NCBI GenBank assembly: GCA_023251095.1
Contig: JAHEZL010000002.1
Location: forward strand, 124,001 to 188,000
Direction of reading: 5' to 3'
From: Flavobacteriales bacterium
Lineage (GTDB): Bacteria; Bacteroidota; Bacteroidia; Flavobacteriales_C; GCA-002722245
DNA length: 64,000 nt
Shown here: one piece after another, positions 1 to 64,000 of the stretch
Numbering within the stretch: the first letter of the stretch is position 1
Layout of the letters: each line of letters opens with the position of its first letter
Translations under genes and position numbers: made by a program
The notes under the pieces: generated by a model
What the model was told of the DNA's origin: nothing
Database searches by the model: none
What the model saw: only the letters and a program-made list of their open reading frames with translations

Positions 1-323
1 AAAACAACAGTGTCTTTTGTGAGCACCACTTTCACAAAATTAATTCCCATTTTGGATATGGAAATCCATATCACGCTGTCTTTTTTCATTCGGAAAGAAG
101 CATTGAAACTCACTTGTTCATTGCCCAGATCAGCGGTGGCATCAAAACGACCTTTCAACCATTCGAAATTCAGGTTGTTTTTTCTGGCAACAGCCACCAG
201 AGAATCTTCTTTTTTGGCCTGATAGCCTTTGTTTCTTTGCTTTCGTGCGGAAGAACAGGAAGCTATAATTGCGCTGCAGAGAAGCAAGGCAAAGAGGCGT
301 ATATATTTTGCAGAAAGGATCAT
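1..323 (-). CDS. DUF4292-type lipoprotein, partial (3' end outside window)
   Basis: Reading the reverse complement from the ATG at 323 gives an open frame to the window edge (107 codons seen). It starts with a lipoprotein signal: a hydrophobic stretch ending in a lipobox I-A-S-C at about residues 20-23. A charged Lys/Arg-rich linker follows, then a beta-rich segment (FEWLKGRFDA, ISISKMGINF) that I recognise as the start of the Bacteroidota DUF4292 family, thought to be outer-membrane lipoproteins of LolB/LolA-like fold. The ATG directly abuts the stop codon of the TPR lipoprotein gene upstream, so the two are very likely co-transcribed and translationally coupled. The exact molecular role is unknown. 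The C-terminal part cannot be seen. Confidence 0.72.
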   Translation of the reverse strand, partial: MILSAKYIRLFALLLCSAIIASCSSARKQRNKGYQAKKEDSLVAVARKNNLNFEWLKGRFDATADLGNEQVSFNASFRMKKDSVIWISISKMGINFVKVVLTKDTVV

Positions 324-2042
324 TTATTCCAAATATTTTTGTTGTGAAATTTTGCGGTCAATCATGTTGCTTACACCATTTCCCGCGGCTTTAGCTTTGT
401 TCCAAAAAATCAATGCCTGCGCTTTATCGCCGCTCATAAAAAAGGCATCTCCTATATGTTCTAAAATAGTTCCGCTGTCGGCTCCGCCATGTTTTGCAGC
501 TTTCATGAGCCATTGCAGCGCGTCGGCATATTTTTCTTCCTGAAACAATATCCAGCCGTAAGTATCTTCAAAGGATGAATTGTCGGGAGAAAGTTTATTG
601 GATCTTTCCGACATATCGCCGGCTTGTTTTAATTTGTCTTTGCGCAGGGAAAGGTAATAGGCGTAGTTGTTCAATACATAAACATTATTGGGATCGTATT
701 TTAAAGAGAGTTCAAAATTAGCGTCAGAACTTAAGTAGTCCTTTGTGTCGTTGTAGAGATCACCGAGTGTGGAATAAAACTGTGCTTTTAACAAAGGATT
801 GTCGGCCACTAAATTTACTCCATCGCTTAAAGCCTCAATGGCTTCGGTATTTTTTTTCAGTTGAATTGCCGCAATACCTTTGTACCAGAAGAGTTCCGAT
901 TGAGAAGGAAAATATTCCAGAGCCTCGTTGGCTTCATCGAACAACTTCTGATAATCTTTCATTTCCAGGTCAATGGCCAGGATATTTCTCCACACTAAAT
1001 ATTTATCCGGCTCGAGATCTCTTGATTTTCGGAATTTATCCAAGGCTTTTCCGTAGATGTTGTCGCGGTAATAAAAATCGCCGTAAATGGCGTAAGTCTT
1101 AGCGTTTTCTGGATGCGCACGTTGCAGCGCTTCCAGCAAACCAAACACTTTTTTGGTGAGAGCACTATCGTTTTTTGATATTTTGTAATAGTTCATCAGG
1201 ATTTGAACTTTGGAATCAATGTTCATTGCCGGATTTTCAAAAGTCATGTTCAGGTGTTGAAAGGCCTTGTCTTTATCGCCTTTTTTGAAATAATATTCCG
1301 ACAAAGAAAGATGGGCTCCGGGTTCGTTTGGATTGATTTTTATGGCTTCCTCATATTTCGCAATGGATTCCTGTTCGCGGCCCAGGAGCTGGAAATAATC
1401 GGCGAGCATTAAAATAATTTTCGTGTTTTTGGGCTGAGCAGCAATTAGTTTTTCCATCTCGCGGATGGCATTGTCGGACTGATTTATTTTGGCGTAAATT
1501 TTATATTTCTGAACAGAAACTTCTTCGGTGATTCCGCTTCGTGCTTCTGCCTTATCGTAAATCTCAATAGCCTTTTCAAACTTGCCCGCTTCCAGATAAA
1601 CCTGTGCCAGCTCAAAGTAATATTCCAGATAGGAAGGTTGTAATTTAATTAGTTTCTGGTAGCTGTCGGTGCAGTCATCAAAGAGTCGGGCACTATGCGT
1701 TAAATCAGCATAAAAAATGAGAAACCATTTATTCTGATCGTCGAGTTCCACCGCTTTTTTTGCATAACTCAAGGCCTCTTTGTTTTGGTGTTGAGCATCC
1801 AGCATTACCGCAATTTCATAGTAGCAAGTGGCGCAACTGTTATCAATTTTAATGCACTTGTCGAATCCTGCAATGGCGTCACCATAGCGACCTATTATTT
1901 TATCGCGGTTGGCGTTGATGAAGTAGTGGGTAAATTCCAGCGCATCATTTTCTTTCAATGCCTTTTTATCGCCTGCCATTTGTGTGTTCTTGCACCCGGC
2001 AAAAACAACAATGAAAGCAATAAAGAGCAAACGAAAGTGCAT
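324..2042 (-). CDS. TPR-repeat lipoprotein
   Basis: A tetratricopeptide-repeat protein predicted to be anchored to a membrane facing the periplasm. I chose the ATG at 2042 (572 aa): the signal sequence begins there (MHFRLLF..., lipobox FAGC), and it lies 4 nt after the stop of the upstream nucleotidyltransferase gene. An in-frame start at 2072 would add 10 polar residues ahead of the signal and overlap the upstream gene. The body consists of roughly a dozen TPR-like helical pairs with typical A/Y/P spacing (for example NPNEPGAHLSLSEYYFKKGD and DPNNVYVLNNYAYYLSL). TPR lipoproteins of this kind act as scaffolds in envelope assembly. The neighbouring DUF4292 lipoprotein, flippase and sugar nucleotidyltransferase suggest an envelope role, but no specific partner can be named. 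Confidence 0.88.
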   Translation of the reverse strand: MHFRLLFIAFIVVFAGCKNTQMAGDKKALKENDALEFTHYFINANRDKIIGRYGDAIAGFDKCIKIDNSCATCYYEIAVMLDAQHQNKEALSYAKKAVELDDQNKWFLIFYADLTHSARLFDDCTDSYQKLIKLQPSYLEYYFELAQVYLEAGKFEKAIEIYDKAEARSGITEEVSVQKYKIYAKINQSDNAIREMEKLIAAQPKNTKIILMLADYFQLLGREQESIAKYEEAIKINPNEPGAHLSLSEYYFKKGDKDKAFQHLNMTFENPAMNIDSKVQILMNYYKISKNDSALTKKVFGLLEALQRAHPENAKTYAIYGDFYYRDNIYGKALDKFRKSRDLEPDKYLVWRNILAIDLEMKDYQKLFDEANEALEYFPSQSELFWYKGIAAIQLKKNTEAIEALSDGVNLVADNPLLKAQFYSTLGDLYNDTKDYLSSDANFELSLKYDPNNVYVLNNYAYYLSLRKDKLKQAGDMSERSNKLSPDNSSFEDTYGWILFQEEKYADALQWLMKAAKHGGADSGTILEHIGDAFFMSGDKAQALIFWNKAKAAGNGVSNMIDRKISQQKYLE

Positions 2043-2046
2043 GTTT

Positions 2047-3048
2047 TTAATTTTCGGTATTGTAATCGCCAATGCTTAATTCGCGGGATTTTCCGTTGAG
2101 TTCGGCATAATTTCCTACCATTGAATTTTTGATGTTGGAATGAGAGATTTTAGTATTTTTTTGAACGATGGAATTGCTGATAATACTGTTTGAAATTTTA
2201 GTGTTTTGTCCGATAGAAACATGCGGACCCACCACTGAATTCACTAATTCAACACCATCGGCAATGTAACACGGTTCGATAACAACGGAGTTTTCATTCT
2301 TAAAATTGCCCTTCAGTTCTTTATTCCCTTTGTTGAATTCCAATACACGTTGGTTGGCATTTACCGTTGCATTTTTATTTCCGCAATCCAGCCACTCATC
2401 CACTTTTCCGGGAGAGAATTTTACGCCTTTTTGTTTCAATGCTTCCAATGCGTTGGTGAGTTGGTATTCATTGTTTTCACGTAAGTCGTTATCAATGATG
2501 TGTTGAATTTCTTTTTTCAGTTGATCGCCGTCTTTCACATAATAAATCCCGATGATGGCCAAATCAGAAACAAAAGTTTTTGGCTTTTCAATGAAGTCGG
2601 TGATGTGATTGTTTGCATCTAGTTTCACTACGCCATAAGCGCTCGGATCAGCAACGGCGTGTACCCAAATGATACCGTCGGCTTTGCTGTCGAGTTTAAA
2701 GGTAGCGCGAAACAAAGTGTCTGCAAACGCAACAATGACATTGCCTTTCAAACATTCTTCAGCGCAATACACGGCGTGCCCGGTACCGAGGGCTTCTGTT
2801 TGATAAAATATTTTTCCTTTTGCGCCAACGCTTTCGGCAATAGCGAGTAATTCTTTTTCTACTTCTTTGCCGAAGTCGCCAATCACAAAAGCAATTTCAT
2901 CTACTTTTTCGCTGCATACTTTTGCAAGGTCTTCTACCAGGCGTTGTACTATGGATTTTCCTGCAACAGGAATCAAAGGTTTAGGAACTGTAAGTGTATG
3001 TGGCCTCATTCTTTTGCCCATACCTGCCATTGGAACGATGATATTCAT
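2047..3048 (-). CDS. sugar-1-phosphate nucleotidylyltransferase with left-handed beta-helix tail
   Basis: A 333-aa nucleotidyltransferase that would activate a sugar 1-phosphate to an NDP-sugar. The N-terminal signature G-x-G-x-R-x-R-P-x-T, then PKPL (residues about 9-25), is the nucleotide-binding loop of the RmlA/GlmU-like family. The Asp of AFADTLF and the EKP motif (ITDFIEKPK) are the usual metal and sugar binding elements. After about residue 255 the sequence turns into hexapeptide-like repeats (VVGPHVSIG, SNSIISNSIV, HSNIKNSMVG), that is, a left-handed beta helix, common in the bifunctional or long forms. Substrate (Glc-1-P, Man-1-P or other) cannot be fixed from motifs. It lies between dut and the TPR lipoprotein gene on the same strand. 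Confidence 0.85.
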   Translation of the reverse strand: MNIIVPMAGMGKRMRPHTLTVPKPLIPVAGKSIVQRLVEDLAKVCSEKVDEIAFVIGDFGKEVEKELLAIAESVGAKGKIFYQTEALGTGHAVYCAEECLKGNVIVAFADTLFRATFKLDSKADGIIWVHAVADPSAYGVVKLDANNHITDFIEKPKTFVSDLAIIGIYYVKDGDQLKKEIQHIIDNDLRENNEYQLTNALEALKQKGVKFSPGKVDEWLDCGNKNATVNANQRVLEFNKGNKELKGNFKNENSVVIEPCYIADGVELVNSVVGPHVSIGQNTKISNSIISNSIVQKNTKISHSNIKNSMVGNYAELNGKSRELSIGDYNTEN

Positions 3049-3069
3049 TTCTGCTTTTTATTTTAAATT

Positions 3070-3507
3070 TTACTTAACTCCTGTGTGTCCGAATCCGCCC
3101 GCACCTCTGTCGGTAGATTGTAATTCTCCTGCCTCTTCCCACGTGATTTGCTTAAATTCCGCTATCACCATTTGTGCTACTCTTTCGCCGTCTTCCACTA
3201 TAAAATCCTGATTGGAAAGATTCACCAGCAATACACCTATTTCCCCTCTGTAATCGGGATCAATAGTGCCCGGTGAGTTTAAAACCGTTACGCCTTTTTT
3301 GAAAGCCAATCCGCTTCTTGGGCGGATTTGCGCTTCGCAATTTGCGGGAAGCTCCATGAACAATCCTGTAGGAATTAAAGCCCTTTCCAGAGGTTTTAAT
3401 ACAACAGGCGTATTTAAATTTGCGCGGAGATCCATTCCTGCGGAAAGTAAAGTTTCATACTTTGGCAAAGCATGTTTCGACCGGTTGATTATTTTAATTT
3501 TCGTCAT
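3070..3507 (-). CDS. dut: dUTP diphosphatase
   Basis: A 145-aa trimeric-type dUTPase hydrolysing dUTP to dUMP and pyrophosphate, which keeps uracil out of DNA and feeds dTMP synthesis. All five family motifs are visible: AGMDLRA, RPRSGLA, the uracil-binding hairpin [11 protein letters not shown] with the catalytic Asp, ERVAQMV, and the P-loop-like C-terminal arm [13 protein letters not shown]. Length is normal. It lies about 25 nt downstream of the flippase gene and about 20 nt upstream of the nucleotidyltransferase gene, so it is inferred to be co-transcribed with envelope genes rather than with DNA metabolism genes. The family's housekeeping role is established. Confidence 0.97.
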
Positions 3508-3532
3508 TTTTTTTGATTAAAATCCAGGGCCT

Positions 3533-5041
3533 CTAAATTATCACTTTTTTCGGTCTTTCTAAAATGTACACCACCCCCAGATATAGCAATAGAAGTAGCG
3601 TGTTTACAAGGTATTTGGAAAGTCCGGAACCCATGTCTAAATAATTATTGATTAAAACCAACACAACAGCCAGCACCATGTAAAACCCTATGCGCTTGAG
3701 CGGGTATTGTACGGGATAATATTTTTGTCCGAGAACATACGAGATCACCACCATTAAAAAGTAGCAGGCGAAAGTCACGATAGCCGCGCCAAAGTAGCCT
3801 TCTCCCGGATACATTTCTTCAAAAACAGGGATCAGTATAATATTTCCCGCTAAAGTGAGAACACTGCCAATACCCGAAATTATTGCACCATAATAAGTTT
3901 TGCCGCTGAGTTTGTACCAGATAGAAAGATTGTAGTAAATGCCGAAGAAAACAGCGCTCATCAGTAAATAGGGGAGAATAAAAAGTCCTTCAAAATATTC
4001 GGAATTTCTAATGAAGTGTTTGATAAAATCAATGTACAACAAAATACCAAGGAAGCCCACGCAGGTGGCTATGGTAAAGTATTTCAGCACATCGGAGTAT
4101 AGTTTTTTGGCATTTTTGTCGGCGCTCTTTTTAAAGAAAAAAGGTTCGGCGGCGTACTGATAAGCCTGAATGACCAGGGTAATCATGATGGAAAGTTTAT
4201 AAATGGCACCATAAATTCCCAGCTCGTGATCGGCCAGCTCTTTCGACATTACGTAAGGAAATATCAGTTTATCAAAATGCTGATTGATAGCGCCAGCGAG
4301 TCCTACAATCAAAAGAGGCGAAGAGTAAATGATCAGTTTTTTCCACAAGAGAAAATCAAATTTCCATTGGTGTTTCACTATTTCGGGGAACAATAAAACC
4401 AGTGTTACCAAACTCGCAATGAGGTTGGCAATAAAAACATATCTCACGCCGGAGTATGGCGTGTATACCATATCCATAAAGGAATTCAGCCAATCGTAAT
4501 TGTATTTTCCGGTGAGCCACGGACAAACAACGTAGTAGAAAAAGTTCAATCCGATATTGATTAGTAAGCTGAAAATTTTAATGAAAGCAAAACGAAAGGC
4601 TTTTTCCTTCATCCGCAATCCCGCGAAGGGAATGGCGGTGAGCGCATCCAATCCGACAATTAATCCGAGATAAATGATGTAATCCCGGTGATCAGGATAT
4701 TTGATGGCATCTGCGATTTCCTGAGAAAAATAGACCAGAGCGCCAACAAACAAAAGAGAAGAACAAATCAGTGAAATAAAGGCAGTTGAATATACTGCTT
4801 CTCTGTCGCCTTCATTGTTGGAGGTGTAGCGAAAAAATCCGGTTTCCAAACCGTAAGTAAAAAATATAATCAGCATGGCTACCCATGCGTAGGTATTGGT
4901 TACCACACCGAATTGCTCTACCGAAAAAATATTTTTATCGGTGTAAAGCGGTGTGAGTAATAAAAAATTAGCCACCCTTGCTAGGATGCTGCTGAGTCCG
5001 TAAACTGCGGTTTGACTTGCTAATTTTTTTAGTGCGCTCAT
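3533..5041 (-). CDS. lipopolysaccharide/oligosaccharide flippase (Wzx-like, MOP superfamily)
   Basis: A 502-aa polytopic membrane protein with about 12-14 predicted transmembrane helices. The N-terminus has the typical polysaccharide-flippase start (ASQTAVYGLSSILAR...NFLLLTPLYT) and internal EQFGVV, as in Wzx/RfbX and MurJ relatives. The expected role is flipping lipid-linked glycan across the inner membrane. Its ATG (5039-5041) shares one base with the TAA stop of the T9SS adhesin gene upstream (TAATG arrangement), so translation is probably coupled. dut and a sugar nucleotidyltransferase follow on the same strand. Which glycan it moves is unknown; MurJ-type lipid II flipping is less likely because sequence resemblance is to O-antigen flippases. 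Confidence 0.88.
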   Translation of the reverse strand: MSALKKLASQTAVYGLSSILARVANFLLLTPLYTDKNIFSVEQFGVVTNTYAWVAMLIIFFTYGLETGFFRYTSNNEGDREAVYSTAFISLICSSLLFVGALVYFSQEIADAIKYPDHRDYIIYLGLIVGLDALTAIPFAGLRMKEKAFRFAFIKIFSLLINIGLNFFYYVVCPWLTGKYNYDWLNSFMDMVYTPYSGVRYVFIANLIASLVTLVLLFPEIVKHQWKFDFLLWKKLIIYSSPLLIVGLAGAINQHFDKLIFPYVMSKELADHELGIYGAIYKLSIMITLVIQAYQYAAEPFFFKKSADKNAKKLYSDVLKYFTIATCVGFLGILLYIDFIKHFIRNSEYFEGLFILPYLLMSAVFFGIYYNLSIWYKLSGKTYYGAIISGIGSVLTLAGNIILIPVFEEMYPGEGYFGAAIVTFACYFLMVVISYVLGQKYYPVQYPLKRIGFYMVLAVVLVLINNYLDMGSGLSKYLVNTLLLLLYLGVVYILERPKKVII

Positions 5042-8000
5042 TAATCATGCACCACAAGCGGGATGCTTTCGTTGAAGTTTCCTCCTGAAACTTTAATGAA
5101 ATACATGCCGTTGTTTAGTGCATCCGAAGATATGTTTATTCTGTTATTTTCACCAATATTTGAAGCAGAGATTGGAGCAAGCACTTCTTTTCCCAAAACA
5201 TCGTAAACATTAATGGTGATGTTTCCGGAAGCATTGGCACCATTGATTTCCAGTATAGCATCTCCATAAGTAGGGTTAGGATATACCCTTAATATCAAAG
5301 ATGGATTGTTTATATTTTGTAAGGAATTCAATACTTCTAATTTGTTGTGGGCGGTGTTGGTCATCACCGCGCTGTTGAAATCGAAGTAGATGGCAGCAGT
5401 GTTATTAATGTTGGTTCCAGCTTTCAAATCCTTGTTTAGCGCTACTTTAAATTTGATGAATCCGTGACTTGCTTTTTCATTGGTGGTACTGTCGGCAAGC
5501 ATAATACTGGCAAAAGTAACCGTGATAATACCATTTGAATCAACAGCCATGGTGTAGTTATGACTTCCCGCTAAATCGTTTACAGAATAAATATCAAAAA
5601 CCGATTTATCCAGAGTATCCTTCACCACAATGGTAATTGCAGTATCTGATCCGGTGTTTTGAAAATGAATGGTGTATTCCATTTCTTTGGTAGTATCAGA
5701 AATTTCACCGTCACCGAAAGACGATTCTTTGAAGTTCGGATCGTAAGAACCCGAAATAACCCTGCCGTACGTTGAAATGTTGTTGTTTAAATTATCGTCA
5801 TTGGCAACGGTGATCATACCTTGGTAAACCAGCGATTTTCCTAAGTTTTCTGCACCACTTTTAACTTCGAAAACCACTGTCACATTCATTAACCCGTAAG
5901 GAGCGATCTCATCAATATCGAAAGAAATTACGTTGCCGTTTTTTGTGTATGGAAGATTTAAAAAATTGATGGAAAGCAACTGGTCATCAAAAGTTAAATC
6001 ATACTTAAGATCGTTAAGAGGGAGTTTTCCTTCGTTTTTAATTTGAATGGTACAATAGGTTAAAAATCCGGGGCGGGCGGGACCGGTAACTATGTAAGTA
6101 CTTGCATCGTGGGAAGGATAGTATATTCCGAAATCCTGGTGAATTAATTCGGCAGGAAAAGAGCTTAAATCAATGTTTATATAGTTTCCTGCAGTGGTAA
6201 TAATTCCTGATGTATTGTATCCAAACAAACCAAATTTCCCATCATGAATTTGATAAGCGGTTAACTCATAATTGCCGTTGGCATCGGTAACTGACATTTC
6301 GTAATAGGGAGCATTCATCCACATTGAAATCCCGGCTAAACCATTTTCCCCCTGATCCTTGATTCCATTTTTATTGTCATCTTCAAACACAGTTCCTTTT
6401 ACTTTGTAGGCGCTATTAAAAAAAGCAAAATTCTGATCTGTTAGTTCTACGGGTAAGGTATTTCCTAAATTAATATCAATAGTATATTTTCCATTGGAGG
6501 TAGTTCCTTTGTAGGCATAAGGGTCAACAGAAACTGAAATGCCATAGGTACGATAGGCAGTGAATTCATAGTTGCCATTGCTGTCGGTTTTAAAATAGCT
6601 GAAAAGTGGCGTATAGGCCCACATGGAAACTCCTGCCAATCCTTTTTCTCCCTGATCTTTAATGCCATTTTTATTTAAATCTTCAAATACGGTTCCTTTT
6701 ACCTTAAAGGCACTGTCGCAACTATAAACGTGGGTGGAGAAAGTGGTTTCGCTATGGCAGCCATTATTATCGGTAACATTCACATCAACATATGCTTCTT
6801 CTTTAAGAAACAGAGAAGTGCCGGTGGTTTTGGTTATTACTGAAAAGTTTTTTGTGTAGGCAGTCCAGGAGTAAGTGGAATAAGGTTGGTTAAGTTTAAA
6901 CTCAGTAGTTTTTCCCGAACAAATAATAGAATCGGCCGGATTAAGCAGGCTTGGCCATTCTGCAGAATGAATGGTAATGTTGGCTTCATCATGAATGGTA
7001 CAGGTGCTTCCGCTTAATTTTACGCTCACTTTGTAAATTCCGCTTTTTTGAGCGTAAGTCCATTCGTTATAGCTTTTTACGCCATCAGGATCAGTCCATG
7101 TATATGAACCCAAAATATTTTTTGCGCTTAAATAAAGATAACTGCAGGCCGCAGTATCCTTTAGGATGTTTGAATTACCGATTTGTTGTTCCTTTACAAT
7201 TACAGAATCATTTCCCGAACAACCGCGCGTATTTGTTACAGTTACAGAATAGGTTCCCGCAGGAATACGAACAGAAGAAGTTGTTGCGCCCGTGCTCCAT
7301 AAAAAGGTATAATCATTTGGATAATATCCTGCAGATACAGTGGCAGAATCTCCTTTGCAAACAGTCACGTCACCAATAATGACTTGTACCGTTCCGGTGT
7401 GAACAGAAAAATAACCTGTGTAGGTGCATCCTTTATCCTGTAAAGCATAGGTATAGGTACCGGGAGTTGAAACAGAGAGCACAGAGTCGGTATTTCCATT
7501 GCCCCAGTTGGTAGTAACATTTTTGGTATTCAGCTGAATGCTTCCTCCACTGCAAATACTGTCGTATTGCGGAATTAAACTAAGAGTGTCTTTCATTACT
7601 ACAGCAAAGTTTGCTGAATTGGAGCAAGCGCCATTTGATATTTTAAGATGGTATATCCCCTCTTGAGTCGCGGTAAGTGTACTGTCGGTCCCGCTTCCTG
7701 CTCCCGACCATTCATAAGTGGTGTTGCCCGGATCATACCAATGATAGGGATGTATAACATAACTTTGACCGGTACAAATTTTTACTGACGAAGGGTAAAA
7801 ATCTATAAATGGTATTGATTTGATTTCGATTTCCAGAGAAGCATTGTTGTTGCCTAAAACGTATTTAACATGAGCGGTACCGCCATAGCCGTAGTAATTT
7901 TTCCAAACATTTGGATCAAACATCCCATTAATTGAATCGGTGATCCCCGCTCCACTCCAGTATCCGCCAGGCTGATTGGCGTTAAGTTTAACGGGATCAT

Positions 8001-8097
8001 GGTTTACGCAGATCGGAGTTACAGGATCAATGCTCAATTGCCCGAACACTGAAGCAGTCATTAATATCAAAATAAAGAGGGGGAATAGTTTTTTCAT
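5041..8097 (-). CDS. secreted T9SS cargo protein with SdrD-like repeats and type A sorting domain
   Basis: A 1018-aa secreted protein. A signal peptide (about residues 1-19) precedes a Cys-containing Ig/PKD-like region up to about 450. Two SdrD B-like domains follow near 460-555 and 565-660, recognised by the paired phrases KVKGTVFEDLNKNGIKDQG and KVKGTVFEDDNKNGIKDQG. Next is a CARDB/DUF11-like segment near 665-770 and the T9SS-associated domain beginning DPNFKESSFGDGE near 789. The last about 85 residues (LRVYPNPTYGDAILEI ... GMYFIKVSGG) form a type A T9SS C-terminal sorting domain, so the product is expected on the cell surface or outside. The stop overlaps the flippase start by one base. 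Adhesion is a reasonable guess; no catalytic domain was seen. Confidence 0.88.
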   Translation of the reverse strand: MKKLFPLFILILMTASVFGQLSIDPVTPICVNHDPVKLNANQPGGYWSGAGITDSINGMFDPNVWKNYYGYGGTAHVKYVLGNNNASLEIEIKSIPFIDFYPSSVKICTGQSYVIHPYHWYDPGNTTYEWSGAGSGTDSTLTATQEGIYHLKISNGACSNSANFAVVMKDTLSLIPQYDSICSGGSIQLNTKNVTTNWGNGNTDSVLSVSTPGTYTYALQDKGCTYTGYFSVHTGTVQVIIGDVTVCKGDSATVSAGYYPNDYTFLWSTGATTSSVRIPAGTYSVTVTNTRGCSGNDSVIVKEQQIGNSNILKDTAACSYLYLSAKNILGSYTWTDPDGVKSYNEWTYAQKSGIYKVSVKLSGSTCTIHDEANITIHSAEWPSLLNPADSIICSGKTTEFKLNQPYSTYSWTAYTKNFSVITKTTGTSLFLKEEAYVDVNVTDNNGCHSETTFSTHVYSCDSAFKVKGTVFEDLNKNGIKDQGEKGLAGVSMWAYTPLFSYFKTDSNGNYEFTAYRTYGISVSVDPYAYKGTTSNGKYTIDINLGNTLPVELTDQNFAFFNSAYKVKGTVFEDDNKNGIKDQGENGLAGISMWMNAPYYEMSVTDANGNYELTAYQIHDGKFGLFGYNTSGIITTAGNYINIDLSSFPAELIHQDFGIYYPSHDASTYIVTGPARPGFLTYCTIQIKNEGKLPLNDLKYDLTFDDQLLSINFLNLPYTKNGNVISFDIDEIAPYGLMNVTVVFEVKSGAENLGKSLVYQGMITVANDDNLNNNISTYGRVISGSYDPNFKESSFGDGEISDTTKEMEYTIHFQNTGSDTAITIVVKDTLDKSVFDIYSVNDLAGSHNYTMAVDSNGIITVTFASIMLADSTTNEKASHGFIKFKVALNKDLKAGTNINNTAAIYFDFNSAVMTNTAHNKLEVLNSLQNINNPSLILRVYPNPTYGDAILEINGANASGNITINVYDVLGKEVLAPISASNIGENNRINISSDALNNGMYFIKVSGGNFNESIPLVVHD

Positions 8098-8190
8098 CTA
8101 AGTAAGTTTTAAATCCTAATCAGTAGACAAGCAAAAACTTAATTGCGCTGCCTGAAAAAAATATTTTTTTGTAAATCGCTGAAGATCAAA
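8098..8190. other. short intergenic spacer, AT-rich
   Basis: These 93 bases separate the enoyl-CoA hydratase stop from the T9SS cargo start, both on the minus strand. A run of A/T near 8155-8175 (ttttttt and aaaaaa tracts) could help terminate the enoyl-CoA hydratase transcript, but I see no convincing stem. A promoter for the envelope operon should lie here; no good TAnnTTTG box was found. Confidence 0.3.
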
Positions 8191-8964
8191 TTAAAAACTT
8201 GCTTTTCTTTTTTCAAGAAAGGCATTTGTTCCTTCGGTAAAATCTTTGGTGTCGAAGCATTCTCCGAACAAACGTATTTCTTCAGAAAAGCCATTTACGC
8301 CATCCTGGTAATTTGCATTCAACGCTTTAATGGCAGAGGAAAGTGCCATTGGTGAATTTTTTATAATTTTTTTAGCTAAATCAGTAGCTGTGTTTAACAG
8401 ATCGGTAGGATGAACAACATGATTCACGAGGCCATAATGCAAAGCGGTTTTGGCATCAATCATTTCACCGGTGAGTATCATTTCAAAGGCTTTTGATTTT
8501 CCTATGAGTTGTGGCAAACGTTGGGTTCCTCCATAGCCGGGAATTACGCCTAAGCTTACTTCAGGTAAACCCATTTTAGCTTTTTCAGAAGCTACGCGAA
8601 GGTGGCAGGCCATGGCCAGTTCCAATCCGCCGCCTAAAGCAAAACCATTCACTGCGGCTATTACCGGTTTGGTGCAATAGGCAATTTTATCAAAGAGCAT
8701 TTTCTGTCCGTCGGCACTTAATTTTTTTCCTTGTTTGCCGTCGAATTTTGCAAATTCCTTAATGTCGGCACCGGCTACAAAGGCTTTGTCGCCCGAGCCT
8801 GTAACGATGATGGCTTTACATGCGCTGGATTTTTCAAGATTGTCAAAGGCAGCGCTGAGTTCGTTGATGGTTTCTTTGTTGAGCGCATTCAGTTGTTCGG
8901 GACGGATAATGGTGACGTAAGAAATTTCTTCTTTATTGCTCACCAGAATATTTTTAAAAGTCAT
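8191..8964 (-). CDS. enoyl-CoA hydratase/isomerase (crotonase family)
   Basis: A 257-aa crotonase that adds water to trans-2-enoyl-CoA in fatty acid or amino acid breakdown. I chose the ATG at 8964 (MTFKNILVS). The open frame extends 49 codons further upstream, but that part is non-homologous, rich in Pro/His/Cys, and runs into the large inverted repeat at 9056-9123. Family signatures are clear: the oxyanion-hole segment AGADIKEF, the NGFALGGGLELAMACHLRVAS block with one catalytic Glu position, and GLPEVSLGVIPGYGGTQRLPQLIG with the second. The short-chain (3-hydroxybutyryl-CoA dehydratase-like) type is most probable. It stands alone, between an envelope operon and a ROK kinase. Confidence 0.93.
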   Translation of the reverse strand: MTFKNILVSNKEEISYVTIIRPEQLNALNKETINELSAAFDNLEKSSACKAIIVTGSGDKAFVAGADIKEFAKFDGKQGKKLSADGQKMLFDKIAYCTKPVIAAVNGFALGGGLELAMACHLRVASEKAKMGLPEVSLGVIPGYGGTQRLPQLIGKSKAFEMILTGEMIDAKTALHYGLVNHVVHPTDLLNTATDLAKKIIKNSPMALSSAIKALNANYQDGVNGFSEEIRLFGECFDTKDFTEGTNAFLEKRKASF

Positions 8965-9055
8965 GCTGAAGGGTTTGCAACAAAGGTAAACAAGGGAAGG
9001 TGGAAAGTGGAAATGAAGCGGGGGAATTATCAACAAAGGCCTCGTTAAAAATAGC

Positions 9056-9123
9056 TTTTCCCCCAGATTGCACAGATTTTCACAGAGGAGGTTCTGTGAA
9101 AATCTGTGCAATCTGGGGGAAAA
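9056..9123. repeat. 31-bp perfect inverted repeat, 6-nt loop
   Basis: Left arm 9056-9086 and right arm 9093-9123 are exact reverse complements, separated by the six bases ggaggt. Each arm contains repeated units of the form CAGATT(T)NCACAGA. The right arm ends 2 nt from the stop codon of the ROK kinase gene, and the left arm lies about 90 bp upstream of the enoyl-CoA hydratase start. A related but imperfect palindrome occurs at 25001-25064. It could be a terminator or mRNA-stabilising 3' end, or a REP/MITE-like dispersed element. Confidence 0.9.
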
Positions 9124-9125
9124 TT

Positions 9126-10088
9126 TTACTTACGTCCTTTTGTAATCTCTTCTTCTGCCAATGCCGCTGCGCCGATAATTCCCGCGTCGGCACCCGGAAG
9201 TTGTGAAGGCAATAATTTCACTTTGTTTTTGAACATATGCAGCATGAAGTCATTCATGTATTTTTCAGTGGGCACGAACAATTCTTTTCCTGCGCTGATC
9301 ATTCCTCCGTACAATATGATGGCTTCCGGACGAGTAATGGCTACCAAGTTAGCCAAACCGAGACCTAATTTTTTTGAAGTATAATCAAAAACCTGTTTGG
9401 CCAGTTTATCTCCATTTTTAGCGGCTTCACCAATGAGTTTTCCGGTGATGTTTTCTTTGCCGACTTCTTTCAGGATAGAATCACCTGCATAATTTTCTGC
9501 CATCTGACGGGCAGTATTTACGAGGCCTGTAACGGAGGCATAAGTTTCCAAACAACCGTATCTGCCGCAGTTGCAAAGGCGTCCGTTTTCTTCAATGATG
9601 ATGTGGCCCAGTTCGCCGGCAAATCCGTCATAACCATAAACCATTTCGTCATTCACCACAATTCCCGATCCTACACCTGTACCTAAAGTAACCATTGCGA
9701 AATCGCGCATTCCTTTGGCGGCACCAAATAATTTTTCTCCCAAAGCCGCAGCATTTGCATCATTGGTGATAAAGGTACTGAGGCCTGTTCTTTTCTCTAC
9801 TTCTTTTTTCAAGGGCAAATTCCCTTTCCATAAAAGGTTTACGGCCTCTTCAATCATGCCCGAATAATAGTTGGCATTCGGAGCGCCTATCCCAACACCA
9901 ATACAAGGAAATTCTTTATTGGCATTGATCAGTTTCATTATTTCATCTGAAAGGGCATCTACATACAATTCAAAAACAGGATAAGCTGTTGTAGATAAAT
10001 GGGAGTAGGCAATTACATTTCCGTCGTGATCCACCAAACCTATTTTTGTGTTTGTTCCTCCGATGTCAATTCCAATAGTGTACTTCAT
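9126..10088 (-). CDS. ROK-family sugar kinase (glucokinase-like)
   Basis: A 320-aa ROK-family kinase, probably phosphorylating glucose (or another hexose such as N-acetylglucosamine or mannose) with ATP. The phosphate-binding motif GIDIGGTNTKIGLVD opens the protein. The catalytic region GELGHIIIEENGRLCNCGRYGCLE carries the ROK signature and the zinc-binding CxCGxxGCxE cysteines. The segment TGVGSGIVVNDEMVYG is typical of glucokinases. Repressor-type ROK proteins have an N-terminal helix-turn-helix, which is absent here. It starts 11 nt after the stop of the long histidine kinase gene, so the two are probably co-transcribed. Substrate specificity is an inference. Confidence 0.92.
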   Translation of the reverse strand: MKYTIGIDIGGTNTKIGLVDHDGNVIAYSHLSTTAYPVFELYVDALSDEIMKLINANKEFPCIGVGIGAPNANYYSGMIEEAVNLLWKGNLPLKKEVEKRTGLSTFITNDANAAALGEKLFGAAKGMRDFAMVTLGTGVGSGIVVNDEMVYGYDGFAGELGHIIIEENGRLCNCGRYGCLETYASVTGLVNTARQMAENYAGDSILKEVGKENITGKLIGEAAKNGDKLAKQVFDYTSKKLGLGLANLVAITRPEAIILYGGMISAGKELFVPTEKYMNDFMLHMFKNKVKLLPSQLPGADAGIIGAAALAEEEITKGRK

Positions 10089-10099
10089 GTGTGTAATAT

Positions 10100-13000
10100 T
10101 TATTTTTTAAATTCTATATAAAAACAAGTTCCTTTTCCTTCTTCAGATTCAAACCAGATGCGGCCATCCATCCCCTCTATGATTTTCTTGACCATAGCTA
10201 ATCCAAGTCCCATCCCCGAACTTTTCGTGGTGAAGTTAGGAATAAATATTTTTTCTTTATCATTTTCCGAGATGCCTTTTCCGTTGTCGTTCACCATTAC
10301 TAAAAATGCTTTTCCGTTGAAGATCAGTCGGACTTTAATTTCTCCTTTTCTATCATCCGGAATGGCCTGAATGGCATTTTTGATGAGGTTGTTGAACACC
10401 CGTAACAACTGATCTTTATCGGCTTTTATGATGAGGATGTTGTAGTCGGTTTCCAGTTGAATATTGGCAGTACTTTCATCGGAATAAAGATGTACGCAAT
10501 TTTTTAAAACTTCTACCAGATCCACATCTTCCATTACGGGATCGGGCATTTTGGCGAAGTTTGAAAATTCGGTGGCGATGGACGAGAGCGCATCAATTTG
10601 TTCAATCAAACTTTTACTGATGCGGGTGAGTCGTTCTTCAAATTCTTCGCGTGGCGCATCTTTCCAAAGTCGGTTCAAATACTGAACGTTGAGTTTCATC
10701 GGTGTGAGCGGATTTTTTATTTCGTGCGCCACCTGTTTGGCCATTTCGCGCCAGGCACCTTCCCGCTCCGATTTGGCCAGTTTTTCGGCACTGTCGCTCA
10801 ATTCATTAACCATTCGGTTGTATTCGGCAACCAAACTTCCTATCTCGTCATTTCCTTTCCATTCAATACTTTCATTGCGTTTTCCCAAACGCACATTTTT
10901 TAATTTTTCCTGAATCAAACTCAGGGGTTTGGTGATTTGATCGGATACAAACAAGGCTGCTAAAATGGAGAACACAATCAGCAATCCGTAAATGTTGATG
11001 AGGGCAACAAGGAAGTTGGAAATTTCATTGCTCAGTTCATTCTGACGCGCAAAATAGGGCAGATTTAGATACCCTTCCAGTTCAGATTTCTCGTTGTAAA
11101 AAGGGATATAAGCCGACAGATATTCCATTCCTTCAATTTTTTCCAGCCCCACAAAATGTGATTGATGGCGGAAATGCAATTCATAATAAGCGCGGGCATC
11201 CATGTTATTGGAAACCAATCCTTCTTTAAAAATATCGGGTCGTGAGCCGGCAATAATTTGTCCGTTCGTATTGTATAAATTGATGTCGGTAAAAAACACT
11301 TTTGAAAATCTGTCGAGGGTTTCTTTGATGATTTCCTGTTTATCAAAAGCATTTTTTCTTGTTAAGCGACGTTCGATATCGAGGTTAACCGATTTTATTT
11401 TTTCGTTGATCGTTTCAAAATTTTTCTTGTTGTATTGATTTTGGATAAAGTAAATGGAACCGGCGCCAATAATGATTCCCGAGAACAACAACATGGCCAG
11501 CATGCTGAGTTGCAAACGGGTTTTAAAATTGGTGGGCAATGTGTTTTTTCCGTTGAACACGCGTTGTGAAACATAAGCAACAATGGTGATGAGGCCCAGT
11601 AAAATAAAAAGGTAAGAATAGCCGGAGAGCATGCGCCAAAGCCCCCAGGCTTCGGTTGAAATAACAATGGCGGTATTGTCATCGGCAAAATAAATTAAAT
11701 GATTGACGCCTTCTTTTTCTACCCATTGAAAATCAACTTTTTCTAATTTACCAAAGCCTTTGGAAATGACAGGATAGTTGAAAGTGCCTTTATTGGTGAC
11801 CAATTTCCCTTTGTAATATTTGGCGTAGGAATATTCGGATTCGAGCGTATTGCTTTCAGTTTTTTTATTGACGAGTAAAATGGGGAAACCCAATTCATCG
11901 GAAATATTTTTTGGATACAACTCCAGCCATTTATCCGCAGTTATTTTACAGAGGTAGCCTGCTTTTCCTGTTTTACTGTCGTTGTGGTAAAAGGTGTTGG
12001 GAATGATTTCCATTCCTGCCGAAAGCATTTTTGTGTTTACCGAAGAACGAAGCAGCAAATCGTATTTATTCCAGTATTTATTAAAATAATTTTTGCGCAG
12101 ATAATCTGTTAGTACAGTAGAGTCGTGTATGGCAAAAATCTGACTGTCATTTTTAATGTTTTCGGCCAGTTCAATATAAAGGTATTCGGCAATAGGATCG
12201 CGTTCGGCCGCCATAAGAATGGCTTTTTGTTTGCGATTTTCCTTCTCTTTTATTTCCAGAAATTTTTCGAGAGTTGCAGAAATAAAAAGAGATAAAAACA
12301 AAATTAAAAAAATCGATGGCGCCAGATCAAAGTCGGGAAAAGCACGGTAGGCGCGATAAATCAAAAGAAGTAAAACCGGTAAAAACAAACAAAGGCCCAT
12401 TGTATCTTCATCTCCCATGAGGAAGTAAATGAGCAATGCCGCTCCGAAAAAAGAACTTAAAAATCCTGCAATTTTTATCCATGATATTCCGCTGAACTTA
12501 AATACAAGCGCTGCTTTTTTTATGAGTAAAATAAAGGCATACAGGAAAAGCATAATGCCTAAAATACTGGCGCCGCTGAACACATTTATTTTCAATATTT
12601 TTTTTGCGTCCAATGCCACATTGGAGTTGAACACTAAAATTTCAATGAGCTCGATGACCAGGGAAGAGCCCCAAAAAAGCAGGGCAAATAAAGCGACGAT
12701 TAGCGCGTATTTTATTTTAGGCGACAGGGCTGCAATTTTTTCTTCTGAAAGTGGAATTTTGAAAATGAAATAGGAAATACTCAGTATCGCAAAACCATTC
12801 ATTAATAAATCGCCGAGCGATGGAAACCATGATGAATAAGCGAAGAGCTGAGGATCCATTATTTCACTTTCGTAGAGATAGAAAGGAAAATGAAAGTTCA
12901 CCATGCCCCAGCGCAGCAGATACATTGAACCGGCAAACACTAAAATTTTCGCCCAATATTGAAGCGTTAGTTCCTGTATGCTTTTAAAAAGTGCAGCAAC

Positions 13001-13651
13001 AAAAAGCAGAAGGCAAATGATTTCAAGAAATAAGAATTTTGTTTCATTTTCTGTTCCCGAAAAATCATTGTCGGGAATAATGGAAAGTGTATTCCCGCTG
13101 AGTGATTCGAAACGTTCTTTCTCAGGACTGATATGTATACCCCATGTTTCCGGGAGATTGAATTTTTTCTGAAAATGATTTTTTACATAAGAATTTTCAA
13201 AGTGGTGTTCTTGTTTAATGAGGAGCAAACCCACAAAAAGTTTTCCGTTTTTCCGCAAGGTGAATTTCTCGTAAAAGCCGCCGGGAATTTTTATAAACCC
13301 TCGGTTTTCGCCTGTTTTTTCAATGGGATCGGCATTGTTGCTCCAGAATTTTAAAATGGAGTCTTCATAAATGTAAACTGAAATACCTTGATTTTCGTGA
13401 AGGGCAGAATAATAAGAAAGATTTTTGCGGGCGATGTTTTCGTAAGAAGTAGAATCGGCAAATTTTTGCAGAGTACTTACTTCTTGCTGAAGCAGGATTT
13501 GTTGTTGTTGCAGGGTTTTTCCGAAGAGCAATAAATCTGCTTGTATTTCTTTTTCCTTACTGGATTCCCGTGAAAAATAAAGTCCGCTAAAAAGCAATCC
13601 CAACAAAGAAATAACAAAAGCAATCCCGATATGTTTGCGTGTGAATCGCAT
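10100..13651 (-). CDS. large NtrY-like sensor histidine kinase
   Basis: A 1183-aa membrane sensor kinase. An N-terminal anchor (about residues 8-27) is followed by an extracytoplasmic segment, then a block of about seven or eight transmembrane helices (about 220-430), a second periplasmic sensor region, and further helices around 660-710 and 855-880. A HAMP-like linker (DQITKPLSLIQEKL ... GNDEIGSLVAEYNRMV) precedes the HisKA phospho-acceptor box AHEIKNPLTPMKL (His near 973), in the NtrY style. The HATPase_c boxes N (NNLIKNAIQAI), G1 (DNGKGIS) and G2 (GMGLGLAMVKKI) end the protein. No response regulator gene is near, so the partner is unknown. The downstream ROK kinase gene is only 11 nt away. 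Confidence 0.92.
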   Translation of the reverse strand: MRFTRKHIGIAFVISLLGLLFSGLYFSRESSKEKEIQADLLLFGKTLQQQQILLQQEVSTLQKFADSTSYENIARKNLSYYSALHENQGISVYIYEDSILKFWSNNADPIEKTGENRGFIKIPGGFYEKFTLRKNGKLFVGLLLIKQEHHFENSYVKNHFQKKFNLPETWGIHISPEKERFESLSGNTLSIIPDNDFSGTENETKFLFLEIICLLLFVAALFKSIQELTLQYWAKILVFAGSMYLLRWGMVNFHFPFYLYESEIMDPQLFAYSSWFPSLGDLLMNGFAILSISYFIFKIPLSEEKIAALSPKIKYALIVALFALLFWGSSLVIELIEILVFNSNVALDAKKILKINVFSGASILGIMLFLYAFILLIKKAALVFKFSGISWIKIAGFLSSFFGAALLIYFLMGDEDTMGLCLFLPVLLLLIYRAYRAFPDFDLAPSIFLILFLSLFISATLEKFLEIKEKENRKQKAILMAAERDPIAEYLYIELAENIKNDSQIFAIHDSTVLTDYLRKNYFNKYWNKYDLLLRSSVNTKMLSAGMEIIPNTFYHNDSKTGKAGYLCKITADKWLELYPKNISDELGFPILLVNKKTESNTLESEYSYAKYYKGKLVTNKGTFNYPVISKGFGKLEKVDFQWVEKEGVNHLIYFADDNTAIVISTEAWGLWRMLSGYSYLFILLGLITIVAYVSQRVFNGKNTLPTNFKTRLQLSMLAMLLFSGIIIGAGSIYFIQNQYNKKNFETINEKIKSVNLDIERRLTRKNAFDKQEIIKETLDRFSKVFFTDINLYNTNGQIIAGSRPDIFKEGLVSNNMDARAYYELHFRHQSHFVGLEKIEGMEYLSAYIPFYNEKSELEGYLNLPYFARQNELSNEISNFLVALINIYGLLIVFSILAALFVSDQITKPLSLIQEKLKNVRLGKRNESIEWKGNDEIGSLVAEYNRMVNELSDSAEKLAKSEREGAWREMAKQVAHEIKNPLTPMKLNVQYLNRLWKDAPREEFEERLTRISKSLIEQIDALSSIATEFSNFAKMPDPVMEDVDLVEVLKNCVHLYSDESTANIQLETDYNILIIKADKDQLLRVFNNLIKNAIQAIPDDRKGEIKVRLIFNGKAFLVMVNDNGKGISENDKEKIFIPNFTTKSSGMGLGLAMVKKIIEGMDGRIWFESEEGKGTCFYIEFKK

Positions 13652-13678
13652 CGTCGTAAATATAAGAGGAAATTCCTT

Positions 13679-14839
13679 CTAGCGGAAGATATCCTTTAAA
13701 ATCCTGTCGGCTATTATTTTATTGAGCAAAGCGTTGGGGTGACCGTCGATTTTAAAGAAATATTTTTCATTTCCTTTTTCGCAAACATCTGAATAATCCA
13801 AAACCTGAATCAGCTTTTTATCAACGTGATTCAATACTTCACGGTGTTTCAATGAGCCGGGATAAATCACCACAATGAGCGGAGACTGGTATTTCATCAC
13901 TACTGTTTTAGCCAGTTCTTCTACGGTTTTGCCGCACAACTCAAAATGCCTGTCGGTATGGATAAGCGGCAAATCCAGATTAAAATATTGCATGGTCTGG
14001 CAATCTTCCAATACCGAATAAAGATGAAAAAGAACAGGAGATTTTTTTTCAAAGGAAGGATGCATCACCAGGGAATCGTTCTCTATTTCAGGGTAAGGAA
14101 AGTTTTCCCCGTAAGAATTGACCACCATCATATTGCCGTTGATTCTTTGGATGTGGCCGTCGATGTAAACATAAAAAACCTTTGTTTGTTGCGCCGGTGG
14201 AAGAATTAAGGATTTCATGGAAAGCAGCGATTGTTGGGGGCCGTAACCCAAAAACGCCAAATTGTACGAATTGTAATCAGTGTTTTTTCCGATGATCCAG
14301 GGAAGAGTTTGATCGTCGTTTACGCCTTCTCCGAAAGTATAAGAACAACCCAAAAAAACGACCGCTTTATTTTTTGCCGAATCAAAGGGAGTGCTGCGCC
14401 AACCCATGGAAGAGGAATGAAAGGTAGAATTGTAAATGCTGTCTCCGTCGATAGTAAGCAGCGTAGAGAAATGTAAATCGGGTTTTAATTTGTAGCCCAA
14501 AACACTGTCGGTATCAATCATTTCCCCCGCTTTTCCGCTATTCAAATCGGTGTTGTAATGTATCTTTTCCACCGGAGATCTTTGATTCAAAAAACCGAAG
14601 AAGAATTCCAAACCACACAAAAAAAGCAATAAAATCAGCAGGTTGATGACATACAGGAAAAAGCCTTTTGTTTTTTTAAAAAGCAATAATACGGCAATGA
14701 TTAAAAAAGAAAAGCTGCAGCAATACAAAAGAATTTGAAAGTAAAAAAGCTCTGTTTTACACAGCAATTGAAAAACCGGAGGAAATAGTAAAACAGCGAT
14801 TAACAGGAAGAAAGCAAAGAGTTTTTTATTCAAAAGCAA
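13679..14839 (-). CDS. membrane-anchored SGNH-hydrolase-like protein
   Basis: A 386-aa protein with three N-terminal transmembrane helices (about residues 8-90, rich in L/F) and an extracytoplasmic domain. That domain contains G-C-S-Y-T-F-G-E-G near residue 165, matching the GxSxTxG nucleophile block of SGNH/GDSL hydrolases, and a C-terminal DGHPNALLN near 365, matching block V with the catalytic Asp and His. The intermediate Gly block is plausible around GYGPQQS and the Asn block around YIDGHIQRING. It closes the CDP-sugar/glycosyltransferase operon, 4 nt after the GT2 gene. Acyl or acetyl transfer or removal on the surface glycan is therefore a sensible inference, but the substrate is not visible. 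Confidence 0.7.
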   Translation of the reverse strand: MLLNKKLFAFFLLIAVLLFPPVFQLLCKTELFYFQILLYCCSFSFLIIAVLLLFKKTKGFFLYVINLLILLLFLCGLEFFFGFLNQRSPVEKIHYNTDLNSGKAGEMIDTDSVLGYKLKPDLHFSTLLTIDGDSIYNSTFHSSSMGWRSTPFDSAKNKAVVFLGCSYTFGEGVNDDQTLPWIIGKNTDYNSYNLAFLGYGPQQSLLSMKSLILPPAQQTKVFYVYIDGHIQRINGNMMVVNSYGENFPYPEIENDSLVMHPSFEKKSPVLFHLYSVLEDCQTMQYFNLDLPLIHTDRHFELCGKTVEELAKTVVMKYQSPLIVVIYPGSLKHREVLNHVDKKLIQVLDYSDVCEKGNEKYFFKIDGHPNALLNKIIADRILKDIFR

Positions 14840-14843
14840 TTTT

Positions 14844-15791
14844 TTAAGCGTTCAGTCCGATAGACCTTTCTATGATTACAGGATTATTGTTTTTCACCTG
14901 TTTGAAAATTCTGCCGATGTATTCTCCGATAATGCCCAGAAACAAGGCGTTCATGGAAATAGACAAAAGAATTAAAACCGTTAAAGTGGTAAACCCTCGG
15001 GGCCATTCATAGCCGTACAAAAATTTTCCGGCCACATAAACCCCTATTAAAATAGTGGTGATCAATGACGTGATTAATCCTACTACCGTTGCTATTCTGA
15101 GTGGAATAACGGAATGATTCATGATGCCGTCCAAGCCAAGCAATATCAGCGATTTAAAAGTAAAATTAGTTTCTCCCCTTTCTCTTTTGTTTCTTTCATA
15201 TTCAAATCCTATCTGATTGAATCCGTAAGAAGTAATGGTTCCGCGGAGGTAAGGAGAAGCGTCATTGAGCGTTTTCAATTGATTTAAAACGGTTCTGTCT
15301 ACCAAACGGAAATCCCCTGCATCCAAAGGAAGATTGTCCTCGCTGAGGTAATTGATGAGGCGGTAAAATATTTTTCGCTGCGTGTTCATGAACCAGGATT
15401 CTTTTCTTTGTTTTCGCACGCCGTATACCACCTGATAGCCTTGTTTCCAATAATTGATCATCATTGGAATCAATGAAGGAGAATCCTGTAAATCAACATC
15501 TAACTGAACGGCAATATCTCCTTTGGCCAGACGGTAAGCGCATAAAATGGATTTTTGAAAACCGAAATTTTTTGAAAATCGCGCTACTTTAATTCGTTGA
15601 TCGGATTTTGCTAATTCCTGCAGCACTTCAAAAGTTTTGTCTTTGCTGTGGTTATCGGTAAAAATAATTTCGAAATCGAATTCATCGGAAACCGCTTTCA
15701 ATGCTTCAACAACAGCGGTATAACAAGGAATAATGTTTTGTTCTTCATTGAATACCGGAATTAAAACAGAGAGTAATTTCTTTTGATCCAT
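14844..15791 (-). CDS. polyprenyl-phosphate glycosyltransferase, GT2 (GtrB/DPM1-like)
   Basis: A GT-A glycosyltransferase of about 315 aa with two C-terminal membrane helices, the architecture of GtrB/ArnC-type enzymes that move a sugar from an NDP donor to undecaprenyl phosphate. Visible motifs: VLIPVFNEEQNI at the start, FTDNHSKDKT, the metal-binding region VQLDVDLQDSP (the family's DxD/DLQD block), GVRKQRKESWF, and helices near 230-255 and 265-290. I take the ATG at 15791; a GTG at 15809, directly after the upstream stop, would add six residues. It sits between a sugar SDR gene and an SGNH protein gene, so it probably attaches the locus-specific sugar to a lipid carrier. Confidence 0.87.
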   Translation of the reverse strand: MDQKKLLSVLIPVFNEEQNIIPCYTAVVEALKAVSDEFDFEIIFTDNHSKDKTFEVLQELAKSDQRIKVARFSKNFGFQKSILCAYRLAKGDIAVQLDVDLQDSPSLIPMMINYWKQGYQVVYGVRKQRKESWFMNTQRKIFYRLINYLSEDNLPLDAGDFRLVDRTVLNQLKTLNDASPYLRGTITSYGFNQIGFEYERNKRERGETNFTFKSLILLGLDGIMNHSVIPLRIATVVGLITSLITTILIGVYVAGKFLYGYEWPRGFTTLTVLILLSISMNALFLGIIGEYIGRIFKQVKNNNPVIIERSIGLNA

Positions 15792-15809
15792 GGGTTTAAA
15801 TTTTAGCAC

Positions 15810-16712
15810 TCAATTATACTTTTCAATACTATCCTCAATCAAAACAGAGGGCTTAAAGGAGATTATTTTTTCCAGTTTCGAAGCGTTTAAAATTAATGAT
15901 TTCATGGCAACATCTTCTCTGGTGGTGTTGGGTTGTATTAAATTTTTGTTTCCGTTTAAGCGGGAAAATATTTTTTCAATCACCTCTTTTATTTTTAAGG
16001 TTTCTGCTGCAAAAACGTTGTAAATGCCCGAAGCAGGAAGGGTTTTAATGATTTCTATGATCAATTTGGAAAGCTCTTCGATGTAAATATATTGTCGGAT
16101 TTGTTCTCCTTGCGTCAACGACATTTCTTTGTTGTTTTTAATCCCGTTGATGAGGTAAGGGATGAGTCGGTTTTTATTTTCTCCCGGCCCGTATATCGTT
16201 GGTAAAATAAGATGGTAATAAGGAAAGGAAAAAGAATTGTTGTGTATGAAATGGCTCAATACTCTTTTGGATCCGGCATAAGCATTGGCAACAGGGAAGG
16301 TGCTGTTGAGCAATTCTTCTTCCGAAAAAGAAGTGTTTTCCAAAGCATTTTTCCCGATTTCAGCGTAGGAACCAAAAGTGAAAATACCCCCCTTGAAATT
16401 ATTATTTTCAAGATAAAGCAAGAGTTTAGAGGGCAGAAAAGCATTCACATCATAAATGTGGTCGGCCGGATCATTTTGTCCGTGTTGTACGCCCAAAGAA
16501 GAAGCGAAAACAATAATATCCTTCTGTAAAAGCATTTCGAAATTTAAGGGAGCTTGCGGATAATCAAATAAATGAAATTCCGCATTTGGGAAATCCGCAT
16601 TTGGCTTTCGGCCAAAGAAGGAAAGCAGATACTCATCGGATTTTAAAAAAGGAGCAAGATTGGACACCAGAAAAGAGGTGGATCCTATCAGCGCTACTTT
16701 TTTCTTTTCCAT
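15810..16712 (-). CDS. NAD(P)-dependent sugar epimerase/dehydratase/reductase (extended SDR)
   Basis: A 300-aa extended short-chain dehydrogenase. The Rossmann start is VALIGSTSFLVSNLAPFL, in which the later glycines of the usual GxxGxxG are replaced. The catalytic YxxxK is present as Y-A-G-S-K, preceded by the Ser/Thr region FTFGSYAEIG, and the substrate-side phrase LPTIYGPGENKNRLIPYLI is typical of sugar-nucleotide SDRs. It lies 3 nt downstream of rfbG, which makes CDP-4-keto-6-deoxyglucose. A role as 4-keto reductase or epimerase on that intermediate, comparable to CDP-abequose synthase, is the natural inference. The exact product sugar cannot be told. Confidence 0.8.
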   Translation of the reverse strand: MEKKKVALIGSTSFLVSNLAPFLKSDEYLLSFFGRKPNADFPNAEFHLFDYPQAPLNFEMLLQKDIIVFASSLGVQHGQNDPADHIYDVNAFLPSKLLLYLENNNFKGGIFTFGSYAEIGKNALENTSFSEEELLNSTFPVANAYAGSKRVLSHFIHNNSFSFPYYHLILPTIYGPGENKNRLIPYLINGIKNNKEMSLTQGEQIRQYIYIEELSKLIIEIIKTLPASGIYNVFAAETLKIKEVIEKIFSRLNGNKNLIQPNTTREDVAMKSLILNASKLEKIISFKPSVLIEDSIEKYN

Positions 16713-16715
16713 AAT

Positions 16716-17795
16716 TTATTTGAAATAGGATTGTATGGTTTCGGTCATGATAGGCGCGACAGAAGCAGGCTTTTTATCATAGGCTTTATACCATTCGGCA
16801 GTGAGTTTTGCGGCTTCTTTCCAATTGTATTTAGGTGCCCATTTCAATTCATACATTGTTTTGTTGATATCGAGAGAAAGAAACTGAGCTTCGTGTACCG
16901 TAGGCTTATCTTTTTTAACTGCAGAAGTGTTTTTGCCCCATGCTTTGATAAATTCTTCCAGCACCATTTCTACTGTGATATTGTCGAGGGCGGTAGGACC
17001 GAAATTCCATGCAGCCGAAAATTTTACCGGATCATTTTTCAGGGCTGCACCCAATTCTAAATAACCGCCGATGCATTCTATCACATGTTGCCACGGGCGC
17101 ATGGCGTATGGATTTCTGATATGAATTGGTTTGCCTGCACAGAGCGCTTTGGCAATGTCGGGGATGAGCCGGTCTGTCGACCAGTCGCCACCGCCTATTA
17201 CATTTCCTGCGCGGGCAGAAGCAATTCCCTTTTTATGGTTTTTTATATCGGCAAGATTGAAATAAGAATTCCGGAAAGAGGAAATCACCAGTTCAGCGCA
17301 GGCTTTACTCATGCTGTAAGGATCATGTCCTCCCAATCTGTCATTTTCTCTGTAGGGATAAATCCATTCTTTGTTTTCGTAAACCTTGTCGGTAGTGATC
17401 AATATGACCGAGCATTGTTTTTTTATTTTCTTTACCGCTTCCAGTACATTAGCGGTTCCCAGTGCATTAACTTCAATGGTTTCCAGCGGATTTTCGTAAG
17501 AATAACGAACAAGGGGCTGTGCTGCAAGATGAAAAATAAAATCGGGTTGAAAATCAATAATCTCTTTTTCTACTTTTTTGTAAGAGCGGATATCTGCGAT
17601 TACCGACGTGCATAAAGAGTTTCCCTGAATGACATTGAATAAATCCTGTTTTCGCTGAGGAGCCAGAGCATATCCTTTAACATCGGCTCCAAGATGATGC
17701 AAGAGGTAAAGCATCCATGATCCTTTGAAACCGGTGTGTCCGGTCAAAAAAATCTTTTTCCCTTTGTAAACTTTCTTTAATTCAGCAATTGTCAT
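16716..17795 (-). CDS. rfbG: CDP-glucose 4,6-dehydratase
   Basis: A 359-aa extended SDR expected to convert CDP-D-glucose to CDP-4-keto-6-deoxy-D-glucose. Seen in the sequence: the NAD-binding GHTGFKGSWMLYLLHHLG near residues 18-35, typical of RfbG rather than RmlB; HLAAQPLVRYSYENPLET; the catalytic YSMSKAC near 158; and ARAGNVIGGGDWSTDRLIPD with RNPYAMRPWQHV, both strong CDP-glucose dehydratase signatures. It lies about 10 nt after rfbF, which provides its substrate. The pair is enough to make the common precursor of CDP-linked deoxyhexoses for LPS. No rfbH (C3 dehydrase) accompanies it in this window. Confidence 0.94.
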   Translation of the reverse strand: MTIAELKKVYKGKKIFLTGHTGFKGSWMLYLLHHLGADVKGYALAPQRKQDLFNVIQGNSLCTSVIADIRSYKKVEKEIIDFQPDFIFHLAAQPLVRYSYENPLETIEVNALGTANVLEAVKKIKKQCSVILITTDKVYENKEWIYPYRENDRLGGHDPYSMSKACAELVISSFRNSYFNLADIKNHKKGIASARAGNVIGGGDWSTDRLIPDIAKALCAGKPIHIRNPYAMRPWQHVIECIGGYLELGAALKNDPVKFSAAWNFGPTALDNITVEMVLEEFIKAWGKNTSAVKKDKPTVHEAQFLSLDINKTMYELKWAPKYNWKEAAKLTAEWYKAYDKKPASVAPIMTETIQSYFK

Positions 17796-17805
17796 TCTTG
17801 TATTT

Positions 17806-18579
17806 TTACTTCCATAATTCCCACGGGGCTTTTCCCGAAAGGCATAAATTATCCAAGTCTTTTTTGTCTCTTAAAGTATCCATTGGTTTCCAGAAACCTT
17901 CGTGGATGAAGGCCGCCATTTGGTTGGCGGCAGCAATTTTTTCCATCGGTTCTTTTTCCCAAACGCTGAGATCATTGTCAAGATAATCGAAAACACCCGG
18001 TTCACACACAAAAAATCCTCCATTGATCCATGCGCCGTCGCCTTTTGGTTTTTCTGTAAATTGAGAAACATCATTGGAAGAGCTGAGTGTTAATGCGCCA
18101 AATCTTCCCGAAGGTTGCACTGCGGTAACGGTAACCAGTTTGTTTTTTGATCGGTGAAATTTCACCAGTTCATTGATGTTTACATCGCCCACGCCGTCGC
18201 CATAAGTAAGGAGGAAGGGCTCATTGTTCACGAATTTTTTTATTCTTTTTATTCTGCCGCCTGTCATTGATCCTTCTCCTGTATCCACAAGAGTAACTGT
18301 CCAAGGTTCGGAAGCGCTGTTGTGAATCGACATTTTGTTGGTGGAAAGATCAAAAGTAACATCGGATTGATGCAGAAAATAGTTGGCGAAATATTCTTTA
18401 ATGACATAGCCTTTATAACCGAGGCAAATAATGAAATCGTTATAACCGAAATGGGAATATAATTTCATGATGTGCCAGAGAATAGGCTTTTCACCAATAT
18501 CAATCATTGGTTTTGGCCTGAGTACAGTTTCCTCACTCAATCTTGTTCCGAATCCTCCGGCTAGAATTACTACTTTCAT
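17806..18579 (-). CDS. rfbF: glucose-1-phosphate cytidylyltransferase
   Basis: A 257-aa nucleotidyltransferase forming CDP-glucose from CTP and glucose 1-phosphate. The start VVILAGGFGTRLSEETVLRPKPMI matches RfbF closely, with S-E-E-T in place of the TxxxP seen in RmlA-like enzymes. Further family features are PILWHIMKLYSHFGYNDFIICLGYKGY and the metal-binding TYGDGVGDV. It is the first gene of the rfbF-rfbG-SDR-GT2-SGNH operon; a promoter-like sequence is present at 18601-18632. The product would be used in O-antigen or capsule deoxysugar synthesis. Confidence 0.95.
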   Translation of the reverse strand: MKVVILAGGFGTRLSEETVLRPKPMIDIGEKPILWHIMKLYSHFGYNDFIICLGYKGYVIKEYFANYFLHQSDVTFDLSTNKMSIHNSASEPWTVTLVDTGEGSMTGGRIKRIKKFVNNEPFLLTYGDGVGDVNINELVKFHRSKNKLVTVTAVQPSGRFGALTLSSSNDVSQFTEKPKGDGAWINGGFFVCEPGVFDYLDNDLSVWEKEPMEKIAAANQMAAFIHEGFWKPMDTLRDKKDLDNLCLSGKAPWELWK

Positions 18580-18600
18580 GATTTCGCTGGGTATTTCTTA

Positions 18601-18632
18601 TAAAAGTAATCCTAATAAAAGGAATTTTCAAA
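18601..18632 (-). promoter_or_regulatory. candidate Bacteroidota promoter of the rfbF operon
   Basis: On the minus strand TTTG (18629-18632) is followed after 20 bases by TACTTTTA (18601-18608). This matches the known Bacteroidota -33 TTTG and -7 TAnnTTTG elements at 7 of 8 positions in the -7 box. Transcription would begin a few bases later, giving a leader of roughly 15-20 nt before the rfbF ATG at 18579. Confidence 0.5.
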
Positions 18633-18720
18633 AACTGTTTAGAGCAGTATTTATAAGCAGGAAAAAAAGTGTTTTTCTCTGAGTAAAAGGGAAAATAAAA
18701 AGGAGATTGTAATAAGCAGA

Positions 18721-19602
18721 TTAGTTCTTAAGCGCCTCGGCACCACCCACAATTTCCAAAATCTCATTGGTAATGGCAGCCTGACGTGCTTTGTTGTATT
18801 GCAACGTAAGATCTTTTGCCATTTGTTTGGCGTTGTCGGTAGCCTTGTGCATGGATGTCATACGGGCACCGTGCTCACCAGCCATTGAATCCAATAAAGC
18901 TTTGTAGAATTGAGTTTTCAAAGATTTAGGAATCATGTTCACTAAAATCTCTTTTTTATCGGGCTCGAAAATATAATCTTTGTTGCTGGCTTTTCCTGCA
19001 TTCAGGGTACTTGGTTGAATAGGAAGGAAAGCTTCGGTTTTCACTACTTGCGTAGCGGCATTTTTGAAAGTATTGTAAACCAATTTTACTTCATCGTATT
19101 TTCCTGATGCAAAATCAGCCATTATTTCTTCAGCGATAGCAGATGCGTTTTGGAAATTTAAAGCGTTGAATATTTCACTTTTGATAGCTGCAACCGGAAT
19201 TCCTCTTCCTTTGAAGAAGTCGCCGGCTTTTTTCCCAACGCATAAAATCGCCACATTTCCTGTAGCATTTAACTCAGCGTATTCCCCTTTTAACAAGGTA
19301 ACAATGTGTTTCGCAATAGAAGAGTTAAAACCACCGCACAAACCACGGTTAGAGGTAACAGCAATGATTAAAACATTTTTTACCGGACGCACTTTAGAAA
19401 ACGTACCACCTTCAATATCATCAGATCCGCCTGAAACATTGCTCAAAATCTCTTGCATTTTTTCAGCGTAAGGTCTCATTTGGGTGATTGCATCCTGAGC
19501 TCTTTTCAATTTCGCAGCCGACACCATTTTCATGGCGCTGGTGATCTGCATCGTTGATTTGATAGATACTATTCTGCTTCTTGTTTCCTTAAGGTTTGCC
19601 AT
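18721..19602 (-). CDS. atpG: F1Fo ATP synthase subunit gamma
   Basis: A 293-aa central-stalk subunit that transmits rotation between the c-ring and the catalytic head. The N-terminal coiled coil MANLKETRSRIVSIKSTMQITSAMKMVSAAKLKRAQ and the C-terminal helix with MTSMHKATDNAKQM and YNKARQAAITNEI are the family hallmarks. The middle contains the conserved TSNRGLCGGFNSSI. It is the last gene of the ATP synthase cluster, 67 nt after atpA. That gap holds direct repeats and a 22-bp palindrome. Subunits beta and epsilon are not in this window, as is common in Bacteroidota, where atpD-atpC are separate. Confidence 0.97.
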   Translation of the reverse strand: MANLKETRSRIVSIKSTMQITSAMKMVSAAKLKRAQDAITQMRPYAEKMQEILSNVSGGSDDIEGGTFSKVRPVKNVLIIAVTSNRGLCGGFNSSIAKHIVTLLKGEYAELNATGNVAILCVGKKAGDFFKGRGIPVAAIKSEIFNALNFQNASAIAEEIMADFASGKYDEVKLVYNTFKNAATQVVKTEAFLPIQPSTLNAGKASNKDYIFEPDKKEILVNMIPKSLKTQFYKALLDSMAGEHGARMTSMHKATDNAKQMAKDLTLQYNKARQAAITNEILEIVGGAEALKN

Positions 19603-19614
19603 ACTTTTATAAAA

Positions 19615-19654
19615 GTTTCAGGTTTAAAGTTTCAGGTTTAAAATTTTAAACCTG
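19615..19654. repeat. direct repeats and 22-bp palindrome between atpA and atpG
   Basis: The 14-mer gtttcaggtttaaa occurs twice in tandem (19615-19628 and 19629-19642). The second copy merges into a perfect 22-bp palindrome at 19633-19654 (CAGGTTTAAAA and its reverse complement). It is located in the transcribed gap between atpA and atpG and could fold into an RNA hairpin. Function is unknown. Confidence 0.75.
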
Positions 19655-19669
19655 GAACTCGAAACAATC

Positions 19670-21250
19670 TTATTTTCCGTATTTGTTAGCCAGTTCTTTA
19701 GCTACTTTAGTCAAAGTATCAACCACTTCATCCGTCAGTTTTCCTGCTTTGATGTCGTTCAATACATTTTTGTGTGTAGCTTCCAGTATGCCTAAATATT
19801 CTTCTTCAAATTCACGTACTTTATTCACAGGCACTTTGCCTAATAAACCGTTTGTTCCTGCGAAAATGATAGCCGCTTGTTTTTCTACTGTCATTGGAGA
19901 ATTCTGACGTTGTTTCAAAATTTCCACGTTACGCGCACCTTTGTCGATAACACCTTTAGTGGTTGCATCTAAATCAGATCCGAATTTCGCGAAAGCTTCT
20001 AACTCGCGGTATTGAGCTTGATCCAACTTCAAGGTACCGGAGATTTTTTTCATCGACTTGATTTGCGCGTTACCACCCACACGAGATACAGAGATACCTA
20101 CGTTGATAGCCGGACGAACACCTGCGTTGAATAAGTTAGACTCCAAAAATATCTGTCCGTCGGTAATAGAAATTACGTTCGTTGGGATATATGCAGAAAC
20201 GTCACCTGCTTGTGTTTCAATGATAGGCAAAGCAGTTAATGAACCACCACCTTTTACCAAATGCTTGATAGAAGCAGGAAGGTCGTTCATGCTTTGAGCA
20301 ATGCTGTCGGATAAATTCACTTTCGCAGCTCTTTCCAGTAATCTGGAGTGCAAGAAGAATACGTCACCAGGATAAGCCTCACGGCCCGGTGGTCTTCTCA
20401 ACAACAAAGAAACCTCACGGTAAGCAACTGCTTGTTTAGATAAATCATCATAAACGATCAAGGCAGGATTTCCTAAATCTCTGAAGAACTCACCGATAGC
20501 AGCACCAGTGAAAGGCGCGTAAAACTGCATCGGAGCAGGCTCAGAAGCGGTAGCGGCAACGATTACAGTGTAAGCCATTGCACCTGCTTCAGTTAATGTT
20601 TGTAAGGTATTTGCAACTGTTGAACCTTTTTGTCCGATAGCTACATATATACAGTATACCGGTTTTCCGGCATCAAAAAATTCTTTTTGGTTGATGATGG
20701 TGTCAATCGCCACAGTTGTTTTTCCTGTTTGACGGTCGCCGATGATCAACTCACGCTGACCTCTTCCTACCGGGATCATCGCGTCAATCGCTTTGATACC
20801 AGTTTGTAATGGCTCATTTACCGGCTGACGGTAGATAACTCCCGGAGCTTTTCTTTCGAGTGGCATTTCGTAAGTATCACCTGTGATCGGACCTTTTCCG
20901 TCGATAGGTTCACCTAAAGTATTTACAACTCTACCTACCATACCAAATCCTGCTTTCACAGAAGCGATCTTGCGGGTTCTTTTTACGGTTGCACCTTCTT
21001 TAATACCTTTAGAGCTACCCAACAATACCAAACCTACGTTGTCTTCTTCAAGGTTTAATACAATGGATTGAAGTCCGTTTTCGAACTCCACTAACTCACC
21101 TGACTGAACATTATTCAAACCGTATACACGGGCAATACCGTCACCGATTTGCAATACTGTTCCTACTTCTTCCAAGTCGGCTTGTGTTTTAAGACCAGAA
21201 ATCTGTTGTCTTAAAATTGCCGATACTTCTGCTGGATTTACTTCTGCCAT
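19670..21250 (-). CDS. atpA: F1Fo ATP synthase subunit alpha
   Basis: A 526-aa non-catalytic alpha subunit of the F1 head, which binds nucleotide and alternates with beta. The Walker A loop [14 protein letters not shown] and Walker B region [16 protein letters not shown] are intact. So is the alpha-specific signature [17 protein letters not shown], with the conserved catalytic-site Arg in SVSRVGG. The N-terminal beta barrel ([20 protein letters not shown]) and C-terminal helical domain are complete. It lies between atpH and atpG on the minus strand. Confidence 0.98.
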
Positions 21251-21362
21251 TTTATAATAGTTATATAATTCGTATTTAAATATTTTCTTTTTTAATTGTA
21301 ATACGTTATACCCATGTAACCTTTATCTCTCTTTGCCACCGTGGTGCTTGGGTATTTCATAA

Positions 21363-21917
21363 TTAAAATTCTGGTATGTAAGGATTGTCGCTGAAATTTC
21401 TTCTTAGTTTTTCTAGTTTTGCTTTAACGCTGGTGTCGATTTGTTTGTCGCCTACTTTTAAAATAAAGCCACCAATCAGTTTAGCGTCGTATTCTTCTAC
21501 AATTTCCACTTCACTGTTGTAAGTTGCTTTCACCAAAGCTTTCACTTTTGATTTAACAGTGTCGCTTACGCCGCTAACAGAGCGGATAACAGTGCGAAGG
21601 ATGTTTTTGTGCTCGTAATATTTTTCAATGAATGAAGCAGCAACATCTTTCAAAATACCTTCTCTTTTTTTAGCTGCTAAAATCAACAGGAAAGACATCG
21701 TCAGTTTGTTTACTTTATCAGCAAAAATTGCTTTCAGGATATCTTGTTTTTTATCGGTTTTTACAACCGGACTCTCCAACAGCAATTGCAAGTCTTTTGA
21801 ATCTTTGCAGATCTTGTGGATCAGTTGCATGTCGGCATACACTTTTTCAATTTCCCCTTTTTCAAGAGAAAGATCGAGAAGTGCTTTTGCGTATCTTATT
21901 GCTGCTCTGGATTGCAT
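21363..21917 (-). CDS. atpH: F1Fo ATP synthase subunit delta (OSCP)
   Basis: A 184-aa peripheral-stalk subunit that joins the b subunits to the top of the alpha/beta head. The N-terminal helical domain (AIRYAKALLDLSLEKGEIEKVYADM) and the C-terminal domain ending EYDAKLIGGFILKVGDKQIDTSVKAKLEKLRR are typical. The Gly-Gly-rich segment IGGFxLxVGDxxxDxS is the family signature. Its start is one base after the stop of atpF, consistent with translational coupling. A 112-base gap separates it from atpA. Confidence 0.95.
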   Translation of the reverse strand: MQSRAAIRYAKALLDLSLEKGEIEKVYADMQLIHKICKDSKDLQLLLESPVVKTDKKQDILKAIFADKVNKLTMSFLLILAAKKREGILKDVAASFIEKYYEHKNILRTVIRSVSGVSDTVKSKVKALVKATYNSEVEIVEEYDAKLIGGFILKVGDKQIDTSVKAKLEKLRRNFSDNPYIPEF

Positions 21918-21918
21918 A

Positions 21919-22416
21919 TTAATTCAAGTTTACGTCTTCTACCAAAGTATCCATTAAAGCTTGTTGCTTGTTTTTGTCGGCCAGTTCATGACCCAAAATT
22001 TTCTCAGAAATCTCAATTGACAAGGCAGCCACTTGATTTTTCAATTCAGTGATGGCTCTTTGTTTTTCAACTTCAATGCTTTTTTTAGCTTCTTCCATGA
22101 TTTTAGTAGCCTCTTTTTTCGCTTGGTTTTTAGCATCACCAACGATAGTATCTTTAGCAGTACGTGCTTCTTTTAAAATGTAGTCGCGTTCTTCACGTGC
22201 TTCTTTTAAAATTTGCTCGTTCTGTGCAGTCAGCTGTTGCATTCTTTGTTCAGCTTCTTTTGCAGAAGACAAAGCTTTTTCAATATTGTCTTCTCTTGTT
22301 TTTACGGCACCCATAATAGGTTTCCATGCGAATTTCCCCAAAAGGAAAAGCAAAATAAAAAACGTTAGAGTTGTCCAAATAATGAGACCGAAATCGGGGG
22401 TTACTAAAGGATTCAT
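21919..22416 (-). CDS. atpF: F1Fo ATP synthase subunit b
   Basis: A 165-aa stator subunit with one N-terminal transmembrane helix (about residues 8-28, LIIWTTLTFFILLFLLGKFAW) followed by a long charged, heptad-rich coiled coil to the C-terminus. The sequence FAWKPIMGAVKTREDNIEKAL just after the membrane helix is characteristic of b subunits. It lies between atpE and atpH; the 84-base gap to atpE contains the terminator-like hairpin at 22452-22488. No b' gene is present, so a b homodimer is expected. Confidence 0.95.
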   Translation of the reverse strand: MNPLVTPDFGLIIWTTLTFFILLFLLGKFAWKPIMGAVKTREDNIEKALSSAKEAEQRMQQLTAQNEQILKEAREERDYILKEARTAKDTIVGDAKNQAKKEATKIMEEAKKSIEVEKQRAITELKNQVAALSIEISEKILGHELADKNKQQALMDTLVEDVNLN

Positions 22417-22451
22417 TTCTTATATCTTTTTATTGTTTTGTTGCATTTTAA

Positions 22452-22488
22452 AAAAGAGCCCGTGGGCCAACCGCTTCCGGGCTCTTTT
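22452..22488 (-). terminator. terminator-like hairpin between atpE and atpF
   Basis: On the minus strand an 11-bp perfect stem (AAAAGAGCCCG with CGGGCTCTTTT; arms 22478-22488 and 22452-22462) with a 15-nt loop is followed by further T residues at 22450-22451. This is the form of an intrinsic terminator. It lies 12 nt after the atpE stop codon and before the atpF start, inside an otherwise continuous operon. Partial termination or protection of the upstream message could raise c-subunit output relative to downstream subunits. Confidence 0.75.
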
Positions 22489-22500
22489 GATTTTTAAGTA

Positions 22501-22731
<231 letters not shown>

Positions 22732-22749
22732 TTAAACAAAAATTACTAA

Positions 22750-23838
22750 TTAATGATGCGCTTCTTCATGATGTTCTTCCATGGCTTGTCCGATGAACAG
22801 AGCACTCAACATCGTGAAAATAAACGCTTGCAACGCCGCTACCAACAATTCTAAAACACTTATGAATAAAGCCATTGGAACCGACATACCGGCCCAGGCT
22901 ACATTTTTTTGCATGAAGATGATGCACATGAAACTCAGGATCACGATGTGACCCGCAGTAATGTTTGCGAACAATCGGATCATCAATGAAAAAGGTTTGC
23001 TGATTACACCAATCAACTCGATAGGAATCATAATAGGGTACAATGCAATAGGCACCGGAGGCATGAAAATGTGTTTCCAATAATCTTTTTTACTTACTGC
23101 TAAAGTGATGATTAAGGTACAAACTGCTAATGTCATGGTGAAAGCGATATTCCCGCTTAAGTTCGCTCCGAAAGGGAAGAAAGGAATCAAGCCCATTAAG
23201 TTATTGATCCAGATGAAGAAGAACACCGTTAATAAATAAGGCATGAACTTCATGTATTTTTTTTCGCCGATGTTTGGAATGGCGATCTCATCTTTTACAA
23301 ATAATACCAAAGGCTCCATGAAAGATTGCAATCCTTTTGGCGCAGAATCCACACCTCTTTTTTTGTATGCTTTTGCAGCACCAATGAATAAAAGGAGAAG
23401 GATGGTAGCCGACAATAACATTGACGCTACATTCTTTGTTATAGATAAATCGAAAGGTTTGTTATTAGAAGGATGTCCTTCAGCGTCGAAATTCAAAGCG
23501 CCGAATTCTGCAGCATATATTTTGTCGTGAACAATTGCGTATTTACCGTCTTCAGTAGTGAGGTATTCTACCGGTTTTCCGTTCACTTCAACAGTGTGTG
23601 CCTGAGTGAATGCATCAGAAGAAAACATTTGAAGTCCGCCATCCACAAGGATTACCGGAAGTGGAATGTGAGAAGCCTCTTCGCCTTCTCCCCACAAATG
23701 CCATTCGTGAGAATCACCGATATGGTGTAAAGTAAACTCGGAAGCATTAAATTTTCCTTCGCTATGACCGGCGTAAGTATTGGTTAAAATACCTGTTAAA
23801 AGTGCCGTTATTAGTAGTATTCTTTTCAAAGTAGTCAT
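22750..23838 (-). CDS. atpB: F1Fo ATP synthase subunit a, with N-terminal extension
   Basis: A 362-aa stator subunit forming the proton half-channels against the c-ring. The essential Arg is in MIRLFANITAGH near residue 285, and helices run from about 130 to 350. The first 125 residues are an extra domain: a signal-peptide-like start (about 1-23), then a polar, His/Glu-rich segment without membrane helices, presumably periplasmic. A long N-terminus of this kind is usual in Bacteroidota. The C-terminal tail is His-rich (EEHHEEAHH). A consensus promoter lies 30-60 bases upstream (23870-23901), so transcription of the structural genes can start here independently of the bactofilin gene. Confidence 0.95.
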   Translation of the reverse strand: MTTLKRILLITALLTGILTNTYAGHSEGKFNASEFTLHHIGDSHEWHLWGEGEEASHIPLPVILVDGGLQMFSSDAFTQAHTVEVNGKPVEYLTTEDGKYAIVHDKIYAAEFGALNFDAEGHPSNNKPFDLSITKNVASMLLSATILLLLFIGAAKAYKKRGVDSAPKGLQSFMEPLVLFVKDEIAIPNIGEKKYMKFMPYLLTVFFFIWINNLMGLIPFFPFGANLSGNIAFTMTLAVCTLIITLAVSKKDYWKHIFMPPVPIALYPIMIPIELIGVISKPFSLMIRLFANITAGHIVILSFMCIIFMQKNVAWAGMSVPMALFISVLELLVAALQAFIFTMLSALFIGQAMEEHHEEAHH

Positions 23839-23869
23839 TTTATTAAAGAAAGCCGCTTAAAATTCAGTG

Positions 23870-23901
23870 CAAAAGTAGAGGATTAATTAACGTCCACCAA
23901 A
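23870..23901 (-). promoter_or_regulatory. consensus Bacteroidota promoter of atpB
   Basis: On the minus strand TTTG (23898-23901), a 20-base spacer, then TACTTTTG (23870-23877) match the -33 TTTG / -7 TAnnTTTG consensus exactly. The expected start is near 23863, giving a leader of about 25 nt to the atpB ATG at 23838. It lies in the 104-base gap that separates the accessory genes from the structural ATP synthase genes. Confidence 0.68.
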
Positions 23902-23942
23902 TTTTAAATAGCATTATTGCAGATTTTTTATTTCCTGCGAAA

Positions 23943-24317
23943 CTAAGCTTGCTTTTTTAATGATTTAATGACCAAAATTAATTCGGTGATCATATAGAGA
24001 AAGTATAGGGAAATAAAGAAAATCATAAAGGCGGCTTCGTCTGCTTTTTCGAGGAAACGTAGCGCGAAAATAAAAAAGCTCCCACCTAAAATTACTTTTA
24101 ATAAACTCTGTCCGAGAAAAATAAATGCGGGTAAAATTTTAGTGAGTTTGGCAGTGAGCTCCACAGAAAAAATAGTGAAAAGCGTGAGCATGAAAATAAC
24201 AAAGTGGGCTGCGATGTATATTTTGCTGCTGAGGGCCGGAAAATAAAAGGCAAACAAGCCATGAAGAACAGCCATCACTACTCCGAAGCCGGAGAAAACG
24301 AGAACGGGCTTAATCAT
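23943..24317 (-). CDS. small four-helix membrane protein of the ATP synthase cluster
   Basis: A 124-aa protein consisting almost only of four predicted transmembrane helices (about residues 5-25, 33-52, 62-85 and 95-117) with a short Lys-rich C-terminus. It overlaps the AtpZ gene by 8 bases and precedes atpB, the place where a small AtpI-like gene is usually found in Bacteroidota. I do not recognise specific residues of AtpI, whose proposed role is c-ring assembly or magnesium supply. Function is inferred from position only. Confidence 0.65.
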   Translation of the reverse strand: MIKPVLVFSGFGVVMAVLHGLFAFYFPALSSKIYIAAHFVIFMLTLFTIFSVELTAKLTKILPAFIFLGQSLLKVILGGSFFIFALRFLEKADEAAFMIFFISLYFLYMITELILVIKSLKKQA

Positions 24318-24528
24318 TTTTAGGGTTGATAAAATCTTTCAGCGCGAAGTACATGCCCATGAAAACGCCTATGAGCGCGAGCACTACTGTCCAGATATTT
24401 TTAGTCTGGTATTTTTCATCCAAAGCCTTTCCTGCCCATACGCCCAAAATGATGGGAATCACCATTTGGAAGGCCATGTTGGAATACTTTAAATAAGCGT
24501 TAGGCTGTTTTTTCTTTGAGGGCTCCAA
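24310..24528 (-). CDS. AtpZ/AtpI-family small membrane protein
   Basis: A 72-aa protein with two transmembrane helices (about residues 18-36 and 44-64) and a basic N-terminus. The segment PIILGVWAGKALDEKYQTKN followed by a second helix is the usual pattern of the AtpZ/AtpI family (putative F0F1 assembly subunit). The chosen start at 24528 overlaps the bactofilin gene by 29 bases. An alternative Met at codon 18 would begin inside the first helix, so the longer form is preferred. It is followed with an 8-base overlap by another small membrane protein gene and then atpB. Confidence 0.8.
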   Translation of the reverse strand: MEPSKKKQPNAYLKYSNMAFQMVIPIILGVWAGKALDEKYQTKNIWTVVLALIGVFMGMYFALKDFINPKND

Positions 24529-24925
24529 GAGTTTTTTCTTCTTTAAATTCTTTTACAACGCCGCCCATTTTGCATGAGCCGGTGAAAGTTGCTCCCGGTT
24601 CAACGGACAATCTACCTGTAGTGATTTCACCGCTTAAGTTGGCGGTAGATTTGAGTTCCAGCAATTCTTTTACAAAGATGGATGATTTGATAACACCTTC
24701 AATTTCTGCGTGGTGGCATCTGATATCACCTTCCACAATCCCTGATTTTCCAACTACTATTTTGCCTTCACAGGTAACAGAACCTTTGATTGTTCCGTCG
24801 ATTCTGATTCCTTTTGAGGAGATGATGTCGCCTTGAAATATTGTGCCTTCTGCAATTTTATCGGCTAAATTTGAATTTGATTCGGTAGATCTTACCATGA
24901 TTTCTTGGTTTTTGCTTTTGAACAT
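24500..24925 (-). CDS. bactofilin (polymer-forming cytoskeletal protein)
   Basis: A 141-aa bactofilin. The core from about residue 20 to 120 is a right-handed beta helix built of short repeats (GTIFQGDIISSKGIRIDGTIKGSVTCEG, GIVEGDIRCHHAEIEGVIKS, ANLSGEITTGRLSVEPGATFTG; quoted in pieces), the DUF583 pattern. Bactofilins polymerise without nucleotide and position enzymes or scaffold cell shape. The gene leads the ATP synthase accessory genes and overlaps AtpZ by 29 bases. This gene order is familiar in Bacteroidota, but why they are coupled is not explained. A -7-like TATTTTTG on the minus strand at 24945-24952 could be its promoter. Confidence 0.9.
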   Translation of the reverse strand: MFKSKNQEIMVRSTESNSNLADKIAEGTIFQGDIISSKGIRIDGTIKGSVTCEGKIVVGKSGIVEGDIRCHHAEIEGVIKSSIFVKELLELKSTANLSGEITTGRLSVEPGATFTGSCKMGGVVKEFKEEKTLGALKEKTA

Positions 24926-24944
24926 AGTGTGAAATTTTGTAGAT

Positions 24945-24952
24945 CAAAAATA
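24945..24952 (-). promoter_or_regulatory. possible -7 box of the bactofilin gene
   Basis: TATTTTTG on the minus strand fits TAnnTTTG and lies 20 bases before the ATG at 24925. No clear TTTG occurs 17-23 bases upstream, so the call is weak. Confidence 0.35.
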
Positions 24953-25000
24953 AGAAAGAAGGGGAGGGATTGGTGTTGAAAAAGAGGAGAGTTTTGAACA

Positions 25001-25064
25001 ATTTTCCACAGATTTCACAGATTTACGCAGATCTGTGTAAATCTGTGAAATCTGCGGGAAAAAT
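25001..25064. repeat. imperfect long palindrome, second CACAGATT-type element
   Basis: The arms (about 25001-25031 and 25032-25064) are nearly reverse complementary with no loop. They contain CACAGATTTCACAGATTTACGCAGA on one side and its slightly changed complement on the other, with two or three mismatches and one extra base. The unit is clearly related to the perfect inverted repeat at 9056-9123. As there, it sits a few bases after a stop codon, here that of the ArgF' gene (stop at 25069-25071). Confidence 0.85.
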
Positions 25065-25068
25065 ATTT

Positions 25069-26016
25069 TTACAGATTTTCCAAAATCCTTTTCAATACTA
25101 CCTGTGCGGAAGTCACACGATTTTTGGCTTCAGGGATAATGATGGAATAATCAGCATCTAAAACTTCATCCGTTACTACTACATTTCTGCGAACAGGAAG
25201 GCAGTGCATGAATTTAGCGTTATTGGTGAGGGCCATTTTTTCTGAAGAAACCGTCCATGCCGGATCGGTGTTCAATATCTGTCCGTAGCTTTGGTACGAC
25301 GACCAGTTTTTGGCGTAAATGAAATCAGCATCTTTAAAAGCGTTGTTCTGATCGTTGGTCACCGTAACACCTTCCATGAATTCAGGAGCGAGTTCATAAC
25401 CTTCGGGATGCGTCACTACAAAATCAACATCGGCATTTTTCATCCATTGTACAAAGCTGTTGGGAACCGCTTGCGGCAATGCTTTCGGATGCGGAGCCCA
25501 GGTCAAAACTACTTTCGGACGCTGTACTTTTTTGTATTCTTCAATAGTGATTAAATCGGCTAAAGATTGCAGCGGATGTAAAGTAGAAGACTCTAAATTC
25601 ACCACAGGAACTCCTGAATATTTCATGAAGCTTTTCAATACTTCTTCGGAATAATCTTTTTTGCGGTCTTTCAATCCGGCGAAGGAGCGAACAGCAATAA
25701 TATCGCAATAAGCGCCCATCACACGGGCGGCATCCTTGATGTGTTCGGCAGCATCACCATTCATGATGGCGCCATCTTCCATTTCCAGCTTCCATCCGTC
25801 AGATCCAACGTTCATCACAATCACGCTCATGCCCAAATTAATGGCTGCTTTTTGTGTACTCAAACGCGTTCTTAAGCTGGAATTGAAAAAAATCAAACCG
25901 ATGGTTTTGCCTTTTCCTAAAGAAGAAAAATTGCTGATCGTTTTTTTCAATTCAATGGCCTCGGCTACTATACCTTTTAAATCGGTAACATCGGATATGG
26001 AGAAAAAATGCTTCAC
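25069..26016 (-). CDS. argF': N-succinylornithine/N-acetylornithine carbamoyltransferase
   Basis: A 315-aa transcarbamylase using carbamoyl phosphate on an N-acylated ornithine in arginine synthesis. The carbamoyl-phosphate loop is F-F-N-S-S-L-R-T-R (residues 43-51), differing from the STRTR of ordinary OTCases. TWAPHPKALPQAVPNSF and FMHCLPVRRNVVVTDEV are typical of the Bacteroidota/Xanthomonas acyl-ornithine enzymes. At the position known to set specificity (Glu92 in Xanthomonas acetylornithine enzyme, Pro90 in the Bacteroides fragilis succinylornithine enzyme) this protein has Ala90 in NGDAAEH. Loss of the Glu favours succinylornithine; this is inference. argH ends 3 nt upstream, so the two form an arginine operon. 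Confidence 0.93.
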   Translation of the reverse strand: MKHFFSISDVTDLKGIVAEAIELKKTISNFSSLGKGKTIGLIFFNSSLRTRLSTQKAAINLGMSVIVMNVGSDGWKLEMEDGAIMNGDAAEHIKDAARVMGAYCDIIAVRSFAGLKDRKKDYSEEVLKSFMKYSGVPVVNLESSTLHPLQSLADLITIEEYKKVQRPKVVLTWAPHPKALPQAVPNSFVQWMKNADVDFVVTHPEGYELAPEFMEGVTVTNDQNNAFKDADFIYAKNWSSYQSYGQILNTDPAWTVSSEKMALTNNAKFMHCLPVRRNVVVTDEVLDADYSIIIPEAKNRVTSAQVVLKRILENL

Positions 26017-26019
26017 TTC

Positions 26020-27354
26020 TTATGCTTTTAATAATTTTTGAATGGCAGTTTCTACCGCTGCTGAATTTATTTTTCCGTAGGCTTTTTTCATTTTGCGCTG
26101 GATATCCTTGTTGCACAAATTGCCTATGCTTCCTTCGTGGGTGTGGTTTACAGTGCGTTCAGGATTGAATTTTCCTTTCTCGATTTCTATCCCAACTTCT
26201 TTGTAAGCATCGCGGAAAGGTTTGCCTTTTAAGGTGCGACGATTTACTTCTTCAACGCTGAAGAGGTAGATGTATTTATCGTCTTTCAGTATATCTTTTT
26301 TAACACCGATGTTTGGAACCATGAGTAGTGCCATTTCCAGACAGGCCTTCATTTCCTTGAAAAGGTAAATGTATTTTTCTTTGAGTAATTGCATGTCGCG
26401 GAAATAACCTGAAGTTAAGTTTCCTGTCATTAATCCCAGTTCAAATTGTACAGCTTGCATCGCGTTGCATTTGCCGCGCAGCAATTCAAAAACATCAGGA
26501 TTTTTTTTGTGTGGCATTATGCTGGAGCCGGTGGTGAATTCTTTCGGTAAAGTAATGAAAGAAAAATTCTGACTCATATACAAACAACAATCGGCAGCGA
26601 AACGGCCTAGCGTTCCGGCCAAAGAAGCCATTGCAGCAGCAACAGTTTTTTCGGTTTTTCCTCGCGTCATTTGAGCGTAAACTACATTGTAATGCAAATC
26701 TTCAAAACCCAACAATTCTGTAGTCAATTCACGATCAATAGGAAAAGAAGAACCATAACCTGCAGCTGATCCCAAAGGATTCTGGTTGGTCATTTTATAA
26801 GCTGTTGCCAGCATTTCCATATCGTCGCTCAATGATTCGGCATAAGCGCCAAACCACAATCCGAAGGAGGAAGGCATGGCCACTTGTAAATGCGTGTAGC
26901 CGGGCAATAAAACTTTTTTATGTGTTTCGCTTTGCTGGATTAAAGCGTCGAATAATTTTTGTGTAAGCTCAGCGATTTCAATGGTTTTAGCCCGACCGTA
27001 CAATTTCAAATCCACCAAAACCTGATCGTTGCGGGAACGGGCCGAATGCACTTTTTTACCAATGTCGCCAAGAGCTTCCGTCAATAACATTTCCACTTGA
27101 GAGTGTACATCTTCAACACCCGGTTGAATAACAAATTTTCCCGCAAGGGCCGATTGGTATATCTTTTTGAGTTCTTTTTTAAGCTTAGGCAATTCTTTTT
27201 GTTCCAGTAATCCTACTTCACACAACATAGTCACATGGGCCATGGTTCCCAGTACATCAAAGGGTGCCAGCTCAAGATCCAGCACATTGTCGTTGCCAAT
27301 GGTGAAGGCCTCTATGGCTTTGTTTACATTAAATCCTTTGTCCCAAAGTTTCAT
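26020..27354 (-). CDS. argH: argininosuccinate lyase
   Basis: A 444-aa lyase cleaving argininosuccinate to arginine and fumarate, the last step of arginine synthesis. The superfamily signature GSSIMPHKKNPD is present near residue 275, and the ARSRNDQV and LPGYTHLQVAMPSSFGLW blocks with substrate-binding residues are intact. It is the first gene of the argH-argF' pair. The N-terminus (MKLWDKGFNVNKAIEAFTIG) is the form common in Bacteroidota. No ARG-box-like operator was recognised in the 46 bases upstream. Confidence 0.96.
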   Translation of the reverse strand: MKLWDKGFNVNKAIEAFTIGNDNVLDLELAPFDVLGTMAHVTMLCEVGLLEQKELPKLKKELKKIYQSALAGKFVIQPGVEDVHSQVEMLLTEALGDIGKKVHSARSRNDQVLVDLKLYGRAKTIEIAELTQKLFDALIQQSETHKKVLLPGYTHLQVAMPSSFGLWFGAYAESLSDDMEMLATAYKMTNQNPLGSAAGYGSSFPIDRELTTELLGFEDLHYNVVYAQMTRGKTEKTVAAAMASLAGTLGRFAADCCLYMSQNFSFITLPKEFTTGSSIMPHKKNPDVFELLRGKCNAMQAVQFELGLMTGNLTSGYFRDMQLLKEKYIYLFKEMKACLEMALLMVPNIGVKKDILKDDKYIYLFSVEEVNRRTLKGKPFRDAYKEVGIEIEKGKFNPERTVNHTHEGSIGNLCNKDIQRKMKKAYGKINSAAVETAIQKLLKA

Positions 27355-27400
27355 TTATGATCGCTTTCAGGCAAATATCGGAAAAAAAGTGGAGAGAAGA

Positions 27401-27781
27401 TTACATCAAAAACCTAATATCAGCTAATTCCTTCCCGATTTTTTGAACTCCTTTTAATATTCGTTGAGTTTGAGCTGGAGAAGGTTTTTTGTGACCAATG
27501 ATATATTGTGCTAATAAACTTTGATTCATTCCGATTCTTTCGGAAAGAGCTTTAGCATTAATGACTTTATAAAATTCAAAAAACTGAGGTAGGTCAAGAG
27601 TGATCTTTAAATCATTTTCAGTGACAGTTTTCTTTTCTGATTCGAAGTGTAAGTTTAATGCTTCGAGAATGTTTTCTTTCAGCTCTTCCAAAGTTTTCCC
27701 TACTGTATAAACCGAATGTTTTTCAGCATAAGCTGAATATCCTGTTTTTGTTTTTTCAACTATCATTTCAATTTTTTTCAT
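27401..27781 (-). CDS. hicB: HicB-type antitoxin with XRE helix-turn-helix
   Basis: A 126-aa antitoxin. The N-terminal half (IEMIVEKTKTGYSAYAEKHSVYTVGKTLEEL) is the degraded RNase H-like HicB fold. The C-terminal half contains an XRE-type helix-turn-helix (AKALSERIGMNQSLLAQYIIGHKKPSPAQTQRI; residues about 75-108) for autoregulation. It follows hicA by 11 nt in the usual hicA-hicB order. It should bind HicA to block its RNase activity and repress the operon. The family is well known as a type II toxin-antitoxin system; whether this copy is active is not known. Confidence 0.88.
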   Translation of the reverse strand: MKKIEMIVEKTKTGYSAYAEKHSVYTVGKTLEELKENILEALNLHFESEKKTVTENDLKITLDLPQFFEFYKVINAKALSERIGMNQSLLAQYIIGHKKPSPAQTQRILKGVQKIGKELADIRFLM

Positions 27782-27792
27782 GCTTCAAGAGT

Positions 27793-27978
27793 TTATTTTA
27801 AACCTGCATCTTTTAATATTTTATTGGCCAATCCGGTTCCAACTTCCTGACTCCCATGATTTGGAACAGTGAGTTGATTAGCCTTTTCCGAATGGAGCAT
27901 TATCATGTGACTTCCTTTTTGCCGGATAATTATCCACCCATCTTTTTTCAATATTCTTATGAGTTCACTGCTTTTCAT
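27793..27978 (-). CDS. hicA: HicA-type mRNA interferase toxin
   Basis: A 61-aa toxin with the double-stranded RNA-binding-like fold of HicA. Conserved features: the start SSELIRILKKDGW, then RQKGSHMIM with the catalytic His at residue 24, TVPNHG, and ANKILKDAGL. Full length is normal. It precedes hicB in the same direction, and no other gene intervenes, so this is a complete two-gene module of the kind often gained by transfer. Both genes sit between argH and a lamin-tail protein gene. Confidence 0.9.
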   Translation of the reverse strand: MKSSELIRILKKDGWIIIRQKGSHMIMLHSEKANQLTVPNHGSQEVGTGLANKILKDAGLK

Positions 27979-28015
27979 AAAGGTAATATATTTATTACTT
28001 TTTTCAAATTATTTT

Positions 28016-30193
28016 TTAACGTTCTAATACTATGCTCTCTTTCCAATGCTTCACTTCCCCATCCGGATGAAAATATTCGGCATAGAGAATATAAATACCG
28101 GCAGATAAAAGTTCATCTGAGTCAGAAGTGCCTGTCCATGGGAAATCGCCGGAGCTGGCGAGCAATATATTATCTGCTAAAGTTTTGAGTTTAGTTCCTG
28201 ATACATCAAAAATCAGTATGGTGGCCTTGTAGCCTGGTTTATCCAACTGATAGATAATTTCAGTAAAGTCTTTATTCCCATCTTGATTAGGTGTGAGAAT
28301 TTTAGAAGATAAATTGAATTCATTGTTGCTTTTTTTAGGATCAACAAATTGTGAATTTTGTATGCCGGGAGTAGCAAAACCAATACTTTCGGCGGCGGAA
28401 TGCCATGATTGTTTATCGGGATGGATTCTTTCCAATGACACGCCATCCGTGGAATTCAATAAACCATCCTGCATTTTTTCAGTGTAATGGAATTCATCAA
28501 TTACACTTCCGTTGGGAAGGATCAAAGCGATATTTCCTTCATCATTATTGAGGCCAGGAAGGGAAGTAACTTTAAATATTTTTTCAGATTGAGATGGATA
28601 TTGCTGAATGACGTTTTCGGGATTTATGGTGAAAGCAGCATATTCCCCGGGGAATAACAACATCGGATGAGAAGAAATAATGGTTGCCGGAGTTAAAAAT
28701 CCCTTCGTGTCTCTTGATGAAAAACGCAAAGACGAAAGGTCAATAAATTTATTCGATCGGTTGTAGATCTCCACAAAATCAGCACCATCGCCAATTGGAT
28801 TGTATAAAACTTCATTGATGACAAGATCGTTTTGAGTAGTAGAATCAGGGATTGCAAAAGGAAATTCGCCAACGATTGCATTTCCGGAGCAATCGCTTGC
28901 GCCAATGTTTATGGTGTAAATGATGCCTGAAATAAGATTTTCCTTCAAATTTATTTTCAATTCCTGTTGAGGTGAAACGCTGTAAAACACAGAATCTACG
29001 GGAATATTAATTTCTTTATTGTAATACACCGGTTCCGAAAAATGAAGCGAAATAGTATTGGAATCTATAATAGTGACGCATTCAATTTTTGGAGAAATAG
29101 CATCCGTGATACTTTGATAAAGCGAGTTGATTTTCCCTGGAGTTCCGCCAATTGCAGCGTTGGAAGCTGCCCAGTTTTCTCCAGCCAGACAAGGTTTGCC
29201 TACATCTTTTATTTCCAGCGACCAGCCGCCTTCTGCTTTAAAAGAATCGCCATACCAGTCGGAAGAATAAGATACCGAATGAATCATATCTCCTTTGGAA
29301 GAGCTTAAAATAATTTCGCAGCCTTCGTTTAAAAGTGCTGGAATATCGTACAATACCAAAGATTCATGCGAAGCAATAATTGTTTTAGGAAAAGTAATTT
29401 TGCTTCCATTGACGATTAAAGTCCAGCCTTTTAAATTGATTGCAAAAGCAGAATTATTATACAACTCCACATATTCTTTTTCGGCTAAACCTATGGATGG
29501 TTCAGGGTCAGCCATGATTTCGGAAATCACGATATCTCCAAACTTCGGAACGATAGTATCTTTTACAAATTTATCCACGATGATATCATCAAAGAAAAAC
29601 TTTTTAGCGTTGGAAGCACTGTATTTACAATAGATTCCGAAGTAAGCCGAACCGGAAAAATATTGCGGGAGCGTATCCAAAACAGTGAAATTTTCTCCTC
29701 CTTTTGCATCTAGATAAACTACCCATGAATTATTAATTGGATCAATTTTAATTCTTCCTTTATTGTTGGAAGTCCCTGCCAATCCATCACTTCCTGAGAT
29801 TAGCAAACTATCTGCTTTGCCTTTTCTTTGCAGATAAAAATCATAGGAATCTTTGGTTCCGCTTTCGCCAACTGTGAAATAGAATCCTTTGGTGATGCTG
29901 TCCAATTGTTGATGATCGGCATACAAATACACTTTTAGTTTATTCGTTGTTGACGGTGAAAAAGCCATGTTTATCCAGAGATCCCAATAGGTAGAAGAAG
30001 TTAAAACATAAGGACTCGTGATCCATGAACTCCCAGCTGCCGAAGCAATGCTTTGTAACTGCTTTGTGCTGTTGACGGTGAATTTGGCAGTGTCTCCCCT
30101 CCAATGAATTAAGTTTGTTGAAGAAAAATCTTCATTGATTTGAGCGTTACAAAATGCGTAGCACAGTAACGCCAGTGCAGTTAAATGTTTCAT
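28016..30193 (-). CDS. secreted protein with two lamin-tail domains and FlgD-like C-terminus
   Basis: A 725-aa exported protein. The signal peptide (about residues 1-17, ending FCNAQ) is followed by a beta-rich domain (20-210) with the look of a carbohydrate- or LamG-like jelly roll. Two lamin-tail domains begin near 221 (IVISEIMADPEPSIGLAEKEY) and 459 (LVINEVLYNPIGDGADFVEI), separated by a Big-like segment (SPKIECVTIIDSNTISLHFSEP). A FlgD-Ig-like tail starts near 629 (SSKILTPNQDGNKDFTEI) and ends at SIVLER. Lamin-tail proteins in Bacteroidota are typically surface or extracellular, sometimes attached to nucleases, but no nuclease motif is visible here. I see no clear T9SS type A domain, although the FlgD-like tail could play that part. 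Confidence 0.8.
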   Translation of the reverse strand: MKHLTALALLCYAFCNAQINEDFSSTNLIHWRGDTAKFTVNSTKQLQSIASAAGSSWITSPYVLTSSTYWDLWINMAFSPSTTNKLKVYLYADHQQLDSITKGFYFTVGESGTKDSYDFYLQRKGKADSLLISGSDGLAGTSNNKGRIKIDPINNSWVVYLDAKGGENFTVLDTLPQYFSGSAYFGIYCKYSASNAKKFFFDDIIVDKFVKDTIVPKFGDIVISEIMADPEPSIGLAEKEYVELYNNSAFAINLKGWTLIVNGSKITFPKTIIASHESLVLYDIPALLNEGCEIILSSSKGDMIHSVSYSSDWYGDSFKAEGGWSLEIKDVGKPCLAGENWAASNAAIGGTPGKINSLYQSITDAISPKIECVTIIDSNTISLHFSEPVYYNKEINIPVDSVFYSVSPQQELKINLKENLISGIIYTINIGASDCSGNAIVGEFPFAIPDSTTQNDLVINEVLYNPIGDGADFVEIYNRSNKFIDLSSLRFSSRDTKGFLTPATIISSHPMLLFPGEYAAFTINPENVIQQYPSQSEKIFKVTSLPGLNNDEGNIALILPNGSVIDEFHYTEKMQDGLLNSTDGVSLERIHPDKQSWHSAAESIGFATPGIQNSQFVDPKKSNNEFNLSSKILTPNQDGNKDFTEIIYQLDKPGYKATILIFDVSGTKLKTLADNILLASSGDFPWTGTSDSDELLSAGIYILYAEYFHPDGEVKHWKESIVLER

Positions 30194-30213
30194 TGTAAAT
30201 ATGTTTAGTTGGC

Positions 30214-30237
30214 TTTAACCATTTAGGAATGGTTAAA
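30214..30237. promoter_or_regulatory. inverted repeat in divergent promoter region
   Basis: TTTAACCATT (30214-30223) and AATGGTTAAA (30228-30237) form a perfect 10-bp dyad with a 4-base centre. It lies between the divergent starts of the lamin-tail gene (30193) and asd (30305), 20 bases upstream of the former. Size and position fit an operator for a dimeric regulator; a hairpin in the lamin-tail leader is the alternative. Confidence 0.45.
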
Positions 30238-30241
30238 ATTC

Positions 30242-30273
30242 TTGTCAGAATTGAAGTAAAAGTAGTAAATTCG
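30242..30273 (+). promoter_or_regulatory. possible asd promoter
   Basis: TTG (30242-30244) and TAAATTCG (30266-30273) are separated by 21 bases and match the Bacteroidota -33/-7 pattern with one mismatch in each box. The asd ATG follows 31 bases later. Confidence 0.35.
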
Positions 30274-30304
30274 TCGTCCAATTTTAACTTTAAAAAAGAA
30301 AAGT

Positions 30305-31312
30305 ATGAAAGTAGCAGTAGTTGGAGCGACTGGATTAGTAGGCTCCCAAATGATCAAAGTTCTTGAAGAAAGAAACTTCCCGGTAACAGAATTTATTCCT
30401 GTTGCAAGTGCTAAATCTGTAGGAAAGGAATTAGCGTTTAAGGGCAAGAACTATAAGATCGTTAGCATGGACGATGCTATTGCTATGAAACCTGAAGTGG
30501 CTATTTTTTCTGCAGGAGGAAGTACTTCTACTGAATATGCTCCGAAATTTGCAGCAGCAGGAATTACTGTAATTGATAATTCTTCGGCATGGAGAATGGA
30601 TCCGACAAAAGTTTTGTGTGTTCCTGAAATCAATGCTCATGAATTGAACGAGACTACTAAAATTATTGCCAATCCAAATTGTTCTACTATTCAAATGGTA
30701 GTTGCTTTGGCTGATTTGCATAAAAAATACAAAATCAAAAGAATCGTAGTTTCTACTTACCAATCGGTAACCGGTACCGGTGTTAAAGCGGTTACTCAAA
30801 TGATGAATGAGCGTAAAGGGATCGAAGGTGAAATGGCTTATGCGCACCGCATCGACTTAAACGTTCTTCCTCATATTGATGTATTTACGGATAACGGGTA
30901 CACCAAAGAAGAAATGAAAATGGTGAAAGAGACCGTAAAAATATTTGGTGATGAGAACGTCAAAGTTACTGCAACGGCAGTTCGTATTCCGGTAATTGGC
31001 GGACATAGCGAAAGCGTTAACGTTGAGTTTGAAAACGAATATGATTTGAATGAGGCTATTGAAATTTTGAAAAAAACAAAAGGAGTAATCGTTAAAAACG
31101 ACAATTCTAAATTCGATTACCCAATGCCGAAAGATGCGCACAACAGAGATGAGGTGTTTGTTGGTAGAATTCGCCGCGACGAAACTCAGCCTAAAACTTT
31201 AAACCTGTGGGTGGTTGCTGACAACCTTAGAAAAGGTGCTGCTACCAATGCGGTTCAAATTGCTGAATACCTTGTAGAAAAAGGCATTTTGAAAGAAGGT
31301 GTTTTGGCGTAG
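30305..31312 (+). CDS. asd: aspartate-semialdehyde dehydrogenase
   Basis: A 335-aa NADPH-dependent enzyme reducing aspartyl phosphate to aspartate semialdehyde, the branch point to lysine/diaminopimelate, threonine and methionine. The Rossmann start VAVVGATGLVGSQMIKVL, the catalytic Cys126 in ANPNCSTIQ and the GGHSESVNVEF segment with the catalytic His are present. Length is that of the usual bacterial form. It stands alone on the plus strand with a terminator-like hairpin at 31333-31367. Diaminopimelate from this pathway is needed for peptidoglycan. Confidence 0.97.
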   Translation: MKVAVVGATGLVGSQMIKVLEERNFPVTEFIPVASAKSVGKELAFKGKNYKIVSMDDAIAMKPEVAIFSAGGSTSTEYAPKFAAAGITVIDNSSAWRMDPTKVLCVPEINAHELNETTKIIANPNCSTIQMVVALADLHKKYKIKRIVVSTYQSVTGTGVKAVTQMMNERKGIEGEMAYAHRIDLNVLPHIDVFTDNGYTKEEMKMVKETVKIFGDENVKVTATAVRIPVIGGHSESVNVEFENEYDLNEAIEILKKTKGVIVKNDNSKFDYPMPKDAHNRDEVFVGRIRRDETQPKTLNLWVVADNLRKGAATNAVQIAEYLVEKGILKEGVLA

Positions 31313-31332
31313 CTGAAATAAAATTAATAATG

Positions 31333-31370
31333 AAAAATCCCTCTTGATGAAAATCGGGGGGATTTTTTTT
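31333..31370 (+). terminator. terminator-like hairpin downstream of asd
   Basis: AAAAATCCC (31333-31341) pairs with GGGATTTTT (31359-31367) across a 17-nt loop, followed by further T residues to 31370. It lies 20 bases after the asd stop. The U-tract and position support intrinsic termination. Confidence 0.6.
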
Positions 31371-31372
31371 GT

Positions 31373-31529
31373 CTTCTTTTAAAAGAAGCAAATCGATACT
31401 TTTTGTCTTGAAACAAAAAGTATCCAAAAAATTCAAGAGCCAAGATATGCTCCTCCCCGCGTCAAAAAATCCCTACGCCCTTTCGGGCTATGATTTTTCT
31501 CCCGCCACCGCCGGCCCGCATCTTGGCTC
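31373..31529. repeat. nested palindromic intergenic element
   Basis: This GC-richer stretch in the 376-base gap between asd and the next gene carries several stems. There is a 16-bp palindrome at 31373-31388, and an 11-bp hairpin at 31396-31406/31413-31423 (ATACTTTTTGT, loop CTTGAA). An outer 10-bp pair joins 31437-31446 to 31520-31529 (GAGCCAAGAT / ATCTTGGCTC) and encloses GCCC-TTTC-GGGC flanked by AAAATC / GATTTT. Open frames across it look non-coding. The layout resembles a non-autonomous dispersed element or a structured RNA. Confidence 0.55.
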
Positions 31530-31597
31530 GGACCCTCGCACGAAGTTACCTGCCCATTTTCTGATGATTTTTATGTGAAAATGCATGAATGAGCTCT

Positions 31598-31619
31598 TCT
31601 CCCTTTGAAAAAAGGGAGA
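31598..31619. repeat. small hairpin with GAAA loop
   Basis: TCTCCCTTT (31598-31606), GAAA, AAAGGGAGA (31611-31619) form a perfect 9-bp stem with a tetraloop, followed by the G-rich gtggggaggag. It may be a second terminator for asd or part of the neighbouring intergenic element. The remaining bases to 31688 hold nothing else that I can name. Confidence 0.5.
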
Positions 31620-31688
31620 GTGGGGAGGAGTGTTGTGTGATGGCAAGAGGGATTTATAATTTCCTTAAATTCGCCTCAAACAAAATTC

Positions 31689-32378
31689 ATGTATAAAATT
31701 CTCCATCTCTTATTTTTACCACTTTTCATCGCCAGTTGCGATGGATCTGCAAGTACTGGAGATGCCGCAAAATTTGATTCTTTAGCTGTGGATTCCAATA
31801 TTTTGGTGATAGGAAATATGAAGTTTGAAATATCTCCTTCATCAAAAGAGGAGTTTGAGAAATATCCGTCAGCTGAATGTTTGGATACAAACGAAGCGAG
31901 AAGAATATCGAAAGATTCATTAAGAGTTAAGCGAATTGGCGATTCACTTGTGTTTTTTTCAGAGCAGAAAAAAGTTGTTTTGAAAAATGACATAGATACA
32001 AATGATGAAACGAGTGGAGTGGTTTATCATTATTTGGAATCTGACACAAAACATGGCTATTGGGTTGCCGAAGCGTGGTATTATGAGTCGGCAGATGTCA
32101 TTTTAATAAATCATAAAAATGGTGATACCGTCAACGTATTTCCTTTGTATGCTTTTTCGCCCGATGGGAGATATATTTTTGCGGGAGATAACGAAATGAT
32201 GGGTGGTTATGCGCAGGTTTTAGAGTTGAAAAGTGGACACTATCAACAAATCGCTGAGATAGAACTAACTTGGTTACCAGATGAAGTAAAGTGGGTTAGC
32301 GATAAAACAATACTAATAAGGACGTATTCATATAGAGGCGAAGACGACGTTAAATTTCTCAAGTTAACCCTGAAATAG
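31689..32378 (+). CDS. hypothetical lipoprotein
   Basis: A 229-aa protein of unknown function. The first 17 residues form a lipoprotein signal with lipobox F-I-A-S-C, followed by D-G-S at the mature N-terminus. The mature part has beta-strand-like segments late in the sequence (FPLYAFSPDGRYIFAGDN and VKWVSDKTILIRTYSYRG) reminiscent of WD40/propeller-like blades, but no full repeat. Its stop codon directly abuts the stop of pth on the other strand, leaving no intergenic room. I do not recognise a family. Confidence 0.75.
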   Translation: MYKILHLLFLPLFIASCDGSASTGDAAKFDSLAVDSNILVIGNMKFEISPSSKEEFEKYPSAECLDTNEARRISKDSLRVKRIGDSLVFFSEQKKVVLKNDIDTNDETSGVVYHYLESDTKHGYWVAEAWYYESADVILINHKNGDTVNVFPLYAFSPDGRYIFAGDNEMMGGYAQVLELKSGHYQQIAEIELTWLPDEVKWVSDKTILIRTYSYRGEDDVKFLKLTLK

Positions 32379-32942
32379 TCACTTCGCATTAAACTCACTC
32401 ATCACCTTCCCAATATCAATCAACCCGAAAGCCAATACGGCTTTTGAAGCAATTTCAATCCTTTCCGCTAATTTTTCTTTTTCTTCTTTGCTCCATTCGC
32501 CAAGGACGTAATCCACTTGTTGTCCTTTGCCAAATTCAGCTGCGATGCCAAAGCGCAGACGAGGATAGGCGTTGGTGTTTAATACTTCGTTGATGTTTTT
32601 AAATCCGTTATGTCCGCCATCGCTTCCGCTGGTGCGGATGCGTAGTTTTCCGAAAGGAAGCGCAAGATCATCGGTAAGGATTAAAGTTCTTTCGAGAGGA
32701 ATATTTTCTTTCTGCATCCAATAACGAACCGCGTTGCCGCTGAGGTTCATGTAAGTACTGGGTTTTACTAGGATGTAAGTTCTGCCTTTGTGTTTGAGGG
32801 TGGTGATATCGCCGTAGCGATTAGTTGTAAAAAAAATATTGGATGCCTTAGCTAAAGCATCCAATATCTTAAATCCTATATTATGACGAGTCTCTTCGTA
32901 TTCTTTACCAATATTTCCGAGACCGACTATTAGAAATTTCAT
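32379..32942 (-). CDS. pth: peptidyl-tRNA hydrolase
   Basis: A 187-aa esterase releasing tRNA from dropped-off peptidyl-tRNA. Family residues are visible: FLIVGLGNIGKEYEETRHNIGF with catalytic His in RHN near residue 20, KPSTYMNLSGNAV with the substrate-binding Asn, DDLALPFGKLRIR with the catalytic-network Asp, and GSDGGHNGFKNI. It is the last gene of a prs-rplY-pth operon, an order widely conserved in bacteria, and is separated from rplY by 21 bases. Its 3' end meets the convergent lipoprotein gene stop to stop. Confidence 0.97.
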   Translation of the reverse strand: MKFLIVGLGNIGKEYEETRHNIGFKILDALAKASNIFFTTNRYGDITTLKHKGRTYILVKPSTYMNLSGNAVRYWMQKENIPLERTLILTDDLALPFGKLRIRTSGSDGGHNGFKNINEVLNTNAYPRLRFGIAAEFGKGQQVDYVLGEWSKEEKEKLAERIEIASKAVLAFGLIDIGKVMSEFNAK

Positions 32943-32963
32943 ACTCGCATTAACGAGTTAGAA

Positions 32964-33620
32964 CTATTTCTTAGCCGGAGCTTTTGCTGCTGCCGCTGCT
33001 GGAGCTTTTGCTGCTGCTGCCGGAGCTGCTGCTTTAGCCGCTGCCGGAGCTGCCGCTGTTGCTTCTGCTGTTGCCGCTCTTGTCACACGAACTGTTACTA
33101 CTACTGAGTTAGCAGAAGAAACATATTCGAAACCTTTAGCTTCTAAGCTTCCAACTTTCACTGATTGTCCGATACCGATATTGGTAATGTCCACCGTTAC
33201 AAAGTCAGGAAGGCTTTTAGGCAAAGCTTTCACTTTTAATTTTGGCAATTTCACTTGTAATTTACCACCGGCCAAAACACCTGCAGATGTTCCGGTTAAT
33301 TTCACCGGCACTTCAATTACAACTGCTTTGTCTTCGAAAACCTGCATAAAATCTGCATGCAACAATTCGTCAGTTAACGCATGGTATTGTGTTTCCTGAA
33401 GCACAGCTTGGCATTTTTTACCATCTACATCCAAATTCACTAAATAGGAATCCGGAGTAAAAACTAATAATTTGAAAGAAGTCAATGGTGTTGTAAAATG
33501 CACCGGTTGCTCGCCACCGTAAAGAACGCAAGGAACTAGTCCTGAGTTACGAACGGCTTTAATCGTTGCTTTTGTTTCTCCTGTTGCTCTTTTTGTTCCT
33601 TGAATCTCTACTGATTTCAT
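32964..33620 (-). CDS. rplY: 50S ribosomal protein L25, long CTC form with Ala/Lys tail
   Basis: A 218-aa protein binding 5S rRNA. The N-terminal L25 domain (RATGETKATIKAVRNSGLVPCVLYGG) and the C-terminal TL5/CTC domain (PVKLTGTSAGVLAGGKLQVKLPKLKVKALP; given as landmarks) are complete. The last about 35 residues are an Ala/Pro/Lys tail encoded by repetitive gctgctgccgga-type codons (32968-33070), a low-complexity tract that may vary between strains. Bacteroidota L25 proteins often carry such tails. It lies between prs and pth, 15 bases from prs. Confidence 0.95.
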   Translation of the reverse strand: MKSVEIQGTKRATGETKATIKAVRNSGLVPCVLYGGEQPVHFTTPLTSFKLLVFTPDSYLVNLDVDGKKCQAVLQETQYHALTDELLHADFMQVFEDKAVVIEVPVKLTGTSAGVLAGGKLQVKLPKLKVKALPKSLPDFVTVDITNIGIGQSVKVGSLEAKGFEYVSSANSVVVTVRVTRAATAEATAAAPAAAKAAAPAAAAKAPAAAAAKAPAKK

Positions 33621-33635
33621 GACTCTAAATTTAAA

Positions 33636-34568
33636 TCAAACAATAAAATTGGCACTTATAGATTGGTTGTTGTTCACGCTTTTGATCACTTTCGCGAACA
33701 AATCGGCAACCGATAAAACTTTTATTTTAGCACATTCTTTTTGCAAAGGAATGGTGCTGGTAACTACTAATTCAGTCAATACTGATTTTTCAATTCTTTC
33801 GTAGGCTTTTCCTGATAATACAGCGTGAGTACATAAAGCGCGAACGCTTTTCGCTCCGTGTTCCATCATCATTTCAGCGGCTTTTGTTAAAGTACCTGCC
33901 GTATCGCACATATCATCAATCAACACCACATCTTTTCCTTTTACATCACCGATAACGGTCATGCTGGAAACCTGGTTTGCTTTCTCTCTTTGTTTGTAGC
34001 AGATGGCCAAATCAACATCTAAATGTTTAGCATAAGCATTGGCTCTTTTTGTTCCGCCTGTATCGGGAGCAGCAATCACCATATTGGTTAAATCCAATGT
34101 TTTCAGATAAGGCATGAAGATGGAAGATCCATACAAATGATCCACCGGAACTTCAAAAAATCCCTGAATCTGATCGGCATGTAAATCCATGGTCATTATT
34201 CTGGTTACCCCGGCTGCAGTCAATAAATTGGCCACTAACTTAGAAGTAATAGAAACTCTTGGTTTGTCTTTTCTGTCCTGACGGGCATAGCCGAAATAAG
34301 GCATTACCGCTACTATTTCATGGGCCGATGCTCTTTTAGCAGCATCTACCATTTGCAAAACTTCAAATAAATTATCGGTAGGAGGAACGGTAGATTGGAT
34401 GATGAATACATCCTGACCGCGAATACTTTCTTCAAAAGAAGTTTGAAATTCACCGTCGCTGAATTCAAAAAAACCAACATTTCCTAGAGGAACGCCAACT
34501 TTAGCAGCAATCTCCTTAGAGAGCTCCATGGTATTTCTTCCTGAAAATATTTTAAAATCTCTGTTCAT
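33636..34568 (-). CDS. prs: ribose-phosphate pyrophosphokinase
   Basis: A 310-aa enzyme making PRPP from ribose 5-phosphate and ATP for nucleotide, histidine and tryptophan synthesis. Signatures: FSDGEFQTSFEESIRGQDVF with the flexible loop, PYFGYARQDRKDKPR, MDLHADQIQGFF (metal-binding His), and the PRPP-binding loop VVLIDDMCDTAGTL. It opens the prs-rplY-pth operon. A -7-like TATCTTTG lies on the minus strand at 34621-34628, divergent from the tRNA-Leu promoter. The start MNRDFKIFSGRN is standard. Confidence 0.97.
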   Translation of the reverse strand: MNRDFKIFSGRNTMELSKEIAAKVGVPLGNVGFFEFSDGEFQTSFEESIRGQDVFIIQSTVPPTDNLFEVLQMVDAAKRASAHEIVAVMPYFGYARQDRKDKPRVSITSKLVANLLTAAGVTRIMTMDLHADQIQGFFEVPVDHLYGSSIFMPYLKTLDLTNMVIAAPDTGGTKRANAYAKHLDVDLAICYKQREKANQVSSMTVIGDVKGKDVVLIDDMCDTAGTLTKAAEMMMEHGAKSVRALCTHAVLSGKAYERIEKSVLTELVVTSTIPLQKECAKIKVLSVADLFAKVIKSVNNNQSISANFIV

Positions 34569-34620
34569 GCGCTAACAATGTGATCCTCAAATAAAAAAGG
34601 TATTTTTTTATAAGGGAGGC

Positions 34621-34628
34621 CAAAGATA
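34621..34628 (-). promoter_or_regulatory. candidate -7 box of the prs operon
   Basis: TATCTTTG on the minus strand matches TAnnTTTG. The expected start lies about 45 bases upstream of the prs ATG. A clear TTTG at the -33 position is missing (TTTC is found). An alternative uses this same TTTG as -33 and TACCTTTT 18 bases downstream as -7. Confidence 0.42.
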
Positions 34629-34638
34629 TGTAATTTAT

Positions 34639-34668
34639 TTTGAAAGTAGGAATTTTTGGATAAATTTG
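34639..34668 (+). promoter_or_regulatory. consensus Bacteroidota promoter of tRNA-Leu
   Basis: TTTG (34639-34642), 18 bases, then TAAATTTG (34661-34668) fit the -33/-7 consensus. Transcription would begin about 10 bases before the mature tRNA 5' end at 34686. It stands back to back with the prs promoter region. Confidence 0.68.
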
Positions 34669-34685
34669 CCCCCGCATTAACAAAT

Positions 34686-34767
34686 GCCTAGGTGGCGGAA
34701 TTGGTAGACGCACTAGACTCAAAATCTAGCGACTTCGGTCGTGGGGGTTCGATTCCCTTCCTGGGTA
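34686..34767 (+). tRNA. tRNA-Leu (anticodon CAA)
   Basis: An 82-base class II tRNA. The acceptor stem pairs GCCTAGG (34686-34692) with CCTGGGT (34760-34766), including two G-U pairs. The D arm contains GGCGGAATTGGTAGACGC. The anticodon stem is CTAGA/TCTAG with loop CTCAAAA, giving anticodon CAA (codon UUG). A long variable arm (GACTTCGGTCGTG) and T arm GGGGG-TTCGATT-CCCTT complete it. CCA is not encoded. Promoter upstream and terminator downstream are both visible, so it is probably a single-gene transcript. Confidence 0.96.
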
Positions 34768-34772
34768 CATAT

Positions 34773-34809
34773 CGGGAGCTTCGATTGAAAAATCGAAGCT
34801 CCCGTTTTT
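34773..34809 (+). terminator. intrinsic terminator of tRNA-Leu
   Basis: A perfect 14-bp stem (34773-34786 with 34791-34804, CGGGAGCTTCGATT) closed by a GAAA tetraloop and followed by TTTTT is a textbook rho-independent terminator, six bases after the tRNA. Confidence 0.9.
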
Positions 34810-35059
34810 ATTTCCCTTTGTCGCAAAGACAAATAAGCGATTGGCCCAAATACAGAATTCGTTTTTTCAGATTGTTATTCAATGCTTTTAATCTATTAGA
34901 AAGTGATTTTTTGCCTTTAGTAAGATTCTCCCATGTAAATATGTGAATGTTGCAATTTTTTTACAGAATTATATAACATTTTTTGTTTTCAGAGGATTAT
35001 TCTTGCGCCTCAAAAATCTAAAACACTCAACTCAATTATTACAATCAAAAGACAAAACA

Positions 35060-36250
35060 ATGGAAGCCGAACAAAATAATTTTAAAGTGCTTAAAAATCA
35101 ATACATACCTACAGCTGAATTCTACAGTCAGGTAATAGATAGCTTGCAAGAGTATTCAATTTTTACAGTGGATACAGACCTGGTAATTAATAGCTGGAAT
35201 TCCGGTGCAACAAAAATATTTCAATATGAAACAGATGAAATTATTGGAAAACATTTTGAGGTGATTTTTACAGAAGAAGATAAAAAAATAGGTGCTCCTG
35301 CGCTTGAAATTGAAACAGCATTGAAAGAAGGAAGAGCAGTAGATAACAAATGGCACATATGCAAAGACGGAAGTAAATTTTACGCGTACGGATTAGTTTT
35401 TCCACTACTCGGAATAAATGGCGAAATGTTGGGCTATGTCAAAATTCTAAGGGATTTAACCGAAAGAAAAAAATCAGAAGATTCAATTGCTAAACATATA
35501 AAGGAATTGGAAGAGCTCAACACGCATAAAGAAAGCGTTTTGGCTATTTTGTCTCACGATTTAAGAAGCCCGTTAGCCGGGATTATTAGTACTGCGGAGT
35601 ATTTGAAATCGAATTATGATAAAATGAAACCCGATGCAGTAAAGGAAATGTTGGATCTCCTTCATAAATCTACGAAAGATGAGTTGGAGATGCTGGATTA
35701 TTTAGTAGAATGGGCAAGAATAAAATATGCATCAGATGTATTTACTCCTGCGAAAATAAAACTTGGTGAGTATGTGAAAAAAGTTTTTGATACTTTAAAT
35801 GAGAGCGCTGCAATAAAAACAATTAATCTTCATCACGAAATTCATGAAAACACAAGTGTTTTTGCTGATGGGAAAATGCTGCTCTCCATTCTTCAAAACA
35901 TAGTTTCAAATGCATTAAAACATACCGGCACAGGAGGAAATGTCACAATTACTACAAAGCACACTGAGGATAAAATTATTGTTGAAATAAAGGATACGGG
36001 AATTGGCATGTCTAAGGAAATGCGCGAGAAGCTTTTTACACCACAACTGAATTCTCTTTCGAAAGAGAGAGAAAAGGATAAGGGCGCCGGAATTGGTTTA
36101 TTGTTGGTAAAAGGGTTCCTGGAAAAAAATGGTGGCGAAATTTGGGTTGAAAGTGTTGTTGATGAAGGATCTTCCTTTTATTTTACACTTCCTGTTGAGA
36201 AGCCGTTAACTGTAATCGAGAATTTAAACAAGATCGATGATCTTGCTTAA
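35060..36250 (+). CDS. PAS-domain sensor histidine kinase
   Basis: A soluble kinase of 396 aa from the ATG at 35060. The frame is open from 34943, but the first 39 codons there lack similarity and lie in AT-rich sequence. The PAS domain spans about residues 17-125 (VIDSLQEYSIFTVDTDLVI, ILRDLTERKKSEDS linker). HisKA has phospho-acceptor His near 166 in AILSHDLRSPLAGIIS, and the HATPase_c boxes are N (NIVSNALKHT), G1 (DTGIGMS) and G2 (GAGIGLLLVKGFLE). There are no transmembrane helices, so it senses a cytoplasmic signal. No response regulator is nearby. The 255 bases between the tRNA terminator and this start hold nothing else clear. Confidence 0.93.
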   Translation: MEAEQNNFKVLKNQYIPTAEFYSQVIDSLQEYSIFTVDTDLVINSWNSGATKIFQYETDEIIGKHFEVIFTEEDKKIGAPALEIETALKEGRAVDNKWHICKDGSKFYAYGLVFPLLGINGEMLGYVKILRDLTERKKSEDSIAKHIKELEELNTHKESVLAILSHDLRSPLAGIISTAEYLKSNYDKMKPDAVKEMLDLLHKSTKDELEMLDYLVEWARIKYASDVFTPAKIKLGEYVKKVFDTLNESAAIKTINLHHEIHENTSVFADGKMLLSILQNIVSNALKHTGTGGNVTITTKHTEDKIIVEIKDTGIGMSKEMREKLFTPQLNSLSKEREKDKGAGIGLLLVKGFLEKNGGEIWVESVVDEGSSFYFTLPVEKPLTVIENLNKIDDLA

Positions 36251-36418
36251 TTCACATGTGTTCTAAGCAATGATTGATTGATAGTAGCTCAGGCGATGAT
36301 TCCGGCTCTTTTGTTTTTAGTGAATCACTATTTTCTGCTTTTTTTGTTTCGTTAAAGGAGGCAATTTCCATGACTCCGGCTTCGTATAGTAGTTCAAACC
36401 ACTATTAATTCGAATACC
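36251..36418. other. intergenic region with a Shine-Dalgarno-like site and 12-codon ORF
   Basis: Between the PAS kinase and the next gene lies the sequence AAAGGAGG (36354-36361), eight bases before an ATG at 36370. That ATG opens a 12-codon frame (MTPASYSSSNHY, stop 36406-36408) just upstream of the next gene's ATG at 36419. Strong Shine-Dalgarno sites are uncommon in Bacteroidota. It may be a leader peptide or chance. Confidence 0.3.
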
Positions 36419-36910
36419 ATGCAAAGCAAAAAATTAATGACACTTTTTTTAATGTGCTTCTCTACAGCACTTTTTTCTCAAACACTGAATTATACAGTTG
36501 ATACGCTTAAATCTAAAGAGCAATTCATTTCCCTTGATTCCCTTAAGTCGATTTATGAACGAGAAGCGATTTATCTTCAGGGCACCCACTATGTAAAAGG
36601 GGGTGAAAAATTTGCACAGGGGATTTTTCAAGAAAAATTATTGAAAGAATTTTCTAAATCAGAAGAAGCTAAAATTGAAGTGCAAAAATTCAAAAGATTA
36701 AAATCCTTGTCGGCCCCTTTGCTTTTGATAGCAACCATAGGTGTTACATCTAGTATTGCAGTTCTCAATCCGGTTTTATCTCTCGTATTTTTGATTCCCG
36801 ATTTTGCCGCTCTTTATTTTGATATTAAAGCGGTAAAGCATCTTGAAAAAGCACGATGGCTATACAATAGGGATGTTGTCATCAACGGAGCAAAAAGCAT
36901 GTTGAAATAA
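36419..36910 (+). CDS. hypothetical exported membrane protein
   Basis: A 163-aa protein with an N-terminal signal peptide (about residues 1-20, ending LFSQ), a polar region with FQEKLLKEFSKSEEAKIEV, then two hydrophobic helices near residues 98-118 and 119-138 and a basic C-terminus. No family is recognised. It lies between the PAS kinase and dCMP deaminase on the same strand, with 168 and 60 bases of spacing, so it may be transcribed alone. Confidence 0.65.
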   Translation: MQSKKLMTLFLMCFSTALFSQTLNYTVDTLKSKEQFISLDSLKSIYEREAIYLQGTHYVKGGEKFAQGIFQEKLLKEFSKSEEAKIEVQKFKRLKSLSAPLLLIATIGVTSSIAVLNPVLSLVFLIPDFAALYFDIKAVKHLEKARWLYNRDVVINGAKSMLK

Positions 36911-36958
36911 GGCATCGAAATAGAGAGGGTTTCTATTTCTCAATCTCCCTTCTCTTGC

Positions 36959-36966
36959 TATCTTTG
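36959..36966 (+). promoter_or_regulatory. -7-like box just before the dCMP deaminase start
   Basis: TATCTTTG fits TAnnTTTG, only four bases before the ATG at 36971. If used, the transcript would be leaderless or nearly so. No good -33 TTTG is present at the right distance. Confidence 0.35.
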
Positions 36967-36970
36967 CCTT

Positions 36971-37429
36971 ATGGACAAAAATGCGCTCACTTACGAAAAC
37001 CATGTAAAACAAAGAAGATACGACGTTGCCTATCTTAAAATGGCTATTGAATGGGCAAAATTGTCGCATTGCACACGAAAACAAGTGGGGGCCATCATTG
37101 TAAAAAACGGAATGATCATCAGCGACGGGTACAATGGAACACCTTCTGGTTTCGATAATTGCTGTGAAAACGAAAGCAACGAAACACATTGGTACGTGCT
37201 GCATGCCGAGGCTAACGCTATTTTAAAACTGGCCAAATCCACCAACAGCGGTGAAGGAGCAACACTTTATATTACTTTATCCCCTTGTAAAGATTGCAGC
37301 AAATTAATTTTACAATCGGGAATAAAAAGAGTGGTGTATATGAATGCCTATAAAGATGATGAAGGCATAGCTTTCCTTTCCAAATCCGACATTCAGATTA
37401 CTCACCTTCCCGTTTTGGAGAATGAGTAA
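36971..37429 (+). CDS. dCMP deaminase
   Basis: A 152-aa zinc deaminase converting dCMP to dUMP for dTMP synthesis. The zinc site is complete: HAEANAIL (His and catalytic Glu) and SPCKDCSKLI (two Cys), with upstream ligand-region residues NGTPSGFDNCCE that are typical of dCMP rather than riboflavin-type deaminases. It overlaps the next gene (S41 protease) by 8 bases (ATGAGTAA), so translation is coupled. Together with dut at 3070-3507 the window holds two ways to make dUMP. Confidence 0.93.
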   Translation: MDKNALTYENHVKQRRYDVAYLKMAIEWAKLSHCTRKQVGAIIVKNGMIISDGYNGTPSGFDNCCENESNETHWYVLHAEANAILKLAKSTNSGEGATLYITLSPCKDCSKLILQSGIKRVVYMNAYKDDEGIAFLSKSDIQITHLPVLENE

Positions 37430-38996
37430 ATTCTCGAAAATATATTATTTCCCCATTTATATAGCGATTATTTTAATCGTAGGAATATATATAGGAAAGT
37501 CTTTGCCGGCAGGGCGATCCTCTTCTTTTTCCGTTTCATCAAAATCCGATTCTTTGGCCAATGAGGTTTACAATCTGGCAGAAATGCTGGAGTTGGTGAA
37601 AGAAAATTATGTGGATTCGGTGGACGTTACCAAAATCGCCCAAAAGGGAATCAATGATTTATTGAAACAACTCGATCCTCATTCTGCCTATGTTCCTTCT
37701 GCCATGGTGGAAAAAATGAATGAATCTTTAAAAGGAAGTTTTGAAGGAATAGGAATGGAATTCACGCTTTTTAAAGACACTATTGTTGTGGTGAAGCCTG
37801 TTTCGGGCGGACCATCAGAAGCTGTTGGATTGCAGCCCGGAGATAAAATCCTGAAAATTGAAGGAAAAAATATTGCGGGCATCGGATTGAAAACAGAAGA
37901 AATCATTAAAAAATTGCGCGGTAAAAGAGGAACGGTAGTGAATATTTCTGTTTGGAGAAAAGGAGAAACCAAACTTTTGCCTTTTTCCATCACCCGTGCC
38001 GAAATCCCTATTCACAGTGTGGAAGCGGCATACATGATAGATTCGGTCACTGCTTATTTTAAAATTTCGGAGTTTGCCGAAAATACTATGCAGGAATTAA
38101 AAGCGAGTTATCCTTATGCCAATAAAAAAGTAAAAAACATCATTGTGGATTTGCGCAGCAACGGCGGCGGATATTTAAATACCTGTACAGATCTGGCCGA
38201 TGAATTTTTAAAAGACAGGGAGTTAATTGTTTACACCGACGACAGGCAACACCACGAAAAGAAAATGTTTGCCACCGAGAAAGGGCAGTTTGAAAAGGCC
38301 AAAGTTTTTGTGCTCATCAATCATGAATCGGCATCGGCCAGTGAAATTTTTGCTGGAGCCATTCAGGACAACGACAGAGGCACACTGATAGGAGAGCGCA
38401 CTTTTGGAAAAGGTCTGGTGCAGGAAGTTTTCCCTTTGTCGGATGGCGGTCAGATGCGTTTAACGGTTTCAAGATATTACACTCCTTCGGGCCGTTGCAT
38501 CCAAAGAGAGTACAAAGGACTGGAATATGAAGAGTACAGCACGGGCCATTTTGACGATGCTAAAACCGATACCACAAAAGTTTTTTATACCAAAAACAAA
38601 CGCAAGGTGTATGCCTGTGGCGGAGTGCTTCCCGATGTTGTTATTGCTCCCGATTCAAGTATTCAATGGGAACGCATGACCGATCTTTATGAGGATGATT
38701 TTGTGCGTAAAGCGGGATTGCAGTATTTTTTAAATCATAAAAAAGAACTCAAAACGTTAACGGCTGAGCAATTCATTGCGTCTGCGGCCATTCAGGCCGA
38801 TATTAAAAAAGAGGTATTGCGACAGTTGGCAACATCCACCTTGCTTAAAAAACAAATCAATCCCGCCACTTATGCATACCTCATCAATGAGGTAAGGGCC
38901 GTTGTTGCTAAAAGTGTTTGGGACAGCAATGCCTATTATAAAGTGCTGATGCAGCATGATTCTTATATCACCTATGTTTTAAGCAAGCTTCCTTAA
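37422..38996 (+). CDS. C-terminal processing peptidase (S41 family)
   Basis: A 524-aa periplasmic serine protease. One N-terminal membrane anchor (about residues 9-27) precedes a helical segment with AQKGINDLLKQLDPHSAYV, a PDZ domain (about 90-165, VGLQPGDKILKIEGKNI), and the S41 catalytic core. The nucleophile Ser lies in NHESASASEIFAGAI and the general base Lys in GERTFGKGLVQ; IIVDLRSNGGGYL is the usual supporting strand. A C-terminal region of about 130 residues follows. Such enzymes trim periplasmic or exported proteins. It starts inside the dCMP deaminase gene by 8 bases and precedes rluB. Confidence 0.95.
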   Translation: MSKFSKIYYFPIYIAIILIVGIYIGKSLPAGRSSSFSVSSKSDSLANEVYNLAEMLELVKENYVDSVDVTKIAQKGINDLLKQLDPHSAYVPSAMVEKMNESLKGSFEGIGMEFTLFKDTIVVVKPVSGGPSEAVGLQPGDKILKIEGKNIAGIGLKTEEIIKKLRGKRGTVVNISVWRKGETKLLPFSITRAEIPIHSVEAAYMIDSVTAYFKISEFAENTMQELKASYPYANKKVKNIIVDLRSNGGGYLNTCTDLADEFLKDRELIVYTDDRQHHEKKMFATEKGQFEKAKVFVLINHESASASEIFAGAIQDNDRGTLIGERTFGKGLVQEVFPLSDGGQMRLTVSRYYTPSGRCIQREYKGLEYEEYSTGHFDDAKTDTTKVFYTKNKRKVYACGGVLPDVVIAPDSSIQWERMTDLYEDDFVRKAGLQYFLNHKKELKTLTAEQFIASAAIQADIKKEVLRQLATSTLLKKQINPATYAYLINEVRAVVAKSVWDSNAYYKVLMQHDSYITYVLSKLP

Positions 38997-39043
38997 CACT
39001 TACTTCTCGCAACAATATTGTATTTTTACTTCAAATTGAAGAT

Positions 39044-40021
39044 ATGGCCACAGACAGAGATGCTTCCGGTAAAGGAAGAAACAGAGGCAGAAAGCCAACA
39101 GAAAAAAGAGAAAGCGCGAGCTTTTCAAGGCAATCGAAACCAACTCCTGAAAAAAAAGGATTTAAGTTTAAAAAACCTGAAAAACCCGCGCCAACAAAAG
39201 CAAAGAGCGATGGAGTGAAACCCGAAGAGAAAAAGGAATATTCAAAACCTTTTCAGAAAGTTGCTAAAAAGAAACTGGTTTCCAAACCCGAAACTTTTAA
39301 AGAAGATGATGGCTTCATCCGTCTCAATAAATATATTTCTAATGCAGGTGTTTGTTCACGAAGAGAAGCCGATGAGCTGATTAAAGTGGGTGCGGTTTCC
39401 GTGAATGGAAAGGTTGTGACTGAAGTGGGGACCAAAGTTTTGGTTACCGATAAAGTTCAATACGGAAAAGAGACTTTAAAACCGGAGAAGAATGTTTATG
39501 TTCTCTTAAATAAACCGAAGGATTTTGTGACTACCTCTGATGATCCGCAAAACCGCAGAACGGTGATGGAATTGCTCAAAGGAATTGGAAAATTCAGAGT
39601 TTATCCTGTTGGTCGCCTCGACAGAATGACTACAGGAGTATTGCTGTTTACCAATGACGGCGAGCTTACCCAAAAATTACTGCATCCTAAACATCTCGTG
39701 AAAAAAATCTATCATGTTGAAATCCATCGTGGGATAGATTTGGATCATTTTAAATCCATCACTGAAGGAATCATCCTGGAAGATGGATTTATTAAACCCG
39801 ATGCGCTGGAATATGCCAGCAAAGACAATAAAAAAGAATTGGGAATTGAAATACATTCGGGCCGTAACCGTATTGTGAGAAGAATATTTGAACACTTCAA
39901 TTACAATGTGTTAAAACTAGACAGAGTTTATTTTGCCGGCTTAACCAAAAAAGATTTGCCACGCGGTAAATGGAGATTCCTCACCGAAAGTGAGGTTCGG
40001 TTTTTGAAGATGCTGGGATAG
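39044..40021 (+). CDS. RluB/RsuA-family pseudouridine synthase with basic N-terminal extension
   Basis: A 325-aa rRNA pseudouridine synthase. The first about 85 residues are highly charged and Lys/Pro-rich (GKGRNRGRKPTEKRESA; KPFQKVAKKK), likely disordered and RNA-binding. An S4 domain (IRLNKYISNAGVCSRREADELI) follows, then the catalytic core with VYPVGRLDRMTTGVLLFTNDG, in which the catalytic Asp lies near residue 192. The family acts on 23S or 16S rRNA; the RluB/RluE/RluF/RsuA branch is indicated. The Lys-rich extension is common in Bacteroidota homologs. It stands between the S41 protease and an AsmA-like gene. Confidence 0.93.
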   Translation: MATDRDASGKGRNRGRKPTEKRESASFSRQSKPTPEKKGFKFKKPEKPAPTKAKSDGVKPEEKKEYSKPFQKVAKKKLVSKPETFKEDDGFIRLNKYISNAGVCSRREADELIKVGAVSVNGKVVTEVGTKVLVTDKVQYGKETLKPEKNVYVLLNKPKDFVTTSDDPQNRRTVMELLKGIGKFRVYPVGRLDRMTTGVLLFTNDGELTQKLLHPKHLVKKIYHVEIHRGIDLDHFKSITEGIILEDGFIKPDALEYASKDNKKELGIEIHSGRNRIVRRIFEHFNYNVLKLDRVYFAGLTKKDLPRGKWRFLTESEVRFLKMLG

Positions 40022-40036
40022 AAACGCTTTTTTTTC

Positions 40037-42586
40037 GTGAAAAGAAAACTCAAAATAACAGGCCTCATTATTTTAGGATTGCTTCTGCTTCTTATTCTCA
40101 CAGGCGTTGTTATTGGCACTGTTTATCAGGATGAGGTGAAGGGGATGGTGATGACGGAGTTGCGCAAGAACTTATCGCGCGATATCAAAGTAAACGACAA
40201 CGACATTCATTTTTCTCTCTTTTCTAAATTCCCTAAAGCTTCCGTTGAAATCAATGATATTACTGTCCCGGGCATGCACAAAGGCTCGCCGAATCTGATC
40301 AAAGTAAAAAAACTCTATTTGCTTTTCGATATGTTTTCGGTGTTCACCAATAATTTTGAAATTGACGCCATTGATGTTCAGGACGGTGAAGTGAATGTGG
40401 GTTATGAAGAGGGCGACAAAGCAAACTTTTACATCTGGAAGGAAAGTGCTGATGACGCTGAGGAATCAAAGGTGACCGTTAATTTAACGATGATCAATCT
40501 CGACAATGTTTTATTTTCTTATTTCAATGAAGATGAACAAAGCAAATATTCTTTTCTGCTCGAAAAAATAGATTTGTATCCCGTGTTCAATGAAAGTAAT
40601 ATCAGCTTTGCTTCTGAAGGAAACCTACTTTTGAAGAAATTAAAAAACTCAGATTTTGTTTTTGAAAAAGATGTGGAAATTGATCACCATATTAAAGGCG
40701 GATTTTTTTATTTCGATACCGATTTATTGAAGATCCGAGAAATGGAAATGGAGCTGGGAGGAAAGATTGTAGTGAACGGCAGCGGCTCTATGCAGGATAA
40801 AAAAGACGGACTCTATTTTGATTTTAAAACCGAAACCGAAAAAGTGAGCATTGAGGATTTAATCGCACTTTTTCCCGAGTCGTATTTAGAAGATATTTTG
40901 CCCTTAAAACCCGAAGGAGAAAGTTCTTTAAAAATAGCAATCACCAATAAAAGCGATGTGGTGCGCTCTCCTGATATTAAACTTGATTTTGATTGCAAAG
41001 ATTTGCAACTTCTTTTGCCTGAAGATCAAATCACACTGGATAACATACAAGCCAAAGGACATTATTTTTACGATGGCGGAAATGTTGTGAATCCGCACTC
41101 CATCAACATTAAAGAGTATTTAATGAAGTTTGGCGACAGCTATATCAAGGGAGAAATAGAGCTCTCAGAATTAAAAAATCCTTACATCAGCTTAAAAGGC
41201 GAAGCTGATATTTTGCTGGAGGATTTGCACAAAAAAATAAAAATCGCAAAGGTGGAGGACCTCTCGGGAAGAACGCATACTACTTTCAATTTTCAGGGAA
41301 AACTGGCCGATATTTTTATTGAAAAGGATATTCGCTATTTGCAGCTTTTTAAATCCGATGGAGAAATTACTTTTTCCGGTGTAAACGTTAAGTTGCTCGA
41401 TGATCCTAATCAATACAAGGATATCAAAGGAAAAATAAGTTTTAACAACAGAGATTTTATGGTAGACAGCATTGTCGGTTTTGCCAACTCTACCGATTTC
41501 ATGATTCAGGGAAAAGTGCCCGATGTGTTTTTGTTTTTGCTGGGACAATCGAATTTTAAAATGACAGCTTCCGTTCACTCCAATTTCTTCAATATGGATG
41601 AGTTTTTATCGGAAAGCGAATCTGCTTCTGATGATGATTATAAATTAAGTTTTCCGGCTAATACCGATCTGACTTTGAAATTTGATATCGGGAAATTTAT
41701 TTTCCGGAAATTTGAAGCCACTGAGGTGAAAGGCTCGGCCAGCCTGCAGGATCAGCTTCTGGTTTTAAATGAATTCAACTGTAAAACCGGCGACGGAAAA
41801 GCAAAATTATACGGTTCGGTGGAAATACAAAATGCCAATAAAATAGTTTTCGACTGCAATGGTACTCTGGATAGAATCAACGTTAAAAAACTGTTTTACC
41901 AGTTTGAAAATTTCTCTCAGGATTTCATAATGGATAAAAATATTGAAGGCTTTTTGTCCAGTGATATTCACTTTAAGGCCGAATCCGATTCGGCTTTAAA
42001 CATTAATATGGCGAAGATGTACACGCTGGCACACATCAAAATTGAAAACGGAAAATTGATTTCTTTGCCTTCTATGCTGGAGCTGGATGAGTTTTTGTCC
42101 AAAGAATATAAAATGAAATTCAATGATCTGGCAAACTTGTCGTTTTCTACTTTGGAGAACGACATTAAAATTGAAAACAGCACTATTTTAATTCCCAATA
42201 TGGTGATTAAATCATCGGCGCTAAACATGGAAATTTCGGGTGAACATACTTTTGATATGGTGATTGATTACCATTTTAAAATAAAAAGCTCGGAGTTGAT
42301 GAAGGCCTATAAAAGCAAGAAAAAACGCGACAATGAATTTATTGAACAGGAAGAAGACATCAGTGAAACCATTCCCTTTTACATGAAGGGAACTACCGAA
42401 AAACCTGAGTTTGGCTACGATAAAGCGGTGAGAAAAGAACTGGCGAAAAGTAAAATGGAGAAGGAAAAAGAGAAATTTAAAGATGCTTTTAAAAAGGAAT
42501 TCGGATCAAAAAAGGAAGAAAAGAAGGACGATAAAAAACAAGTGGAGGATGATTCGCGTTTTGATGTGAAATGGGAGGATAACTGA
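40037..42586 (+). CDS. AsmA-like envelope protein
   Basis: An 849-aa protein with an N-terminal membrane helix (about residues 8-28) and a long periplasmic beta-rich domain. The start codon is GTG. The N-terminal segment after the helix (LSRDIKVNDNDIHFSLFSKFPKASVEI) is the AsmA signature, and the C-terminal AsmA_2-type region (NINMAKMYTLAHIKIENGKL, HTFDMVIDYHFKI) is also seen, followed by a charged Lys/Glu/Asp-rich tail. AsmA/TamB-like proteins form bridges for phospholipid transport to the outer membrane. The stop codon lies within the first of two hairpins at 42584-42618. It is followed by a histidine kinase gene. Confidence 0.88.
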   Translation: MKRKLKITGLIILGLLLLLILTGVVIGTVYQDEVKGMVMTELRKNLSRDIKVNDNDIHFSLFSKFPKASVEINDITVPGMHKGSPNLIKVKKLYLLFDMFSVFTNNFEIDAIDVQDGEVNVGYEEGDKANFYIWKESADDAEESKVTVNLTMINLDNVLFSYFNEDEQSKYSFLLEKIDLYPVFNESNISFASEGNLLLKKLKNSDFVFEKDVEIDHHIKGGFFYFDTDLLKIREMEMELGGKIVVNGSGSMQDKKDGLYFDFKTETEKVSIEDLIALFPESYLEDILPLKPEGESSLKIAITNKSDVVRSPDIKLDFDCKDLQLLLPEDQITLDNIQAKGHYFYDGGNVVNPHSINIKEYLMKFGDSYIKGEIELSELKNPYISLKGEADILLEDLHKKIKIAKVEDLSGRTHTTFNFQGKLADIFIEKDIRYLQLFKSDGEITFSGVNVKLLDDPNQYKDIKGKISFNNRDFMVDSIVGFANSTDFMIQGKVPDVFLFLLGQSNFKMTASVHSNFFNMDEFLSESESASDDDYKLSFPANTDLTLKFDIGKFIFRKFEATEVKGSASLQDQLLVLNEFNCKTGDGKAKLYGSVEIQNANKIVFDCNGTLDRINVKKLFYQFENFSQDFIMDKNIEGFLSSDIHFKAESDSALNINMAKMYTLAHIKIENGKLISLPSMLELDEFLSKEYKMKFNDLANLSFSTLENDIKIENSTILIPNMVIKSSALNMEISGEHTFDMVIDYHFKIKSSELMKAYKSKKKRDNEFIEQEEDISETIPFYMKGTTEKPEFGYDKAVRKELAKSKMEKEKEKFKDAFKKEFGSKKEEKKDDKKQVEDDSRFDVKWEDN

Positions 42587-42618
42587 CAGCAGGAAGCTGT
42601 CATCCGCCGGTTGGCGGA
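42584..42618. repeat. double hairpin at the 3' end of the AsmA-like gene
   Basis: TGACAGC (42584-42590) pairs with GCTGTCA (42596-42602) around AGGAA; its first three bases are the stop codon of the upstream gene. Directly after it TCCGCC (42603-42608) pairs with GGCGGA (42613-42618) around GGTT. The following aaggatct makes the reverse complement read AGATCCTTCCGCC..., a phrase I associate with dispersed bacterial intergenic repeats. No T-tract follows. Confidence 0.7.
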
Positions 42619-42641
42619 AGGATCTCAATTAATAAAATGAA

Positions 42642-43799
42642 ATGAACATATATTACCGAAAACAAATCTGGAAAATTACTTTACTCACCATTGCCGTGGG
42701 TATTGCCCTCTTGTCGTTGTGGTATACCAATAAGCTGGTAGAAAAATTATCCAAGGAGGAAGAAAAAAAAGTGAAGCTCTGGGCCGAAGGCACCAAACGC
42801 CTTACCAGCATGGAAACCACGATGAGTGAAATAAGTTTTTTATTCAATACGGTGGTGCAAAACAATACTACTGTTCCGGTTATTTTAACCAATCAGCAAG
42901 GAGAAATTGTTTCCTGGAGAAATCTGGATTCGCTGAAGGCTGTAAGCAGTCCCGATTATGTGAAAGAGGAATTGGCGGAAATGAAAGCAGATCATGATCC
43001 TATTATTATTCCTTTAACCGACAATCATTTCAACTACATTTATTACAAGGATTCTTTGTTGCTCACTCAGCTGAGGTATTATCCTTACGCTCAGCTAACG
43101 GTGATTGCTATTTTTATTCTGGTATCCTATCTCGCTTTTTCTTCCAGCAGAAATGCCGAGCAAAATCAGGTTTGGGTGGGAATGGCTAAAGAAACCGCAC
43201 ATCAGCTGGGAACGCCCTTGTCGTCATTGATGGGCTGGCTGGAATATCTTAAATCAACCGGACTGGATGAAGCTACGAGTTCAGAAATTGAAAAAGACAT
43301 CAATCGTTTAGAAACTGTTACGCAACGATTTTCCAAGATTGGAGCCACTCCTGTGTTAACTCCTTTGCAGATAAAAACAGTAGTGGAGGAATCTTTGCAT
43401 TATTTGAAAACGCGGGTTTCTAAAAAAGTTGAATTGGAATTAATTGTTGAGTGTGATGACCAACAAATGGTGCCGCTCAATCAGCCTTTGTTTGAATGGG
43501 TGATTGAAAATTTATTTAAAAATGCGGTGGATGCAATGGAAGGGGAAGGCAGCCTGAAAGTGATCATCAGCGAGAAAGGCAAACATGCTTTTATTGATTT
43601 TACCGATACGGGAAAAGGAGTCAATTCATCCGACTTCAAAAGAATTTTCCGTCCTGGATTTACCACTAAAACCAGAGGTTGGGGCTTAGGTTTATCTCTG
43701 GCAAAACGCATCGTTGAATATTACCACAGAGGAAAAATATTTGTAAAGGAATCTCAGCCCGGAAAAGGCAGCACCTTTAGAGTGGCTTTGAAAAAATAG
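42642..43799 (+). CDS. membrane sensor histidine kinase with HQLGTPLSS box
   Basis: A 385-aa kinase with two membrane helices (about residues 10-29 and 145-165) flanking a periplasmic sensor domain of about 115 residues. The phospho-acceptor region is AKETAHQLGTPLSSLMGWLEYL (His near 187; HQLGTP replaces the usual HELRTP), a variant common in Bacteroidota. HATPase_c boxes are N (ENLFKNAVDAM), G1 (DTGKGVN) and G2 (GWGLGLSLAKRIVE). It precedes hemW by one base and follows the AsmA-like gene; no response regulator is near, so its output is unknown. Confidence 0.93.
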   Translation: MNIYYRKQIWKITLLTIAVGIALLSLWYTNKLVEKLSKEEEKKVKLWAEGTKRLTSMETTMSEISFLFNTVVQNNTTVPVILTNQQGEIVSWRNLDSLKAVSSPDYVKEELAEMKADHDPIIIPLTDNHFNYIYYKDSLLLTQLRYYPYAQLTVIAIFILVSYLAFSSSRNAEQNQVWVGMAKETAHQLGTPLSSLMGWLEYLKSTGLDEATSSEIEKDINRLETVTQRFSKIGATPVLTPLQIKTVVEESLHYLKTRVSKKVELELIVECDDQQMVPLNQPLFEWVIENLFKNAVDAMEGEGSLKVIISEKGKHAFIDFTDTGKGVNSSDFKRIFRPGFTTKTRGWGLGLSLAKRIVEYYHRGKIFVKESQPGKGSTFRVALKK

Positions 43800-43800
43800 G

Positions 43801-44928
43801 ATGTCGGGAATTTATATTCATATTCCGTTTTGTAAGCAGAGCTGTAATTACTGCGACTTCCATTTTTCCATTACTTTCAAGGGATACAGAGAAAGAATGA
43901 TTGCTGCGTTGTGCAAAGAAATTGAAGTTCAGAAAGATTTTTTAGCTGATCCCATTCAAACCATTTACTTCGGAGGAGGCACGCCTTCCTTGCTTTCAGG
44001 CGAGGAACTGACCTTAATTTTAAATACTGTTCATCGCACTTTTGATGTTTCACAAGTAAAGGAAATTACATTAGAAGCCAACCCCGACGATTTAAATCAA
44101 CAACAATTAAAAGCCATTCAGGCAGCCGGGATCAATCGTTTGAGCATAGGAATCCAGTCGTTTTTTGAAGAAGATTTACAATACATGAACAGGGCGCACA
44201 ACGCGCAACAAGCTTTGGAGTGCGTGACTTTGGCGAGAACATCGGGCATTGAAAATATCAGCATCGATTTGATTTATGGTTTTCCTGGACTTACGGAAGA
44301 AAAATGGCAAAGCAATTTGAATCAGGCGATTTCTTTAGGGATTCAACACATTTCTTCTTATTCCATGACAGTGGAATCCGGTACGGCTTTAAGCAAACAA
44401 ATTGCCAAAGGAAAAGCTTTGCCTGTGGATGACGAGCAAAGCATTCAGCATTTTAAAATGCTTCAGAAAAGCTTGAAATCAGGGGGATATGTTCATTATG
44501 AAATATCTAATTTTTGTTTGCCCCATGCTGAATCCAAACACAATTCATCGTACTGGAAAGGCAAAAAATATTTAGGGATAGGCCCTTCTGCGCATTCTTT
44601 CGACGGGGAAAATCGCTATTGGAATGTGTCGAATAACCTGCGCTACATGGATGCCATTGAAAAAAATACTGTTCCGCAGGAGAAGGAAGAAATTTCAAAT
44701 ACTACTGCTTACAACGAGTATGTTCTTACCCGTTTGCGTACCATTTGGGGTGTTGAAGAAAAAGCACTTTTACAATTTAGCGAGTTGTGCCGGCAAACCT
44801 TTCATAAAGAAATTCAAAAATATCTGGCTCAGGGAGAAGTTCTTTTTTCACAGGGAAAATACACCTTAAGCGATGATGGGAAATTTATTGCCGACAGGAT
44901 TGCTTCGGATTTATTTGTTGTGGAATAG
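43801..44928 (+). CDS. hemW: HemW-type radical SAM protein (coproporphyrinogen III oxidase-like)
   Basis: A 375-aa radical SAM protein. The [4Fe-4S] cluster ligands are C11, C15 and C18 in HIPFCKQSCNYCDFHF. YFGGGTPSLL, ITLEANPDD and RLSIGIQSFFEEDLQYMNRAH are the HemN/HemW core blocks, and a C-terminal HemW-like domain follows (LTRLRTIWGVEEK). The length and the CxxxCxxC without extra N-terminal elements favour HemW, a heme chaperone, over HemN, the oxygen-independent coproporphyrinogen oxidase. It starts one base after the kinase stop codon, so the two are co-transcribed. Confidence 0.92.
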   Translation: MSGIYIHIPFCKQSCNYCDFHFSITFKGYRERMIAALCKEIEVQKDFLADPIQTIYFGGGTPSLLSGEELTLILNTVHRTFDVSQVKEITLEANPDDLNQQQLKAIQAAGINRLSIGIQSFFEEDLQYMNRAHNAQQALECVTLARTSGIENISIDLIYGFPGLTEEKWQSNLNQAISLGIQHISSYSMTVESGTALSKQIAKGKALPVDDEQSIQHFKMLQKSLKSGGYVHYEISNFCLPHAESKHNSSYWKGKKYLGIGPSAHSFDGENRYWNVSNNLRYMDAIEKNTVPQEKEEISNTTAYNEYVLTRLRTIWGVEEKALLQFSELCRQTFHKEIQKYLAQGEVLFSQGKYTLSDDGKFIADRIASDLFVVE

Positions 44929-44947
44929 TAAAATCTATTTAATCTTT

Positions 44948-44955
44948 TATTTTTG
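44948..44955 (+). promoter_or_regulatory. possible -7 box of the Lrp/AsnC gene
   Basis: TATTTTTG fits TAnnTTTG and lies 33 bases before the ATG at 44989. The nearest TTTG or TTG upstream is about 27 bases away, too far for the consensus, so the call is weak. Confidence 0.38.
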
Positions 44956-44988
44956 CAGCTAAGGGGGGTGAATTAATCAAACGCCAAA

Positions 44989-45453
44989 ATGAAACTAGAC
45001 AAAATCGATCTTAAAATTTTACGCGCTTTGCAACGGGATGGGCGCATTACCAATTTGCAATTGAGTCAGGATATTGGCTTGTCTCCCGCGCCAACGCTGG
45101 AAAGAGTAAAAAAGCTGGAAGGCGCCGGTGTCATTGCCAGCTATCATGCGGCAGTGAACGAACAACAATTGGGTTTGGGTATTCAGGCTTTTATTTCCAT
45201 TTCCCTAACCCGTCAGATTGACAATGCTATCGCTGGATTTAAATCTAAAATCAACGACATTCCCGAAATCATGGAGTGTTATCAAATAACAGGTAATGCA
45301 GATTATCTGGTGAAAATAATGGTGAAAGACATTCCTTCTTTCGAGCAATTGATTTCCAATAAACTCAGTAAAATTGAGGAAATAGGACAAATGCATTCTA
45401 TGGTGATTTTGTCAAAAATTAAGGATGCTAAAGAAGTGCCGTTAGAATATTAA
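44989..45453 (+). CDS. Lrp/AsnC-family transcriptional regulator
   Basis: A 154-aa feast/famine regulator. The N-terminal helix-turn-helix (KIDLKILRALQRDGRITNLQLSQDIGLSPAPTLERVKKLE; landmark pieces only) and the C-terminal RAM ligand domain (ISISLTRQIDNAI, ECYQITGNADYLVKIMVKDI) are complete. Members sense amino acids and act as octamers. Target genes are not evident from context. A perfect 12-bp hairpin overlaps its stop codon (45450-45476) and may terminate the transcript. Confidence 0.94.
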   Translation: MKLDKIDLKILRALQRDGRITNLQLSQDIGLSPAPTLERVKKLEGAGVIASYHAAVNEQQLGLGIQAFISISLTRQIDNAIAGFKSKINDIPEIMECYQITGNADYLVKIMVKDIPSFEQLISNKLSKIEEIGQMHSMVILSKIKDAKEVPLEY

Positions 45454-45476
45454 ATAATTGATTTTCAATTATTTAA
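45450..45476 (+). terminator. AT-rich hairpin overlapping the Lrp/AsnC stop codon
   Basis: TTAAATAATTGA (45450-45461) pairs perfectly with TCAATTATTTAA (45465-45476) around TTT, and TTTG follows. The stem contains the TAA stop. It is all A/T except one pair, so as an intrinsic terminator it would be weak; it could instead be an operator. Confidence 0.45.
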
Positions 45477-45554
45477 TTTGTTAAATTTCTAAACATTCGA
45501 AACTTTTCTTGAATTTACCCGATACACTAGTCAGGGTGATTAAAGTGAAGTTGT

Positions 45555-46106
45555 ATGAAAAAGATAATTGTAATTCTGCTGTTATTGGCTTTGCTCCTGA
45601 GTTGTGATAAAGCCAAAAAAAATGAAGAAGGCTATCAGGTCTTTATAATCCGACAAGGCCACCATGAATCTTTCAGTTCGGCCACGCCTTTAAAGGATTC
45701 CGTATTAAGTTTTAAAGTTGTTTTTGATTCCTCGGCGATTTATTCCATTGAGGATTCTGAAGACGTTACCGACGTTAACAAGCTTTTTGGTATGACGGAT
45801 TGCGGGATTGCCAATCATATGAACAGCGCGCGTGTAGGCTGGAGGTGGTTTAAGGACAGCTTACAATTGTTTGCGTATGTTTATTCCAACGGAAAACGTT
45901 CTATTACTTACATGACTTCTGTGATTATTGGTCGCGAAATCGACTGTTCGATTACAGCAGTCAAAAACAAATATATTTTCCGAATCAATGATGTTTCCCA
46001 TTCACAGCAAAGGGATTGCAGTGAAAATGATAGGTATATGTTGTATCCTTTTTTTGGGGGAAATGAGTCCGCTCCTCACAACATAAGAATCAAAATTGCA
46101 TACTGA
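45555..46106 (+). CDS. hypothetical lipoprotein
   Basis: A 183-aa lipoprotein. The signal is hydrophobic to residue about 16 with lipobox L-L-L-S-C, followed by Asp at mature position 2. The mature part is beta-rich with paired strands (SARVGWRWFKDSLQLFAYVYSN, YMTSVIIGREIDCSITAVKN), a pattern suggesting a jelly-roll or lipocalin-like sandwich. Two internal cysteines could form a disulfide. I do not recognise the family. It lies between an Lrp/AsnC gene and a SET-domain gene with its own spacing on both sides. Confidence 0.72.
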   Translation: MKKIIVILLLLALLLSCDKAKKNEEGYQVFIIRQGHHESFSSATPLKDSVLSFKVVFDSSAIYSIEDSEDVTDVNKLFGMTDCGIANHMNSARVGWRWFKDSLQLFAYVYSNGKRSITYMTSVIIGREIDCSITAVKNKYIFRINDVSHSQQRDCSENDRYMLYPFFGGNESAPHNIRIKIAY

Positions 46107-46192
46107 TCGCACAATGATTTTCACTAAGCACTGTTGATTAGAATTTCGTTTTTGAAGAACAAGAGAAGATTTATTTTTTTGTTTTGTAGAAG

Positions 46193-46588
46193 ATGGAAAT
46201 AAAGCAATCAGGAAAAATGCTCGGACTCTTCAGCTCCTCGTTTTACGATAAGGGCGATGTGGTTCTCAAAATCAGCGGGCCTTTGTTGGATCATCCGGAG
46301 CAAACTTCCATTCAAATCGGACCAAATAAGCATGTAGATGTGGATGCCCCGGCTAAATTCATCAATCATTCCTGTAAACCGAACACAAAAATTGATGGGG
46401 AACAAATCGTCGCCATCCAAAAAATTCACCCCGGGGAGGAAATCTTTTTTGATTATCAGAGCAGCGAATATGAGTTGGCAGCATCTTTTATTTGTAGAGA
46501 ATGCGGCCAGTGGGTGAAAGGCATGAAATTTAAGCATGAAAATGTTTGCTTACAGGCAGAGGAGCATAAAATTATGGAAACCCAATAA
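46193..46588 (+). CDS. small SET-domain protein
   Basis: A 131-aa protein with the key SET motifs: NHSCKPN at residues 58-64 (cofactor and substrate pocket) and GEEIFFDY at 81-88 (pseudoknot with catalytic Tyr). A post-SET-like C-R-E-C-G pair of cysteines follows at 101 and 104, with another Cys at 119. SET domains transfer a methyl group from S-adenosylmethionine to lysine. In bacteria targets are mostly unknown. The domain is compact, lacking the long insert of eukaryotic enzymes. It precedes the giant adhesin gene by 48 bases, but no functional link is established. Confidence 0.82.
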   Translation: MEIKQSGKMLGLFSSSFYDKGDVVLKISGPLLDHPEQTSIQIGPNKHVDVDAPAKFINHSCKPNTKIDGEQIVAIQKIHPGEEIFFDYQSSEYELAASFICRECGQWVKGMKFKHENVCLQAEEHKIMETQ

Positions 46589-46636
46589 AGAAGGGCGCGT
46601 AGAACGAATTACTCCCACAAGGAGAGAACACTTAAA

Positions 46637-49600
46637 ATGTTGAGAAAAAAGTTCAAAATAGCGGCATTTTTCATTGCCTTTTTGTTTTCCTTTTCAGGAT
46701 TGCAGGCCGCCCGTTACTGGGTGGGAAATGGCGGTAACTGGAGCGATCCGGCACATTGGTCGAAAACCAGTGGCGGATCTGGCGGAGCATCTTTGCCGAC
46801 AGAATCAGATGCAGTGATTTTTGATGGCAACTCATTTTCACAATCCAATCAAAGTATAATTATTGATAGAAATGTAGCTGTTGCAGGAATGGATTGGCTT
46901 AAGGTAACTAATCATCCACGATTGGCTGGTGCCGCGCAATTTCAATTAACGTTATATGGACCTGTGTTCTTCCCTCAGAATTTAACTAATGATTTTGAAG
47001 GGAAGGTGCTTTTTGTATTTGCTACCCCTAGCTCTCCTGAAAGTAATTTCTATGACAATGATTTTAAGGGTGTAGTGGAAGGAAAATATGATCCTGAAAA
47101 TATTGTGCTTAAAAAAATTAAGAAAGCAGCTGGAAACCAGGTGTTGAGCGCTATTACCGATTTTACTGTTACGTACAACGACGCCGATTGCGGTTGCAAT
47201 GGGTGGATAAAGGTTGCTACGATTACAGGAGGTACAGCTCCTTTTACCTATTCCTACACTCCAGCGCAAGTAGGCGGCTATTCTGGCGAGCCTTCTGACT
47301 CTATATATAACTTGTGTCCTCAGACTTATGGGGTGAGGATAAGAGATACAGACGGACATCAAAGGCTTGAATTTCAAAATATCGCAGGTCCACCAACAGG
47401 TCCTTTTTCTATTGTGTTTGACCCAGTTGTAAATAACACATGTTTCCAAAGTTGTGATGGCCAGATTCCAATGTCTCAAGCAACAGGGGGATATTATCCT
47501 TATACCTATTTGTGGAATGACCCAGCTGCTCAAACAGATTCTATTGGAGATAATTTGTGTGCTGGAATTTATACTGTAACTGCTACCGATAATGCAGGTT
47601 GTGTGCAATCTTTTACCGATACCATCACTGAGCCTACACTTTTGGTTGCTTCAATTTTAAGTCAAACAAACGTAGATTGCGGAGGAAGGTCAACAGGCGC
47701 AGCAACAGGAACTGCATCAGGAGGAACCGCTCCATATACCTACAGATGGTATGATGCAGGTGGTACAATGGCTGCTGCAAAAGCAGGATTGGCTGCTGGC
47801 ACGTATCACGTTGAAGTTACTGATGCCAATGGTTGTTTGGATACTGCTACCGTGATTATTACTGAACCTACACCTGTTGTTATTAGCGCCAACACCGATC
47901 AAAATATAGTTTGTAACGGTGTTTGCATTGGTCAGGTATCGTATACAGGTTCGGGTGGAACAGGAGCACTTAGTTATTCGTGGTATGATATTGTTGGAAC
48001 ACCAACTACAACTCCTGTATCTAGTCTTTGTGCGGGAACTTATAATGTTGAAATTACCGACGCTAATGGCTGCAAGGACACAGCTACTACTTCTGTAACA
48101 AGTCCAGGTGCTTTGGTTGCAACAATAATTGCACACACTGATGTGCTTTGTCGCGGTTTGTGCAATGGGGATGCAACTGTTAGTGCTGCTGGTGGAGTTG
48201 CTCCATACACTTACGATTGGTACAATCTTTTTGCTCAAACCACTACGGTGGGAACGGGTATGTGTGCAGGCGCATCGAATGTTGAGGTTACTGATGCCAA
48301 CGGATGTAAGGATACTGCTACCATTGTAATTACTCAGCCTGCAACCACACTTTTTGCAAGTATTGTATCTCAAACTGACAACGTTTGCTTTGGCGATTGT
48401 TTGGGCGATGCCGTTGTTCGTTCCAGCGGAGGTACCGGTGCACATACTTACAATTGGTATGATACTCCCGGTTTGGAAACTGATACTTTTGCATCAAATT
48501 TATGCGCCAACACTTATCACGTTGAGGTGACTGATGGGAATGGTTGTTTGGATACAACTTCAGTTTCAATTACAGCACCAAGTGCTGTAGGAGCAAATTT
48601 TATTGACAGCATTCCTTTAAATTGTAGTGGCGATTGCAATGGATCTTTAACTATCGCAGGTTTTGGTGGTACAGCAGGATATACTTATTTATGGCAAGCT
48701 CCAATTGCAGGTCAAACAACTACGGTGGTTTCCAGTTTATGCGCCGCTACTTATAATGTTGATGTGACCGATGCTTTAGGATGTACGGGCACAAGCACAT
48801 ACACTTTATCAGCCCCGTCGGCTTTGACAGCAGCAATGGCTACTCAAAGCAATGTAAGTTGTAATGGATTATGCGATGGTCAGCTCATTGCAGGGCCATC
48901 TGGCGGTACTGCTCCCTATGCTTACAATTGGTATACTAATGCAGGATCAGCAGCGATTTCTGTGAGCTCTTTGTGTATAGGAACTTACAGTGTAGAGGTC
49001 ACTGATGCGAATGGTTGTATAGATAGCGTTGACGCAACGATCACCCAACCAGCAGTTTTAGTAGCGTCTATCGCGTCTTCTACAAATTTGGTGTGTGGAG
49101 CGGTATGTAATGGAGATGCCACAGCGGCAGCGGCAGGCGGAACAGCAGCTTACACTTATAATTGGTATGATGCAGCCGGACAAACTACTATCAAAGCTGT
49201 AAATTTATGTGGTGGAACTTACAATGTTGAAGTTAGCGATGCCAATGGCTGTAAAGACACGGCTCAAGTGCTTATTGCTGCGCCCGTAGCGGTGGTGGCA
49301 ACCATAACAACTTCTAACAATGTTAGCTGTTTTGGGGCATGTGATGGGAATGCAATAGCTTTAGGTACAGGCGGTGTTGCGCCTATAAGTTACAGCTGGT
49401 ACGATGCTCCTGGAACTCCAGCCGTTGCTAATGTTTCCAATTTATGTCCGGGAACCTATAATGTAGAGGTAAGCGATTTAAGCGGTTGTAAGGATACAGT
49501 TGCAATTGCAGTTACACAGCCTTTCGCACTTGTGTTAAATGCGGGCGTTCCAACCAATCCGAGTTGTAATGGACAATGTACCGGAGTTGCTACCGTTGCG

Positions 49601-52600
49601 CCGATTGGGGGAACAGCGCCATACACCTATAATTGGTACGACGCTGCGGGCCAAACAACAGCTACAGCATCAAATTTGTGTGCAGGAACATATAATGTGG
49701 AAGTAACTGATGCCAATGGCTGTTTAGATACGCTCACGTTTGTTATCACCGAACCTGCCACACCGTTGGACATCACTTTGGTATCTTCTACTCAGGCTAC
49801 TTGTAATGGAATATGTGATGGAACAGCTACGGTTTTAGCCAGTGGAGGAACAGCAGGGTACACATATTCTTGGTATGATATGGTTGGACTTCCAACTGCG
49901 GCTGCACAAAACGCAATGTGTTTTGGTACTTTTCACGCTGAAGCCACTGACGTTAATGGCTGTAAGGACACTGTAGCAGTGGTGATCACTGCTCCTGTGG
50001 TGGTAGTTGCTGACATCACCGACAGCACCAATTTAACTTGTAACGGTATATGTATTGGAGACGCTACAGTAGCTGCTGTTGGTGGGACTTTACCTTATAC
50101 ATATGATTGGACTACGGCGGGCAATCAAAGCACGGCAATCGCTACCAATTTATGTAGTCAGATGCACCAAGTAACAGTCACTGATGCAAGTGGCTGTATA
50201 GATATTGATAGCGTAAACATTACTCAGCCTACTCCTGTATTGGGAACAATAATCGATTCAACCAATATTTCTTGTAATAGCTTATGTGACGGTGATGCAA
50301 CAGTAGATGGTTCAGGTGGGAATGGGCCTTATACCTATGTATGGTATGATGTTGCTGGAACACCTGCAACGGTTTTAGTAAACGCATTGTGTGTAGGAAC
50401 TTATCATGCTGAAATTACTGATGCAAGTGGTTGTTTAGATACTGTTTCTGTAAACATTGTTGAACCAACAGGATTAACTGCTTCGATATCTAAAGTAGAC
50501 ATTACCTGCAACGGATTGTGCGATGGAACGATGACAGCATTGCCAACTTCTGGAGGAACTGCACCTTATAGTTATAATTGGTATGATGCTGGAGGACAAA
50601 GCACTATTAGTATTAGTGGATTGTGTGCTGTAACAGCCAATGTAGAAGTAACCGATGCTAATGGTTGTTTGGATACTGCTGCTGCAACAATTGTTGAGCC
50701 TACAGATCTTACTTCTTCCGTTAGTGCTTCATCTACCCCAACTTGTGTTGGAATTTGTAACGGTTCAGCAACGGCTAGTCCTGCTGGAGGAACGGCTCCG
50801 TATAATTACAATTGGTATACCTCAGGAAATCAAATTACACCAAATGCGGTAAACATGTGTTCAGCTATACACTATGTTGAAATTACAGATGCCAATGGCT
50901 GTTTGGATACCCTTACTGTACCTATAATTGCTCCGGTCGTTGTAGTTGCTACAATCACTGATTCTACTGTAACGGCTTGTAGTTCGGTATGTATTGGTAC
51001 CGCCACAGTTTCAGCTTCTGGTGGTGCGATTCCCTATACATATGATTGGTTTACTGCAGGAAATCAAAATACAACAGTTGCCACTAATTTGTGTGTAGGG
51101 ATCAATCAGATAAGAGTAATAGATAACAATGGTTGCGTTGATACTGCCAGTGTACTAATTGGAATTTCCAGCACTCCTCTGGTGGTTACCGTTGTTGATT
51201 CCACCGGTGTTTTATGTTTTGGCGATTGCAACGGTGATGCTACCATTTTAGCGACAGACGGAACTGCACCATATATTTATGATTGGTACACTGCAGGAAA
51301 TCAAAATGGGATTACTGCCACCGTTCTTTGTTCGGGAATACACAGTGTATCTGTCACCGACGCGAATGGCTGTATAGATACTGCTAGCGTAGTGATCATA
51401 GCACCCACTCAAATTTCATTGAATTTATCGGCAAACAATCCAGTTTGTAACGGCGATAATAACGGTACAATATCTTCGGTTCCTTCTGGCGGAACAGCAC
51501 CTTATACACACCATTGGAGCAATGGGTCCGTAGCAAATGTTTTAGTAAATCTTGGTCCGGGAACATACATCGATACAGTTTCAGATGCCAACGGTTGTTT
51601 CGTAATCGATTCTGTAATACTGATTGATCCTGTGGTTGTTCAAGCTAATGCGGTTGCAACTTCTGTGTCTTGTCCTGGAATGGCGAATGCAATAGCATAT
51701 TCCATTCCTTCGGGAGGAACTGGTCCATTTAGTTTTTTATGGAGTACAGGAAGTGTCAATGATAGTATCACAGGATTAGCAACCGGTGTTTATTCTGTCA
51801 CCGTTACCGATAGTGTTGGATGTTCTGATGTTTCATCAGTAACAGTAACAGCGCCGGCTGCTTTGGCGCTTTCCGTTTCTCATAACGACGCTGTTTGTAT
51901 TTGTAATGGTGATGCTACTGTCACTGTTGGCGGAGGTACTGCACCGTATGCTTATTTATGGAATGATCTTTCTTCACAAACTGTAGCAAACGCAATTAAT
52001 CTTTGTGCGGGAGTTTACAGAGTAAGAGTAACAGATTCTTTGGGTTGTAAAGATAGTATACCAGTGAGTGTTTTAAACACTTCTACATTAACTGGGAATG
52101 TAGTAGATAGTATCCCTGCAACTTGTTTCACTTCTTGCGATGGATCAGGGATGGTTGCGGCTTCATTGGGACAAGCACCGTATACTTATTTGTGGAATGA
52201 TGTTGCCGCTACTCCTAATGATACAGCTACAAATTTATGCGCTGGAAATTATATTGTGAAGGTGACCGATGCAAACTCTTGTATTTACAATATTAACGTA
52301 ACCATTACTTCGCCACCAGCGGTTAACGGAATTAGTTCAGTCATTATGCCTTTGTGTTTTGGTGATTGTAACGGAACCGCTACATTGGTTCCTTCAGGTG
52401 GATCTGGCGGACCTTATACGCACAGTTGGGACACTGGATCGAGCAATGATTCCATTTTTAATCTTTGTGCTGCAACGTACAACGACACCATTACCGATGC
52501 CGCCAGCTGTACCGGAATAGTAGCCGTTGTTGTTAGTCAGCCAACCCTCCTCACACTAGCACCTACAAAAACCAACATAACCTGTAACGGCGCCGGAAAT

Positions 52601-55600
52601 GGAAAAGCCAATGCCAATGCTGCTGGTGGAACTACTCCTTACGCTTATGTTTGGGACGATGCAGCAGTAAGCACAATCGCAAATGTCACTGGTTTGGTGC
52701 CTGGAAAATATCACGTTACAGTAACCGATGCCAATGGATGTACAAGCATTGATTCTGTAACCATAACAGAACCTTCTTTATTGACTTCGCAAATTGTTGA
52801 TTCTACAACAGTAAATTGTAATTGTGTGGGATTGGCTACAATAAGAGGAAGCGGGGGAACTTTGCCATACACTTTCCTATGGAATGATCCTGCTGCACAA
52901 ACCGATTCCACAGCAACTGCGCTATGTGCCGGAATATATACTGGTTCTGTTATTGACGCCAATGGTTGTATCGCTGCATCCCCTGTTCATATTGTTGATA
53001 TTTCAGGTTTCTCGGCATCAATTACCTCTACTACTAATTTAAAATGTAATGCGGTTTGTATAGGAAGTGCTTCAATTACTGCTGTGGGAGGAACATTACC
53101 TTATTCTTATTCATGGAACGATCCAGCATCTCAAACTACTGCAACAGCTAGTAATTTATGTGCAGGAAATTTAACCGGTATTGTGACTGATCAGGCAGGT
53201 TGTACATTTGTTTTGCCAACCACTATCACCGAACCTGGTGCGATTGTGATTTCTGTGGTTACCACTGACGTGAGCTGTTCTGGACTTTGCGACGGTCAAT
53301 TATTGGCTACTGTTAGCGGAGGAACCGGATCAACTTATACCTATTCATGGAATGATCCATTGAATCAAAACACTTTGTTGGCGGATAGTTTATGTCCTGC
53401 TACTTACACTTTAACAGTTAATGATTCTGTGGGCTGTGTTAAAACATCCACCAGAGCTATATCAGAGCCATTGCCTTTGATTGCATTTATTTCTTCTGCA
53501 TCAAATGTTAGCTGTAATGGAAATTGCAATGGAGCAATTAATGCTATTGGTGTGGCAGGAACAGCGCCATATACTTACTTATGGAATACCGCACAGACTA
53601 CTAAAAACATTAGCGGACTTTGTCCGAATACCTATACTTTAACTGTTACGGATGCTCATGGTTGTGTTGACGACTCGGCTCAGGTAATTACTGAACCGCC
53701 GGTATTGAATGCCTTTTTGGTAGACAGCACAAAAATTACATGTAATGGATTATGTAATGGTATCGCCACCGTCGGTGCTAACGGAGGAACAAGTCCTTAT
53801 GCATATTCATGGTATGATTTCCCGGGTGGTCAAAACACTGCAGTTGCCAATAACTTATGTGCTCAAACCTACCACGCAAAAATTACGGATGCCAATGGTT
53901 GTTTGGATACCACTCAGGTGAATTTTGTTCCACCGGCTGCGCTGAGTTTAACTTTAATATCTAAAACTGCTGCAAAATGTAATGGCGATTGTAATGGTAC
54001 TGCTGTGGTTTTGGGATCGGGAGGCACGGGTCCACTCACTTATTCATGGGTTGCCGGGCAAACCGGTACGAATCCAACCACCTTATGTGCGGGCAATAAT
54101 ACTGTTACTGTAACAGATTCTAATAATTGTCCTAAAACACTCGTTGTTGCAATCGCTGAACCTGCCTTGAAAGTAAAAGTTCTGGTCATTGATACTGTAC
54201 ACTTATTGTGCGCGAGTATTTGTGATGGTACAGCAACCGCTGCTGCAAGCGGAGGGAATGCGGGAGGATACACTTATCAATGGAATGATCCATCGGCTCA
54301 AACAACAACGAAGGCTACAGGATTGTGTGCCGGACCTCTTCAAATTAAAGTCACCGATACCAAAGGGTGTAAAGATTCGGCTATTGTGGATATTAATAAG
54401 ACCAATGCTTTTAGCGTAACTATCGTTCCAACTAATATTTTATGTCATGGTGATTGCAATGGTGCTGTTAAAGCAGTGACTAATGGAGGTGTTGGATCTT
54501 CTAGTGTTGCATGGATTGGTCCGGGAATTACGGTAGTGAATAAATCATTGAAAACGGTGAAAAACTTATGTACAGGAAATTATATTGTAACTGCCATTGA
54601 TCAATCTTCAACAGGTTGCCCTCAAACAAAAAATCAATTCCTGAGTGACCCTCCTTTGTTGACTCCGGGCATTGGTTCCGACAGCACCAATATTTTATGT
54701 AGTGGAACTTGTACAGGAACAGCTACAGCAGTAGGTATTGGCGGAACACCGGGTTATACTTTTAAATGGAATGATCCTGCCGCACAAACAACAGCTAAAG
54801 CGGTTGGCTTGTGTGCCGGTCAGCACAAAGTGGATGTAACCGATGCCAATGGTTGCGTGAAACCTGCTTACGTGAATTTAACGCAGCCTTCCGCTATAGT
54901 AAGAATGAATACTACTACTGCGGCTTTATGTACCAATACGAATGAAGGAACAATTGATGAAACTGTTGCAGGTGGCGTTACTCCTTATACTTATTCATGG
55001 ACGGGTCCAAGTGGTTTCACTTCATTGATTCAAGATCCTTCGAGTTTGTATCCGGGGAAATATTATCTGACGATAAAAGATAAAAACCTTTGTATCAAAA
55101 AAGATACTGCCACTGTTGCCGCCGTTACTTTTATTGATGCCAACGCAGGAAATGACACTACTATTTGTAATCAGGATACAGTTACTTTGAATGGTACAGG
55201 TGGACTCGCTTTCTCATGGAGTACAGGTGTTACCACGCCTTCCATTACTGTTGTGCCGTCGGGCACCAAATCATATTATTTAACAGTGACCAGCGCGGGC
55301 TGTATCGATAAAGACACCGTTACCATTACTGTAAATCCTAAACCAACAGCCGACATCTCCATGGCAAAAGACATTATATTGGAGGGAAGTTCTCAGATTT
55401 TATTTGGTAGCGGAGCCGGTATCGGCGGAACTTATGATTGGTTACCCCCGCTGAGTTTGAATGACCCAACCTTACAAAATCCAACAGCTACGCCGTTTAA
55501 AAACACTATTTATTATTTAACAGTAACTACTGCCGACGGCTGTACCGATTCGGCATCAGTATTACTGAAAGTAGCCAAAGGCATTGTTTTCCCTGATGGA

Positions 55601-55843
55601 ATCACACCTAACGGTGATGGTAGAAATGATACCTGGGTGATTGATTTAATTGATCAGTTTCCTCAGTGTAAAGTAGAAATTTTTAACCGTTGGGGACAAC
55701 AGGTTTTCCAGTCGTCGGGCTACACTAAAAACTGGGACGGATTATTTAACCATATCCCTTTACCGGTTGGAACGTATTACTATGTAATTGATTTGGGTCC
55801 GGGCATGCAAAAATATACCGGTCCGATAACCTTAATGAGATAA
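46637..55843 (+). CDS. giant SprB-repeat adhesin with T9SS type B C-terminal domain
   Basis: A 3068-aa cell-surface protein. A signal peptide (about residues 1-24) is followed by the SprB-type start RYWVGNGGNWSDPAHWS. From about residue 180 to 2830 there are about 34 SprB repeats (hand count), averaging 78 residues, each with C-x-G-x-C-x-G, SGGTAPYTY-W, LCAGTY and TDANGC landmarks. Two Ig/PKD-like domains (about 2833-2980) precede an 85-residue gliding-motility C-terminal domain (TPNGDGRNDTW ... VGTYYYVIDLG), the type B T9SS signal. SprB proteins are mobile adhesins propelled along gliding cells. The stop overlaps the porP/sprF start by one base, so they are translationally coupled. An AGGAGA lies 11 bases before the ATG. 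Confidence 0.93.
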   Translation: MLRKKFKIAAFFIAFLFSFSGLQAARYWVGNGGNWSDPAHWSKTSGGSGGASLPTESDAVIFDGNSFSQSNQSIIIDRNVAVAGMDWLKVTNHPRLAGAAQFQLTLYGPVFFPQNLTNDFEGKVLFVFATPSSPESNFYDNDFKGVVEGKYDPENIVLKKIKKAAGNQVLSAITDFTVTYNDADCGCNGWIKVATITGGTAPFTYSYTPAQVGGYSGEPSDSIYNLCPQTYGVRIRDTDGHQRLEFQNIAGPPTGPFSIVFDPVVNNTCFQSCDGQIPMSQATGGYYPYTYLWNDPAAQTDSIGDNLCAGIYTVTATDNAGCVQSFTDTITEPTLLVASILSQTNVDCGGRSTGAATGTASGGTAPYTYRWYDAGGTMAAAKAGLAAGTYHVEVTDANGCLDTATVIITEPTPVVISANTDQNIVCNGVCIGQVSYTGSGGTGALSYSWYDIVGTPTTTPVSSLCAGTYNVEITDANGCKDTATTSVTSPGALVATIIAHTDVLCRGLCNGDATVSAAGGVAPYTYDWYNLFAQTTTVGTGMCAGASNVEVTDANGCKDTATIVITQPATTLFASIVSQTDNVCFGDCLGDAVVRSSGGTGAHTYNWYDTPGLETDTFASNLCANTYHVEVTDGNGCLDTTSVSITAPSAVGANFIDSIPLNCSGDCNGSLTIAGFGGTAGYTYLWQAPIAGQTTTVVSSLCAATYNVDVTDALGCTGTSTYTLSAPSALTAAMATQSNVSCNGLCDGQLIAGPSGGTAPYAYNWYTNAGSAAISVSSLCIGTYSVEVTDANGCIDSVDATITQPAVLVASIASSTNLVCGAVCNGDATAAAAGGTAAYTYNWYDAAGQTTIKAVNLCGGTYNVEVSDANGCKDTAQVLIAAPVAVVATITTSNNVSCFGACDGNAIALGTGGVAPISYSWYDAPGTPAVANVSNLCPGTYNVEVSDLSGCKDTVAIAVTQPFALVLNAGVPTNPSCNGQCTGVATVAPIGGTAPYTYNWYDAAGQTTATASNLCAGTYNVEVTDANGCLDTLTFVITEPATPLDITLVSSTQATCNGICDGTATVLASGGTAGYTYSWYDMVGLPTAAAQNAMCFGTFHAEATDVNGCKDTVAVVITAPVVVVADITDSTNLTCNGICIGDATVAAVGGTLPYTYDWTTAGNQSTAIATNLCSQMHQVTVTDASGCIDIDSVNITQPTPVLGTIIDSTNISCNSLCDGDATVDGSGGNGPYTYVWYDVAGTPATVLVNALCVGTYHAEITDASGCLDTVSVNIVEPTGLTASISKVDITCNGLCDGTMTALPTSGGTAPYSYNWYDAGGQSTISISGLCAVTANVEVTDANGCLDTAAATIVEPTDLTSSVSASSTPTCVGICNGSATASPAGGTAPYNYNWYTSGNQITPNAVNMCSAIHYVEITDANGCLDTLTVPIIAPVVVVATITDSTVTACSSVCIGTATVSASGGAIPYTYDWFTAGNQNTTVATNLCVGINQIRVIDNNGCVDTASVLIGISSTPLVVTVVDSTGVLCFGDCNGDATILATDGTAPYIYDWYTAGNQNGITATVLCSGIHSVSVTDANGCIDTASVVIIAPTQISLNLSANNPVCNGDNNGTISSVPSGGTAPYTHHWSNGSVANVLVNLGPGTYIDTVSDANGCFVIDSVILIDPVVVQANAVATSVSCPGMANAIAYSIPSGGTGPFSFLWSTGSVNDSITGLATGVYSVTVTDSVGCSDVSSVTVTAPAALALSVSHNDAVCICNGDATVTVGGGTAPYAYLWNDLSSQTVANAINLCAGVYRVRVTDSLGCKDSIPVSVLNTSTLTGNVVDSIPATCFTSCDGSGMVAASLGQAPYTYLWNDVAATPNDTATNLCAGNYIVKVTDANSCIYNINVTITSPPAVNGISSVIMPLCFGDCNGTATLVPSGGSGGPYTHSWDTGSSNDSIFNLCAATYNDTITDAASCTGIVAVVVSQPTLLTLAPTKTNITCNGAGNGKANANAAGGTTPYAYVWDDAAVSTIANVTGLVPGKYHVTVTDANGCTSIDSVTITEPSLLTSQIVDSTTVNCNCVGLATIRGSGGTLPYTFLWNDPAAQTDSTATALCAGIYTGSVIDANGCIAASPVHIVDISGFSASITSTTNLKCNAVCIGSASITAVGGTLPYSYSWNDPASQTTATASNLCAGNLTGIVTDQAGCTFVLPTTITEPGAIVISVVTTDVSCSGLCDGQLLATVSGGTGSTYTYSWNDPLNQNTLLADSLCPATYTLTVNDSVGCVKTSTRAISEPLPLIAFISSASNVSCNGNCNGAINAIGVAGTAPYTYLWNTAQTTKNISGLCPNTYTLTVTDAHGCVDDSAQVITEPPVLNAFLVDSTKITCNGLCNGIATVGANGGTSPYAYSWYDFPGGQNTAVANNLCAQTYHAKITDANGCLDTTQVNFVPPAALSLTLISKTAAKCNGDCNGTAVVLGSGGTGPLTYSWVAGQTGTNPTTLCAGNNTVTVTDSNNCPKTLVVAIAEPALKVKVLVIDTVHLLCASICDGTATAAASGGNAGGYTYQWNDPSAQTTTKATGLCAGPLQIKVTDTKGCKDSAIVDINKTNAFSVTIVPTNILCHGDCNGAVKAVTNGGVGSSSVAWIGPGITVVNKSLKTVKNLCTGNYIVTAIDQSSTGCPQTKNQFLSDPPLLTPGIGSDSTNILCSGTCTGTATAVGIGGTPGYTFKWNDPAAQTTAKAVGLCAGQHKVDVTDANGCVKPAYVNLTQPSAIVRMNTTTAALCTNTNEGTIDETVAGGVTPYTYSWTGPSGFTSLIQDPSSLYPGKYYLTIKDKNLCIKKDTATVAAVTFIDANAGNDTTICNQDTVTLNGTGGLAFSWSTGVTTPSITVVPSGTKSYYLTVTSAGCIDKDTVTITVNPKPTADISMAKDIILEGSSQILFGSGAGIGGTYDWLPPLSLNDPTLQNPTATPFKNTIYYLTVTTADGCTDSASVLLKVAKGIVFPDGITPNGDGRNDTWVIDLIDQFPQCKVEIFNRWGQQVFQSSGYTKNWDGLFNHIPLPVGTYYYVIDLGPGMQKYTGPITLMR
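47180..55100 (+). repeat. tandem coding repeats of the SprB adhesin
   Basis: About 34 degenerate units of roughly 235 bp in tandem. Recurrent DNA phrases include gttgaagttactgatgccaatggttg and ggtggaacagctccatatac variants. Most units encode four cysteines; units 3, 19, 20, 24 and 34 lack cysteines two and three together, and unit 1 lacks the last one. Near-identical units could recombine and change repeat number. Confidence 0.85.
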
Positions 55844-57045
55844 TGAAGCATCTAATTAAAATATCAGCGATTGTATTGTTGCTCTTCTCCACAGCAAGGG
55901 CACAGCAGCTTCCGTTGTATTCACAATACATGATGAATCGCTTTATTGTCAATCCGGCTGTGGCGGGAACCGAAGATTATTTTACGGTTGCTACCAACAA
56001 CAGATATCAATGGGCAGGAATTACCGATGCTCCAAGAACTCATATCTTAAGTGTGCAAGGACCTCATGCTACAAAAAACATAGGATTTGGAGGAGCAATT
56101 TTTTCTGATGTTACCGGCCCGACTTCCCGTACAGGAGCTTATTTTACTTATGCTTATCATTTTAATCTTACACGCAGCAGCAAATTGTCGCTGGGCTTGT
56201 CGGGAGGCTTACTTCAGTTTAAAGTGGACGGTACTCAAATCACTTTGAAAGACGCGGGAGATTTTGTGATCACCAATTCGGTACAATCGGTGTTGATTCC
56301 CGATTTCGGATTTGGTGCTTATTGGTATACCGACAAATCTTATGTAGGAATTTCGGTGCCGCAATTCATTCAAAATAAAATTGAGTTTTTTAATACCACA
56401 ACGATGTCGTTGAGTCGCCTGACCTCGCATTATTTTATCAATGCCGGTCATAGATTTCAGGTGAGCAATGATTTTGAAGTGGAGCCTTCCGTATTGTTGA
56501 AATGGGCCTATCCAACCATTCCTCAGATTGATTTCGGCGCTAAAGTAATTTATCAGGAGTTTTTATGGGTCGGCGCGGCTTACAGAACTCAGGATGCTTT
56601 TTCTTTTATGTTGGGTTATAAAACTAAAAACGATAAATTATTGTTTGGCTATTCTTATGATCAGCCGCTCAGCAGTATCAGCAAGTACAGTTTCGGAACA
56701 CATGAAATTATGGTGGCTGCAAGATTTGCTAATGCAAGATCGCACAGAAGATATAGCAAAGCGGAAGACGGTAAAATAGATGTTGCCGAATCGGAATTAA
56801 TAGAAGACAAAAGCACAAAAACCACAGTATCATCTGATGCAGAAATTGCGCGTCAGAAAAAAATCTCTGAGCTCAATCAAAAGGATAAAGCGCTGCGAAA
56901 TAAAGTGCGTAATTTAAGAGAGCAAGCGGAGGCTTTGGGCTTAAATCCTGCTGATGCGCAGTTTGAATATTCAAAAGAATACAATGCTGCCATCAGTGAA
57001 ATCAAGAATGTTTATCTAGAAAAGCAAAATCTGGAGAATCAATAA
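55843..57045 (+). CDS. PorP/SprF-family T9SS outer-membrane protein
   Basis: A 400-aa protein of the PorP/SprF family, which helps type B T9SS cargo reach or stay on the surface. A signal peptide (about 1-20, ending ARAQ) is followed by the family start QLPLYSQYMMNRFIVNPAVAGTEDYF and beta-barrel-like strands with alternating hydrophobic residues to about 310. The last about 70 residues (IARQKKISELNQKDKALRNKVRNL; landmark) are a predicted coiled coil, an addition to the basic fold. It overlaps the giant adhesin stop by one base. SprF is required for SprB export in Flavobacterium johnsoniae; the same pairing is inferred here. Confidence 0.92.
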   Translation: MKHLIKISAIVLLLFSTARAQQLPLYSQYMMNRFIVNPAVAGTEDYFTVATNNRYQWAGITDAPRTHILSVQGPHATKNIGFGGAIFSDVTGPTSRTGAYFTYAYHFNLTRSSKLSLGLSGGLLQFKVDGTQITLKDAGDFVITNSVQSVLIPDFGFGAYWYTDKSYVGISVPQFIQNKIEFFNTTTMSLSRLTSHYFINAGHRFQVSNDFEVEPSVLLKWAYPTIPQIDFGAKVIYQEFLWVGAAYRTQDAFSFMLGYKTKNDKLLFGYSYDQPLSSISKYSFGTHEIMVAARFANARSHRRYSKAEDGKIDVAESELIEDKSTKTTVSSDAEIARQKKISELNQKDKALRNKVRNLREQAEALGLNPADAQFEYSKEYNAAISEIKNVYLEKQNLENQ

Positions 57046-57046
57046 T

Positions 57047-57200
57047 CTTCATTGCGAAATTTTTGTACTCAAAAATGAAGCAACCTCATAATGCGTTTAA
57101 TTTCAAATTAGTTAATCATAATGAGGTTGAAGACCGAAACTTCGTTTCTCCTCTTAATATCAAATGTCGTGAGTACACTCCTCGCAATGACGAGCACGGG
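57047..57200. repeat. palindromic intergenic element with CATTGCGA / GAAGCAA ends
   Basis: The 156 bases between convergent genes hold two outward-related ends: CATTGCGA...GTACTCA...GAAGCAACCTCAT at the left and, inverted, AATGAGGTTGAAG...GAGTAC...CTCGCAATGACG at the right. AACCTCAT and ATGAGGTT form an inner stem. The left 42 bases recur, inverted and with five or six changes, at about 60424-60465. It probably forms a bidirectional hairpin or terminator and belongs to a dispersed repeat family. Confidence 0.65.
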
Positions 57201-57201
57201 T

Positions 57202-57873
57202 TTAATTCTTTCCTTCCGGTCTGAATGGAAATGCCCACGAAGTCAACGGTCCGATTTTTCTCGTTTGAATCCACACTTTTCCTTCTCCCGTGAAACGGCA
57301 AACCAAACCTTCTCCTGAAAAGAAGAGCGATTTATATCCGCCGAAACGCGTTACCGAATAAGATAAATTTCCTGTGAAGGCCACGATGTTTCCGGTGTCT
57401 ACCACATAGGAATCTTTTACATCAATTTCAATCACACCGCCAAAGCTGTTGAACCACAAATCACCTTGTCCGGTGCACTGCGCTAAAAATAATCCTGCGC
57501 CACTAAAAAAACCTTTGAATCCCTGCCATTTTGAATTCACTGTTACCGAAGGAGCAGAAGCAACAAAAGCCGAACTCTGCAAATACAAAGTTTCTGAGCC
57601 GTTCATCGGATAATGAATCAAATCGCCGGGTGCAGAAGGTGCGATTTTAATTTCAGCATCACCGTTTTCTGCTGTGAAATCATTAATGAAAATAGATTCT
57701 CCGGTGAATAATCTTCCCAAACCACCTTTCATTTTGGTTTTCATTTTGAGGTTGGTGTCCATCGTTGCCATGGCAGAGGCTTCTACTTTTAAAGTTTTGC
57801 CTGACGGGATTTTTACTGTGAGCAAAGCGAAATCCGGTTTGCCGTCGATATGATGTTCGAAAGTATTTTCCAT
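57202..57873 (-). CDS. AIM24/TIGR00266-family protein, copy 3 of the operon
   Basis: A 223-aa protein of the AIM24 (TIGR00266) family, a triple beta-prism-like fold without known enzyme activity. Landmarks: GLGRLFTGESIFINDFTAE, APGDLIHYPMNG, GFKGFFSGAGLFLAQCTGQGDLWFNSFGG, DSYVVDTGNIVAFTGNLSY and FFSGEGLVCRFTGEGKVWIQT. It is the third of three tandem paralogs, 2 bases after the previous one. No signal peptide is present. The yeast relative Aim24 is a mitochondrial inner-membrane protein; bacterial roles are not established. Confidence 0.88.
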   Translation of the reverse strand: MENTFEHHIDGKPDFALLTVKIPSGKTLKVEASAMATMDTNLKMKTKMKGGLGRLFTGESIFINDFTAENGDAEIKIAPSAPGDLIHYPMNGSETLYLQSSAFVASAPSVTVNSKWQGFKGFFSGAGLFLAQCTGQGDLWFNSFGGVIEIDVKDSYVVDTGNIVAFTGNLSYSVTRFGGYKSLFFSGEGLVCRFTGEGKVWIQTRKIGPLTSWAFPFRPEGKN

Positions 57874-57875
57874 TT

Positions 57876-58553
57876 TTATCTTGGTGTTAAACTAGGGGTT
57901 AGGGCTGATCCGAAAGCATTTTCATTGTGCGACTGGCACCATACGGTGCCTTTTCCTTTGAAGCGGCAAATCAATCCCTCTCCTCCGAAATAGGAATTGA
58001 TCCAGCTGGATCCTGCTGTGCCTATGCTGAAATTTAAAGTCTCCTGAAAAGCAACAATATGCCCTGTGTCTACTACATATTCTCCATCCACATGAATAGG
58101 ATAAATGGCACCGAAGGAATTTAAGATCACTGTTCCTTTTCCCGAAACACCCAGCCAGAATGCACTTTCGCCTGAGAACAAAGATTTAAATCCCTGCCAG
58201 TTGAACTCCACATTTACATCGTGTGCCGATCCAACATAAGAACCCGCCTGAACAATTAATTTGTCGCCGTTCAATTCATAGGTAAACATATCGCCGGGAA
58301 GAGTTGATCCCAACCATACTGTTCCGCCTTGCGCACCTGCGGTAAAGTGATTCATGAAAAAGCTTTCACCTGACACCATTCTTTTAATGGCTTTCATGAT
58401 GCCGCGTGAATTTTTTTTATGCGTTGTAGTTTCAACGTGTAAATTATCGCTCATCGCTATCATCGCTCCCGACTCTGCGGTAAGCACTTCGTTGGGTTGC
58501 AGAGTCACTTTTGCAGCGGCTGCACCCGGACCTTTTTCTATTTTAACTTCCAT
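57876..58553 (-). CDS. AIM24/TIGR00266-family protein, copy 2 of the operon
   Basis: A 225-aa AIM24-family protein. Landmarks: VSGESFFMNHFTAGAQGGTV, STLPGDMFTYELNG, GFKSLFSGESAFWLGVSGKG, DGEYVVDTGHIVAFQETLNF and YFGGEGLICRFKGKGTVWCQ. The same three-fold pattern of G-E-x-(F/L) hairpins occurs in all three neighbours, which therefore arose by tandem duplication, although they have diverged well beyond recent copies. It differs from copy 3 in a basic loop after residue 40 (ETTTHKKNSRG). Function unknown. Confidence 0.88.
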   Translation of the reverse strand: MEVKIEKGPGAAAAKVTLQPNEVLTAESGAMIAMSDNLHVETTTHKKNSRGIMKAIKRMVSGESFFMNHFTAGAQGGTVWLGSTLPGDMFTYELNGDKLIVQAGSYVGSAHDVNVEFNWQGFKSLFSGESAFWLGVSGKGTVILNSFGAIYPIHVDGEYVVDTGHIVAFQETLNFSIGTAGSSWINSYFGGEGLICRFKGKGTVWCQSHNENAFGSALTPSLTPR

Positions 58554-58562
58554 AAAATCTTT

Positions 58563-59222
58563 TTAAAAATAACGGTTCAACCATGATGTTAATCCACTCA
58601 CACTGCGTGATTGAATGATGATTTTTCCTTTTCCTTCCACCCGTGTTACCAATCCTTCGCCACCAAAAAAGCTGGAAAAAATCCCACCCGACAATTGTGT
58701 TTTTAATTTCATTTGAGGTTCGTAACCCACCAAATGGCTTGAATCCACTATGTATTCACCGTCGATTTCTTTTTCTATCAAAGCGCCGTAAGCACCAAAA
58801 ATTACTTTTCCGGTTCCCGATACTTGTAGTTTAAATAAACCTTCGCCTCCGATGAAAGAGCTGATACCGGCCCATTTCACGCCCAATTTAATTCCTGGTG
58901 TTGAGGCAACATAAGCACCGCCTTCCAAACAATACGACTGATCATTCAACTCCAAAACTTTCATGTCGCCCGGAGTTGGTTGCGTTAATGTTAAGCGCTG
59001 ATCCGCCGAACTGTTGTTGGTGAAATGATTCACGAAAAAACTTTCTCCGCCCACGTATTTTTTTACCAAGCCGCCAATGATCCCGCCATTTGGTTTCGCT
59101 ACAATAGTGATTCCTGCTGCCATACTCGCCATTGCATCTGCTTCGGCGATGATGGTTTCACCGGGTTGTAAATCAACGTTTACATAAGCGAAGGCAGGTT
59201 TTCCTGTGATGTTTATTTCCAT
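58563..59222 (-). CDS. AIM24/TIGR00266-family protein, copy 1 of the operon
   Basis: A 219-aa AIM24-family protein, first of the three tandem paralogs and 2 bases after the M48 protease stop. Landmarks: YVGGESFFVNHFTNNSSAD, TQPTPGDMKVLELND, GISSFIGGEGLFKLQVSGTG, GEYIVDSSHLVGYEPQMKL and SFFGGEGLVTRVEGKGKIII. The three copies could form a heterotrimer, as the fold itself is a three-part prism; this is speculation. No signal peptide, so a cytoplasmic or membrane-associated location is expected. Confidence 0.88.
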   Translation of the reverse strand: MEINITGKPAFAYVNVDLQPGETIIAEADAMASMAAGITIVAKPNGGIIGGLVKKYVGGESFFVNHFTNNSSADQRLTLTQPTPGDMKVLELNDQSYCLEGGAYVASTPGIKLGVKWAGISSFIGGEGLFKLQVSGTGKVIFGAYGALIEKEIDGEYIVDSSHLVGYEPQMKLKTQLSGGIFSSFFGGEGLVTRVEGKGKIIIQSRSVSGLTSWLNRYF

Positions 59223-59224
59223 TT

Positions 59225-60340
59225 TTATTCTTTGTCTAAATCGGTTTTCAATCGTTTCTTAAATGTATCAAAAGAATTTTTAAAGACACTAAACTTTGTT
59301 TTAATGCCTTTTGTTTTTGAAGTGAGGTTCTCGATTCTTTCCTGTGTTGCGGGATGTGTGCTGAGAATTTCAGTAATTTTTTCAGTGTCTTTTGCTTCGG
59401 GATGTTCCTTCTGCAATTTTTTAAAAAAGCTGATCATTCCTGAAGGATTGATGTCGGCTTTCAATAAATATTCTAATCCTTTTTCATCTGCTTCGGTTTC
59501 ATATTCTCGGCTGTACATCAATGATGATAAGCTTCCTCCGGCTTGTGCCAGTGTTCCGAAAAGAGCTGATGCATCACCCACTACAGCCGATAACACCACG
59601 AAAATCCCAAGGTTAGAAACCAATCCGCGGATATGATGGCGCTCCGTAACGTGTGAAATTTCATGTCCCAAAACACCACACAATTCTTCCCACGATGAAG
59701 ATTTAGCAATCAATCCCGAATGAATAACGATGTTCCCTCCAGGCAATGCAAAAGCATTTAAAGTAGGATCTTCAATGATGAAAAATTTAAAATGAAAGGA
59801 AGTATCACCTACTGCTTTCACCAGTGGCTGCATGGTTTTGGTGAGTTCGGCAATGAGCAAAGAATCTTCAACTATTTTATGTCCGAGCGTAACCTGATCA
59901 AACAATTGATCTCCTACTTCTCTTTCCCATTGTGGTGGAACCTGATTGGCTACTGCGCGCACCATTTGTGATCGGAAGAGAAATAAACAGAGAATTATCA
60001 AAATGAAAAATCCGGCGATGCCTGCAAAAACCGACCAATTGAAAACTCTTTTTTTATTCACGTCTTTCACACTTTTTTTCGCGTGATCGTGGTAATGTAA
60101 ATTAGGATCTTTCAGTATTTTTTTATCGGTGGTGTAAAAAGTAATATCGGGAAAACGCGGATGTTTAAAGTAAATCAAACGATCGGAAGCACCTCCTAAA
60201 CTGATCTCGAGATCATAAATCGGAAAGCGGATTTTTTCAGTTTCGAGATTGAAAATAACATCACTTAATCCCACTTCAACTTCAATTCCTTTGCGTCCGC
60301 CTTCAAAACGGTTGGATATAGCAACTCCTTGGTAAATCAT
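59225..60340 (-). CDS. M48-family zinc metallopeptidase
   Basis: A 371-aa membrane-anchored M48 (Ste24/HtpX-like) protease. The first about 90 residues form a beta-rich cytoplasmic domain (FEGGRKGIEVEVGLSDVIF), then one transmembrane helix (about 98-120), then the protease domain. The zinc motif is GHEISH in VLGHEISHVTERHH, the third ligand Glu lies in YETEADEKGLEYL, and LSTHPATQERIENL closes the domain. It leads an apparent operon with three AIM24-family genes, each only 2-9 bases apart, which suggests a joint role in membrane protein quality control or processing. Confidence 0.9.
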   Translation of the reverse strand: MIYQGVAISNRFEGGRKGIEVEVGLSDVIFNLETEKIRFPIYDLEISLGGASDRLIYFKHPRFPDITFYTTDKKILKDPNLHYHDHAKKSVKDVNKKRVFNWSVFAGIAGFFILIILCLFLFRSQMVRAVANQVPPQWEREVGDQLFDQVTLGHKIVEDSLLIAELTKTMQPLVKAVGDTSFHFKFFIIEDPTLNAFALPGGNIVIHSGLIAKSSSWEELCGVLGHEISHVTERHHIRGLVSNLGIFVVLSAVVGDASALFGTLAQAGGSLSSLMYSREYETEADEKGLEYLLKADINPSGMISFFKKLQKEHPEAKDTEKITEILSTHPATQERIENLTSKTKGIKTKFSVFKNSFDTFKKRLKTDLDKE

Positions 60341-60423
60341 GCGGTAAATTTAATTTTTTAATGGGAGAAAAAAGAGAGAAAAAATCCTTTGATCCTTAAA
60401 TCAAGTTAATCAAGGTTCAGACA

Positions 60424-60465
60424 AAAGAGATTGCTTCATTTTTGAGCACAAAAATCTCGCAAGGA
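60424..60465 (-). repeat. second copy of the CATTGCGA/GAAGCAA element end
   Basis: On the minus strand this stretch reads CCTTGCGAGATTTTTGTGCTCAAAAATGAAGCAATCTC. It matches the left end of the element at 57047-57200 over about 42 bases with five or six differences, and lies between the M48 and sdhB genes, outside both. It also contains the small stem TTTTTGTGCTCAAAAA. Confidence 0.65.
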
Positions 60466-60482
60466 CGAACTGTGTGGAACAA

Positions 60483-60512
60483 AAAAATCCCCGAATTTCT
60501 CCGGGGATTTTT
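60483..60512 (-). terminator. intrinsic terminator downstream of sdhB
   Basis: On the minus strand AAAAATCCCCG (60502-60512) pairs with CGGGGATTTTT (60483-60493) around an 8-nt loop, continuing as TT. It lies 16 bases after the sdhB stop and ends the sdhCAB transcript. Confidence 0.88.
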
Positions 60513-60528
60513 ACTAAAATATTTATTC

Positions 60529-61290
60529 TTATTTCTCTGAAGCAGCAGTTGCCACAGCAAATTCTCTGTTCAATCTAGCGATGTTCTCCAATGAAATTCC
60601 TTTAGGACATTCAATCTCGCAAGCACCAGTGTTGGTACAGCTTCCAAAGCCCTCCTCATCCATTTGGTTCACCATGCTGATCACACGTTCTTTCGCTTCC
60701 GCTTTTCCTTGTGGCAATAAAGACAACTGAGAAACTTTTGCAGAAACAAATAACATTGCAGAACCATTTTTACAAGTAGCTACACAAGCACCGCAACCGA
60801 TACAAGCCGCTGCTTCAAAAGCTTTGTCGGCATCTACTTTAGGTACAGGTAAGTTATTTGCATCCTGTGCATTTCCTGTATTTACAGAGATGTATCCACC
60901 TTTTGAAATAATTCTGTCGAAAGCAGAACGATCTACTACTAAGTCTTTCACCACAGGGAAAGCCGCAGCTCTCCATGGCTCAACAACAATAGTGTCGCCA
61001 TCTTTAAATGAACGCATGTGCAACTGACAAGTTGTAACGCCGTTGTTCGGACCATGGGCTCTACCGTTAATATGCATGCTGCATGCTCCGCAAATTCCTT
61101 CGCGACAGTCGTGATCGAAAGCAACAGGCTCTTGTCCTTCTGTGATTAGTTTTTCGTTTAAAACGTCGAACATTTCAAGGAAAGACATATCCGGAGAGAT
61201 ATCAGAAACCGGATAAGTAACCAGTTCTCCTTTTTGTTCGGCGTTTTTCTGGCGCCAAACTTTCAATGATAAATTCATGTTTCCGCTCAT
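60529..61290 (-). CDS. sdhB: succinate dehydrogenase/fumarate reductase iron-sulfur subunit
   Basis: A 253-aa electron-transfer subunit. The [2Fe-2S] site is [14 protein letters not shown] with C62, C67, C70 and a fourth Cys at 88. The [4Fe-4S] and [3Fe-4S] sites use [16 protein letters not shown] and [18 protein letters not shown], spanning residues about 155-230. The Thr-x-Thr context of the third cluster is normal. It relays electrons from SdhA to the quinone site in SdhC. It is the last gene of the sdhC-sdhA-sdhB operon, with a terminator 16 bases after its stop. The FMR-type Bacteroidota enzyme uses menaquinone. Confidence 0.97.
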
Positions 61291-61297
61291 AGTGCTA

Positions 61298-63313
61298 TTA
61301 TTTATAAGAACGTTGTGATATTTTGATCACTTCGTATTTCAATTCTTCTTTGTGCAATTCAAAGTTGTTCATGCTTTTGTATTCCCAGGCAGAAACGTAC
61401 ATGAAATCTTTGTCGTTACGTTTTGCTTCTCCTTCTTGTTCTCCTTCTGTTTCAGCAGATTCTTCACGGAAGTGACCACCACAGGATTCAACGCGGTTTA
61501 AAGCATCGATACACATCAATTCTCCCAGTTCAAGGAAGTCGGCAACTCTACCGGCTTTCTCCAATTCAGGATTGAATTCATTGGCTTCACCTGTTACACG
61601 AACATTTGCCCAGAAATCTTTTTGTAAGGCACGTATATCTTCAATGGCTTGTTTCAAACCAGCGTCGTTACGCGCCATTCCACATTTGTCCCACATAATT
61701 TTTCCTAAACGTTTGTGGAAGTGATCCACAGATTTAGTTCCTTTTATAGAGAAAAATTTATTGATTCTTTCTTTCACGTCATTCTCAGCAGTTTCAAATG
61801 CTTCGTGTGAAGTAGGAATTGCCTTGGTTCTGATTTCGTTGGATAAGTAAGCTCCGATAGTGTATGGAATTACGAAGTATCCATCGGCCAATCCCTGCAT
61901 CAAAGCAGAAGCTCCTAAACGGTTAGCGCCATGGTCAGAGAAATTGGCTTCACCTAAAGCGTATAAACCGGGAACAGTAGTCATTAAGTTGTAATCCACC
62001 CAGATTCCACCCATAGTGTAATGCACCGCAGGGTAAATCATCATTGGCATTTCGTAAGGATCTTCTCCTGTAATTTGTTTGTACATGTCGAAGAGGTTAC
62101 CGTATTTCTCTTTCACCACTTCTTTACCTAAAGCATGTAATTGCTCTTCAGTAGGATTTTGAATTCCTTTTACCAAAGCTTCTTGCTTACCGTATTTGTA
62201 TTTCATGTTGGAAGCGAAGTCGAGGTAAACCGCTTCTCCTGTTTTGTTGATGCCAAAACCGGCATCACATCTTTCTTTTGCAGCACGTGACGCAACGTCG
62301 CGTGGTACTAAGTTTCCAAACGCAGGATATCTTCTTTCCAAATAATAATCTCTGTCGTCTTCAGCGATATCGATGGCTTTTTTCTTGCCTTCGCGAATCG
62401 CTATGCAATCTTCTTTTTTCTTAGGCACCCAGATTCTTCCGTCGTTACGAAGTGACTCACTCATCAAGGTTAATTTCGATTGGTGATCTCCTGAAACAGG
62501 AATACAGGTCGGGTGAATTTGTGTGTAGCAAGGGTTTCCGAAGAAAGCTCCTTTTTTATGTGCCTTCCATGCAGCTGTAACGTTGGATCCCATTGCATTG
62601 GTAGACAAGTAGAAAACATTACCGTAACCACCTGTACAAAGAAGTACAGCATGTCCGAAATGTCTTTCTAATTCTCCGTTGATTAAATTTCTTGCGATGA
62701 TACCACGTGCTTTACCATCGATAGTCACTACTTCCAGCATTTCGTGGCGTGCGAACAACTCCACATTGCCTAAACCAACCTGACGTTGCAAAGCGCTATA
62801 AGCACCTAATAGCAATTGTTGTCCGGTTTGTCCTGCAGCGTAAAAAGTACGTTGTACCTGAGTTCCACCGAAAGAACGGTTGCTCAGCATACCTCCGTAT
62901 TCGCGCGCCAATGGCACACCTTGTGCAACACATTGGTCGATGATGCTGCCACTCACTTCCGCCAAACGGTGAACGTTGGCTTCGCGAGCACGGTAGTCGC
63001 CACCTTTAATTGTATCGTAAAACAAACGGTAAACAGAGTCACCGTCGTTTTGATAATTTTTTGCAGCATTGATTCCACCTTGCGCAGCGATAGAGTGCGC
63101 ACGACGAGGAGAATCCTGAAAGCAAAATACTTTTACTTTATAGCCCATTTCCGCCAATGAAGCAGCAGCAGCAGCACCGGCCAAACCTGAACCTACCACT
63201 ACAATTTCCAAAGAGCGTTTGTTGGCAGGGTTTACCAGAGGAATGGTAGATTTATACTTCTCCCATTTTTTGTCCAAGGGACCTTCCGGAATTTTAGAAT
63301 CTAATTTTGACAT
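61298..63313 (-). CDS. sdhA: succinate dehydrogenase/fumarate reductase flavoprotein subunit
   Basis: A 671-aa flavoprotein oxidising succinate to fumarate (or the reverse). The FAD-binding GSGLAG is at residues 41-46 and the covalent flavin His at 73 in [10 protein letters not shown]. Catalytic-region segments [26 protein letters not shown] and the Arg-containing [13 protein letters not shown] are in place. The C-terminal acidic stretch [14 protein letters not shown] is a lineage-specific insert. The length and [20 protein letters not shown] match the long SdhA/FrdA of Bacteroidota type B enzymes. It lies 7 bases before sdhB and about 31 after sdhC. Confidence 0.97.
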
Positions 63314-63344
63314 ATCTTATTATCTAATGTTCAGTATATAAATC

Positions 63345-64000
63345 TTAATCAATAAAGCCTAAGTGAAAGGCAATCGGCATTGCAGCGAAAAGCAAAGGAA
63401 CGATGATGGCAAACCAAAATCCTGCTGCTTTAATCATTGGTGTATATTTTTTGTGGTTCAATCCCAAAGATTGAAAAGCCGATTGGAAGCCATGCATTAA
63501 GTGGTAAGAAAGAGAAATGATACCCACTAAGTAAATCGCAACGAAATACCATTCAGCAAAAACGATTTTCATTTTTTCAAACGAGTTATGCTCTTCACCT
63601 GAAAACACCGCTTGTTTTGTAGGTATCCAGAAGTTTGCCATGTGCACAACCAAGAACAATAAAAGCAAAGAACCTAAAATCCCCATAGAGCGGGAATACC
63701 ATTTACTGCTATCATTGGAAGGAGGAACAGCATATTTTACCGGACGCGCCTTATTGTTTTGTATGGTAAGAATTAAGGATTGTACCATATGCAGTACAAG
63801 TCCAAAGAACAATCCTACTTCCATTATTCTTATAATAATGTTATGTGCCATGAAATTTGCTGCTGTATTAAAAGTTGCGCCGTGGTCAGGGACAAACACC
63901 AAAGAGTTGATTGTCACGTGAATTACCAGGAAGGAAATTAAAAACAAGCCTGTCAATGCCATTACATATTTCTTGGCTATTGACGACGTAAATAATTCTG
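63345..64000 (-). CDS. sdhC: succinate dehydrogenase cytochrome b subunit, partial (5' end outside window)
   Basis: The frame remains open to the right edge. Upstream of the internal Met at 63962 it reads ELFTSSIAKKYVMALTGLF, the usual start region of type B SdhC, so the true start lies beyond 64000. About 218 residues are visible, with five transmembrane helices and conserved His residues in FLISFLVIHVTINSL, LFFGLVLHMVQSLIL and YHLMHGFQSAFQSLGLNHK that would bind the two hemes. It anchors SdhA and SdhB and passes electrons to menaquinone. It opens the operon within this window. Confidence 0.92.
   Translation of the reverse strand, partial: ELFTSSIAKKYVMALTGLFLISFLVIHVTINSLVFVPDHGATFNTAANFMAHNIIIRIMEVGLFFGLVLHMVQSLILTIQNNKARPVKYAVPPSNDSSKWYSRSMGILGSLLLLFLVVHMANFWIPTKQAVFSGEEHNSFEKMKIVFAEWYFVAIYLVGIISLSYHLMHGFQSAFQSLGLNHKKYTPMIKAAGFWFAIIVPLLFAAMPIAFHLGFID

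Follow-up and report, generated by a model that had tools for sequence, protein, structure and literature searches.

An RNA hairpin located between the genes for the c subunit (atpE) and the b subunit (atpF) of ATP synthase was identified in the window (the whole 64,000-nt stretch of Flavobacteriales DNA analysed here) and at the matching place in other members of class Bacteroidia. The element is characterised by its position, one significant copy in the genome, a covarying stem, a conserved RC[GRUUG]GY apex and weak conservation of the U-tract. No earlier description of the element was found in open-access full texts. As judged from its sequence features, there is an even chance that it is a class-specific element which bounds or protects the 3' end of the c-subunit mRNA segment and whose loop is read by a trans-acting factor.

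The hairpin and its surroundings in the window

The ATP synthase genes of the window and the parts of the hairpin are placed as follows.

ATP synthase operon, minus strand: gene order atpB, atpE, atpF, atpH, atpA, atpG, identities from Pfam
23838-22750, minus strand: atpB
22501..22713, minus strand: atpE, ATP synthase c subunit, 70 aa (PF00137)
21919..22416, minus strand: atpF, b subunit (PF00430), start codon 35 nt 3' of the hairpin
22452..22488, minus strand: whole hairpin in the 16+5+16 register of covariance model R1, from sequence, fold and model match (E 4.6e-5)
22488-22478 / 22462-22452, minus strand: outer 11-bp stem of the hairpin
22466..22474, minus strand: conserved apex GC-GGUUG-GC, pentaloop proper at 22472-22468
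22450..22455, minus strand: six consecutive U closing the stem on its 3' side, a U-run that the class does not conserve
22417..22451, minus strand: A+U-rich spacer and atpF leader, with no predicted structure

Read from 12 nt past the atpE stop codon, the letters of the minus strand are AAAAGAGCCCG - GAAGCGGUUGGCCCA - CGGGCUCUUUU, followed by UU. The hairpin is made up of an outer stem of 11 bp, a 3x3 internal loop, two inner G-C pairs and the pentaloop, with the 15-nt outer loop enclosing the two inner G-C pairs that flank GGUUG. The initial annotation had described a hairpin directly after atpE within the operon, having a perfect, GC-capped 11-bp stem and a 3' T run. This description was confirmed in the window by the minus-strand sequence, where the stem, GC-rich beside the loop, starts 12 nt past the stop (22488-22452) and ends in six U. 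The predicted RNA fold has an energy of -20.9 kcal/mol, compared with -11.8 ± 2.7 kcal/mol for shuffled sequences (z -3.4, equalled by 1 of 200 shuffles), and the stem is stable and contains GC pairs, as required of a Rho-independent terminator. Its exact palindrome occurs once in the whole 3.59-Mb genome. A simple terminator and promoter scan of the window did not list the hairpin, because the loop limit of that scan is 8. Downstream of the hairpin the operon continues on the same strand with atpF, atpH, atpA and atpG.

A number of other features were observed near the operon. Upstream of it, at 24990-25070, there is a near-perfect palindrome of the CAGATTT..AAATCTG type which is also present at about 17 other places in the genome (33 matches over the two strands, with this place included) and is a dispersed REP-like element. 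The atpA-atpG gap (19603-19669, minus strand) contains repeated AGGTTTAAA/TTTAAACCT units with a hairpin fold of -17.3 kcal/mol. Upstream of the F0 genes (24310-24925, minus strand), a gene for a bactofilin and an AtpZ/ATPase_gene1-like gene overlap, and a HicA toxin gene (PF07927) is followed by a probable HicB-type antitoxin gene with no Pfam match (27401-27978, minus strand).

Conservation of the hairpin and its apex in class Bacteroidia

AtpE was present in 57 of 60 related genomes, mostly one per family of class Bacteroidia. The gaps after atpE in these relatives contain hairpins at the matching place, with stems unrelated in sequence and a common apex which on reading of the gaps is (A/G)C-GGUUG-G(U/C), or the same with GAUUG. 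A count made with no selection of the loop covered these 57 genomes (one with two operons) and, among the matches listed, 118 further genomes drawn from a class set in which 280 of 295 genomes had AtpE. This gave 176 atpE copies, one of which was cut by a contig end, leaving 175 that were counted. By fold call, a predicted hairpin of at least 9 bp was present in 163 of the 175 gaps, a lenient criterion that 63% of shuffled gaps reach. The stronger figures are therefore those at the 15-bp level, with 116 hairpins observed against 31 expected in 167 gaps of at least 30 nt, and the folding z, which was below -2 in 157 of the 167 (median -4.8). The atpB-atpE gap, which is shorter, served as a control, and there 6 of 28 loci had a hairpin of 9 bp or more.

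The gene following atpE was recognised automatically as atpF in 151 of the 175 cases. The remaining 24 were mostly atpF-like by eye and included a few that were uncallable and at least four other genes, one of them in G047 and three in family f43 (3/3; loci L051, L185, L283), where the hairpin loop is also different. Genome G007 possesses two ATP synthase operons (loci L006 and L044), with the element 3' of atpE in both.

The apical loop of the main hairpin was GRUUG closed by C-G or G-C in 102 of the 175 gaps, representing 32 of 56 families. The rest comprised 19 gaps with another 5-nt loop ending in G (e.g., GCUUG), 42 with other loops and 12 with no hairpin of at least 9 bp. A second, pattern-based count found the GRUUG apex within a paired stem in 106 of the 175 gaps and in 31 families, and in these motif hairpins the stem begins a median of 13 nt past the atpE stop and ends a median of 38 nt before atpF (n = 106).

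The element is patchy within the class. Families f11 (10/10) and f53 (6/6) keep the hairpin with different loops, and family f32 (3/3) has gaps of only 12 to 15 nt with no hairpin. Conservation in close relatives, which had been proposed as a check of the initial annotation, was seen in three of the four other genomes of the genus and failed in G003, whose 27-nt gap holds no hairpin. With the GRUUG loop missing in 73 of 175 gaps by fold call and a hairpin of at least 9 bp in 12, it follows that the element is dispensable in some lineages.

The class consensus of the apex is R C [G R U U G] G Y. Among the 106 motif hairpins, the pair closing the GRUUG loop is C-G in 97 and G-C in 9, this pair having belonged to the search pattern, and the pair below it, which lay outside the pattern, is A-U in 60 and G-C in 46 and never the reverse (R-Y in 106 of 106). 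Every pair type occurs in the lower stem, and constraint is far stronger at the apex than in the stem. The initial annotation missed the conserved loop, a feature that is needed neither for termination nor for simply blocking exonucleases. In the motif hairpins GRUUG has the sense orientation, the pattern itself having been sought on the sense strand, and the covariance model, for which both strands were searched, matched the atpE strand. This orientation was counted in favour of a function at the level of RNA, which requires sense reading.

Scanning genome contigs yielded 80 named loci, and the apex was found inside a paired stem in 63 of 137 non-duplicate loci. By name or kinship all 63 are from Bacteroidota, with Pedobacter, Mucilaginibacter, Capnocytophaga, Crocinitomicaceae and a Bacteroidales MAG among them. 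As this list was chosen by the loop pattern, the invariance of the loop within it follows from the selection. With seven near-duplicates removed, the 63 loci gave alignment A1 of 56 rows (55 distinct), in which 88.0% of cells are paired compared with 52.3% in shuffles, a share raised in the upper stem by the requirement that each row have at least 6 pairs, of any kind, among the 10 that are closest to the loop. This selection left the outer 6 pairs unconstrained, and they likewise covary. Double changes occur at 16 of 16 stem pairs and in 359 cells (111 ± 11 in shuffles), and the covariation score of 0.915 compares with 0.224 in shuffles and with at most 0.267 when the partner columns were slid by 1 to 3.

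Specificity and taxonomic range

Covariance model R1 gave one significant match in the genome of the window (E 4.6e-5), the next having an E of 6. Across 295 genomes of the class there were 106 matches in 104 genomes at E≤0.01, under strict filters that lose some matches, and 96 of the 105 checked lie directly 3' of atpE on the atpE strand (the match in G142 was outside the checked set). Genomes which gave no training sequence (G060 and up) account for 75 of the 106 matches, and 67 of the 74 checked among these are after atpE by hand count, although certain of the named loci used for training may come from species close to these. The nine checked matches that are not after atpE were found 3' of small envelope-protein genes (G207, G206), in an intergenic region with a U-run (G144), in the manner of 3' hairpins of other genes (G043, G018), within genes (G266, G199) or otherwise not at atpE (G111, G065). 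At a loose threshold, nine secondary matches (E 4e-5 to 0.03) in 36 carrier genomes were inspected, none of them at atpE. Leaving aside loci L153 and L154, the nine checked matches away from atpE resemble ordinary terminators or sit within genes, and so are attributed to chance. From the genome-wide positions of the R1 matches, the long stem with the GRUUG apex is thus almost exclusive to atpE, and similar hairpins elsewhere form a low background.

Loci L153 and L154 are strong look-alikes of the atpE hairpin situated 3' of small envelope-protein genes. Their neighbours encode a lysine/alanine-rich putative lipoprotein, and the gene at L154 has a weak LTXXQ/Spy match. These sequences hint that other abundant mRNAs may make use of the apex as well.

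In a sample of 296 genomes of the phylum, with class membership counted by eye, an R1 match was found in 40 of 73 members of class Bacteroidia and in 1 of 223 other Bacteroidota, and that single match (G374) is not at atpE. A set of 39 non-Bacteroidota genomes gave 7 matches at E≤0.01 in 5 genomes (best E 1.8e-4). Among 30 Bacteroidota genomes of other classes, one per family and with an automatic gap call that was unreliable or failed in about 4, the GRUUG apex was not found in the matching register. The loop heptamer occurred within 150 nt of atpE twice in these 30 genomes, once within atpF (L333) and once in a hairpin of another register (L328), the latter being a near miss. The element is nearly absent outside class Bacteroidia.

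Possible functions and relation to known elements

About ten c subunits are needed for every one or two copies of a neighbouring subunit, all being made from one operon. In E. coli the excess of the c subunit is provided for by a translation enhancer before atpE, and we know of no account of how it is achieved in Bacteroidia, where Shine-Dalgarno pairing is rarely used. The atpE hairpin plausibly serves this excess, as the initial annotation had supposed. In the reading that we favour, the element would act on RNA, post-transcriptionally, by marking the 3' limit of an mRNA segment that includes atpE. Once cleavage has occurred downstream, the hairpin would block 3'-to-5' exonucleases, and the c-subunit mRNA would thereby outlive the remainder of the operon. 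Segment protection suits the c subunit because many copies of it are needed, and such protection calls for a stable hairpin in or near the gap that follows the abundant gene, as seen in 163 of the 175 gaps. A trans-acting factor, either a protein or an RNA, would probably recognise the fixed loop and may stabilise the hairpin or recruit processing, since the fixed apex exceeds the needs of an exonuclease block and so suggests a reader. Counted against this explanation are the gaps that lack the loop or the hairpin, the fact that a plain exonuclease block needs no conserved loop and the U-run of 4 or more that is kept by 57 of the 106 motif hairpins.

Segment-protecting hairpins such as those of E. 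coli malE-malF (PMC5927463) and Rhodobacter puf (PMC7509114) are similar in being intra-operonic, in following a gene needed in excess and in often being free of U-tracts. The E. coli hairpins of Dar and Sorek (2018; PMC5927463) are described as lacking U-tracts, with 17 of 26 lying within coding sequence, and the 49 of 106 motif hairpins with a U-run of at most 3 are like them in the former respect. The known hairpins are defined by stability and a fixed loop is not described in the relevant parts of those reports, whereas the atpE element is one fixed-loop element at one gene, class-wide. A further likeness is to the chloroplast proteins PPR10 and BFA2 (PMC5897788; PMC6474325), where an ATP synthase intergenic site is a transcript end and a sequence-reading protein is the exonuclease barrier, and protection of chloroplast atp RNA has been linked to uneven subunit stoichiometry (PMC6474325). 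Those plant nuclear proteins, however, bind single-stranded PPR sites at atpI-atpH and atpF-atpA, with no fixed-loop hairpin in the accounts cited, and homology with the atpE element is not claimed.

No family of Rfam 15 reached its gathering score in the window stretch or in 16 other loci; the sub-threshold matches were weak and foreign (miRNA, S. pyogenes and Wolbachia sRNA models) and far below gathering scores. The L17 downstream element is reportedly, as its name says, a conserved element downstream of one gene. It is assigned to Lactobacillales and Listeria in its published entry (RF01708; Weinberg 2010, PMC2864571) and its Rfam model was unmatched here. The atpE element was not found described in open-access full texts, and neither atpE nor ATP synthase is mentioned in the main texts of the 2010 and 2021 structured-RNA surveys.

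A dedicated regulator, protein or RNA, could instead read the GRUUG apex and control the translation or localisation of atpE or atpF rather than mRNA ends, possibly with feedback from ATP synthase assembly. This we consider rather improbable. The constraint on the apex, far above that on the stem (C-G 97, G-C 9, then A-U 60, G-C 46; n = 106), and the presence of about one site per genome would be expected of such a regulator, but a candidate partner is neither known nor was one found in this analysis, the element has been lost in many lineages without obvious replacement, and the hairpin is kept more often than the loop (163 vs. 102 of 175).

It is unlikely that the element is a partial intrinsic terminator, the principal proposal of the initial annotation, at which RNA polymerase would sometimes stop and so yield more atpB-atpE than atpF-atpG transcript. 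The window stem ends in six U, the stems of motif hairpins often start with A and finish with U, and their longest 3'-side U-run is at least 5 in 42 of 106. This run is, however, exactly 4 in 15 and at most 3 in 49, same-genus relatives G001 and G004 included, so the six U of the window are not typical, and at least 5 U within the 8 nt past the stem are found in only 23 of 106. Intrinsic termination also does not demand a fixed loop. While the window's own copy, a stem with a U-run, is like a Rho-independent terminator and has a U-tract right after its stem, homologues do not keep this U-tract; the element differs further in its conserved loop and its place within an operon. As a function, the label of "terminator-like" given in the initial annotation was therefore not upheld. 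Judged from these sequences, partial intrinsic termination is not the conserved function of the element, and it may be possible where the U-run is kept, this genome included.

The hairpin might also act as an insulator that stops the highly translated atpE from folding together with the unstructured atpF leader or passing ribosomes into it, in a lineage with little Shine-Dalgarno use. Its place, a median of 13 nt past the atpE stop and 38 nt ahead of the atpF start, would fit, as would the description of F. johnsoniae as a member of Bacteroidia that seldom uses Shine-Dalgarno sequences (PMC8710568), but this very unlikely role leaves the fixed loop unexplained, and a hairpin of at least 9 bp occurs in only 6 of 28 atpB-atpE gaps. 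A mobile or dispersed (REP-like) palindrome, or a chance hairpin, is scarcely credible, as although one such palindrome does adjoin the operon in the same genome, the atpE hairpin is unique there and stems are unrelated between taxa with position fixed.

A dispersed palindrome of the REP/BIME kind would have many copies, and the genome has one exact palindrome and one significant R1 match, so that this reading was rejected. A DNA cruciform is disfavoured because the motif hairpins carry the loop in sense orientation. For a candidate pseudoknot of the loop with a downstream CAAC, GCAAC was seen by eye in the window and was absent by eye in several relatives.

The hairpin may tentatively be seen as a class-wide RNA recognition element of Bacteroidia, in which a dedicated factor would read the RC[GRUUG]GY apex after atpE and set the output of the ring subunit; this is possible though doubtful. 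The core of the tRNA D-loop is R15-D16-D17-G18-G19, and the likeness of the apex run R-U-U-G-G to it suggests that the reader might be a tRNA-binding enzyme. A similar way of working is found in the histone mRNA 3' stem-loop, where one gene class carries one 3' hairpin with a loop-reading protein, SLBP. That system differs in being eukaryotic and in having a conserved stem, and a relation to it is not claimed.

To our knowledge, few RNA-binding regulators are known in Bacteroidia. As a covarying, fixed-loop hairpin lies exactly after atpE, the question of c-subunit stoichiometry becomes directly testable. If a loop-reading factor exists, it would represent an RNA-binding specificity in a group with few such regulators, and if the class-wide reader proves true, it would be a bacterial counterpart, in its working, of a 3' stem-loop with its own binding protein.

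Follow-up and report, generated by a model that had tools for sequence, protein, structure and literature searches.

SprB-type adhesins are load carriers in the gliding and attachment of Bacteroidota, and we know of no explanation of how rods of at least 100 nm bear force without unfolding. A disulfide can join neighbouring Ig domains, as between Ig domains 1 and 2 of Siglec; that receptor is short and has one such bond, whereas the rod proposed below would repeat it along dozens of domains. In isopeptide-stabilised Gram-positive pilins, covalent bonds inside Ig-like domains stabilise the adhesive fibre (for example PMC3132780); these are Lys-Asn isopeptide bonds within domains, unlike the inter-domain disulfides considered here. 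In Flavobacterium johnsoniae, a Cys-X-Cys in the C-terminal tail of SprF ties this protein to GldK in the gliding track, and the disulfide was reported in 2025 (PMC12635249). No account of disulfides between SprB repeats was found in the literature searched.

Domain organization of the adhesin

The window, which is the whole stretch of 64,000 nucleotides that was analysed, encodes an adhesin with an array of SprB-type units (Table 1). The PF13573 score of this protein lies above the curated cut-off and identifies it as a SprB-repeat protein. Two more Ig-like domains (35 and 36) were observed after unit 34. The sorting domain matches PF13585 (87.3 bits) and TIGR04131 (67.5 bits, cut-off 35), which marks the adhesin as a T9SS type B substrate, and the adjacent gene product matches PF11751 (262.6 bits) and TIGR03519 (277.4 bits), as in a SprB/SprF-type adhesin-carrier pair. 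By these family features (SprB repeats, type B sorting domain and adjacent PorP/SprF-family partner), the locus resembles SprB of F. johnsoniae and the PF13573 adhesins. Unlike F. johnsoniae SprF, the partner is cysteine-free and so has no Cys-X-Cys in its C-tail (PMC12635249); the genome's 13 other PorP/SprF hits showed none either, and the tail motif linked to GldK-track coupling in F. johnsoniae is thus missing here. The genome encodes GldK (558.9 bits, above cut-off) and a GldJ-like protein (418.9 bits, under the 458.2 cut-off). The adhesin is best explained as a T9SS-exported, surface-anchored rod of tandem Ig-like SprB units, a view that forms part of the joint reading set out below and shares its high probability.

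Table 1. Features of the adhesin locus (window positions).
Feature	Position	Strand	Details
SprB-repeat adhesin	46637..55843	+	3068 aa, 129 Cys; PF13573 527.5 bits, 22 stretches
Array of 34 SprB-type units, ~78 aa each	47159..55132	+	from unit cutting and alignment
Unit 1	47159..47410	+	C1 (aa 185), C2 and C3, no C4; zero Cys upstream of unit 1
Unit 3	47645..47878	+	lacks C2 and C3
Unit 19	51413..51637	+	lacks C2 and C3
Unit 20	51638..51856	+	lacks C2 and C3
Unit 24	52550..52777	+	lacks C2 and C3
Unit 34	54896..55132	+	lacks C2 and C3
Ig-like domain 35	55133..55351 (boundaries approximate)	+	C1 (aa 2844), C4 (aa 2889)
Ig-like domain 36	55352..55588 (boundaries approximate)	+	C4 (aa 2969), C1 absent
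CHU_C / type B T9SS C-terminal sorting domain	55589..55831	+	single Cys, aa 3011
PorP/SprF-family partner	55843..57045	+	400 aa, zero cysteines, charged C-terminal extension

The cysteines of the repeat are designated C1 to C4. In units 1, 21 and 25, the spacing C1-x-C2 occurs in place of C1-x-x-x-C2. Among PDB entries, GhpA, the Aureispira grappling hook protein (PDB 9FLP to 9FLY, 9G8B; profile E 1e-34, partial alignment), matches best by both sequence profile and fold; it is also a T9SS-type tandem Ig-like chain. As in the adhesin, the aligned segments of GhpA contain C1-like (ICEG, ICSN) and C4-like (QGC, NGC) cysteines; in contrast, C2 and C3 are absent from these segments of the partial alignment. 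If the GhpA structures contain disulfides between domains, they would already display the C1-C4' link proposed below.

C2 and C3 are gained and lost together

An earlier note on this DNA had placed C1 in every unit and C4 everywhere except in unit 1, had estimated about 125 cysteines, and had described C2 and C3 as missing from the same five units. The alignment of the 34 units agrees on each point. C1 is present in 34/34 units, C4 in every unit except unit 1, and the units contain 125 cysteines. C2 is absent from units 3, 19, 20, 24 and 34 and C3 from exactly those, and 29/34 units keep both (29 both, 5 neither, 0 mixed). Two such five-unit sets would coincide by chance with a probability of 1/C(34,5) = 3.6e-6, by hand arithmetic that ignores the kinship of the units.

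The same pattern was observed in ~2,200 units from 95 arrays in ~60 other Bacteroidota genomes, in which both cysteines are present in 1187 units and neither in 1016, with 16 mismatched rows listed. Seven of these 16 (L065, L068, L137-L140 and L142, of which L140 duplicates L065) represent one homologous unit that has C3 without C2 and carries a replacement cysteine after W-V/T-G. In the remaining nine, C2 was called without C3; they fall in Ig-like domains that are not of the SprB type, in truncated units or in one degenerate unit, where the assigned cysteine is misaligned. The intermediate set contained a single C2-only case, L105, which was excluded because its bases at C3 are unread. Genuine single-cysteine units are confined to the homologous unit with the substitute cysteine. 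The earlier note had also held that other SprB repeats usually carry C1 and C4 only, which fits 46% of the units, whereas 54% carry all four cysteines in this sample chosen by similarity to the window protein.

In the coupling analysis, C2-C3 stands far above every other direct coupling of the repeat (robust z 76), and its z remains at 66-71 after omitting either the window's own order or the proteins with C1/C4 double losses described below. On a 311-unit tree built without the C2 and C3 columns, the C2/C3 state switches at least 25 times, and both residues change together every time. An intra-unit C2-C3 disulfide, as the earlier note predicted, is well supported, with strong evidence from covariation, including the substitute cysteine in the exceptions, and from the top coupling.

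Probable pairing of C1 and C4 between neighbouring units

The second disulfide had been assigned to C1 and C4 within a unit, which the relatives contradict. Within one unit, the losses of C1 and C4 are independent (single losses 38 and 29, double loss 1, p = 0.42), whereas C1 of unit n and C4 of unit n+1 are lost jointly (both present 1864, neither 8, mismatched 5; table [[1864,1],[4,8]], p = 1.2e-18). The eight double-loss junctions are spread over seven proteins, which represent six lineages (L154, L102, L104/L151, L164, L161 and L070). Cysteines were called by loop region, as a shift of C1 or C4 by a few residues produces false mismatches under strict column calling, and one C1-less call in L102 was excluded for an unread base at C1. 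Of the five mismatches, four belong to a single array, L160, in which alternate units have no C1 and all units have C4. The orphan cysteines of L160 fit no partner under the inter-unit rule. Pairing of C4(n) with C1(n+1) was also tried and rejected (p = 0.27, relatives' units).

Of 5645 inter-unit pairs, C12-C64' has the strongest coupling, and the same-unit coupling C12-C64 is 405th of 2556. In a DCA control without the double-loss proteins, the inter-unit coupling drops to background (z 6.0, rank 2). Because C1 and C4 are nearly invariant, this coupling rests on the eight double-loss junctions.

The ends of the arrays follow the same rule. The window protein has C1 from domain 1 to domain 35 and C4 from domain 2 to domain 36; therefore, a C1(n)-C4(n+1) chain closes exactly. 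The protein has 35 C1, 35 C4, 29 C2 and 29 C3, and the proposed pairs use 128 of its 129 cysteines; the leftover cysteine is that of the C-terminal sorting domain. Array ends of the relatives were read by eye where the true N-terminus was visible. Among arrays without C4 in unit 1, a mature cysteine within ~45 aa upstream was found in 0/17, and 14 distinct arrays with C4 in unit 1 carry an upstream cysteine, often directly after the signal peptide (QAQC). In five arrays, unit 1 keeps C4 without a nearby upstream cysteine, and three of these five have an extra cysteine inside the unit. Co-loss, array ends and cysteine bookkeeping are the evidence that the second cysteine pair most likely bonds each unit to the next, C1(n)-C4(n+1).

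A proposed disulfide-chained Ig-like rod

The couplings give an Ig-like sandwich in which strand A is parallel to strand G and the BC and FG loops lie together. An alignment-based AF2 model of three units (mean pLDDT 96, pTM 0.79, zero low-confidence linkers) places C4 immediately ahead of strand G, and its C1 follows strand A. The C1 and the C4 of a unit would thus occupy opposite poles of the predicted fold. In the proposed arrangement, C2 at the start of strand B and C3 in the E-F turn would form an internal disulfide in each four-cysteine unit. C1 in the A-B loop, at the C-terminal pole of domain n, would bond C4 in the F-G loop, at the N-terminal pole of domain n+1, and the chain would run from domain 1 to domain 36 with 35 inter-domain and 29 intra-domain bonds. 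The covalent network would have almost no slack because C4(n) and C1(n+1) are separated by ~27 residues while their bonds lie two domains apart. Such a rod should withstand unfolding under load, and one cut anywhere in the array should leave it unsevered. We regard this proposal as a whole, C2-C3 staples and a C1(n)-C4(n+1) chain in an almost inextensible rod, as highly probable from the sequence evidence. The disulfide-locked rod of the earlier note thus seems likely, although by inter-unit bonds that it did not propose.

Extended to SprB-type adhesins across Bacteroidota, the proposal is somewhat more probable than its opposite: they would be topologically locked chains in which C1(n)-C4(n+1) bonds run the whole length of the array and close it at either end, and C2-C3 would be an additional, optional staple in some domains. 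Their rods could then not unfold in the manner of titin under gliding or adhesion forces and would survive single proteolytic cuts. A repeated inter-domain disulfide would account for force bearing without unfolding, and the inter-domain chain for the differing cysteines of the first and last domains. Any SprB array can serve to check the rule that C1 in one unit goes with C4 in its successor. In species with the SprF-GldK disulfide (PMC12635249), the inter-unit chain would point to a path of covalent disulfides that leads from the track to the tip.

Alternative explanations

The topology of the earlier note, with both disulfides (C2-C3 and C1-C4) inside the unit, would agree with the near invariance of C1 and of C4 across units. 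It is very unlikely given the independent same-unit losses and the near-exact co-loss across the junction, and it leaves an orphan C1 in unit 1 and an orphan C4 in domain 36, a feature of the window protein and its relatives alike; couplings and strand order also place the C1 of a domain at the pole opposite to its C4. Slightly less credit is given to the view that C2/C3 co-loss reflects two unit lineages (four-cysteine and two-cysteine) spread by duplication, with no physical contact. Most two-cysteine units of the window have two-cysteine orthologues at the same place in relatives, and some arrays consist almost entirely of a single type, as duplication would predict. Conversely, the repeated switches on the tree involve both residues each time, unit 3 of the window is nearest to four-cysteine units of the same protein (59% identity), the C2-C3 coupling is direct, and where C2 is replaced another cysteine appears in a nearby loop.

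The cysteines might also serve as ligands of a metal or cofactor, or be free thiols that cross-link separate molecules, which we consider improbable to much the same degree as the two-lineage explanation. No known periplasmic oxidation pair was detected in the genomes searched, which would suit this explanation: DsbB was not found in the adhesin's own genome, VKOR was found in 0/18 SprB-rich genomes, and the one DsbA-family protein found looks cytoplasmic. The partnerless cysteines of L160 also point in this direction. Against ligands or free thiols, the unit alignment contains no conserved His or other ligand set beside the cysteines, the strict two-by-two pairing is what disulfides predict, and the 128 cysteines of the array can be divided into pairs with none left over.

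The adhesin locus

The protein under study belongs to the SprB-repeat adhesins and is a type B T9SS substrate; its carrier, P0002, is of the PorP/SprF type. The encoding genome has 3.6 Mb in 43 contigs. Behind the signal peptide and an N-terminal region devoid of cysteines lie 34 SprB-type units, followed by Ig-like domains 35 and 36 and the type B T9SS sorting domain.

Positions of the adhesin gene and its neighbours in the window
Feature	Position	Strand	Remark
SprB-repeat adhesin ORF	46637-55843	+	3068 residues
PorP/SprF-family protein (P0002), directly after the adhesin ORF	55843-57045	+	
Three tandem AIM24-family genes, M48 peptidase gene adjoining	57202-60340	-	

C2 and C3 are present or absent together

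Alignment of the 34 units bears out what the earlier note had read by eye: units 3, 19, 20, 24 and 34 lack both C2 (second cysteine of C-x-G-x-C-x-G) and C3 (LCAGTY), the other 29 carry both, C1 is present in 34 of 34 units, and C4 (TDANGC) is present in all except unit 1. Under random placement, the two five-unit sets would coincide with a probability of 3.6e-6. SprB arrays were gathered from the window's genome, from its family, from ten named MAG loci and, outside the family, from about 45 further Bacteroidota genomes. L063 (CANFBW010000086.1), a contig of the same genus, is recorded as a Flavobacteriales MAG. The first set of 546 full units contains 317 with both cysteines, 227 with neither, two with C3 only and none with C2 only. 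In the larger set of about 2,200 units, 1187 have both and 1016 neither, a 54:46 ratio; since units were selected for their similarity to the window protein, this is not a phylum-wide frequency.

The C3-only cases are one homologous unit throughout (L065, aa 1535-1611; L068, aa 1544-1620; L137-L140; L142), in which C2 is missing and a new cysteine follows W-V/T-G in the loop behind strand C (WVGTC, TGPAC). This cysteine apparently substitutes for C2 as the partner of C3, as is expected if C3 needs one. Nine calls of C2 without C3 trace back to misalignment of the cysteine, in Ig-like domains that are not SprB units, in truncated units or in a degenerate unit. A tree of 311 units taken from relatives of the window protein, computed with the C2 and C3 columns left out, shows at least 25 switches of the C2/C3 label (mean of 76 after shuffling), and both residues always change together; the label thus partly follows descent, yet has changed many times. 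Units 1, 21 and 25 (starts 47159, 51857 and 52778) have a C1-C2 spacing of one residue (C-x-C) instead of three and retain C3; units 21 and 25 also retain C4.

C1 and C4 covary between neighbouring units

The earlier note had placed a second disulfide between C1 and C4 of one unit. That pairing is contradicted by the losses, which are independent within a unit (both 2085, C1 only 38, C4 only 29, neither 1; p = 0.42), whereas C1 of one unit and C4 of the following unit are lost together (both 1864, C1 only 1, C4 only 4, neither 8; p = 1.2e-18). The sequence pattern thus points to pairing between units, C1(n) with C4(n+1). The reverse order, C4(n) with C1(n+1), was rejected (p = 0.27). Double loss occurs at eight junctions, spread over seven proteins from six lineages, and always in neighbouring units with the pattern -CCC CCC- or ---C C--- (C1 to C4 in order). 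A single array, L160 (ORF L160_-_796, aa 500-2027), holds all four C4-only mismatches. In it, units lacking C1, C2 and C3 alternate with four-cysteine units; this array breaks the rule and leaves C4 residues apparently unpaired. The fifth mismatch, in L164 (DATHC), is probably a shifted cysteine. In some C1-less units (L102, aa 437-510 and 1046-1125; L104, aa 1218-1293; L151, aa 90-163), strands F and G bear two additional cysteines (e.g. GQNCVTITDANGCQDSICVII), which probably form an added F-G disulfide; L070 has a similar pair at 454.

The array ends provide an independent test of C1(n)-C4(n+1) pairing. In the window protein and its relatives, the first unit carries C1 but lacks C4, and the last Ig-like domain carries C4 but lacks C1. 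For the window protein the tally balances exactly: C1 occurs in domains 1-35 and C4 in domains 2-36, which together with 29 C2 and 29 C3 makes 128 of 129 cysteines; the 129th lies in the sorting domain. Array starts were surveyed by eye, with truncated and mixed-domain arrays excluded. First units that retain C4 usually have a cysteine just upstream, either directly behind the signal peptide (QAQC or similar; L110, L108, L099, L134, L136, L133) or a few residues ahead of the unit (L106, L107). Both features occur in 14 distinct arrays and neither in 17; no surveyed array has a close upstream cysteine without C4 in its first unit. Five arrays have C4 without the upstream cysteine, three of them with an extra cysteine inside the unit.

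Couplings and predicted fold

A mean-field coupling analysis, run on 1,871 pairs of adjacent units (effective number 1,551), yields C2-C3 as the strongest pair (z 76). The next couplings trace an Ig-like sandwich: the F-G hairpin (55-69, 57-67, 59-65), A parallel to G (10-72, 7-70), C-F (33-56), B-E (21-45) and the BC-FG loops (27-60, 28-62). Between units, C12-C64' (primes mark the following unit) ranks first of 5,645 pairs (z 19.4), with weaker couplings at the same interface (12-28', 12-29', 13-28', 75-62', 75-26'); same-unit C12-C64 ranks 405 of 2,556. The C12-C64' peak stays when the window's own taxonomic order is removed (18.5) but disappears once the seven double-loss proteins are taken out (6.0, rank 2), and therefore does not count as evidence separate from the co-loss table.

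An AF2 model of units 11-13, based on an alignment of 74 rows, is confident throughout (mean pLDDT 96.3, pTM 0.79). In it, C1 follows strand A, C2 immediately precedes B, C3 sits in the E-F connection, and C4 immediately precedes G. By established Ig topology, such positions put the first three cysteines at the C-terminal pole of the sandwich and C4 at the opposite, N-terminal one. This arrangement allows C2 and C3 to meet within a domain, and C1 to meet C4 of an adjacent domain, but not C4 of its own.

If C1(n)-C4(n+1) bonds form, one or more disulfide loops would probably bridge the array wherever it is cut. About 27 residues separate C4(n) from C1(n+1) (e.g. aa 1029 to 1056); this segment would span two domain lengths, roughly 8 nm, and would thus be almost taut in the folded rod. 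Even with melted domains, pulling would lengthen the rod little, and a single cut would not sever it. With C2-C3 bonded as well, the chain path across a domain would drop from 52 residues to about 18. We estimate the 36-domain rod at roughly 130-140 nm, at 3.7-3.9 nm per domain.

Comparison with known systems

Foldseek matches are tandem Ig chains, the first being GhpA of Aureispira. C1-like and C4-like cysteines were seen in aligned segments covering part of GhpA, and its solved structures may already show an inter-domain bond. Disulfides between SprB repeats were not reported in the literature searched, outside which most subscription journals fall.

No DsbB was found in the window's genome, the sole DsbA-family match starts without a signal peptide, and VKOR was found in none of 18 SprB-rich genomes (this one and 17 others); these genomes nevertheless encode proteins with more than 100 predicted-paired cysteines. 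F. johnsoniae forms periplasmic disulfides (PMC12635249).

F. johnsoniae SprF is bound to GldK via a C-tail Cys-X-Cys (PMC12635249), whereas P0002 has no cysteine; the window adhesin should therefore not be classed with gliding adhesins of the F. johnsoniae type. GldK is present in the genome; a GldJ-like protein scores below its cut-off. Where the cysteine tail would be, P0002 has a charged, possibly coiled-coil C-terminal extension, common to same-genus relatives (L051, L053, L056). In several other PorP/SprF proteins of the genome (L121, L122, L125, L128, L129), a single cysteine lies 4-5 residues before the C-terminus (PCPSF, PCNRLF, CPKYL, PCDIY), which recalls the lone cysteine with which P. 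gingivalis PorG bonds PorK (PMC12635249).
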